Shown: positions 1-30,838 of the stretch, piece after piece
Numbering within the stretch: position 1 is the stretch's first letter
Layout: each line of letters opens with the position of its first letter
From: Sphaerotilus microaerophilus
Lineage (GTDB): Bacteria; Pseudomonadota; Gammaproteobacteria; Burkholderiales; Burkholderiaceae_C
Direction of reading: 5' to 3'
Assembly (NCBI RefSeq): GCF_023734135.1
Contig: NZ_AP025731.1
Span: 1-30,838, forward strand
DNA: 30,838 nt
Position numbers and translations under genes: made by a program
Notes under the pieces: generated by a model
Databases searched by the model: none
What the model saw: only the letters and a program-made list of their open reading frames with translations
What the model was told of the DNA's origin: nothing

Positions 1-2
1 AG

Positions 3-1607
3 GAAAACACCACGTACAAGGGCTGGGCCGATGCCGCACGCGGGCGGCAGCGGGCCGACTGGCTGATCGGCATGAACCTAAGTCGCGCCTACACCCTGCG
101 GGCGCAGCGCGGCGGTTCGCGCGCCCTGCTGACCGTGGGCCGCGTGCAGACCCCGACGCTCGCGCTTGTTGTCGGCCGCGACCGCGAGATCGAGGCGTTC
201 AAGCCGGTGCCGTACCACACCATCAAGGCCGTGGTCGAGCACGCCGGCGGCAGCTTCGCCGCCGCCTGGAAAGCGAAGGAAGATCAAGCCGGCCTGGACA
301 GCGAAGGCCGCCTTGTTGATACCGCCGTCGCGGATGCCCTGGTGGCCGCCGTCAAGGGCCAGCCGGGCACCATCGCCACCTACAAGCAGGAAGCCAAGAA
401 GAAGAACCAGCCGCTGGCCTTCGCGCTGTCCGACATTACCGCGCTGGCGTCCGCGCGCTACGGGTACAGCGCCGAGGACGTGCTGAACACCTGCCAGGCG
501 CTCTACGAGACGCACAAGCTGACCAGCTACCCGCGCACCGACTGCGCCTACCTGCCGGAGTCGCAGCACGCCGACGCGCCGCGCGTCCTGGAGGCCGTCA
601 AGCACGTGAACCCCGAGCTGGCCGGCCTGGTCGATGCTGCCGACCCGCGCATCAAGTCCAAGACGTGGGACGACTCGAAGATCACCGCCCACCACGGCAT
701 CGTGCCGACCATGCAGAAAGGCAGCAAGGCCGGCTTGAGCGAGCGCGAGCGCAACATCTACGAGCTGATCGTCCGCGCCTACCTGGCGCAGTTCTACCCG
801 CTGCACGAGTACATGCAAACCACGGTCGGCGTGGAGATCGCCGGCGAGAACTTCGCCGCGTCCGGCAAGGTGGTCACGCGCAACGGCTGGCGTGACGTGT
901 TCGAGCAGGCCGACGAAGAGGACGCCAAGGAAGGCGACGACGAGAACGGCGCGCAGACCCTGCCACCGATGAAGCAAGGCGACGGTGTGACCTGCACCGA
1001 GGCCACCCGACGCGATGCGAAAACCAAGCCGCCGGCGCGCTTCACCGAGGGCACGCTGATTCGCGCGATGGAGAACATCCACAAGTTCGTGAGCGACCCG
1101 GAGCACAAGAAGATGCTGCGCGAAGGCGATGGCATCGGCACGTCCGCCACGCGCGCATCCATCATTTCCGAGCTGAAACGCCGCGAGTTCCTGGAAACCA
1201 AGGGCAAGCAGATCGTCAGCACGACGCTGGGCCGCAGCGTCATCGACGCGCTGCCCGAGGTGGTGCGAAGCCCGGTGCTGACCGCCCTTTACGAACGCAT
1301 GTTGAAGGGCGTCGAGCTGGGCACGGCGGCCCTGGACGCCTTCATTACGAAGCAAGAGGCGTTCATCCGCGACCAGGTGGCGAAGGCCAACAGCGGAGCC
1401 GTGAGCATCGCCGGCGGCAAGGAAGCCACGCCGGTTTCGTCCCTGCACAAGTGCATGGCTTGCGGCAATGGCTTGTCGCGCAGGCCGGCCAAGCGCAAGG
1501 GGCAATTCTGGTGGGGATGCAGCAACTTCCCCACGTGCAAGCAGACCTATCCCGACCTGAAAGGCCGGCCCGACTACAGCAAGGGCCGCAATGGCCCAGC
1601 CGAGTAA
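3..1607 (+). CDS. traE: DNA topoisomerase III TraE, C-terminal part
   Basis: This is the 3' portion of a type IA topoisomerase, open from the first bases of the window; its 5' portion is at 30398-30838. The active-site region reads TSYPRTD, with the catalytic Tyr codon at 528-530, preceded by the family's VGRVQTPTLALVV segment. The C-terminus carries a four-Cys zinc-ribbon (CMACGN...CSNFPTC, about 1453-1540). Type IA enzymes pass single strands through a transient 5'-phosphotyrosine break; in IncP-1 plasmids TraE is a non-essential transfer-region protein thought to help resolve DNA after transfer. Joining both parts with about 13 missing bases gives roughly 686 residues, a normal length. It is followed 24 bp later by traD in the same operon. 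Confidence 0.93.
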   Translation, partial: ENTTYKGWADAARGRQRADWLIGMNLSRAYTLRAQRGGSRALLTVGRVQTPTLALVVGRDREIEAFKPVPYHTIKAVVEHAGGSFAAAWKAKEDQAGLDSEGRLVDTAVADALVAAVKGQPGTIATYKQEAKKKNQPLAFALSDITALASARYGYSAEDVLNTCQALYETHKLTSYPRTDCAYLPESQHADAPRVLEAVKHVNPELAGLVDAADPRIKSKTWDDSKITAHHGIVPTMQKGSKAGLSERERNIYELIVRAYLAQFYPLHEYMQTTVGVEIAGENFAASGKVVTRNGWRDVFEQADEEDAKEGDDENGAQTLPPMKQGDGVTCTEATRRDAKTKPPARFTEGTLIRAMENIHKFVSDPEHKKMLREGDGIGTSATRASIISELKRREFLETKGKQIVSTTLGRSVIDALPEVVRSPVLTALYERMLKGVELGTAALDAFITKQEAFIRDQVAKANSGAVSIAGGKEATPVSSLHKCMACGNGLSRRPAKRKGQFWWGCSNFPTCKQTYPDLKGRPDYSKGRNGPAE

Positions 1608-1631
1608 CCACCAAGACGAAGGAGCATGACC

Positions 1632-2024
1632 ATGAACCAGCAAAACACCACCCAGGCCGATGACGTGCTGCCCGAGCTGCCCGCCATTGACGACAACGCG
1701 GCCGCCGCCGGCGCGCTGCGCGAGAAGCTGGCCGACGCGGCGACGCCCGGCTACCAGGCCGAGTTCGACCCCGAGGAAGCCGAGCGCGCCGGCGCGTTCG
1801 TGGAGGACGCATTGAGCGAGCAGGACGCCGCAGAGAGCGGCGACGACCTGGCGGCCCTGGCCTCGCAGGGCGACGACCAGGCCCCGGCCTTCATCACCGA
1901 AGGCGGCCCGAGCGACGACCTTCCGCCCTTCGTCAATACGACCAACATCCGCGAGCTGTACGACTGGAAGCCGGGCGAATCGCTGGACGAGGCCATCGCG
2001 CGCAAGAAGGCGCAGGAGGGCTAA
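1632..2024 (+). CDS. traD: Transfer-region protein TraD
   Basis: A 130-residue, acidic, Ala/Glu/Asp-rich soluble protein between topoisomerase and primase genes, the position of traD in IncP-1 plasmids. Two in-frame ATGs exist at 1626 and 1632; the Shine-Dalgarno AAGGAG at 1619-1624 is properly spaced only for 1632, so that start was chosen. No enzymatic motif, signal peptide or membrane segment is visible. The role of TraD in IncP-1 transfer is not known, and the name rests on operon position and general character. The stop codon lies 3 bp before the traC ATG, so the two genes are probably translationally coupled. Confidence 0.8.
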
Positions 2025-2027
2025 CCC

Positions 2028-5000
2028 ATGCCGATCAACCAGGCCGAGGCGCAAGCCGTCACCCTGGCGTTCGTCCGAGACTATCCCGGCGCGCTGGAGC
2101 TGGCCTATCGGTTCCGCGACAACACCGGCGAGCTGTACGGCCACCGGGCAGCAGAAGTCCCGGCAGACCTCAAGGGCGGCTATGTCCCGAAGGAGACGAT
2201 CCACAACGGCCGGGCCTACCGTGGCCGCGTGGACGTGCCCCTGGCGAACATGGACGACGCCGCCGACCTGGTGCTGACGCTGCGGCATGAAGTGCTGGGC
2301 CACTACGGGGCCAACACCTTCAAGCCGGCCGAGAAACGCGCCCTGCTGGACGGCCTGATCGCCGCCCGCGAGGAACCGAGCCTGAAACCACGCTGGGAGG
2401 ACATCAACCGCCGCTATGCCGGCGCTTCGATGGACGTGCGCGCGGAAGAGGTTTGGGCGCTGCATTGCGAAAGCATCGCGCCCGGCCAGCACGCGGGCCA
2501 GGCCCAGGTGCTGGAGCGCGGCCAGCAGTCATTCATGGAAACCTGCATCGCCCGCGTGCGGCCCATGCAAGTCGCCGACCTGCACAACATCGTGTGCATG
2601 GTCGCGGATGGCCTTCACGACCGTTCCAGGACGCAGCAGACCTTTCCGCAGATCAACGAACTATTCCGAAGGGATGAAGCAATGGAACCCAAGAAGCCAT
2701 TTCATGAAGTCGTTGCCGAAAAACTGATCGAGCAGCTCAAGGCAGGCACCGCGCCGTGGCAACGGCCGTGGGAGCCTGGCGAGCCGAACGCCTACCTGCC
2801 GATGAACCCGACCACCGGCAAGCGGTACAAGGGCATCAACGCCATTCACTTGATGGCCCAGGGCCGCAGCGATGGCCGTTGGATGACCTACAAGCAGGCC
2901 GCCGCCGTGGGCGCGCAGGTTCGCAAGGGCGAGAAGGGAACGCCTGTCCAATACTGGAAGTTCAGCGAGGAACAGAACAAGGTCGATGAGAGCGGCCGGC
3001 CCGTTCTCAACGCGAAGGGCGAGCCGGTCAAGGAAACCGTGCAGCTCGAACGCCCGCGCGTGTTCTTCGCCACGGTGTTCAACGCCGAGCAGATCGACGG
3101 CCTGCCGCCGATCCAGAAGAAGGAACAGACCTGGAGCGCCGTCGAGCGCGCCGAGCACATCCTGAAAGCGTCCGGTGCGTCGATCACGCACGCGCCTGGT
3201 GATCGCGCGTTCTACCGGCCCGCGACCGACAGCATCCACCTTCCCGACCGGGGCCAGTTCCCCACCGCCGACAACTACTACGCGACCGCCCTGCATGAGC
3301 TGGGCCACTGGACGGGCCACCCGTCCCGCCTTGACCGCGACCTGGCCCATCCCTTCGGTTCCGAGGGGTACGCCAAGGAAGAGCTGCGCGCCGAGATCGC
3401 TTCCATGATCGTCGGCGACGAGCTGGGCATCGGCCACGATCCGGGCCAGCACGCCGCCTATGTCGGTTCCTGGATCAAGGCCCTGCAAGACGAGCCGCTG
3501 GAAGTGTTCCGCGCCGCTGCCGACGCCGAGAAGATTCACGACTACGTGCTGGCCTTCGAGCAGAAGCAGGTTCAGGAACAAGAGCAGGCCCAGGTGCAGC
3601 AGCCCGAGCAGCACTACTCCGATTTGACGCTCCAGGCCCTGGTCGAAAAACACGGCTGGGAGGTTGCCTACAGCGGCTTGCAAGAGCCTGGCCGTGTGGA
3701 TTCCGTCCATCGCACCTTTGAAGGTGTCGGGCCGCTGGGCACCATGACCACCCCGAACGGCGAGCGGCGCTTGTCGGCCGGCTACCACGACGACGCCGAG
3801 CGCCGGCGCTACGTCACGTTGAAGCTGGGCGACCAGGTGATCGGCGATGCCGATGGCCGCGACCAGAAGCCGGAAGAGATCGCCCGCCAGATCAACGCCA
3901 AGGCCGAGCAGTACGCCGACGAGCGGCGCGTCAAGAACGGCCTGGAGCCGATCTACAGCATCGCCTCGCAGCAGGCCGAGGCCCAGCAGCTCAATGATGA
4001 GCTGCGCGAGCACGGCCAGGAGATCGTTTCTCACCTGGACGCGCAATCGCGGTGGGCGGATGGCGAGCGCATCTTTGCCTTCCACGAACAAGACGAACAA
4101 CCGCACCAGGTCAGAAGCCTGGCCGAGCTGGAGAGCTACGCGCCCGATCAACTGCTGGCCCTGCCGGCGCTGGCCCAGGAGCAAGAGGCAAAGCCCTTGT
4201 CCGTGGCCGAACGCACGGCCGAGCAGCACGAGGCCATGAAGGCTGCCGACGATGCTTTCCAGCGCGAGCTGGTGCGCGCCTATGGCGAGAACAACGCCGG
4301 CGATGCCCGCTACAAGACCCAGCACGACGATGAGGCCGTGCAGAAGGCCGGCGATGCCTTCGTGGCCGCGTCGAACGCCTGGCGTGAGGCCGTGCGCGAT
4401 GCCCGTCAAACCGTTGCGAGTCAGGAGGCCACGATGCAAGTACCCCAGCAGACCGACCAGGCCGAAGCCTGGATGTTGAAGCACGTCGAGCTGGGCACGG
4501 TGGGCCGTGCGCTCGAAGGCGCGACCCTGGAGCAGATCGACCGCGCCCTGGACGTGCTGGATCGCATGCAGCCGATGAACACGCAAAACGAGTTCTGGAC
4601 GCGGCACGAGCTGCCCTACGACCTGGAGCCGCTGGAAGCGAAGATCAACGACGCAATAGATCACCTGGTCGAAGAGCGCCGGCCGGATGCCGTAGTCGCT
4701 GCAACGCGGCTTGACCTGGCAACCGGCAACACCAATTCACGCGAGCGCGACCGCCAAGCCTTCCACCTGGCGGCCGACGATGCGCTGGGCTTCCCCCTGC
4801 CCCACGACTGGACGGGTGAAGTGCGGGTTGTCGGCGTGGTCGAGCGTGACGGCGAGACGCGGGCCGCCGACCTGGCCACGGAGACGCCGGAGGCGTACCA
4901 CCTGTACGCCCGGAAGGGCGAAGCGCAGTTCGGCGAGGATGCCTTTGCCTACCTCACCGCCACCCGCACGCTGGGCGAGGCCGACGAGCTGGCCGACCGC

Positions 5001-6764
5001 CTGGCGCTGATCGACGCCAATTCGCAGACGGACGAGTACGAGAAGGCGACCCGGCTTGCCCGCGTGCAAGAGGATCGCGTCCGCCGCGACCCGAACAGCA
5101 CCGACGAGGACATTTCAGCGGCTAAAGAAGCCCGGAAGGCGCTGGAGGCCAAAGCGTTCGTCGCGGCCGAGGAAGCCAAGAACTCCCAGCGGGTCGATGA
5201 CGAGCGCGGCGACTCCGTGGAGCACCAGGCACCGCAGGAACAGCGCGTGGCTGCGGCCGACCAGCAGCCGGCCCAGGCCAGCCAGGCAACCGAACGGCAG
5301 TACATCAGCGTGCCGTTCAAAGAGAAGGACGAGGCCAAGCAGCTCGGAGCGCGCTGGGATCGCAAGGAACAGTCCTGGTACGTGCCGGCGGGAGTGGATG
5401 CGGCCCCCTTCGCCAAATGGTCGCAGGGAGCCGCTACGCCGGCCGTAGAGGCCAAGCCGACCCAGCAGGCACCCGAGGCCCAGGACGGCGGCCAGAAGGC
5501 CGCACAGGCCGTCCAGCAGGCCCGGCAGTACCTTGCCGTGCCCTACGAGCAGCGCAACGCCGCCAAGGCCGCCGGCGCGCTTTGGGACAAGGCCGCGAAG
5601 TCCTGGTATGCCGGCCCTCGCGCCGACATGGCGAAGCTGGAACAGTGGAAGCCCGAGAACGTGCAGGCCCAGCAGGGGCCAGCGATGACGCCAAGGGAAG
5701 AGTTCGCCGAGGCCATGCGCAGCGCCGGCCTGTTCACCGGCAGCAACGCCCAGGGCGATCACCCGATCATGGACGGCAAGCGGCATCGCGTGCCGGTCGA
5801 GGGCGGCAAGAAGGGCACGCTCGATGGCTTCTATGTCGGCCACCTGGACGGCCACCCGGCCGGCCGGATCATCAACAACAAGACCGGCACGGACATTACC
5901 TGGAAGAGCAAGGGCTACGCCTTGAGCGACCAGGAGAAGGCCAAGCTCCAGGCCGAGGCGGCCGAGAAGCTGGCCCAGCGTGCCGCCGAGCAAGACAAGC
6001 TCCAGGAAGCCACCGCGCAGCGCGTCGGCCGCCAGATGCCCGACCTGGTGCCGGTCGAGCAGCCGACGCCCTACCTGCAAGCCAAGGGCATCGAGGCCCA
6101 CGCCGGCGTGTTCACCGACCGCGAGGGCCAGAAAACCTACATCCCCGCCTTCGACGTGGACGGCAAGCAGTGGACGATGCAGTACATCCAGGAGGACGGC
6201 ACCAAGCGGTTCGCCAAGGACAGCAAGAAGGAAGGATGCTTCCACCCGGTCGGCGGCATGGATGCGCTGGCCGCAGCGCCGGCGCTGGTGATCGCCGAGG
6301 GCTATGCCACGGCCGCGAGCCTGGCCGAAGGGCTGGGGCATGCCACCGTGGCCGCGTTCGACTCGGGCAACCTGCCGCACGTGGCCCGCGCCCTGCGCGA
6401 GAAGTTCCCCGACAAGCCCATCGTGATCGCCGGCGACGACGACAAGGCCCAGGAGATCGAGCGCGGCCACAACCCCGGCCGCGCCAAGGCCGAGGAAGCC
6501 GCGAAGGCCGTAGGCGGCAAGGCCATCTTCCCGATCTTCGCGCCGGGCGAGCAGCAGGCGAACCCCAAGGGCTTCACCGACTTCAACGACCTGGCGAACA
6601 AGAGCGAGCTGGGCCGCGACGGCCTCAAGCGCCAGGTCGGCGCAGCCGTGGGCCAGGTGCTGATCGAGGAAGGCCGCCGACAGCAGCAGGAGCAGCGCCA
6701 GGAGCGTGCGGAGAAGCAACAGCAGCAGCCGGAACGCCCGCGCCGCGCGGCACGCATCGGCTAA
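2028..6764 (+). CDS. traC: Giant plasmid primase TraC (ArdC, DUF5710 and TOPRIM domains)
   Basis: A 1578-residue multidomain protein, longer than RP4 TraC1 (1061 aa). In order: an N-terminal domain of about 218 residues with the motif HEVLGH (87-92); an ArdC-type ssDNA-binding domain from M219 (KPFHEVVAEKLIEQL...APWQRPW) followed by a zincin-like segment with HELGH (423-427); a long Glu/Ala-rich middle; two DUF5710-type repeats starting near residues 1091 and 1168 (each ...GA-WD...SWY...); and a C-terminal primase/TOPRIM part with the IncP primase motif EGYATA (1424-1429) and an AGDDDKA acidic motif near 1467. TraC makes RNA primers on the transferred strand and is exported to the recipient in RP4. 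An internal ATG at 2682, preceded by GAAGGGA, would give a shorter 1360-residue form like TraC2. Last gene of its operon; a terminator follows. Confidence 0.93.
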   Translation: MPINQAEAQAVTLAFVRDYPGALELAYRFRDNTGELYGHRAAEVPADLKGGYVPKETIHNGRAYRGRVDVPLANMDDAADLVLTLRHEVLGHYGANTFKPAEKRALLDGLIAAREEPSLKPRWEDINRRYAGASMDVRAEEVWALHCESIAPGQHAGQAQVLERGQQSFMETCIARVRPMQVADLHNIVCMVADGLHDRSRTQQTFPQINELFRRDEAMEPKKPFHEVVAEKLIEQLKAGTAPWQRPWEPGEPNAYLPMNPTTGKRYKGINAIHLMAQGRSDGRWMTYKQAAAVGAQVRKGEKGTPVQYWKFSEEQNKVDESGRPVLNAKGEPVKETVQLERPRVFFATVFNAEQIDGLPPIQKKEQTWSAVERAEHILKASGASITHAPGDRAFYRPATDSIHLPDRGQFPTADNYYATALHELGHWTGHPSRLDRDLAHPFGSEGYAKEELRAEIASMIVGDELGIGHDPGQHAAYVGSWIKALQDEPLEVFRAAADAEKIHDYVLAFEQKQVQEQEQAQVQQPEQHYSDLTLQALVEKHGWEVAYSGLQEPGRVDSVHRTFEGVGPLGTMTTPNGERRLSAGYHDDAERRRYVTLKLGDQVIGDADGRDQKPEEIARQINAKAEQYADERRVKNGLEPIYSIASQQAEAQQLNDELREHGQEIVSHLDAQSRWADGERIFAFHEQDEQPHQVRSLAELESYAPDQLLALPALAQEQEAKPLSVAERTAEQHEAMKAADDAFQRELVRAYGENNAGDARYKTQHDDEAVQKAGDAFVAASNAWREAVRDARQTVASQEATMQVPQQTDQAEAWMLKHVELGTVGRALEGATLEQIDRALDVLDRMQPMNTQNEFWTRHELPYDLEPLEAKINDAIDHLVEERRPDAVVAATRLDLATGNTNSRERDRQAFHLAADDALGFPLPHDWTGEVRVVGVVERDGETRAADLATETPEAYHLYARKGEAQFGEDAFAYLTATRTLGEADELADRLALIDANSQTDEYEKATRLARVQEDRVRRDPNSTDEDISAAKEARKALEAKAFVAAEEAKNSQRVDDERGDSVEHQAPQEQRVAAADQQPAQASQATERQYISVPFKEKDEAKQLGARWDRKEQSWYVPAGVDAAPFAKWSQGAATPAVEAKPTQQAPEAQDGGQKAAQAVQQARQYLAVPYEQRNAAKAAGALWDKAAKSWYAGPRADMAKLEQWKPENVQAQQGPAMTPREEFAEAMRSAGLFTGSNAQGDHPIMDGKRHRVPVEGGKKGTLDGFYVGHLDGHPAGRIINNKTGTDITWKSKGYALSDQEKAKLQAEAAEKLAQRAAEQDKLQEATAQRVGRQMPDLVPVEQPTPYLQAKGIEAHAGVFTDREGQKTYIPAFDVDGKQWTMQYIQEDGTKRFAKDSKKEGCFHPVGGMDALAAAPALVIAEGYATAASLAEGLGHATVAAFDSGNLPHVARALREKFPDKPIVIAGDDDKAQEIERGHNPGRAKAEEAAKAVGGKAIFPIFAPGEQQANPKGFTDFNDLANKSELGRDGLKRQVGAAVGQVLIEEGRRQQQEQRQERAEKQQQQPERPRRAARIG

Positions 6765-6825
6765 AGTCCCGGAGGGCTGCAACCACACGCGCGGTTTCCT
6801 CCCTCCCTGGCCGCCGGCAGTCATC

Positions 6826-6856
6826 GCCGCCTCGCACCCCGAGGCGGCTTTTTTTT
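6826..6856 (+). terminator. Rho-independent terminator after traC
   Basis: Perfect 8-bp stem GCCGCCTC (6826-6833) / GAGGCGGC (6841-6848), 7-nt loop, then eight T residues (6849-6856). It ends the long traG-F-E-D-C transcript. The XhoI-type hexamer CTCGAG and the first small hairpin of the array follow directly. Confidence 0.9.
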
Positions 6857-6857
6857 G

Positions 6858-7009
6858 CTCGAGCATCGCCGCATCCGACGATGCCACCAGGCCCGCGCAC
6901 GTCGAGCTGCAGCATCGCCATTTCCGGCGATGCACGCCGGCGCGGTCGACCATCGCCAGTTCCGACGATGGCGGCCGCCCTGCCCGCCTGGATCTCGCAT
7001 CGCCATTTC
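6858..7009. repeat. Hairpin array A (interrupted by IS1071)
   Basis: Modules of CATCGCC-N6-GACGATG or GGCGATG type (20 bp, imperfect inverted repeats) lie at 6864-6883, 6913-6932 and 6951-6970. Each is directly preceded by a six-base palindrome: CTCGAG (6858), CTGCAG (6907), GTCGAC (6945). A fourth module starts at 6998 after GATCTCG and is cut after CATCGCCATTTC by the left end of IS1071. The order and hexamers match the arrays after trfA and kfrC. Function unknown; no coding potential supported. Confidence 0.85.
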
Positions 7010-7119
7010 GGGGTCTCCTCGTTTTCAGTGCAATAAGTGACGGTACGCAAAGCTAGCACTGGCGCGGGGGTGGTCTGGGTAGACCGTTGATTTCATTGAC
7101 TTTCCTGTTCGCTTTGTAA
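7010..7119 (+). repeat. IS1071 left terminal inverted repeat (about 110 bp)
   Basis: Matches the reverse complement of 10104-10213 with only a handful of mismatches, for example C versus A at 7048, and clusters around 7069-7085. The inner limit is approximate: similarity fades after the GACTTTCCTGTTC segment. The unusually long repeat, against about 38 bp in most Tn3 relatives, is a hallmark of IS1071. Confidence 0.92.
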
Positions 7120-7154
7120 ACGGGTATGGTGGCCTCCCACTTTTGAGGTTCACG

Positions 7155-10070
7155 ATGCAGGGTTGGCACACAACGTTTTTGGGGATGCGTGGGCTCCCCC
7201 GCGATATCAGCGACTTCGAGATGAAGGCATTTTTCACCTTCGATGGTGCCGAGCGCGACGCAATCAATGCACGCCGAGGTGATTCCCACAAGCTTGGTCT
7301 GGCGCTCCATATTGGTTTCCTGCGCATGAGTGGGCGTTTGCTCGGTGCCTTTCGGGTAATTCCAGTAGCCTTGTGGCGCCACCTTGGCAACGAGCTTGGC
7401 ATTGCAGCACCAGAAGTCGCCTCGCTGAGAGCCATGTATGAACGCGGGCGCACGCTATTCGATCACCAACAAGTAGCCTGCACGGTCCTTGGATTCCAGT
7501 GGATGAGCGAGCACCAGCGCCGCTCACTGGTACGTGAACTGCGCGACGAAGTGGCGCGCTGCGCCGACCGCGATCAGCTACTCGTGCGGGCGCGTCAATG
7601 GCTGTACAAGAACAAGCTGGTGATCGTGCACGAGCGGGCAATTCGGACACTGATTGCGGCGGCACTTGCCCAGCTTGAAGTTGAAACAGGCACCGCCATC
7701 GCCGCCAGCGTTGATCCAGCAACACTTGATCGCTGGCGAGCCTCAGTTTCAGAGCTGCGCCCAGATGGACAAACCCAGCAGAGTTGGCTATGGGCTGCAC
7801 CGGCGAAACACTCAACCCGCCAAATCAGCGAGGTACTGGAGCGCATCGACCTGCTTTACACGCTGGACGTTCATAAGCACCTGGCAGACATCCCCGATCT
7901 CATCTTGCGCCGCTACGCGCGCCGACTTGTCTCCAGGCCGCCCTCAGCCGGAGCCAAGATCAAAGAGCCAGCGCGCACCGTGGAGGTCGCATGCTTTCTT
8001 CGGTATTGCCTGTTCACCACCACAGACCAGTTGATCCTTATGGTGCAGCGCCGGATCGCCGATCTGTGGCGTCAGGCTGCCGCCGATGTCCCCGCTACCG
8101 TCAATTGGGCCGCAATGTACAAAACGCTGCTCGGCGAACTTGTTGCCTTGAGCGCGCAAGGTGCGGTGCCAGATGCTGAGTTGCGTGCCCGTCTTGAAGC
8201 CTTGATCACCGAAACCCAGAAACGCAAACCACCGAGCAGGGCCTCCCTGGTCCGCGAGGGATTGATTGATGGAATTCGCCCCGTGCGGTCGTTGCTCGTC
8301 GCCATTGCAAAGCTGCCCTGGCAGGCCACCGGCGAGCATCCTGCCATCGAGTACCTTGCCAAGCTGCAAGCTTTATATCTCAAAGGATCCAGAAAGCTGC
8401 CAGTTGAAGTGGTGGCACCAAGTCTGGGAATGATCTGGCAGGTTTCGATCTCCAGCCCAGACCGGGAACGGGCGTTTCAGGCGTTGGAGGTGGCCACCCT
8501 GTTTGCCCTGCGCCGCGCGGTGCGCAATGGCTCGGTCTGGATTGAGCACAGCCTGAGCTTTCGGGGTCGTGCGCGCTTGTTCTTCACGGACGAGCGTTGG
8601 CAGGCAGAGTCCAAGAAACACTATGCCCGTCTATCGTTACCCAGCAAGGCTGCCACTTTCTTGAAGCCTTTGCTGGCCAGAGTAACTGCCGGTGTCGATG
8701 CGGTGGCCGCTGCAGCCCGCAGTGGCGTACTGCGCGTGGATGATGAACTCCATTTGTCGCCATTGCCCGCAGAGGACGAAGACCCAGAAGTGACCAAGCT
8801 GCGCGCGGCTTTGGATCACCGCATCGGTGAGGTTCAATTGCCGGAAGTGATTCTGGCCGTTGACGCCCAGGTGCGCTTTAGCTGGATCATGCTCGGACGT
8901 GAGCCGCGCTCTACCGACGAGCTGCTGATGGTCTATGCCGGCATCATGGCCCACGGCACCAGTCTGACTGCGGTCGAATGCGCGCGCATGATTCCGCAAT
9001 TGTCTGCCACCAGCATTCGCCAGGCCATGCGCTGGGCGCGGGACGAACGGCGTCTGAGCCAGGCCTGCCAGGCTGTGCTGGAATTCATGCAGCGACACCC
9101 GATTGCCGCCACCTGGGGGCGGTCCGATTTGGCATCTTCTGACATGATGACCATGGAGACCACCAAACGGGTGTGGCAAGCCCGGCTTGATCCTCGGCGC
9201 AACACACCTTCCATTGGAATCTACTCCCATGTAAAAGACCGGTGGGGCATCTTCCATGCGCAGCCCTTTGTGCTCAATGAGCGCCAGGCGGGCGTGGCCA
9301 TTGAAGGTGTCATCCGCCAAGAAAAGCTGGAGACCAGCCAGCTTGCTGTGGATACCCATGGCTACACCGACTTTGCCATGTCACATGCCCGTTTGCTTGG
9401 TTTTGATCTTTGCCCGCGGTTGAAGGAACTCAAACAGCGCCACCTCTTTGTGCCACGCGGCACCAAAGTGCCCGCAGAAATCGCTGCGGTGTGCGAAGCC
9501 AATGTCGACGTCGCTTTGATCGAAAAGCATTGGGATAGTCTGGTGCACCTGGCAGCCTCGGTCATGAGCGGACATGCCAGTGCGGTGGCAGCTCTTGCGC
9601 GGTTCGGTTCTGCCGCCCAGGGCGATCCAATCTATGAGGCTGGCGTGCAATTGGGGCGGTTGCTGCGTACGGCGTTTTTGGCTGACTACTTTGTCAAGGA
9701 CGCTTTCAGGAACGAGTTGCGCCGGGTGCTCAATCGGGGCGAGGCTGTTAACGCCCTCAAGCGCGCCATTTATACCGGCCGGATCAGCCCGGCGCAGGCC
9801 AAACGTGTCGATGAAATGCAGGCTGTGGCCGATGCGTTGAGCCTGATGGCCAACATCGTGATGGCGTGGAATACCTCACAGATGCAGGCGGTCCTGGATC
9901 GCTGGTCGAACCGCCGCCAGGTCATTCCACCGGAACTGATCGGGAAGATTGCGCCCACCAGGCTGGAGAGCATCAACTTGCGGGGTGTGTTTCGCTTCCC
10001 GGTTGACCGCTATGCTGACCAAATCCTGCCTTCGCGGCCAAATGCATCGATAACTGGCACCAATGGATGA
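7155..10070 (+). CDS. tnpA: IS1071 transposase TnpA
   Basis: A 971-residue Tn3-family transposase, the size known for IS1071. The N-terminus has the family's DNA-binding start (GLPRDISDFEMKAFFTF). Likely catalytic DDE residues are D570 in AVDAQVRFSW, D733 in VDTHGYTDFAM and E863 in NRGEAVNALKRAIYTGR. Tn3-family enzymes use these for replicative transposition through a cointegrate; without a resolvase, resolution relies on host recombination, which favours deletions and rearrangements such as the one seen here. The ATG at 7155 is used; an in-frame TTG at 7143 would add four residues. The frame is intact, so the element may still be active. Confidence 0.95.
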   Translation: MQGWHTTFLGMRGLPRDISDFEMKAFFTFDGAERDAINARRGDSHKLGLALHIGFLRMSGRLLGAFRVIPVALWRHLGNELGIAAPEVASLRAMYERGRTLFDHQQVACTVLGFQWMSEHQRRSLVRELRDEVARCADRDQLLVRARQWLYKNKLVIVHERAIRTLIAAALAQLEVETGTAIAASVDPATLDRWRASVSELRPDGQTQQSWLWAAPAKHSTRQISEVLERIDLLYTLDVHKHLADIPDLILRRYARRLVSRPPSAGAKIKEPARTVEVACFLRYCLFTTTDQLILMVQRRIADLWRQAAADVPATVNWAAMYKTLLGELVALSAQGAVPDAELRARLEALITETQKRKPPSRASLVREGLIDGIRPVRSLLVAIAKLPWQATGEHPAIEYLAKLQALYLKGSRKLPVEVVAPSLGMIWQVSISSPDRERAFQALEVATLFALRRAVRNGSVWIEHSLSFRGRARLFFTDERWQAESKKHYARLSLPSKAATFLKPLLARVTAGVDAVAAAARSGVLRVDDELHLSPLPAEDEDPEVTKLRAALDHRIGEVQLPEVILAVDAQVRFSWIMLGREPRSTDELLMVYAGIMAHGTSLTAVECARMIPQLSATSIRQAMRWARDERRLSQACQAVLEFMQRHPIAATWGRSDLASSDMMTMETTKRVWQARLDPRRNTPSIGIYSHVKDRWGIFHAQPFVLNERQAGVAIEGVIRQEKLETSQLAVDTHGYTDFAMSHARLLGFDLCPRLKELKQRHLFVPRGTKVPAEIAAVCEANVDVALIEKHWDSLVHLAASVMSGHASAVAALARFGSAAQGDPIYEAGVQLGRLLRTAFLADYFVKDAFRNELRRVLNRGEAVNALKRAIYTGRISPAQAKRVDEMQAVADALSLMANIVMAWNTSQMQAVLDRWSNRRQVIPPELIGKIAPTRLESINLRGVFRFPVDRYADQILPSRPNASITGTNG

Positions 10071-10103
10071 AACCGACCACGGTTTGACGCCACGAATCGC
10101 AGA

Positions 10104-10213
10104 TTTGAAAGTGAACAGGAAAGTCAATGAAATCAACGATCTACCAACACCACCTCCGCGCCAGTGCTAGCTTTTCGTACCGTCACTTATTGCACTGAAA
10201 ACGAGGAGACCCC
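10104..10213 (-). repeat. IS1071 right terminal inverted repeat (about 110 bp)
   Basis: Inverted partner of 7010-7119. The outermost bases read GACCCC at 10208-10213. The tnpA stop at 10070 lies just inside it. Its outer edge abuts GTTCC, the leftover of the trbA-trbB region. Confidence 0.92.
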
Positions 10214-10253
10214 GTTCCTTGATCGTGTTGTGTTCCAGCTTCTGTTCGGTCAT
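10214..10253 (-). pseudogene. trbB: 5' stub of trbB, cut by IS1071
   Basis: On the minus strand an ATG (10251-10253) opens a reading frame MTEQKLEHNTIKE that runs 13 codons into the right end of IS1071 and stops inside it after 15 further codons. In IncP-1 plasmids the gene downstream of trbA in this direction is trbB, the ATPase that begins the mating-pair-formation operon. The stub sits the right distance after trbA and behind a promoter-like sequence (10301-10330). The identity is inferred from position; 13 codons are too few to show homology. Everything from trbB codon 14 through the rest of the trb operon is absent from the window. Confidence 0.5.
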
Positions 10254-10300
10254 TCCGTGTATCCCATGTATGTGATTTGCGTGCTGCCCTGACCGCACGC

Positions 10301-10331
10301 ATTCTACACAGGTTCATACGATATACCGAAG
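10301..10331 (-). promoter_or_regulatory. Probable trbB promoter with TrbA-type site
   Basis: Read on the minus strand, a TAGAAT -10 box (complement of 10301-10306) lies 18 bp from a TTCGGT -35 (complement of 10325-10330). The -35 is embedded in CGATATACCGAAG (10319-10331, plus-strand reading), and the identical 13-mer occurs upstream of traG at 27721. TrbA is known to repress the trbB and traG promoters in IncP-1, so this shared word is a good TrbA operator candidate. The promoter now drives only the trbB stub and IS1071 antisense. Confidence 0.5.
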
Positions 10332-10567
10332 TCTTTTGACGAGCAAGCAAACGGAATGACGGATTTAGTGTTTTCAATCGTGTCCCGAGCTGATCGCAAT
10401 AGAAACAACGCGGCGCATGCTCCGTGCGCCTCGCACCGAACCTATGGCTTGCGTTGTGGGTGTTCCGGGGGTTGAGCCACCCCGGCGGGCTTTAGCGGCT
10501 AAAAAGTGCTGGCTTCTGCTGGCTCAGTTCCTTGCCGCGTCCCTTCCCTGCTTTCTTTCTTGGCGTC
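10332..10567. other. trbA-trbB intergenic remnant
   Basis: No gene is supported here. On the minus strand it is the leader between trbA and the lost trbB. It holds a KorB operator at 10491-10503, a CCGGGGGTTGAGCCACCCCGG hairpin-like stretch around 10466-10486, and CTTGGCGTC at 10559-10567 (the reverse of the recurring GACGCCAAG word), placed directly after the trbA stop. Confidence 0.6.
10491..10503. promoter_or_regulatory. KorB operator between trbA and trbB
   Basis: Perfect palindrome TTTAGCGGCTAAA, the KorB binding site of IncP-1 plasmids. Distal to promoters it acts through KorB spreading or looping. Confidence 0.9.
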
Positions 10568-10945
10568 CTACCCCCGGAGCTTCTTGCGGGCGGCCTCGCC
10601 CCACTTCTTGACGATGAATGCCTGATGCGACGGTAGCACCGCCGCCACTCGCTCGAAACCGGCAGGAAGGCTCTGCGGAGCCTTGCCGCCGGCCAGGGCA
10701 TCGAGCGTGTCCTTGTCCAAGTCGGTTGATTCAAGCAGAAGGGGCAACGGCGCATCAAGGGCCTTGGCAATGTCCTGCATGACCTTGAGGGACGGATTGG
10801 CCTTGCCCGTAGTGAGATCGGACAGGAAGGAGATCGAAACCCCCGACCTGTCCGATAGCTCCTTTTTCGTCATGTGGCGCTCATCAAGCAGCCGCAGCAC
10901 GTTCGTGAAGAAGATGTAGTTATACAAAGGCGTCGCCTTGCGCAT
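10568..10945 (-). CDS. trbA: TrbA transcriptional repressor of transfer genes
   Basis: A 125-residue regulator, close to the 121 of RP4 TrbA. The N-terminal half is a Cro/C1-type helix-turn-helix (RLLDERHMTKKELSDRSGVS...LTTGKANPSLKVMQDIAKAL). The C-terminal part (LPAGFERVAAVLPSHQAFIV) matches the C-terminal domain of KorA and a segment of KlcB. In IncP-1 plasmids TrbA represses trbA itself and the trb and tra promoters, coordinating transfer with replication. It is transcribed away from ssb-trfA, and the two divergent promoters share the KorB operator at 10960. Its main trb targets are missing here, but traG, traJ and traK remain possible targets. Confidence 0.95.
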   Translation of the reverse strand: MRKATPLYNYIFFTNVLRLLDERHMTKKELSDRSGVSISFLSDLTTGKANPSLKVMQDIAKALDAPLPLLLESTDLDKDTLDALAGGKAPQSLPAGFERVAAVLPSHQAFIVKKWGEAARKKLRG

Positions 10946-10959
10946 GGGCGGCTCGAAAT

Positions 10960-11005
10960 TTTAGCCGCTAAAGTTCTTGACCTCGGAATTAGGTTTAGCT
11001 AAACT
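10960..11005 (+). promoter_or_regulatory. trfAp: trfA operon promoter with KorB and KorA operators
   Basis: A -35 box TTGACC (10977-10982) lies 17 bp from the -10 box TAAACT (11000-11005). The KorA operator GTTTAGCTAAAC (10993-11004) overlaps the -10. The KorB operator TTTAGCCGCTAAA (10960-10972) sits just upstream of the -35 and also covers a TAAAAT element on the minus strand that could serve trbA. This is the classic IncP-1 switch between vegetative replication and transfer control, repressed cooperatively by KorA and KorB. Confidence 0.93.
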
Positions 11006-11036
11006 CTAGGCTTCATCACAGCCTGGAGAGCTACGC

Positions 11037-11375
11037 ATGAGCCATAACCAATTCCAGTTTATCGGCAATCTTACCCGTGATACTGATGTTCGCCATAGCG
11101 AAAACAGCGCCCGCGCCGTATTCGACCTGGCCGTGAACCGCGTGTGGCGCGACCGCGCCGGCGAGAAGAAAGAGCAAACCGACTTCTTCCGCATCAAGTC
11201 GTTTGCCGGCCTGGCAGAGAACGCGGGCAAGTACCTTGGCAAAGGCTCCAAGGTGTTCGTCCAGGGCCGCATCGAGCCGACGAAGTTCGAGAAGGACGGC
11301 CAGACCGAGTACGGCTTTGACTTCATCGCCGACGTGATCGAGTACCTGGATACCAAGGAACCAGGCGGCAAATGA
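11037..11375 (+). CDS. ssb: Single-stranded DNA-binding protein
   Basis: A 112-residue SSB with one OB fold: QFIGNLTRDTDVRHS...ARAVFDLAVNRVWRDR...TDFFRIKSFAGLAENAGKYLGKGSKVFVQGRIE. It is shorter than chromosomal SSBs and lacks the acidic C-terminal tail that recruits partners, which is usual for the IncP-1 protein (112-113 aa). First gene of the trfA operon, 31 bp after the promoter -10. It is expected to coat single-stranded DNA during replication and transfer in diverse hosts. Confidence 0.95.
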   Translation: MSHNQFQFIGNLTRDTDVRHSENSARAVFDLAVNRVWRDRAGEKKEQTDFFRIKSFAGLAENAGKYLGKGSKVFVQGRIEPTKFEKDGQTEYGFDFIADVIEYLDTKEPGGK

Positions 11376-11381
11376 GAAACG

Positions 11382-11402
11382 CGCCCGGCCACAGGCCGGG
11401 CG
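11382..11402 (+). other. ssb-trfA intergenic hairpin
   Basis: Perfect 9-bp stem CGCCCGGCC / GGCCGGGCG around ACA, directly before the trfA ribosome binding site AGGAGG (11410-11415). It is not followed by a T run, so it is more likely an mRNA-stability or partial attenuation element than a terminator. Confidence 0.6.
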
Positions 11403-11423
11403 TTATGCTAGGAGGACGAAGAT

Positions 11424-12647
11424 ATGCCGGACAGTTTCGACGAGCAGGGCTACCGCCGCAAGCTCATCGACGGCGGGTTGAGTGAGGCCGACGCGACGGC
11501 GCTTGCCCGCCGCTACGCGGCCGAGCGCAACGCGCAGGCCGGCACCGCCGGCGGGGCTTTCCGCCCCGCCGGTTCCCTCTTCGAGCTGCCGGACGGGCCG
11601 GCAGCGCCGGAGCCACCGCCACCGCCGCCCAGCGCGGCCGTGGCGCGCTCCGAGCGGATGGCGGCCGAGTCGGCCGAGCTGGCGCGGACTATGGGCCTTC
11701 CGCCCGAGCCGCGAACCGTGGTCAACACCTTGGCCGAGAAAGTCAGCGGCGTGACCGCCGAACGGAGAACGCAACAGATGGCGACCAAGAAAACGACCGA
11801 GAAGCCGGCCAGTGCCACCGGCGAGCTGGCCGAGCAGGTCAGCCAGGCCAAGCAGGCCGCCTTGCTCAAGCACACGAAGCAGCAGATCAAGGACATGCAG
11901 CTTTCCTTGTTCGACCTCGCGCCGTGGCCCGACCACATGCGGGCCATGCCCAACGACTTCGGCCGGTCGGCGATCTTCACGACCAGGAACAAGAAGGTGC
12001 CCCGCGCCGCCTTGCAGCGCGAGGCGATCTACCACATCAGCAAGGACGTGGAGATCACCTTTACCGGCATCGAGCTACGCGCCGACAGCGACGAGCTGGT
12101 GTTTGCCCAGGTGCTCGAATACGCGAAGCGCACGCCGCTGGGCGAGCCGGTCACGTTCACGTTCTACGAGATTTGCCAGGACTTGGGCTGGTCGATCAAT
12201 GGCCGCTACTACAAGCAGGCCGAGGACTGCCTTTCGCGGCTGCAAGCGTCCGCGATGCAGTTCTCTTCCCAGCGGCTGGGCCGCCTGGAATCCGTGTCGC
12301 TGATCCGGCGCTTCCGCATCCTGGATCGCGGCAAGCGCACGTCGCGCTGCCAGGTCGAGATCGACACCGAAATGGTGGTGCTGTTCGCCGGCGACCACTA
12401 CACGAAATTCGTGTGGGAGAAGTACCGCAAGCTGTCGCCCACCGCGCGGCGGATGTTCGACTACTTTGCCACGCACAAGGAGCCGTACCCGCTCAAGCTG
12501 GAGACGTTCCGGCTCATGTGCGGTTCGGATTCCACCCGCGTGAAGAAGTGGCGCGAGCAGGTCAGCGAGGCATGCGACGAGCTGCGCGAAAACGGCCTGG
12601 TGGACAGCGCCTGGATCAATGACGACCTGGTGCATTGCAAGCGATGA
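11424..12647 (+). CDS. trfA: Replication initiator TrfA (long and short forms)
   Basis: A 407-residue IncP-1 replication initiator. TrfA binds the iterons in oriV as a monomer and recruits host DnaA, helicase and polymerase. The C-terminal two thirds (QLSLFDLAPWPDHMRAMPNDFGRSAIFTTRN... to ...DDLVHCKR) is the DNA-binding winged-helix initiator region, and QLSLF is the beta-clamp/helicase contact motif known in TrfA. The ATG at 11424 follows AGGAGG by 8 bp. An internal ATG at 11778 (M119, MATKKTTEK) gives the short form of 289 residues, matching the dual 44/33-kDa products known for RK2. The N-terminal extension, rich in Ala/Pro (PAAPEPPPPPPSAA), is the part that varies among IncP-1 groups. A terminator and hairpin array follow. 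Confidence 0.97.
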   Translation: MPDSFDEQGYRRKLIDGGLSEADATALARRYAAERNAQAGTAGGAFRPAGSLFELPDGPAAPEPPPPPPSAAVARSERMAAESAELARTMGLPPEPRTVVNTLAEKVSGVTAERRTQQMATKKTTEKPASATGELAEQVSQAKQAALLKHTKQQIKDMQLSLFDLAPWPDHMRAMPNDFGRSAIFTTRNKKVPRAALQREAIYHISKDVEITFTGIELRADSDELVFAQVLEYAKRTPLGEPVTFTFYEICQDLGWSINGRYYKQAEDCLSRLQASAMQFSSQRLGRLESVSLIRRFRILDRGKRTSRCQVEIDTEMVVLFAGDHYTKFVWEKYRKLSPTARRMFDYFATHKEPYPLKLETFRLMCGSDSTRVKKWREQVSEACDELRENGLVDSAWINDDLVHCKR

Positions 12648-12667
12648 CCGCCGCCCTGCCCCTGGAG

Positions 12668-12697
12668 AGCCGCCCGAGATCGAGGCGGCTTTTTTTC
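12668..12697 (+). terminator. Terminator after trfA
   Basis: Stem AGCCGCC (12668-12674) / GGCGGCT (12684-12690) with a 9-nt loop and a run of seven Ts. As after traC and kfrC, CTCGAG and the first array hairpin follow immediately. Confidence 0.88.
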
Positions 12698-12911
12698 TCG
12701 AGCATCGCCGCTTCTGACGAGGGAGTTCCGGCCACCTGGTCGCGCGCACGTCGAGCTGCAGCATCGTCATTTCCGGCGAGGCTGGCCACGTCCAGGCCAC
12801 GGTCGACCATCGCCACCTTTGACGATGAACCGAGGGCCCCATCGCCAGTTCCGACGATGACGGCCGACGCCGGCGCTGGATCTCGCATCGCCGCTTCTGA
12901 CGATGAGATCC
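12697..12911. repeat. Hairpin array B after trfA
   Basis: Five 20-bp modules of CATCGCC-N6-GACGATG type at 12703, 12762, 12808, 12840 and 12886. The first three are headed by CTCGAG (12697), CTGCAG (12756) and GTCGAC (12802). The last is enclosed by GGATCTC and GAGATCC, making a larger hairpin of about 34 bp. The linker GCGCGCACGTCGAG before CTGCAG is almost identical to that in array A, so arrays A and B are duplicated copies. Function unknown. Confidence 0.85.
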
Positions 12912-13330
12912 ACCCTTTGACACTTGAGGGGCCGAGCTGCGGGGGATTCTCCCGGCCGGCGGCCGCGAGAACCGGCTATGTCGTGCTGCGCATCGAGCCA
13001 GGCGGCAGAGCCGCCCGTCTCGCCCCTGGCGGGCTTCCAGCGCCTTCCCGACGCTCACCGGGCCGGTGGCCCTCGCCGCTGGGCTTTGCGGCCCTGACGG
13101 GCCTTCCTGGCCCGTTTCCGGGGCCTTCCCTGCCCTGCCCCACCGGCGCGGCCGTTGTGGACAGTTTCGGGACAAGTCGGCCGAGGCCGGCCGGCGCAGC
13201 CCTGACGTTGACACTTGAGGGGCAGCGGGGCCGGCGCGATGTTGACACTTGGGGGGCAGCGGCCGATTTCGGCCTGGTCGAGCCGTCCAGGCGGCCGCCG
13301 AGGCGGCCTAAGTGCCTGATCGGCATGGAG

Positions 13331-13353
13331 TTATCCACCGAAGTTGTGGATAA
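13331..13353. promoter_or_regulatory. Pair of DnaA boxes in oriV
   Basis: TTATCCACC and, 5 bp later in opposite orientation, TGTGGATAA (a perfect TTATCCACA on the other strand). They lie 27 bp upstream of the iteron cluster, the arrangement known in RK2. Confidence 0.85.
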
Positions 13354-13379
13354 CCCTGTTAGGAACCCTGCCCCGGTAT

Positions 13380-13485
13380 TGACACTTGAGGGGCGGCCCT
13401 ACTGACACTTGAGGGGCGCGGTTCTTGACACTTGAGGGGCAGCGTATTGACACATGGGGGGCTTATCCATTGACACTTGAGGGGC
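13380..13485 (+). repeat. Five clustered TrfA iterons
   Basis: Iterons start at 13380, 13403, 13426, 13448 and 13471, spaced 22-23 bp (about two helical turns). Copies 1, 2, 3 and 5 are exactly TGACACTTGAGGGGC; copy 4 is TGACACATGGGGGGC. A DnaA-like TTATCCATT fills the gap between copies 4 and 5. Confidence 0.95.
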
Positions 13486-13529
13486 GGCCTCTTCGCACTT
13501 TTCCTTGGCGTGACAACGGTTTACGCGCG

Positions 13530-13605
13530 TTTTTCGGTCATGCTAACCAGGTTTTTAACCGTCTTTATAACCTTTTTATATAACCAGGTAGTTTTAACCA
13601 GAGGC
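13530..13605. other. AT-rich opening region of oriV
   Basis: The only long AT-rich stretch in a GC-rich replicon, with repeated AACC/GGTT-type words such as ATAACCAGGTAG and GTTTTTAACC. It lies 45 bp downstream of the last clustered iteron, as expected for the strand-opening site. Confidence 0.8.
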
Positions 13606-13982
13606 TGGCGAAAAAAACGGCAACACGGCCCAAGCTGCCGCGCAGCATGACCGGCCGCCGAAGGGGGGAAACCCCCCTTCTCGATCCCACCCGGCCGCAA
13701 GCGGCCTCCCATCCCCCCAGGGGCTACGCCCCTCGGCCGCCTTGCGGCCTCACCCCACAATGGAGCGCCTTCGGCGCTACGGCTTAGGAGAGCCAGGCGC
13801 AAGCGCCTGGCGGAAGGCAGTAAGTTCGAGAGCTTGCGAGGGGGCAAAGCCCCCTCACACTCCCCAACCAGGTCGCCGCGGTTCGACCGGCCGCGCGATC
13901 CTCAAGCATCGCAGCAGCTCCACCGCCGCAGGTTTTACGCCAAGGAAGGGGGTCGGCCAGCTCGGCCGGTGGCGCGGAAAGC

Positions 13983-13997
13983 GCCCCTCAAGTGTCA
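13983..13997 (-). repeat. Inverted solitary iteron
   Basis: GCCCCTCAAGTGTCA, the exact reverse complement of the iteron. It sits about 500 bp past the cluster, just before the toxin gene's 3' end. Solitary inverted iterons could bind TrfA and take part in handcuffing. Confidence 0.85.
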
Positions 13998-14032
13998 ATG
14001 AAACGTGAGACGCGGGGCCAGGCCCGCGCCGA

Positions 14033-14314
14033 TCACAAGCCGAGTTCGGAGTGAGAGCCGAGGCGCACCAGGCGCAGCGTGTCGGCGTCGGGCTTCTGGT
14101 AGATCAGCACCAGGTCGGGCTTGACGTGGCAATCCCGGTGATCCTTCCAGTCCCCGGTCAGCGCGTGGTCGCGGTGCCGAGGTTCCAGCGGCTGGTCGTC
14201 GGCGAGCGCGACCAGGACGGGCACCAGGTCGGCGTCGAGCGTGGCCCGGTGCTGCCCTTTCGCCTCGCGCTTGTAGTCGCGCTTGAACTGGCCGGTGCGC
14301 TCAATCTGCCGCAT
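14033..14314 (-). CDS. RelE/YafQ-type toxin
   Basis: A 93-residue basic protein of the YafQ branch of the RelE toxin superfamily: MRQIERTGQFKRDYKREAKGQ...LTGDWKDHRDCHVKPDLVLIYQKPDADTLRLVRLGSHSELGL. The pattern H-R-D-C-H-V-K-P-D-L-V-L-I-Y and the C-terminal R-L-G-S-H-S-E-L are typical. These toxins are ribosome-dependent mRNA endonucleases, with His/Asp residues in this segment acting in cleavage. The start overlaps the antitoxin gene by 14 bp. As a plasmid pair it should stabilise inheritance by killing or arresting plasmid-free cells. It is transcribed toward oriV and away from klcA. Not part of the RK2 core, so a likely lineage-specific acquisition. Confidence 0.88.
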   Translation of the reverse strand: MRQIERTGQFKRDYKREAKGQHRATLDADLVPVLVALADDQPLEPRHRDHALTGDWKDHRDCHVKPDLVLIYQKPDADTLRLVRLGSHSELGL

Positions 14315-14564
14315 GCAGATCGGCCATCAGATCGTTGACGGTGGCGAAGCGCGGCAGCTTGCCCTTGCGGGCTTCCTTCATCGCCTCGATGGTGGTGGCG
14401 TTCGGAATCAGCGGCTCGAAGGGCAGCGCCTTGTCCTGGGCCACCTTCGTGAGCAGCAGCCGCACCGCGTCGGACACGGTAAGGCCCATCGCGGCCAGGA
14501 CGGCCGCCGCTTCTTCCTTGATCGCGCCGTCGATGCGCGTTTGTACGAGCTGGTTTGCAGCCAT
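14301..14564 (-). CDS. RelB/DinJ-type antitoxin
   Basis: An 87-residue antitoxin of the RelB/DinJ family with an N-terminal ribbon-helix-helix: QLVQTRIDGAIKEEAAAVLAAMGLTVSDAVRLLLTKVAQDKALPFEPL. The 'GLTVSDAVRLLL' helix pair is diagnostic. The remainder (IPNATTIEAMKEARKGKLPRF) is the flexible toxin-wrapping tail. It precedes and overlaps the toxin gene, so translation is coupled. The protein should bind the toxin and autorepress, probably through the palindrome ATTACATTGTAAT at 14591-14603. Confidence 0.9.
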   Translation of the reverse strand: MAANQLVQTRIDGAIKEEAAAVLAAMGLTVSDAVRLLLTKVAQDKALPFEPLIPNATTIEAMKEARKGKLPRFATVNDLMADLHAAD

Positions 14565-14590
14565 GATTGGTTCTCCGGTTGGGTTCGTGA

Positions 14591-14603
14591 ATTACATTGT
14601 AAT
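14591..14603. promoter_or_regulatory. Palindromic operator candidate of the toxin-antitoxin operon
   Basis: ATTACATTGTAAT is a 13-bp perfect palindrome 26 bp upstream of the antitoxin ATG (minus strand), in the position of an autoregulatory RelB-type operator. No experimental match is claimed. Confidence 0.55.
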
Positions 14604-14626
14604 GCACGCCAAGGGAAAGGGCAAGG

Positions 14627-14685
14627 TTTAGCGGCCAAAAAGTTTAGCTAAAGTGCTTGACGATTAGGACATTTTGCCCTAATAT
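14627..14685 (+). promoter_or_regulatory. klcAp: klcA promoter with KorB-like, KorA and KorC operators
   Basis: A -35 TTGACG (14657-14662) lies 17 bp from the -10 TAATAT (14680-14685). KorA-type site GTTTAGCTAAAG is at 14642-14653. KorC palindrome TAGGACATTTTGCCCTA (14665-14681) fills the spacer. An imperfect KorB site TTTAGCGGCCAAA is at 14627-14639 (one base off). The downstream leader to the ATG is nearly identical to that of kleA, so the two operons respond to the same repressors. Confidence 0.9.
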
Positions 14686-14736
14686 AGCACTTGAAGGCCG
14701 GGCATTTCGCCCAGGTCAACTACCGGAGAAAGTCCG

Positions 14737-15165
14737 ATGAACACCCAAGAGCAACCCGTTACCGCTTCCCTGGTCGCCGAGGCCCAGCGCCTCGACTTCC
14801 TGCCCGCCTACTTCGGCCCGCGTCTGATGATGCGCGGCGAGGCCCTGGTGTATGCCTGGCTTCGCCGGCTCTGCGAACGCTACAGCGGCGCGTATTGGCA
14901 CTACTACACCTTGTCGGACGGCGGTTTTTACATGGCCCCCGACCTGGCCGACCGCCTGGAGATCGAGGTGGACGGCAACGGCTTCCGAGGCGAGTTGTCG
15001 GCCGACGCCGCCGGCATTGTCGCAACCCTGTTCGCGCTGGGCCAGCTCGCGGCCGAGGCCGCCGACACGGACGCCGGCGATGCCCTGATCGACCGCTATC
15101 ACTTCCTGCGCGGCTTCGCAGCCAGCCACGCCGAGGCGGCCGCGATCTACCGGGCTATTGACTGA
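14737..15165 (+). CDS. klcA: Antirestriction protein KlcA
   Basis: A 142-residue acidic protein of the ArdB/KlcA family: RLDFLPAYFGPRLMMRGEALVYAWLRRLCERYSGAYWHYYTLSDGGFYMAP...FRGELSADAAGIVATLFAL...DALIDRYHFLRGFAASHAEAAAIYRAID. The 'GAYWHYYTLSDGGFYMAP' block is the family signature. These proteins counter type I restriction without strictly mimicking DNA. First gene of the klcA-orf72-klcB-korC operon. It belongs to the early-expressed kor regulon and should help establishment in new hosts. Confidence 0.95.
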   Translation: MNTQEQPVTASLVAEAQRLDFLPAYFGPRLMMRGEALVYAWLRRLCERYSGAYWHYYTLSDGGFYMAPDLADRLEIEVDGNGFRGELSADAAGIVATLFALGQLAAEAADTDAGDALIDRYHFLRGFAASHAEAAAIYRAID

Positions 15166-15175
15166 TGAGGGGCGG

Positions 15176-15193
15176 CCCCGGCTTCGGCCGGGG
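15176..15193 (+). other. UUCG-loop hairpin after klcA
   Basis: CCCCGGC-TTCG-GCCGGGG is a perfect 7-bp stem closed by a C(UUCG)G tetraloop, an unusually stable RNA hairpin. It stands between the klcA stop and the next ribosome binding site. There is no T run, so mRNA stabilisation or differential expression is more likely than termination. Confidence 0.65.
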
Positions 15194-15209
15194 CTTCCAG
15201 GAGGCGACC

Positions 15210-15428
15210 ATGACCAGGAACAACGCTCCCCAGGCACCGACGAACAGCTACGCGACGGACGGCAAGTGCCACAACGCCGAGCCGGGCACCTACGGCCACG
15301 AATGCGGCAAGCCGGCCGCATGGATCGGCACGAACCACAAGGGGTTCAGCTCGGGATTCTGCGACGACTGCAAGCGCCACGGCTACGAAGCCCGCGACGT
15401 GATCGCGTGGCGGCGTGCTGACACTTGA
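15210..15428 (+). CDS. Small Cys-rich protein between klcA and klcB
   Basis: A 72-residue ORF with a good Shine-Dalgarno (AGGAGG, 15199-15204) and ATG at 15210. Four cysteines, C20, C32, C51 and C54, with the last two as CDDC and histidines nearby, suggest a small zinc-binding module; the N-terminal 17 residues look disordered. Family not recognised. It sits in the klcA operon and its TGA stop lies inside the solitary iteron at 15419-15433, 11 bp before the klcB ATG. Codon use is like the neighbours. It could be a host-entry (antirestriction-type) factor by association only. Confidence 0.65.
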   Translation: MTRNNAPQAPTNSYATDGKCHNAEPGTYGHECGKPAAWIGTNHKGFSSGFCDDCKRHGYEARDVIAWRRADT

Positions 15429-15433
15429 GGGGC
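15419..15433 (+). repeat. Orphan TrfA iteron overlapping orf72 stop and klcB RBS
   Basis: Exact TGACACTTGAGGGGC nearly 2 kb from the oriV cluster. Its TTGA supplies the stop codon of the small ORF (15426-15428) and its GAGGGG (15427-15432) is spaced 7 bp before the klcB ATG, as a ribosome binding site would be. Confidence 0.92.
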
Positions 15434-15439
15434 CGGCCG

Positions 15440-16648
15440 ATGGCGAAGAAACGCAAGACGCCGGCCCAGCCGGGCCAGGACTGGAACGCGCCGGCGGCCG
15501 AGCTGCTGGCCGAGCTGCCCACCGAACGCGACGAGCTGCTGGCCGCCGCCGTGGCGGCCGTGGTGGAGATCGACGCGGCGATCATGCGCGGCGACGGTGC
15601 GGCCGCCGAGGCGGCCAGCGACCGATACGAGGCCGTCATCTGGAAGATGAACGGCGGAACGCACGTGGGCAGCATGGCCGACCACGACGCGCCCGGCCAG
15701 GTCATCGAGCGCCATTGCGCGGCGGTGCCTGGCGACGTGCCCTTGTGGGGCCAGCGCGGCCAGTTCCTGGTCGCGGATGGCGACATGCGCGCCCTGGTGG
15801 AGTACGAGGCCGGCTACGGCGGGCCGCTGGGTGCCCACTTCCAGTTCCACGTCATCGACCTGGACAGGCCGTTTATCTCCGAAACGGGCTACCGCTCGCA
15901 CTTCGACACGGCGCAGGGCTGCATGACGGTGGACGAGGTTGCGCGCGGCATCCTGGCTGCGCAGCGAGCCGAGAAGAAGCGCCCGGTGATGGTCGAGGCC
16001 AGCTACCGCGACCGCCTGGCCGATGCTCCCCTGCCCGCTTGGCTGGCCGGCCTGGAGCCGCCGGCGCGGCGCGAACCGGCGACCGTCCTGGTGCCGCCGG
16101 GGTTCGTCCTGGTCGATGTGGTGCTGCCCTCGCATCGGGCCTTCATCGCCAGGCGCTGGGCGGCCGAGGCCGCGACCAGGATCAAGGCGGCCAGGGCCGC
16201 CGGGTTGGACGCCAAGGGAAAAATCACCGGCGCAGGCCCGGAGCGAGATCCCGCATCGCCAGAAACGACGATGACCTGCAGCATCGTCAAAGCCGACGAT
16301 GCCGAGCCGGTCGAGGGCGGGCCTGTATCGCCGGAAACGACGATGCCGGGAGCGAGCGCGGCAACCTGCAGCATCGCCAGGAATGGCGATGGAGGCCCGG
16401 CCGACCGGGTGGAGTTCAAGCCCGGCCAGCGGTGCGAGATCGTGAGCGTCCATCACCCGGTTTTCGACCGCTACATCGGCAAGCGCATCATCATCGTGAA
16501 GGTGCATCCCGACACCCGCCAGGTGTGGGCGCACGACGACAGGCCGGTAACGTACAAGACCAATCGCGCAGGCCGGCGCGTGGTCGATTCAGACCCGAGC
16601 TGCATCCAGTCGATCTACGGCTTCGACCAGTTGCGGCTTATCACTTGA
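15440..16648 (+). CDS. klcB: KlcB
   Basis: A 402-residue protein at the klcB position of the klcA operon; its function is unknown in the family. ATG 15440 was preferred over an in-frame TTG at 15425, which lies inside the iteron. Three parts are visible: residues 1 to about 215 with no recognised motif; residues about 218-249 (VPPGFVLVDVVLPSHRAFIARRW), matching the C-terminal domain of KorA and TrbA; then residues about 272-318, the translation of four 20-bp hairpin repeats (16254-16391), giving low-complexity PETTM/CSI motifs; and a C-terminal domain (RVEFKPGQRCEIVSVHHPVFDRYIGKRIIIVKVHPDTRQVWAHDDRP) that looks like a small beta-barrel. It is probably tied to the kor network through the KorA-like segment, but no DNA-binding helix-turn-helix is obvious. 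Confidence 0.88.
   Translation: MAKKRKTPAQPGQDWNAPAAELLAELPTERDELLAAAVAAVVEIDAAIMRGDGAAAEAASDRYEAVIWKMNGGTHVGSMADHDAPGQVIERHCAAVPGDVPLWGQRGQFLVADGDMRALVEYEAGYGGPLGAHFQFHVIDLDRPFISETGYRSHFDTAQGCMTVDEVARGILAAQRAEKKRPVMVEASYRDRLADAPLPAWLAGLEPPARREPATVLVPPGFVLVDVVLPSHRAFIARRWAAEAATRIKAARAAGLDAKGKITGAGPERDPASPETTMTCSIVKADDAEPVEGGPVSPETTMPGASAATCSIARNGDGGPADRVEFKPGQRCEIVSVHHPVFDRYIGKRIIIVKVHPDTRQVWAHDDRPVTYKTNRAGRRVVDSDPSCIQSIYGFDQLRLIT
16254..16391. repeat. Hairpin array D inside klcB
   Basis: Four 20-bp modules at 16254-16273, 16282-16301, 16326-16345 and 16372-16391; two are headed by CTGCAG (16276, 16366). The first is preceded by GAGATCCCG exactly as the last module of array C (23094). Unlike arrays A-C it is within an open reading frame, which it does not disrupt. 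Confidence 0.85.
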
Positions 16649-16664
16649 CCAGGAGAACGAACGA

Positions 16665-16922
16665 ATGACGAACGACGCCAATATCCGGCTGGAGTGCTTG
16701 AAGCCGGCCGAACGCTGGGCACAACCGACCGGCGAGGAAGTCCGCGAGGTGCTGCGCCTGGCCGGGTTCAGCGGCAGCAAGGCCGCGAAGGCGCTGGGGC
16801 TGGGCGCGAAGGGCGACCGCACGATCCGCCGCTGGATCGGCGAGGACACCCCGATTCCCTATGCGGCATGGGCGATCCTGTGCGACCTGGCCGGGCTGGG
16901 CGTGATCTGGAAAGAGGATTGA
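16665..16922 (+). CDS. korC: KorC transcriptional repressor
   Basis: An 85-residue regulator with a central helix-turn-helix (TGEEVREVLRLAGFSGSKAAKALGLGAKGDRTIRRWIGED). This is the known KorC size and sequence type. KorC represses the klcA and kleA promoters by binding the TAGGGCATTTTGCCCTA palindromes found at 14665 and 17008. It ends the klcA operon and so closes a negative feedback loop. Its stop codon TGA is part of the recurring word GACGCCAAGGGAAAG (16921-16935), which is followed by the kleA promoter KorB operator. Confidence 0.95.
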   Translation: MTNDANIRLECLKPAERWAQPTGEEVREVLRLAGFSGSKAAKALGLGAKGDRTIRRWIGEDTPIPYAAWAILCDLAGLGVIWKED

Positions 16923-16937
16923 CGCCAAGGGAAAGGT

Positions 16938-17028
16938 TTTAGCGGCTAAAGTTTAGCCTTCGGATTCCGGTAAAGCGAAAAAAGTTTAGCTAAAGTGCTT
17001 GACAGGCTAGGGCATTTTGCCCTAATAT
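16938..17028 (+). promoter_or_regulatory. kleAp: kleA promoter with KorB, KorA and KorC operators
   Basis: KorB site TTTAGCGGCTAAA at 16938-16950; a half-like TTTAGCC at 16952-16958; KorA-type site GTTTAGCTAAAG at 16984-16995; -35 TTGACA (16999-17004); KorC palindrome TAGGGCATTTTGCCCTA at 17008-17024; -10 TAATAT at 17023-17028 (18-bp spacer). The leader from the -10 to the ATG differs from that of klcA by only about two bases over 55. Confidence 0.92.
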
Positions 17029-17079
17029 AGCACTTGAAGGCCGGGCACATCGCCCAGGTCAACTACCGGAGAAAGTCCG

Positions 17080-17316
17080 ATGAGCGACAACAAGATCATG
17101 CCCTGGATTGACGAGCTGGAGGGCGCGGCAGCGACCGACTTCCCGGCCCGCCGTGACGAGATCGCGGCCATGATGGCCGAGGCGGCCGAGCTGGTGCGCA
17201 AAGCCGAGGAACTGCGCGGCAAGGCGTACTTCGCCGGATGCTCCCTGGAGGGGCAGGCCAAGGGCCATTGGTCGATGGAAGCCGTCGAGCAGGCCAAGCG
17301 CCGGGCCGGCTGGTAA
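17080..17316 (+). CDS. kleA: KleA
   Basis: A 78-residue helical protein (PARRDEIAAMMAEAAELVRKAEELRGKAYFAG...). RK2 KleA has the same size and is known to be a small dimeric helical protein; its biological role is not established beyond the stability-associated kle operon. First gene of the operon, controlled by KorA and KorC. The ATG follows the leader GGAGAAAGTCCG shared with klcA. Confidence 0.93.
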   Translation: MSDNKIMPWIDELEGAAATDFPARRDEIAAMMAEAAELVRKAEELRGKAYFAGCSLEGQAKGHWSMEAVEQAKRRAGW

Positions 17317-17322
17317 GAGCAC

Positions 17323-17466
17323 ATGGCCCGGTCGGCAACGGCCGGGCCTATCGAGGACGCCAAGAAGGGAGTATTGCGTGAGCCGAGGCAAGATCAAGGG
17401 CGGCCCCAGGTGGAGGAACGCCCCGGAGTGATCCGGGGCGCTTGGCCTGGTGCTGGCACACCGTAA
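17323..17466 (+). CDS. Small ORF after kleA, possible kleB-like or decayed gene
   Basis: An ATG 6 bp after the kleA stop opens 47 codons (MARSATAGPIEDAKKGVLREP...AWPGAGTP). No good Shine-Dalgarno is seen. The frame contains two perfect hairpins: GGCCCGG/CCGGGCC at 17325-17348 and GCCCCGGA/TCCGGGGC with a 4-nt loop at 17420-17439. RK2 has kleB, C and D here; no protein of their length is present. It may be a short kleB form, a decayed remnant, or just spacer with RNA structure. Confidence 0.35.
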   Translation: MARSATAGPIEDAKKGVLREPRQDQGRPQVEERPGVIRGAWPGAGTP

Positions 17467-17525
17467 CCATGCTTCCGAGTGGGAGCACCCAGCATTCAAC
17501 ACGTAAGCGCGTGGAGGGTCAAGCT

Positions 17526-17852
17526 ATGTCCAACATCATCAAGTTCCCCAAGGAGATCGAGCAGCCCGCCGCGCCCGCGCCGGTGGAGCCTGCCGCCGCG
17601 CCTGCTGCCCCCAACAAGGCCCCCGGTGCTGGCCTGCTGGCCGGCCTGGTCAAGTTCGTATGGGTGGCGACCGTGTTGGTCTGGCCGATCCTCAAGTGGG
17701 TGCTGTCGATTGCCACCTTCTTTCAGTTCGTGCGGATGCTCTACCACTGGAACACGCCTGGCGTGTATGCCGGCTGGTCGTTCCTGGTGTACTTCGCGGT
17801 GCTGACCGCGATCACCTACTTCGTTTCGATCTACAAGCCGAAGGGGCTTTGA
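17526..17852 (+). CDS. kleE: KleE membrane protein
   Basis: A 108-residue protein. The N-terminal third is Pro/Ala-rich and soluble (NIIKFPKEIEQPAAPAPVEPAAAPAAP). Two hydrophobic stretches follow, about residues 38-70 (LLAGLVKFVWVATVLVWPILKWV...) and 80-104 (AGWSFLVYFAVLTAITYFVSIY), predicting an inner-membrane protein. It matches IncP-1 KleE in size and layout. Function unknown; it belongs to the kle stability-associated operon. The stop is 1 bp before the kleF ATG, so the pair is probably translationally coupled. Confidence 0.92.
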   Translation: MSNIIKFPKEIEQPAAPAPVEPAAAPAAPNKAPGAGLLAGLVKFVWVATVLVWPILKWVLSIATFFQFVRMLYHWNTPGVYAGWSFLVYFAVLTAITYFVSIYKPKGL

Positions 17853-17853
17853 C

Positions 17854-18264
17854 ATGAAAAAACAGACCCTGCCCTACCCGCCGGGATTCGTGGAGCCAAC
17901 CACGGGCCGCGTGGCCGTCCTGGTGCGCGAGTACGCGGCCAGCGATTTGAACGGCGATGCGCCGGCCTATTGGTACAGCGCGCAATCCGAGGAATGGGGC
18001 CTTGACCCCTGGCGGCTCGTTGAAGGCGTCGATCCGCATGTGCATGGCGGTTCGTTCGACGTGTGCTTTGCGAGCGGCGGCACGCGCACCGTGGGGCCGT
18101 TGATGACGTTCTTCGTGAGCGCCGACCACGCGCAGCAGCTCGCAGTTTCGCGCGCCGCGTCGCAGATGGGGCGCTACGGAATGCGGGTGGTCGAGGTTCA
18201 GCAAGGCCCCGACGACCTCAAGCGCCTAGCCGCGCTGTATTCGGATGACGCCAAGAAGGGGTGA
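17854..18264 (+). CDS. kleF: KleF
   Basis: A 136-residue soluble protein (MKKQTLPYPPGFVEPTTGRVAVLVREYAASDLNGDAPAYWYSAQSEEWGLDPWRLVEGVD...) at the kleF position, last in the kle operon. No catalytic motif is recognised and the role in the family is unknown. It ends ...SDDAKKG, encoded by the recurring word GACGCCAAGAAGGGG. No terminator is visible between kleF and the korA promoter, so kle transcripts may read into korA. Confidence 0.88.
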   Translation: MKKQTLPYPPGFVEPTTGRVAVLVREYAASDLNGDAPAYWYSAQSEEWGLDPWRLVEGVDPHVHGGSFDVCFASGGTRTVGPLMTFFVSADHAQQLAVSRAASQMGRYGMRVVEVQQGPDDLKRLAALYSDDAKKG

Positions 18265-18266
18265 TT

Positions 18267-18312
18267 TTTAGCCGCTAAAAGGCTTGACGCGCCCGGCGAG
18301 TTTAGCTAAACT
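18267..18312 (+). promoter_or_regulatory. korAp: korA-incC-korB promoter with KorB and KorA operators
   Basis: KorB site TTTAGCCGCTAAA (18267-18279); -35 TTGACG (18284-18289); 17-bp spacer; -10 TAAACT (18307-18312), overlapped by a perfect KorA operator GTTTAGCTAAAC (18300-18311). The arrangement is the same as at the trfA promoter and gives autoregulation of the central control operon. Confidence 0.95.
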
Positions 18313-18371
18313 TCTGCACATGGTCGGCGGCTGGCACCGCCTTTTGTTCAACAACCGGGTGTGGAGTTTAT

Positions 18372-19454
18372 ATGGGTGTTCTCCATGAAGAAACGGCTAA
18401 CCGAAGCCCAATTCCAGGCGGCGATCAAGGGCCTGGAGATCGGGCAACAGACCATCGACATAGCGCGCGGCGTGCTGGTCGATGGAAGGCCCCAGGCCGA
18501 GTTTGTGGCCTCGCTGGGGCTGACCAAGGGGGCGGTATCGCAAGCGGTCAGTCGCGTGTGGGCAGCGGCGGGGGAAGTGCTCCCGCAGGGCTTCGCGCGG
18601 GTGACGGCGGTACTGCCGGAGCATCAAGCGTTCATCGTCAAGCGTTGGGAAGCCGACGCCAAGGGAAAGAGGAAACAGGAACCCAACTCATGAAAACACT
18701 GGTCACGGCAATTCAGAAAGGCGGACAGGGCAAGACCTTCGCAACCTGCCACCTGGCGTTCGACTTCCAGGAGCGCGGCCTTCGGGTTGCAGTGATCGAC
18801 CTGGACACCCAGGGCAATGCAAGCTGGACGCTGGCCGGCCACGACTCGGGCTATCCCGCCAGTCGCATGTTCACCGCCGGCGGCGACGAGCTGCGCGCCT
18901 GGTTCGCTGGCCGGGAGGATGACGGCCTGGCGCTGATCGCGGCCGATGCCAGCCTGGCCAACCTGGACAAGATGGACTTGGCCCAGGCCGCCGGCGCGCT
19001 GCGGGCCAGCATCGCGGCGCTAGGCGAGTTCTTCGACGTGTGCCTGATCGACACCGCCCCTTCCCTTGGCGTTGCCATGACGGCGGCCGTGCTGGCCGCC
19101 GACTACATGCTTTCGCCGGTCGAAATGGAGGCGTACAGCTTGCAAGGCATGAAGAAGATGGTTGCCGTCATCGGCAACCTGCGCAAGCAAAACCCGAAGC
19201 TGCGCTTTCTCGGCATGGTGCCGAACAAGGTGGACGCGCGGAAGCCGCGCCACGTCAGCAACCTGGCGACCTTGCAGCAGGCATATCCGCAACTGATCTT
19301 GCCGTTCAGTGTCGGCGCGCGAGACAGTATCGCGGAGGCGCTGGGCGAGCAGATGCCAGTGTGGAAGATCAAGAAAACCGCTGCGCGCAAGGCCACCCAG
19401 GAAGTGCGCGCCCTGGCGGATTACGTGTTCACGAAGATGGAGATCGCGCAATGA
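18372..19454 (+). CDS. incC: Partition ATPase IncC (long and short forms)
   Basis: A ParA-family ATPase of 360 residues. The first 106 codons overlap korA in another frame, as known for RK2 IncC1. An internal ATG at 18690 gives the 254-residue short form IncC2, which holds the whole ATPase domain: deviant Walker A KGGQGKT (residues 10-16 of the short form), VIDLDTQGNAS, and Walker B-type VCLIDTAPSLGVAM. IncC acts with KorB (the ParB-like partner) in active partition and strengthens KorB repression. The korA stop and short-form start overlap as ATGA (18690-18693). The 3' end overlaps the korB start as ATGA too. Confidence 0.95.
   Translation: MGVLHEETANRSPIPGGDQGPGDRATDHRHSARRAGRWKAPGRVCGLAGADQGGGIASGQSRVGSGGGSAPAGLRAGDGGTAGASSVHRQALGSRRQGKEETGTQLMKTLVTAIQKGGQGKTFATCHLAFDFQERGLRVAVIDLDTQGNASWTLAGHDSGYPASRMFTAGGDELRAWFAGREDDGLALIAADASLANLDKMDLAQAAGALRASIAALGEFFDVCLIDTAPSLGVAMTAAVLAADYMLSPVEMEAYSLQGMKKMVAVIGNLRKQNPKLRFLGMVPNKVDARKPRHVSNLATLQQAYPQLILPFSVGARDSIAEALGEQMPVWKIKKTAARKATQEVRALADYVFTKMEIAQ
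18385..18693 (+). CDS. korA: KorA global repressor
   Basis: A 102-residue repressor with an N-terminal helix-turn-helix (QTIDIARGVLVDGRPQAEFVASLGLTKGAVSQAVSRVW) and a C-terminal dimerisation part (LPQGFARVTAVLPEHQAFIVKRW). It binds GTTTAGCTAAAC at the trfA and korA promoters and near-matches at klcA, kleA and kfrA. The start ATG 18385 is preferred over an in-frame upstream ATG (18361) by match to the usual KorA N-terminus MKKRLTEAQFQ. It lies entirely within the N-terminal part of incC. Its end encodes DAKGKRK, from GACGCCAAGGGAAAG. Confidence 0.96.
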   Translation: MKKRLTEAQFQAAIKGLEIGQQTIDIARGVLVDGRPQAEFVASLGLTKGAVSQAVSRVWAAAGEVLPQGFARVTAVLPEHQAFIVKRWEADAKGKRKQEPNS

Positions 19455-20509
19455 CCAGCGCCGTAAAGACCAACGCCAAGAAGAAGGCCCCGCAAGCGGC
19501 CGCAGAGAAGCCCAAGGGCGGCGGGCTGGGCCTGGATGGCCTCGGCGACCTGTCGAGCTTGCTGGACGAGCCACAGGCCGCGAATGCGGCCCCTGGCGGC
19601 CCGCAGGAGCTGCCGCTTGACCTCATCGACGAAGACCCGCACCAGCCGCGCACGGCGGACAACCCCGGCTTCTCGCCGGAGTCCATCGCCGAGATCGGCG
19701 AGACGATCAAGCTGCGCGGCGTGAAGTCGCCCATCAGCGTGCGCGAGAACCCGGACGCGCCGGGCCGCTACCTCATCAACCACGGTGCGCGGCGCTACCG
19801 TGGCTCGAAATGGGCCGACAAGACCACCATCCCGGCTTTCATCGACAACGACTACAACGAGGCCGACCAGGTAATCGAGAACCTGCAACGCAACGAACTG
19901 ACGGCCCGCGAGATCGCGGACTTCATCGGCCGCGAGCTGGCGAAGGGCAAGAAGAAGTCGGAGATCGCCAAGGAGATCGGCAAGTCGCCGGCGTTCGTCA
20001 CACAGCACGTCACGCTGCTGGACTTGCCCGAACCGATTGCCGAGGCGTTCAACACTGGCCGCGCCAAGGATGTGACCGTCATCAACGAGTTGGTGACGGC
20101 GTTCAAGAAGAACCCCGAGGAAGTGGGTGCGTGGCTGGCCGACGACAGCCAGGAGCTGACGCGCGGATCGGTCAAGCTGCTGCGCGAGTACCTGGAGGAC
20201 AAGCGCCACCAGGAAGGCGACCGCGACCCCAACACCGTCGATGCGTTCAGCGGCAAGACGGATGGCGAGGCCGAGGGCGACGGGCAAGGCCCGGAGGATG
20301 ACGCCAAGAAGAAGGAGCCGAAGGAACCCGACCCGGACAAGCTCAAGAAAGCGATCATCCAGGTCACGCACGACGACCGCCCGGCCCGCCTGATCCTCAA
20401 CCGCCGGCCGCCGGCCGAGGGCTGGGCCTGGCTCAAGTACGAGGATGACGGCCAGGAGTTCGAGGCCGACCTTGGCAAAGTGCAGCTTGTCGCGCTGCTG
20501 GAGGGCTAG
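19451..20509 (+). CDS. korB: KorB global repressor and partition protein
   Basis: A 352-residue ParB-family protein (RK2: 358). Residues about 55-140 carry the ParB/Srx CTPase fold (LPLDLIDEDPHQPRTADNPGFSPESIAEIGETIKLRG...NHGARRYRGSKWA). The following helix-turn-helix is LTAREIADFIGRELAKGKKKSEIAKEIGKSPAFVTQHVTLLDLP. After an acidic linker, the C-terminal SH3-like dimerisation domain ends ADLGKVQLVALLEG. KorB binds TTTAGCSGCTAAA sites, slides and clamps over DNA, silences promoters with KorA or TrbA, and is the centromere-binding partner of IncC. It starts inside the incC stop (ATGA). A terminator follows. Confidence 0.97.
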   Translation: MTSAVKTNAKKKAPQAAAEKPKGGGLGLDGLGDLSSLLDEPQAANAAPGGPQELPLDLIDEDPHQPRTADNPGFSPESIAEIGETIKLRGVKSPISVRENPDAPGRYLINHGARRYRGSKWADKTTIPAFIDNDYNEADQVIENLQRNELTAREIADFIGRELAKGKKKSEIAKEIGKSPAFVTQHVTLLDLPEPIAEAFNTGRAKDVTVINELVTAFKKNPEEVGAWLADDSQELTRGSVKLLREYLEDKRHQEGDRDPNTVDAFSGKTDGEAEGDGQGPEDDAKKKEPKEPDPDKLKKAIIQVTHDDRPARLILNRRPPAEGWAWLKYEDDGQEFEADLGKVQLVALLEG

Positions 20510-20549
20510 ACCCCCCCTGCACCAGACCCCGCCGCCCCCGCACCCCTGC

Positions 20550-20577
20550 GCCCCGCCATCGAGCGGGGCTTTTTTTT
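20550..20577 (+). terminator. Terminator after korB
   Basis: GCCCCGC (20550-20556), 6-nt loop, GCGGGGC (20563-20569), then eight Ts. It separates the korA-incC-korB operon from kfrA. Confidence 0.92.
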
Positions 20578-20607
20578 GCCTGCGCGCCCAGCGCCGGGCT
20601 GGCCCGT

Positions 20608-20686
20608 TTTAGCCGCTAAAAAAGTTCAGCTAAACACTTGCGCTATGTTGTATGTTGTAGTATGCTACACGCTACAACATACAACA
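20608..20686 (+). promoter_or_regulatory. kfrAp: kfrA promoter with KorB, KorA-like and KfrA operators
   Basis: KorB site TTTAGCCGCTAAA (20608-20620) and KorA-like GTTCAGCTAAAC (20624-20635, one base off). A probable -35 TTGCGC (20638-20643) and -10 TATGCT (20661-20666) follow. Over the promoter lies a perfect 15-bp inverted repeat, TGTTGTATGTTGTAG (20646-20660) and its complement (20672-20686), with 11 bp between. KfrA is known to autorepress, and this repeat is the obvious KfrA operator. Confidence 0.88.
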
Positions 20687-20708
20687 CCGGCCGAAAGGAG
20701 GCCCGATC

Positions 20709-21731
20709 ATGGCAATCACGAAAGAGCAGATATTTGCGGTCGCCGACGAGCTGGACGCCGCCGGCCAGAACCCGACCCTGGCGAGCGTGCGCAAGCAGCT
20801 CGGCGGCGGGAGCTTCACGACCATTTCCGAGGCGATGAACGAATGGCGGGCACGCAAGGCCAGCCAGGCGGCCCCGATCCGCGAGCCGGCACCGGCGGCG
20901 ATCACCGAGAAGCTGGCCGAGCTGGGCGGCGACTTGTGGGCCGTGGCCTTGGAAATGGCGAACAACCGGCTGGCCGCCGAGCGCGAGGCGCTGGAGGCCG
21001 TCCGGCAGGAAATGGAGGCAGCGCGCCAGGAGGCCGCAGAGCTGGCCGACCAGCTCACCGGCGAGCTGGACGAGGCCAAGGGCCGTATCGAGGCCCTGGA
21101 GGCCGCAGAGACCGACGCCAAGGGGGAAGCTGGGGCGCTACGCGAGAAGCTGGCAGCGGCCAGCGAGCGGGCGGCCACGGCCGAGGCCAGAGCCGGCGAG
21201 CTGCGCACGGAACTGGATCACGCCCACCAGGAGGCCCGCCAAGCCCGAGCGGAGCGCGACAAAGCCCAGGAGAAGGCCGCCGCGAGCGCCGACCAGGCGG
21301 AGGCCCTGCGGGCCGACCTGGCGGCCGCGAACAGCCGGGCAACGGAGATCGAGCGCCGGGCCGGCGAGCTGCGCGCCGACCTGGAGCGAGCCAACCAGGC
21401 CACCGACCAGGCGCGGGCGGCGCTGGCCGAGCAGCAGAAGGCCACCGAGGCGGCGGCCGGGCAGCTTGACCAGGTGCGGGGCGAGCTGGCAAAGGTGCAG
21501 GCCAAGGCCGAAGCCGAGCGCGAGGCGCACCAGGAGCAGCGCAAGGCAGCAGCGGCCGAAGCGCACCGCCAGGCCGAACGCTTGACGGCCACCCAGGCCG
21601 AGCGCGATGCCGCGCGCAAGGAGGCCAGCCAGGCCCGCGAGGACGCCGCGACCCTGCGCGGCCGGCTCGAAGCCCTGGAAACCGTCATGGCCCAGGAGAA
21701 GGGCAAGACGGGCGGCGCGAAAAAGACCTGA
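20709..21731 (+). CDS. kfrA: KfrA coiled-coil DNA-binding protein
   Basis: A 340-residue protein. The N-terminal 60-70 residues form a helix-turn-helix (KEQIFAVADELDAAGQNPTLASVRKQLGGGSFTTISEAMNEW). The remainder is one long Ala/Glu/Arg/Gln-rich heptad-repeat coiled coil (for example EIERRAGELRADLERANQATDQARAALAEQQ). This is the KfrA layout; RK2 KfrA is 308 residues and autorepresses its promoter while forming filaments or a nucleoid-like scaffold that aids stable inheritance. First gene of kfrABC. The Shine-Dalgarno AAAGGAGG precedes the ATG. Confidence 0.95.
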   Translation: MAITKEQIFAVADELDAAGQNPTLASVRKQLGGGSFTTISEAMNEWRARKASQAAPIREPAPAAITEKLAELGGDLWAVALEMANNRLAAEREALEAVRQEMEAARQEAAELADQLTGELDEAKGRIEALEAAETDAKGEAGALREKLAAASERAATAEARAGELRTELDHAHQEARQARAERDKAQEKAAASADQAEALRADLAAANSRATEIERRAGELRADLERANQATDQARAALAEQQKATEAAAGQLDQVRGELAKVQAKAEAEREAHQEQRKAAAAEAHRQAERLTATQAERDAARKEASQAREDAATLRGRLEALETVMAQEKGKTGGAKKT

Positions 21732-21797
21732 TATTTCGGTCGGTTTTCAATAAAATCGAGGGTGTAACCTGGAACTACACATCCGGCCACGAGAGGA

Positions 21798-21832
21798 AAG
21801 CCGGCCTCGCGCATGCCGAGGTCGGCTTTTTT
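21798..21832 (+). terminator. Terminator after kfrA
   Basis: AAGCCGGCCTCG / CGAGGTCGGCTT stem with one mismatch around a 6-7 nt loop, followed by Ts at 21827-21832. It may partially separate kfrA from kfrBC. The 170-bp gap to kfrB holds an AT-rich stretch at 21733-21765 but no convincing promoter. Confidence 0.8.
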
Positions 21833-21904
21833 CTTGCTGGACTGGCAAGGAGGCCCATCTATTCCACATTTTGAAATGACCACACCGACGATAAGGAGCG
21901 CCCG

Positions 21905-22252
21905 ATGAAACAGCGCCTCTTGGTCATGAACGGCCAACGCATCGTTCAGACCGAGCAAGAAGGGGCATGGGCCAACCAGAAGGTTGACAAGGCTGGCGCA
22001 TTGAAGCCCGGCATCTACAACCTGTACATGGCCCAGCAGGCCGACAAGAAGCAGACCCATGACGGCGTGATCGTTCACGCCGACAACAACCAGGTGTACC
22101 AGCAGGTAGGCAAGAACTTTGTCATGCACGCCCGGTCAGATTTCGATAAAGTACCTGAAATCGGGAGCGCAAAGAGCATCAGCTACAGCGCGCAAGGCAA
22201 AGCAACCGTTGCCGCCGAGGCCCCGAAACTCACGCGAGGCCGGTCCCGATAG
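21905..22252 (+). CDS. kfrB: KfrB
   Basis: A 115-residue protein (upf54.8-type) at the kfrB position. Its sequence, MNGQRIVQTEQEGAWANQKVDKAGALKPGIYNLYMAQQADKKQTHDGVIVHADNNQVYQQVGKNFVMHARSDFDKVP, is the KfrB domain, also found fused in some large conjugation proteins. KfrB is reported to interact with KfrA and KfrC in plasmid stability; its biochemical action is unknown. The basic tail is LTRGRSR. ATG 21905 follows AAGGAGCGCCCG. Confidence 0.9.
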   Translation: MKQRLLVMNGQRIVQTEQEGAWANQKVDKAGALKPGIYNLYMAQQADKKQTHDGVIVHADNNQVYQQVGKNFVMHARSDFDKVPEIGSAKSISYSAQGKATVAAEAPKLTRGRSR

Positions 22253-22254
22253 CT

Positions 22255-22267
22255 TTTAGCGGCTAAA
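22255..22267. promoter_or_regulatory. KorB operator between kfrB and kfrC
   Basis: Perfect TTTAGCGGCTAAA. Its last AAA merges with AAGGAGGG, the Shine-Dalgarno of kfrC, so the operator and ribosome binding site abut. No promoter elements are obvious, so it may be a spreading or partition site. Confidence 0.9.
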
Positions 22268-22281
22268 AGGAGGGCCACGCC

Positions 22282-22917
22282 TTGAGACGACTCACACCCA
22301 CCGCCGGCCGGGCAGACGCCCGCCGCATCCAGCCGGCATCCGCCGGCTTCGCAACAAGCACGACCAGCAGAACCGACGCCGCCGGCGACGGCCTGCTGGC
22401 CGCTGCCGAAGCCACAGAGGCCGAGCAGCAAGCGGCCCTGGAGGCCGCCCCGCTCGACCAGACCTACCAGGAAGCCCTTGCCCTGTACGTTCAGGCCAAG
22501 CACGACCAGGTGGAGCGCATCGAGGATCGGCTTGAAAACCTGATCGACCGTCAGCAGGCGCGCTTGCAGCAGACCCAGGCCAACCAGCCGGGCCTACTGT
22601 CCCGGCCTGGCGCGAAACGCGCTTGGCAGAACCAGCAGATGCAGCAGCAGGCGCGCTTGCAGTCCCTGCACGTGCGCCTGGAAGCCGTCCGCGAGATCAA
22701 GGAAGGCATGGGCCTGCACTCACCGAAGGTCGAAGAGCTGGCGACCCGCAAGATGCGCGCCGAGAAACCCGAGCTGGCGGCCGATTGGGATGCCATGCGC
22801 GAGGCGGCACGCCGGCACCAGGCGCTGCAACGCCGCGAAGAGCAGGAGCGAAAGCAGGCGCAGGCCCTGGAGCGACCAGGCCGGTCGCAGAGCTTGGGCC
22901 TCACGCGGCCCGTCTAA
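22282..22917 (+). CDS. kfrC: KfrC
   Basis: A 211-residue mostly helical, Gln/Glu/Arg-rich protein (QAKHDQVERIEDRLENLIDRQQARLQQTQANQ...NQQMQQQARLQSLHVRLEAVREIKEGMGLHSP...) at the kfrC (upf54.4) position. A TTG start at 22282, 7 bp after AAGGAGGG, is the best-placed start; no ATG lies nearby. It is likely coiled-coil and works with KfrA and KfrB in stable inheritance. Followed by a strong terminator and hairpin array C, and convergent with traM. Confidence 0.86.
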   Translation: MRRLTPTAGRADARRIQPASAGFATSTTSRTDAAGDGLLAAAEATEAEQQAALEAAPLDQTYQEALALYVQAKHDQVERIEDRLENLIDRQQARLQQTQANQPGLLSRPGAKRAWQNQQMQQQARLQSLHVRLEAVREIKEGMGLHSPKVEELATRKMRAEKPELAADWDAMREAARRHQALQRREEQERKQAQALERPGRSQSLGLTRPV

Positions 22918-22921
22918 AACG

Positions 22922-22946
22922 AAAGCCCGGCACTGCCGGGCTTTTT
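22922..22946 (+). terminator. Terminator after kfrC
   Basis: AAAGCCCGGC / GCCGGGCTTT, a 10-bp perfect stem with a 3-nt loop and a T run (22942-22946). CTCGAG (22948) and array C follow, the same order as after traC and trfA. Confidence 0.93.
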
Positions 22947-22947
22947 C

Positions 22948-23121
22948 CTCGAGCCTCGCCGTTTCCGGCGATGCAGGCCCGCCGCTGGCGGCATCCTGCA
23001 GCACCGTCATTCCCGACGATGCAAGGGGCTGGCCAGCCTCGCCAGTTCCGGCGATGCCGCCGGCGCGGTCGACCATCGCCATTTCTGACGATGAGATCCC
23101 GCATCGCCATCTACAGCGATG
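22948..23121. repeat. Hairpin array C between kfrC and traM
   Basis: Five 20-bp modules at 22954, 23002, 23037, 23074 and 23102. CTCGAG (22948), CTGCAG (22996) and GTCGAC (23068) head three of them; GAGATCCCG precedes the last. The final module (23102-23121) runs into the 3' end of traM, whose stop (complement of 23111-23113) lies within it. The array separates the convergent kfr and traMLK operons. Confidence 0.86.
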
Positions 23122-23551
23122 CCCACAACGCGAGGGCGGCCGCGAAAACCGCCATGCCGGCCGCCACGATGTTCATGTACGACACGCGCCGCGCTTCGCG
23201 GATCGGCGCGGCGAGCTGCGCGGCGGCCGCTTCCAGCTCGCGCCGCACCGCCTCGGCGGCGGCCTTGCCGCCGTCCTGCATCCCCTTCGCCATCGCCTCT
23301 TTGGAGGCCGCCAGGGCCGCGTTGAGCGTCCTTTCGGCCTTCCCCTTGGCGTCATCCCCCCAACGGTGTGCGATGGCTTCCAGCTCTTCCTTGAAGCGAT
23401 CCAGGATTTCTTGCTGCGCGGCCTGGCTGTCCTGCATCAGTCGGGTGTTGATCGTCTGGAGGATCAAGATCGGATCGTCGCGGCCAACGGCGATGCCGTG
23501 CTTGACCGCGATTTCCCGTATCAGCTCTTCGATCTTGTCATCGCTCGCCAT
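23111..23551 (-). CDS. traM: TraM transfer protein
   Basis: A 146-residue protein. The N-terminal three quarters are helical and charged (MASDDKIEELIREIAVKHGIAVGRDDPILILQTINTRLMQDSQAAQQEILDRFKEELEAIAHRWGDDAKGKAERTL). The C-terminal hydrophobic segment VSYMNIVAAGMAVFAAALALWASL predicts one membrane anchor. It matches the IncP-1 traM position and size; in RP4 TraM boosts transfer frequency but its mechanism is not known. Last gene of the traKLM operon, overlapping the traL stop by one base. It encodes DAKGKAE from the recurring GACGCCAAGG word (complement of 23345-23353). Confidence 0.92.
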   Translation of the reverse strand: MASDDKIEELIREIAVKHGIAVGRDDPILILQTINTRLMQDSQAAQQEILDRFKEELEAIAHRWGDDAKGKAERTLNAALAASKEAMAKGMQDGGKAAAEAVRRELEAAAAQLAAPIREARRVSYMNIVAAGMAVFAAALALWASL

Positions 23552-24276
23552 CAGAGCACCGCCGCGTTGTCGAGCTGCTGGAAGAGTTGCGACTTCACGA
23601 TCTTGAGCCGCTGCCGCGTCATGATCGTGAGCGCCGAGTCGGCCAGGGCCTCATCGAACGTCCGGCGCTCCTGGAGCATTTCCGAGAAGTCGCGGCCGTA
23701 GGTTTCTTCCTTGAGCGCCGGAATCTGGATGATGGCCGACACCCGCGCCTTGTTGTCGGTGTACGCCTTCATCTTCTCGAAGCCCTTGCCTTCGTGCTCG
23801 ATTGGCCCCCAATACGGGTTCAGCCACACCACGAACACGCATTCGGCCGGGAATTGCCGGGCCAGCGTGCTAAAGCCGTTCAGGGTGTCCAGGAAGGCTT
23901 GCCCGCCGGTGACGACCGTATGCACCACCAGTTCGTGCCCCATGTCCTGGAGCAGCGCCGGAACCTGGTTGCCGATCAAGTAGCTGGACAGCGGCACGAA
24001 CGAGCTGGCCCCGTTGTCGATGATGACGTCGCCCTTGGTCGAGGCGATTTGCTCCACCAGGGCATCGAAGTTCCGGGTGTTGATCTCGTCGCCGTCCATG
24101 ATGTTCAGGCGCTGCACGTTCAGGGCCTTGTAACCCTCAAACGTGCTGTTGACCGGATCGGTGTCGATGCAAAGCGGCGTCTGCCCCTTGCTCGCTTTGT
24201 ACTGCGCAATGGTGGCCGCGATCATCGACTTGCCGACGCCGCCCTTGCCCTGCAAGACCATGTGAATTTTCGCCAT
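23551..24276 (-). CDS. traL: TraL ParA/MinD-like ATPase
   Basis: A 241-residue P-loop ATPase. The deviant Walker A is GKGGVGKS (residues 10-17), followed by CIDTDPVNSTF and a Walker B-type VIIDNGASSF. The IncP-1 traL product has this size. It is required for efficient transfer in RP4 but its exact role is unknown; by family it could position or remodel TraK/TraM complexes. It is translationally coupled to both neighbours: traK stop and traL start share one base, and the same holds for traM. Confidence 0.95.
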   Translation of the reverse strand: MAKIHMVLQGKGGVGKSMIAATIAQYKASKGQTPLCIDTDPVNSTFEGYKALNVQRLNIMDGDEINTRNFDALVEQIASTKGDVIIDNGASSFVPLSSYLIGNQVPALLQDMGHELVVHTVVTGGQAFLDTLNGFSTLARQFPAECVFVVWLNPYWGPIEHEGKGFEKMKAYTDNKARVSAIIQIPALKEETYGRDFSEMLQERRTFDEALADSALTIMTRQRLKIVKSQLFQQLDNAAVL

Positions 24277-24695
24277 TACAGTAAATCCTCTTTATTCGGT
24301 TTCGGGTTGTAGTTGAAGCCGGCGATCCCTGCCGACTCGGGTTTCTTCGGCTCGGGTGCCTTCGGCTTCCTCGCCTTCGACCCCCCTTCCTGTTGCGCCG
24401 GCTTCTCCCCTTTGGCCTGGTTGGCCGCCGGGGGAGGCACCGGCGCGGGTGCTGCTGGTGCGGCCTTGATGTACCGCTGGACGTGCTTGCGGAACGTCTC
24501 GTAGCTGCACTTGACCCGGCCGATCTCGCGCATGTCCTCGTAGATCGTCGTCACTGCATAGCCAGCATCCATCGCGGCTTTCACGTCCACGCGCACGGCC
24601 AGGAATGCAACGGCCGTCGCGTCCTGTCGGCGCTTCTTGGCGGCCCGTTTCTCGATCCGCGCGGCCAGCTCTTGGGGGTAGCTGCTTTCTGCCAT
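24276..24695 (-). CDS. traK: TraK oriT-binding protein
   Basis: A 139-residue basic protein. The N-terminus holds a DNA-binding helical region (YPQELAARIEKRAAKKRRQDATAVAFLAVRVDVKAAMDAGYAVTTIYEDMREIGRVKCSYETFRKHVQRYI); the C-terminal half is Pro/Ala/Lys-rich and probably disordered. In RP4 TraK binds and wraps the curved part of oriT next to its own promoter and is essential for transfer. The gene is divergent from traJ, with oriT between, and is first in the traKLM operon. Confidence 0.95.
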   Translation of the reverse strand: MAESSYPQELAARIEKRAAKKRRQDATAVAFLAVRVDVKAAMDAGYAVTTIYEDMREIGRVKCSYETFRKHVQRYIKAAPAAPAPVPPPAANQAKGEKPAQQEGGSKARKPKAPEPKKPESAGIAGFNYNPKPNKEDLL

Positions 24696-24812
24696 CGCCT
24701 CGCTTCCGTGGTTTGTAAATAGCCGTCATTTTCATGTATCGACCCGTGGAAAGTCTATGTAAAGCGCGTGGATAGCAGCTTGACACCGCTGCATCTAGCG
24801 CGCTTTCCGGGC

Positions 24813-24837
24813 ATTGTACGCCTTCATTCGATATATC
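24813..24837 (-). promoter_or_regulatory. Probable traK promoter with TrbA-like site
   Basis: On the minus strand TACAAT (complement of 24813-24818) aligns with the RP4 traK promoter's TATAAT in a matching context (GGATATAT-CGA...). CGATATATC (24829-24837) resembles the CGATATAC words at the trbB and traG promoters, consistent with TrbA control. Confidence 0.45.
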
Positions 24838-24914
24838 CGCCATCTTTTCGCGCTAAATGCAGACAGATGCGAAGGTTTCGGTATAGACTTTCCTTGGTGT
24901 TATCAACGCCGTAA

Positions 24915-24926
24915 GGCGGGCAGGAT
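24915..24926 (-). promoter_or_regulatory. nic: nic site of oriT
   Basis: Minus-strand reading ATCCTG (complement of 24921-24926) followed by CCCGCC. In RP4, TraI cuts ATCCTG^C and stays bound to the 5' end through Tyr22, which is conserved in this TraI. Leading transfer should carry traK, L and M into the recipient either first or last depending on strand; in RP4 the traJ/traI side enters last. Confidence 0.9.
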
Positions 24927-24939
24927 GTGCGAAGTTAGC

Positions 24940-24957
24940 TAACCGGCGGGCCGGTTA
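24940..24957. promoter_or_regulatory. TraJ-type inverted repeat beside nic
   Basis: Perfect 8-bp arms TAACCGGC / GCCGGTTA with a 2-bp centre, 13 bp from nic. RP4 has a 19-bp imperfect inverted repeat at this place, and its nic-proximal arm is bound by TraJ. Confidence 0.82.
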
Positions 24958-25058
24958 TCTATCTTCGCTGTCCCTTATTCGCGCCTGCGGCACTCAACGG
25001 GCATCCTGCTCTGCGAGGCTGCCGGCTACCGCCGGCCAAGAAGCGAGAGACGAACGAC

Positions 25059-25280
25059 ATGGGCTACATCAATCCGCTGCTGGAGCTTCCAGCAGGCCGC
25101 GAACTCCAGGCGCTTCCGGTTGCCGACCGGCAGCGCCTTGCCCGCGTGCTGCGCGAGCTGCGCACGCAGGCCAACGACGAGGCGGAAAAGGCATGGGCAC
25201 GCCGCAAGGGGCCGATGGCCGCCTACTGGCGAGCCGTGGCGACCTACGCGCGACACACGGCGCACGCGCTCAAGGGGTAG
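25059..25280 (+). CDS. Small ORF between oriT and traJ
   Basis: A 73-residue helical, charged protein (MGYINPLLELPAGRELQALPVADRQRLARVLRELRTQANDEAEKAWARRKGPMAAYWRAVATYARHTAHALKG). It starts 21 bp after a CCGGCTACCGCCGG hairpin that in RP4 immediately precedes traJ, so it looks inserted between the leader and traJ relative to RP4. GCGAGAGACGAACGAC gives only a weak Shine-Dalgarno. The stop is 4 bp before traJ, so co-translation is likely. Function and family not recognised; it may modulate the relaxosome. Confidence 0.65.
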   Translation: MGYINPLLELPAGRELQALPVADRQRLARVLRELRTQANDEAEKAWARRKGPMAAYWRAVATYARHTAHALKG

Positions 25281-25284
25281 CGAC

Positions 25285-25656
25285 ATGGAAGCCGACGAAC
25301 AGCCGACCGCGAAGCGGCGGCAGCACCTACGGGTGCCGGTGTTCCCCGACGAGAAGGAACAGATCGAGGCGAACGCCAAGAGGGCCGGGGTCAGCGTGGC
25401 GCGCTACCTGCGCGACGTGGGCCAGGGCTACCAGATCAGGGGCGTCATGGATTACGAGTACGTGCGCGAGCTGGTGCGGGTGAATGGCGACCTCGGCCGG
25501 CTGGGCGGTTTGCTCAAGCTATGGCTCACCGACGACCCGCGCACGGCCCGCTTCGGAGACGCCACGATCCTTGCCCTGCTGGGCCGGATCGAAGCCACCC
25601 AGGACGAAATGAGCCGACTCATGAAGTCCGTGGTGCAGCCGAGGGCCGAGCCTTGA
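25285..25656 (+). CDS. traJ: TraJ relaxosome protein
   Basis: A 123-residue DNA-binding protein (RP4 TraJ 123 aa). A ribbon-helix-helix-type N-terminal region reads KRRQHLRVPVFPDEKEQIEANAKRAGVSVARYLRDVGQGYQI, followed by a helical C-terminus. In RP4 TraJ binds the arm of the inverted repeat next to nic and recruits the relaxase TraI. First recognised tra gene rightward of oriT. A KorB operator follows before traI. Confidence 0.94.
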   Translation: MEADEQPTAKRRQHLRVPVFPDEKEQIEANAKRAGVSVARYLRDVGQGYQIRGVMDYEYVRELVRVNGDLGRLGGLLKLWLTDDPRTARFGDATILALLGRIEATQDEMSRLMKSVVQPRAEP

Positions 25657-25660
25657 GCTT

Positions 25661-25673
25661 TTTAGCGGCTAAA
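25661..25673. promoter_or_regulatory. KorB operator between traJ and traI
   Basis: Perfect TTTAGCGGCTAAA, 17 bp before the traI ATG. No promoter is evident, so it is probably a promoter-distal KorB site. Confidence 0.9.
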
Positions 25674-25690
25674 AAGCCAGGGGCTGGCCG

Positions 25691-27949
25691 ATGATCGCCA
25701 AGCACGTACCCATGCGCTCGCTGGGCAAGTCCGACTTCGCCGGCCTGGTGAACTACGTCACCGACGCGCAGAGCAAGGATCACCGGCTGGGCCAGGTGCA
25801 GATCACGAACTGCGATGCCGTGTCCGTGCAGGACGCCATCACCGAGGTTCTGGCGACCCAGCACACGAACACGCGGGCCAAGGGCGACAAGACCTATCAC
25901 CTGATCGTCAGCTTCCGGGCCGGCGAGCAGCCCAGCGCCGACACCCTGCGGGCGATTGAGGAACGTATCTGCGCCGGGCTGGGTTACGGCGAACACCAGC
26001 GCGTCAGTGCCGTTCACAACGACACCGACAACCTGCACATCCACATCGCCATCAACAAGATTCACCCGACCCGGAACACGATGCACGAGCCGTACTACTC
26101 GCATCGGGCGCTGGCCGAGCTTTGCACGGCCCTGGAGCGCGACTACGGGCTGGAGCGGGACAACCACGAACCACGCCAGCGCGGTGCCGAGGGCAGGGCG
26201 GCCGACATGGAGCAGCACGCGGGCGTGGAAAGCCTGGTCGGCTGGATCAAGCGGGAATGCCTGGACGAGATCAAGGGCGCGCAGTCCTGGCAGGAGCTGC
26301 ACCAGGTCATGCGCGACAACGGCCTGGAACTGCGCGAGCGTGCGAACGGCCTGGTGATCGAGGCCGGCGACGGAACGATGGTCAAGGCGAGCACCCTAGC
26401 CCGCGACCTTTCCAAGCCGAAGCTGGAGGCGCGGCTTGGCCCGTTCGAGGCTTCGCCCGAACGGCAGACACGAACCAAAGCGAAGCGGCAGTACCAGAAA
26501 GACCCGATCCGCTTGCGCGTGAACACGGTCGAGCTGTACGCCCGGTACAAGGCCGAGCAGCAGACCTTGACCGCGACACGTGGGCAGGCGCTGGAGCAGG
26601 CCCGCCGGCGCAAGGATCGGCTGGTCGAGGCCGCGAAGCGTTCCGGCCGCCTGCGCCGCGCGACGATCAAGGTGATCGGCGAGAGCGGCCCGAACAAGAA
26701 GCTGCTGTATGCCCAGGCCAGCAAGGCCCTGCGCGACGAAATCCAGGCGATCAACAAGCAGTACCAGCAAGACCGCCAGGCCCTCTACGACAGCCACAGC
26801 CGCCGCACGTGGGCCGACTGGCTCAAGAAGGAAGCGACCCACGGCAACGCGGAGGCGTTGACCGCCCTGCGCGCCCGCGAGGCGGCGCAGGGCTTGAAAG
26901 GCAACACCATCCAGGGCCGGGGCGATCCGCGCCCCGGCCATGCCCCGGTGACGGACAACATCACCAAGAAGGGCACCATCATCTTCCGCGCCGGCCTGAC
27001 GGCCGTTCGGGACGATGGCGACAAGCTGCAAGTCTCGCGCGAGGCCACGCGCGAGGGCTTGCAAGAAGCTCTACGGCTGGCGATGGAACGCTACGGCAGC
27101 CGCATCACCGTCAACGGCACCACGCAGTTTCAGGCGCAGATCATTCGCGCGGCCGTTGATTCCCAGCTACCCATCACGTTCGCCGATCCGGCCCTGGAGA
27201 GCCGGCGGCTTGCGCTATTGAAGAAGGAGAACACCCATGAGCGACCCGACCGAACCGAGCGAGCCGACCAGCGACCCGCAGAGCATCGAGGACGAGCTGG
27301 ACGCGGCCCTGGCGGCCCTGGACAGCGCGCCGCTACCCACGACGACGCTGCCCGACCCATCGCCGTCGCCCGAGCAGGCTTCGGGCGACCAGGTGGCGGG
27401 CGAGCCGGCACCGCCGGCGTTCACGCCGGAGCCGTCCACCGGAAGCCCGACATTGGACGCATTGGACGAGTCCCGCCGCCCCAAAGCCAGCACCGTTTGC
27501 GAACACTGTCCCAACTCGGTGTGGTTCGCATCGCCGGCGGAAGTGAAGTGCTATTGCCGCGTGATGTTCCTCGTCACCTGGAGCAGCAAGGAACCCAACC
27601 AGATCACCAACTGCGACGGGATATTTCTCGGCCAGGATCAGGAGTAGCAGCGGCCCCGCCGGGCCTCGCGGCGGCGGATAAATACATCGCCGAACGCGAG
27701 TCGAAACGCTCGAAAGGTTTCGATATACCGAAGCACGCGCGATATACTGCCGGTGAAGGTGGCCTTGCTTTCGAGGGTGTCCGCAACATCGAGGGCCAGG
27801 CGCTGGCCCTGTTGAAACGAGGCGATGAGGTCATGGTGATGCCCATTGACCAGGCCACGGCCCGGCGCATGTCGCGCATCGCGGTCGGCGATGCCGTGAC
27901 GATCACGCCAAAAGGCTCCATCAAAACGTCGAAAGGTAGGAGTAGATGA
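25691..27949 (+). CDS. traI: TraI relaxase (MOB-P)
   Basis: A 752-residue relaxase. The N-terminal MOB-P domain has the catalytic Tyr22 (LVNYVTD), motif II Ser74 (HLIVSFRAGE) and motif III H109, H116 and H118 (VHNDTDNLHIHIAINKIHP), identical in number and position to RP4 TraI. TraI nicks oriT, attaches covalently to the 5' end and recircularises the strand after transfer. From about residue 515 the sequence turns Arg/Pro/Gly-rich because traH is encoded in another frame there. The last about 100 residues regain an ordered look (KYIAERESKRSKGFDIPKHARYTAGEGGLAFEGVRNIEG...). The stop overlaps the traG start (ATGA). Confidence 0.97.
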   Translation: MIAKHVPMRSLGKSDFAGLVNYVTDAQSKDHRLGQVQITNCDAVSVQDAITEVLATQHTNTRAKGDKTYHLIVSFRAGEQPSADTLRAIEERICAGLGYGEHQRVSAVHNDTDNLHIHIAINKIHPTRNTMHEPYYSHRALAELCTALERDYGLERDNHEPRQRGAEGRAADMEQHAGVESLVGWIKRECLDEIKGAQSWQELHQVMRDNGLELRERANGLVIEAGDGTMVKASTLARDLSKPKLEARLGPFEASPERQTRTKAKRQYQKDPIRLRVNTVELYARYKAEQQTLTATRGQALEQARRRKDRLVEAAKRSGRLRRATIKVIGESGPNKKLLYAQASKALRDEIQAINKQYQQDRQALYDSHSRRTWADWLKKEATHGNAEALTALRAREAAQGLKGNTIQGRGDPRPGHAPVTDNITKKGTIIFRAGLTAVRDDGDKLQVSREATREGLQEALRLAMERYGSRITVNGTTQFQAQIIRAAVDSQLPITFADPALESRRLALLKKENTHERPDRTERADQRPAEHRGRAGRGPGGPGQRAATHDDAARPIAVARAGFGRPGGGRAGTAGVHAGAVHRKPDIGRIGRVPPPQSQHRLRTLSQLGVVRIAGGSEVLLPRDVPRHLEQQGTQPDHQLRRDISRPGSGVAAAPPGLAAADKYIAERESKRSKGFDIPKHARYTAGEGGLAFEGVRNIEGQALALLKRGDEVMVMPIDQATARRMSRIAVGDAVTITPKGSIKTSKGRSR
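27237..27647 (+). CDS. traH: TraH, nested within traI
   Basis: A 136-residue very acidic protein encoded in a different frame wholly inside traI, as in RP4, where TraH (119 aa) stabilises the relaxosome by contacting TraI and TraJ. AAGAAGGAG (27221-27229) precedes ATG 27237. The first half is Asp/Glu/Ser/Pro-rich (EPSEPTSDPQSIEDELDAALAALDS). The C-terminal part has four cysteines (CEHCPNSVWF...KCYCRVMF...NCDG), a possible metal-binding knuckle. Confidence 0.9.
   Translation: MSDPTEPSEPTSDPQSIEDELDAALAALDSAPLPTTTLPDPSPSPEQASGDQVAGEPAPPAFTPEPSTGSPTLDALDESRRPKASTVCEHCPNSVWFASPAEVKCYCRVMFLVTWSSKEPNQITNCDGIFLGQDQE
27721..27748 (+). promoter_or_regulatory. traG promoter candidate inside traI, TrbA-type sites
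   Basis: CGATATACCGAAG (27721-27733) is identical to the word at the trbB promoter (10319-10331). CGATATAC recurs 19 bp on (27740-27747), overlapping a TATACT -10-like box. It lies about 200 bp before traG, and TrbA is known to repress traG transcription. The -35 is weak, so the promoter is inferred. Confidence 0.45.
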
Positions 27950-29850
27950 AAATAAAGATGAACAACGCCGTGGGGCCGCAGGTTCGCAGCGCGAAGCCGA
28001 AGCCCAGCAAGTTGCTGCCGATCCTCGGCGGGGTGTCCCTGGTCGGCGGCCTCCAGGCCGCGACACAGTTCTTCGCCTACACGTTCCAGTATCACGCGAG
28101 CCTCGGGGCCAACCTCGGGCACGTGTACGCGCCCTGGTCGATCCTGAACTGGTCGGCGAAGTGGTACAGCCAGTACCCCGACGAGATCATGCGGGCCGGC
28201 AGCATCGGCATGGTGACTGCCACCGTGGGCCTGCTGGGTGTGGCCGTGGCGAAAGTCGTCACGTCCAACAGCTCGAAGGCGAACGAATACCTGCACGGTT
28301 CGGCCCGCTGGGCCGAAAAGAAGGACATTCAGGCGGCCGGCCTGCTGCCGCGCGAGCGGAACGTCCTGGAGATCGTGACCGGCAAGGACGCACCCACCGC
28401 CACCGGCGTCTATGTCGGCGGCTGGCAGGACAAGGACGGCAATTTCTACTACCTGCGGCACAGCGGCCCCGAGCACGTGCTGACCTACGCGCCGACGCGA
28501 AGCGGCAAGGGCGTCGGCCTGGTGGTGCCGACGCTGCTTTCGTGGGGCGCAAGCAGCGTCATCACCGACTTGAAGGGCGAGTTGTGGGCGCTGACCGCCG
28601 GCTGGCGGCAGAAGCACGCGAAGAACAAGGTGCTGCGCTTCGAGCCGGCCAGCAGCTCGGGCGGCGTGTGCTGGAACCCGCTGGACGAAATCCGCGTCGG
28701 CACCGAGGCCGAAGTCGGCGACGTGCAGAACCTAGCAACTTTGATAGTTGACCCGGACGGCAAGGGCCTGGATTCCCACTGGCAAAAGACCGCCTTCGCG
28801 CTCCTGGTCGGCGTCATCCTGCACGCGCTCTACAAGGCCAGGAACGACGGCGGCACGGCCACGCTGCCATCGGTCGATGCCATGCTGGCCGACCCGAACC
28901 GGGACATTGGCGAGCTATGGATGGAAATGACCACCTACGGGCACGTGGACGGTCAGAACCACCACGCCATCGGATCGGCCGCCCGCGACATGATGGATCG
29001 GCCAGAGGAAGAAGCCGGATCGGTGCTGTCCACGGCCAAATCCTATTTGGCCCTGTACCGCGATCCAGTGGTGGCGCGCAGCGTGAGCCGGTCGGACTTC
29101 CGCATCAAAGACCTGATGCACTCCGACGACCCGGTGAGCCTGTACATCGTCACGCAGCCCAACGACAAGGCCCGCCTGCGGCCGCTGGTGCGCGTCATGG
29201 TGAACATGATCGTGCGCCTGCTGGCCGACAAGATGGACTTCGAGAACGGCCGGCCGGTGGCCCACTACAAGCACCGGCTGCTGATGATGCTGGACGAGTT
29301 CCCGAGCCTCGGGAAGCTCGAAATCATGCAAGAGTCGCTGGCCTTCGTCGCCGGCTACGGCATCAAGTGCTACCTGATTTGCCAGGACATTAACCAGCTC
29401 CGAAGCCGCGAGACGGGCTACGGCCACGACGAAAGCATCACGTCGAACTGCCACGTGCAGAACGCCTACCCGCCCAACCGCGTCGAGACAGCCGAACACC
29501 TGTCCCGACTGACCGGGCAGACCACCGTGGTGAAGGAGCAGATCACGACCAGCGGCCGCCGCACGGCGGCGATGCTGGGCCAGGTGTCGCGCACCTACCA
29601 GGAAGTGCAGCGCCCCTTGCTGACGCCCGATGAATGCCTGCGGATGCCGGGGCCGAAGAAGAACGACAAGGGCGAGATCGAGGAAGCCGGCGACATGGTG
29701 ATCTACGTCGCGGGCTACCCCGCCATCTACGGCAAGCAGCCGCTGTACTTCAAAGACCCGGTGTTTCAGGCGCGGGCCTCGATCCCCGCGCCGAAGGCCA
29801 CCGACCGGCTGCGCCAGGTTGTCGAGGCAGGGGAGGGCATCACGATATGA
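27946..29850 (+). CDS. traG: TraG coupling protein (T4CP)
   Basis: A 634-residue VirD4/TraG-family ATPase (RP4: 635). Two N-terminal membrane segments flank a small periplasmic loop (LPILGGVSLVGGLQAATQFFAYTF and AGSIGMVTATVGLLGVAVAKVV). Walker A is APTRSGKGVG with K188; Walker B is LLMMLDEFPSLG. It links the relaxosome to the type IV secretion channel. Since the trb channel genes are missing, it must use a channel provided by a co-resident plasmid. It starts inside the traI stop and ends inside the traF start (ATGA both times). Confidence 0.97.
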   Translation: MKIKMNNAVGPQVRSAKPKPSKLLPILGGVSLVGGLQAATQFFAYTFQYHASLGANLGHVYAPWSILNWSAKWYSQYPDEIMRAGSIGMVTATVGLLGVAVAKVVTSNSSKANEYLHGSARWAEKKDIQAAGLLPRERNVLEIVTGKDAPTATGVYVGGWQDKDGNFYYLRHSGPEHVLTYAPTRSGKGVGLVVPTLLSWGASSVITDLKGELWALTAGWRQKHAKNKVLRFEPASSSGGVCWNPLDEIRVGTEAEVGDVQNLATLIVDPDGKGLDSHWQKTAFALLVGVILHALYKARNDGGTATLPSVDAMLADPNRDIGELWMEMTTYGHVDGQNHHAIGSAARDMMDRPEEEAGSVLSTAKSYLALYRDPVVARSVSRSDFRIKDLMHSDDPVSLYIVTQPNDKARLRPLVRVMVNMIVRLLADKMDFENGRPVAHYKHRLLMMLDEFPSLGKLEIMQESLAFVAGYGIKCYLICQDINQLRSRETGYGHDESITSNCHVQNAYPPNRVETAEHLSRLTGQTTVVKEQITTSGRRTAAMLGQVSRTYQEVQRPLLTPDECLRMPGPKKNDKGEIEEAGDMVIYVAGYPAIYGKQPLYFKDPVFQARASIPAPKATDRLRQVVEAGEGITI

Positions 29851-30383
29851 GCCGCATCCTGAAACGCATCACGAAAGGCGTAGCCGTCGCCGGCCTGGCC
29901 GCCCTGGTGCTGGCCGCCGGCAGCTATGCCGCCGGTGCCCGCATCAACACCACCAAGAGCATTCCGGTCGGCCTGTACTGGACGAGCAGCGCGCCGGTGG
30001 AGCGGGGCGCTTACGTGCTTTGGTGCCCGCCGAAGGTCGGCGTGTTCGATGACGCCAAGGAAAGGGGCTACATCGGGGCCGGGTTCTGCCCAGGCGACTA
30101 CGGCTACATGATGAAGCGCGTTTTAGCCGCTAAAGACGATGCCGTATCGGTGGCCGATGACGGCGTGCGCGTCAATGGCGAGCTGCTGCCACATAGCAAG
30201 CCCATCCAGGCCGACAAGTCCGGTCGGCCCTTGCCGCGCTTCCAGGCCAGCACCTACACGCTGGGCAATGCCGAGCTGCTGCTTATGTCGGACGTGAGCG
30301 ACACGTCTTTCGACGGCCGCTACTTCGGCCCGATCAATCGTTCTCAAGTTCAGACCGTGATCCGTCCGGTCATCACCTGGTAG
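29847..30383 (+). CDS. traF: TraF pilin-processing protease
   Basis: A 178-residue signal-peptidase-I-like serine protease with an N-terminal membrane segment ([20 protein letters not shown]). The Ser/Lys pair is S38 ([11 protein letters not shown]) and K90 ([12 protein letters not shown]), matching S37/K89 of RP4 TraF. In RP4 it cyclises the TrbC pilin. Its substrate gene trbC is missing here, so TraF has no pilin to process from this plasmid. A KorB operator lies within the gene at 30122-30134, encoding part of VLAAKDD just after K90. Confidence 0.95.
30122..30134. promoter_or_regulatory. KorB operator inside traF
   Basis: Perfect TTTAGCCGCTAAA within the traF reading frame, four codons after the catalytic Lys. 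Intragenic KorB sites are known in IncP-1 and may serve partition or nucleation of KorB spreading. Confidence 0.88.
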
Positions 30384-30397
30384 GGGAGGAAACCACC

Positions 30398-30838
30398 ATG
30401 CGACTGTTCATCGCGGAAAAACCATCCGTCGCAAAAGCCATCGCCGGCGAGCTGGGCATCACCGGCAAGGGCGACGGCTTCATCGAGTGCGGCGGCGACA
30501 AAGTGACCTGGTGCTTTGGGCACATGCTGGAGCAGGCCGACCCGGACGAGTACACGCCCGATGACGTGCCGACCGGCAAATCAGGCAAGAAGCTATGGCG
30601 CGTCGATGAGCTGCCCATCATCCCGCAGACGTGGGTTCTTCACCCGAAGGACGATGCCAAGAAGCAGCTCGCCGTGATCGGCAAGCTGCTGAAAGAAGCC
30701 AAGGAGATCGTCAACGCCGGCGACCCCGACCGTGAAGGCCAGTTGCTGGTCGATGAAGTGCTGGAGCACTTCAAGAGCAGCAAGCCGGCGCGCCGCTTTT
30801 GGGTGTCTGCCCAGGATTCGGTTTCCGTCAAGCGCGGC
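30398..30838 (+). CDS. traE: DNA topoisomerase III TraE, N-terminal part
   Basis: The first 147 codons of the type IA topoisomerase whose remainder is at 3-1607. The N-terminal TOPRIM domain is clear: [20 protein letters not shown], then [16 protein letters not shown] with the metal-binding DPD and following Glu. ATG 30398 follows GGGGAGGA. The window ends in ...SVSVKRG. Direct joining to base 1 would shift the frame and stop after about two dozen codons; restoring about 13 bases (a sequence like LAALK) makes one continuous protein. Confidence 0.94.

Follow-up and report, generated by a model that had tools for sequence, protein, structure and literature searches.

Arrays of dyads and six-base palindromes in IncP-1 beta plasmids, P2-like phages and two Chloroflexi genomes point to an undescribed methylase-linked DNA system

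Clusters of short inverted repeats, many of them headed by a restriction-type palindrome, accompany the genes of a compact family of adenine methyltransferases, which is represented by Upf31.0 in IncP-1 beta plasmids. In the records that we compared, most of these arrays sit immediately 5' of the methylase gene; IncP-1 beta plasmids and some phages have further ones at a few other places of the same replicon, often gene ends. A lineage-specific base of the repeats tracks the methylase tree. Judged by such comparisons, the clusters point to an undescribed methylase-linked DNA system, and we give slightly less than an even chance to the idea that the arrays are cis-acting site clusters of this small family of orphan enzymes.

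Arrays and their modules

The window, that is, the whole stretch of 30,838 nucleotides from Sphaerotilus microaerophilus that was analysed, carries an IncP-1 beta backbone, whose tra genes, trfA, ssb, trbA, klc, kle, kor, incC and kfr match R751 or pTB30 proteins. Among the trb genes queried, trbA is the only one matched; twelve other trb proteins, upf30.5, the ParA resolvase and the Upf31-type methylase upf31.0, which is present on pBP136 and R751, have no match in the window. The gene traE (topoisomerase III) is in two parts, one at each window end, which match residues 1-147 and 153-686 with about five codons absent. Joining the ends does not give an uninterrupted traE frame, and circularity of the window is not established. 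An Rfam scan of the window returned the traJ-II cis-regulatory RNA (RF01760) at 24918-25020 and no other family.

There are four arrays in the window (Table 1). Three of them, which end the traC, trfA and kfrC operons, had been described in the first-pass annotation and were found in the places and orientation given there, each after a terminator-like hairpin with a T-run and each starting with CTCGAG; the fourth, at 16254-16391 inside klcB, had been overlooked. One further short module cluster, inside trfA, is taken as chance, and R751 and pBP136 have a fifth array beside upf31.0. A TrfA-type iteron lies at 12918, 3' of the trfA-end array. The IS1071 transposase of the window is 99.9% identical to the annotated pTB30 IS1071 transposase.

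Table 1. Arrays and adjoining features in the window; terminator-like hairpins were identified by eye
Feature	Position	Strand	Remarks
Terminator-like hairpin with T-run, traC operon	6826..6856	+	Directly 5' of array T
Array T (traC end)	6858..7009	+	Three full dyads and one part dyad
CTCGAG-dyad of array T	6864-6883		
CTGCAG-dyad of array T	6913-6932		
GTCGAC-dyad of array T	6951-6970		
GGATCTCG-part dyad of array T	6998-7009		Fourth module, centre split by IS1071
IS1071	7010..10213	+	Terminal repeats located; sits in centre of fourth dyad of array T
Terminator-like hairpin with T-run, 3' of trfA	12669..12696	+	Read in sequence
Array F (trfA end)	12697..12911	+	Five dyads, 12703-12905
Dyads of array F	12703, 12762, 12808, 12840, 12886		Heads in order: CTCGAG, CTGCAG, GTCGAC, GGGCCC, GGATCTCG
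Array B	16245..16391	+	Inside klcB (15440-16645)
Dyads of array B	16254, 16282, 16326, 16372		
CTGCAG copies of array B	16276, 16366		
Terminator-like hairpin with T-run, 3' of kfrC	22922..22946	+	Read in sequence
Array K (kfrC end)	22948..23121	+	Five dyads, 22954-23121
Dyads of array K	22954, 23002, 23037, 23074, 23102		Heads: CTCGAG, CTGCAG, TGGCCAg, GTCGAC, AGATCCCG

The IncP-1 dyad is 20 bp long (CATCGYCR-N4-YGRCGATG) and often lies 3' of a six-base palindrome. Across the compact methylase family its half-site generalises to CAYNGNCR, with two inverted copies separated by four bases; some half-sites lack A2. CTGCAG, CTCGAG, GTCGAC, GGGCCC, TGGCCA and GAGCTC were all seen 5' of dyads and, since several different palindromes can head a dyad, it is the palindromy that persists, not the particular letters. 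None of the modules headed by GGATCTCG, AGATCCCG or GGGCCTG has such a palindrome. The arrays also stand out from shuffled sequence, a control proposed in the first-pass annotation: the two-dyad pattern is matched 5 times in the window, but in none of 100 dinucleotide shuffles. The suspicion that the hexamers are not placed by chance is likewise borne out, as among 93 distinct 14-nt flanks taken 5' of the dyads of 124 arrays a palindrome occurs 46 times at offset 0 and 16 times at offset 1, while every offset from 2 to 8 has 0-5, in a count that is biased by orienting arrays by their hexamers and that excludes 15 loci judged by eye to be non-arrays, including the Chloroflexi contig L011.

Arms and hexamers are conserved, whereas centres drift. 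In arrays picked by neighbouring gene only (12, 18 and 11 arrays, 8 distinct each), the mean pairwise difference amounts to 0.19-0.26 in centres and 0.075-0.123 in linkers, compared with 0.025-0.037 in arms and 0.007-0.071 in the six upstream bases; hexamers and linkers of the traC end are about equally variable (0.071 and 0.075). The stem differences had been taken for compensated changes, a reading that our data on IncP-1 do not support. Among 84 IncP-1 dyads the two halves match at position 6 in 42 (re-paired mean 43.0) and at position 8 in 31 (re-paired mean 41.2), and no variable position shows covariation above re-pairing. The position-6 halves of 89 distinct IncP-1 20-mers are CG in 28, TA in 15, CA in 34 and TG in 12, so that differences at this position are mostly uncompensated. 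Because arms and hexamers are conserved, centres drift and IncP-1 half-sites vary independently, protein-binding islands are the best supported of the roles that had been suggested.

These findings bear on the idea that the hairpins act as folded single strands, either at RNA 3' ends or as ssDNA in conjugation or rolling-circle replication, which we regard as improbable. The host elements (P2-like phages with their gene A, conjugative plasmids) do pass through single-stranded forms, and in R751 (L001) the modules of all five arrays are hexamer-first on one strand, the trb/upf30.5 operon running in the opposite direction. P2-like dyads moreover match at position 4 in 63 of 144 cases, compared with a re-paired mean of 40.0 (0 of 1000 re-pairings reach the observed value), as would be expected from a folded stem, or also from common descent, so that folding is conceivable in the phages. 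Speaking against folding are the lack of covariation above re-pairing in the 84 IncP-1 dyads, the loop-less six-base palindrome, which acts only as duplex or between two strands, and the loop orientation, which varies from array to array. Even less can be said for REP-like chromosomal palindromes or plain terminators. The position 3' of terminator-like hairpins fits such elements, but no dyad of the window has a T-run 3' of it, arrays also occur inside genes, and chromosomal REP-like amplification was not seen, each of 16 genomes selected for carrying a match having 2-17 exact dyads; we consider this explanation very unlikely.

The palindromes themselves are distributed one-sidedly. With the cargo regions of R751 and the window set aside, CTGCAG has 5-6 copies and CTCGAG 2-4 copies in the arrays of pBP136, R751 (first 50 kb) and the window, and neither occurs in the backbone, where 9-14 of each are expected from mononucleotide composition. 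GTCGAC and TGGCCA are nearly as one-sided (0-1 and 0-2 in the backbone), and in pBP136 palindromes containing A/T reach 13.8 per kb in arrays compared with 2.5 per kb outside. Six-base palindromes had been called scarce in IncP-1 backbones generally; this is true of hexamers with A/T when taken together, but in the IncP-1 beta backbone CGGCCG and GCCGGC are enriched. At 60 dereplicated phage loci (123 kb of dyad-adjacent DNA at a loose threshold), the counts beside dyads and elsewhere are 90 and 28 for TGGCCA, 67 and 49 for GGTACC, 80 and 102 for CTGCAG, and 79 and 240 for CAGCTG, with 157 of each expected elsewhere. TGGCCA and GGTACC therefore behave as in IncP-1, whereas CAGCTG does not: it is used beside phage dyads, yet elsewhere its 240 copies exceed the expected 157, and it is not purged there.

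The compact methylase family and its arrays

Upf31.0 is a D12-class N6-adenine methylase (PF02086, 26.8 bits against a Pfam gathering threshold of 22) that falls below the cut-off of the Dam family TIGR00571 (27.9 against 114.85 bits). Most members of the compact family have 215-242 amino acids. In the comparison with Dam, which like T4Dam and DpnM is of the D12 class, residues 8-270 of the E. coli enzyme correspond to model residues 1-170. About 90 residues are thus absent, and two C-terminal helices fall outside the match. In our best reading, the arrays would be sites of an orphan methyltransferase with the Dam fold, but without Dam's recognition insert. In the records examined, the annotation of Upf31.0 and of its phage relatives does not go beyond hypothetical protein or DNA methylase, and most arrays carry none.

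The link between arrays and methylase was first seen on the Chloroflexi contig L011, where four dyads lie in the 3' end of an Upf31.0 homologue. A second Chloroflexi homologue (L126) is directly preceded by dyads, CTCGAG and CTGCAG. In P2-like phages (among L155-L234) arrays directly precede the methylase, for example as dyad-GGTACC-dyad-TGGCCA-ATCGAG-dyad-CTGCAG, and plasmid homologues have modules with CATAGAC-type arms upstream (Vibrio, Shewanella) or downstream (two in Sphingobium, one in Acinetobacter). Dyad-palindrome modules also occur inside the methylase coding sequence itself (L352, L354, L126).

Within a range from 1.2 kb before to 1.9 kb after the gene start, at least two modules lie near 43 of 52 dereplicated methylases, one module near 5 and none near 4, after four short rows, one of them with modules (L391), had been dropped. 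No module is in range of the methylase in Methylorubrum, Methylomonas and Acinetobacter plasmids and in one genome; the Acinetobacter plasmid has a single module 1.9 kb downstream. With modules called at no more than 2 of 12 fixed positions off and an adjacent palindrome, the five compact-family groups have a module at 80/80, 12/13, 4/4, 5/6 and 4/6 loci, and 333, 37, 13, 12 and 12 modules compared with control means of 15.3, 2.3, 1.7, 3.0 and 1.7. For partial D12-type matches, which are weak or partial, mostly larger proteins whose functions were not individually confirmed, the figures are 4/23 and 12/46 loci, and 4 and 17 modules against 3.3 and 10 in the control, an array signal little above chance, although the matches in genomes (17 against 10) run somewhat higher than their control.

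The reverse search gives a similar picture. An array-only scan of viral sequences found the methylase less than 400 bp downstream in 86 of 107 cases; 19 have no methylase downstream and 2 are ended by the locus edge. By eye, we judged 5 of these 19 to be chance matches and most of the others to be extra copies in the same phage type. Exact CATCG-type pairs are absent from the viral collection, and CATAG-type pairs occur in one stretch, on a contig that also yielded a methylase fragment. When linked and unlinked dyads of phage loci were compared by class, just 1 of 31 distinct patterns proved A-class, too few to be informative.

Relatives without the methylase lack the clusters as well. P2, 186, P4, pBS228 (IncP-1 alpha) and pEST4011 (delta), the latter two scanned as full records, have no methylase of the family and no cluster of at least two modules; pEST4011 encodes another adenine methylase beside a NotI-type endonuclease. 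The methylase-bearing pBP136, R751 (50 kb), SEN5 (22 kb) and SW3 (29 kb) have 5, 5, 3 and 1 clusters, and at least two dyads with adjacent six-base palindromes within 90 bp are found in the window, pBP136, R751, SEN5 and SW3. SEN5 has its clusters 5' of the methylase, within gene A and between convergent genes, an arrangement much like that of IncP-1.

On a methylase tree of 42 labelled rows, the half-site class at position 4 (C, A or mixed) changes 5 times, compared with 13-22 times in 300 shuffles. IncP-1 beta and the two Chloroflexi methylases form one group of 10 rows, with support of 100/100, though subject to a long-branch warning, and all have C at this position. This match is consistent with recognition of the dyad by the methylase, but also with joint inheritance, because one array adjoins the gene, and linked inheritance of neighbouring array and gene could by itself produce it.

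Possible roles and arrays without the gene

Together, these data suggest a model in which a methylase dimer, or a co-evolving partner, would bind the dyads as double-stranded DNA. The bound methylase or partner may then modify or shield the adjacent palindromes, by which the replicon would keep a few restriction-type palindromes that are purged elsewhere. Close to promoters and operon ends, such sites might act as methylation switches; alternatively, they might be restriction sites that are protected or serve as decoys, with restriction evasion as a broader use. Autoregulation of the methylase gene is probably the likeliest single role, given that there is usually an array immediately 5' of it. 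Against arrays as methylase sites speak the lack of adenine in some hexamers (GGGCCC) and the loss of A2 from some half-sites, and likewise the four methylases with no module in range, the position-4 matching of P2-like dyads, the variable hexamers of the traC end, the unpurged CAGCTG of phages and the islands that keep arrays but have no Upf31 match in the stretches searched. A more far-reaching version, in which the orphan methylase lacks the classical recognition insert and would take its specificity from the dyad arrays and mark or shield the neighbouring hexamers, giving an epigenetic restriction-evasion code at gene ends that is common to plasmids, phages and Chloroflexi and perhaps works in trans for satellites, seems doubtful to us.

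The main rival is that methylase gene and array form one mobile cassette whose arrays, as selfish repeats, have multiplied through duplication and recombination; only the gene-side array would control the gene, the others having no job. We hold this to be unlikely, though far from negligible. The order of hexamers had been thought conserved and the unit inherited as a whole. Both are only partly so: the trfA-end array has an extra GGGCCC module and the kfrC-end array an extra TGGCCAg module, and individual modules are reshuffled or lost, as in the hybrids L018 and L106 and in L003 compared with L004, which suits a cassette. The same is true of the array-bearing stretch of phage gene A, a variable in-frame linker that is shorter in some relatives, and of arrays on islands and in ISVsa3-linked DNA without the gene. 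Against a cassette speak the conservation of arms and hexamers at unlinked sites and the palindromes kept in arrays and purged from the remaining plasmid, and no array-borne transposase or target duplication was noticed, although there was no dedicated search for them.

If the arrays are methylase sites, those on replicons without the gene (the window, chromosomal islands, ISVsa3-linked DNA) would be left-overs or sites served in trans. A dyad-pair scan of genome_contigs (84,980 species) found 111 stretches, 73 of which have an IncP backbone gene (at least 60% identity), 7 a resolvase only and 31 neither; the last include the islands described below and a number of stretches that look like chance. 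Islands with arrays and traK- and trbL-like matches are L101:300-6778, L119, L087, L091/L032, L043, L046, L074 and L085. L101 also encodes an IncQ-type RepC (PF06504) and a NikA-like protein, and upstream of the P. carbonaria island lie a GMP synthase gene and a phage-type integrase. Of 8 islands scanned, 7 have perfect KorB operators (TTTAGCSGCTAAA) and TrfA iterons (TGACACTTGAGGGGC), the exception being L032. The searched stretches of the Pseudomonas, Cupriavidus and Burkholderiales MAG islands have no Upf31 match, and the arrays are kept. These islands look like satellites tuned to IncP-1 plasmids.

Among plasmids, 1849 records match the array query at all. Two examples from enterobacterial resistance plasmids (L003:6046-6205 and L004:5046-5257) have the R751-type IncP-1 beta traC array with its resolvase beside IS26 and ISVsa3, also named ISCR2; arrays in such ISVsa3-linked resistance regions mark IncP-1 origin.

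Arrays are found at both classic cargo regions, and in the window IS1071 has one of them as its site, which raises the possibility, also listed in the first-pass annotation, that they are recombination or insertion hot spots for cargo. At tra-trb, 34 of the best 60 rows, out of 2151 matching records, have their start or end within query 965-1083, at the resolvase start and upstream of it, outside the array. Within the array (query 1130-1341) the 60 listed rows have no break except in two of pBP136 type that end at 1237, pBP136 itself having an intact array; this ranked list holds many related plasmids and does not make breaks inside multi-piece rows visible. In pBP136 (L116:26012-26990) a ParA-type resolvase adjoins the traC array. 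At trfA, no place begins or ends inside the array among 60 listed of 2477 matching records. The IS1071 junction (201-bp query) is matched at 100% in 13 of 40 plasmid records listed, and the insertion is therefore probably one old event. Cargo hot spots are thus not supported by the listed breaks, although the IS1071 of the window does sit in an array, and we consider them quite unlikely as an explanation.

Comparison with known systems

The architecture shared by plasmids, phages and two phyla would give methylases and arrays a testable partner in each other, could explain why palindrome-purged backbones hold a few palindromes in tight clusters and, if true, would represent a novel route by which a compact methyltransferase obtains its targets. 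The methylase link of the arrays across P2-like phages, other plasmids and two Chloroflexi genomes is new here. If confirmed, methylase and arrays would be a system of a new kind; the IncP-1 repeats alone are already known. Insertion hot spots in IncP-1 plasmids are mentioned in accessible parts of two papers (PMC7728920, PMC4914505), cargo regions of these plasmids in part of a third (PMC3614916), and restriction and plasmid methylases in part of a fourth (PMC11602122). The accessible parts of the first three, all open-access IncP-1 papers, name no such arrays. Literature mostly outside subscription journals, as far as its text was accessible, yielded no methylase-linked arrays, no such module and no phage or Chloroflexi relatives.

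Thorsted and colleagues reportedly described in 1998 a repeat family at insertion hot spots of the IncP-1 beta plasmid R751, and these repeats are very probably the arrays described here. They are reported to lie, like our arrays, at trfA/oriV and tra-trb of IncP-1 beta. That study is said to have offered an insertion hot spot as their role; to our knowledge it made no methylase link and described neither phage or Chloroflexi relatives nor the dyad-palindrome module. REP elements with their RAYT transposases are short palindromes at gene ends, whereas the arrays are plasmid- and phage-borne, have palindromic hexamers and are methylase-linked. In Neurospora mitochondrial DNA, GC-rich palindromes with PstI sites flank genes; they resemble the arrays in their restriction-type hexamer and gene-flanking position, a likeness that we regard as an analogy only.
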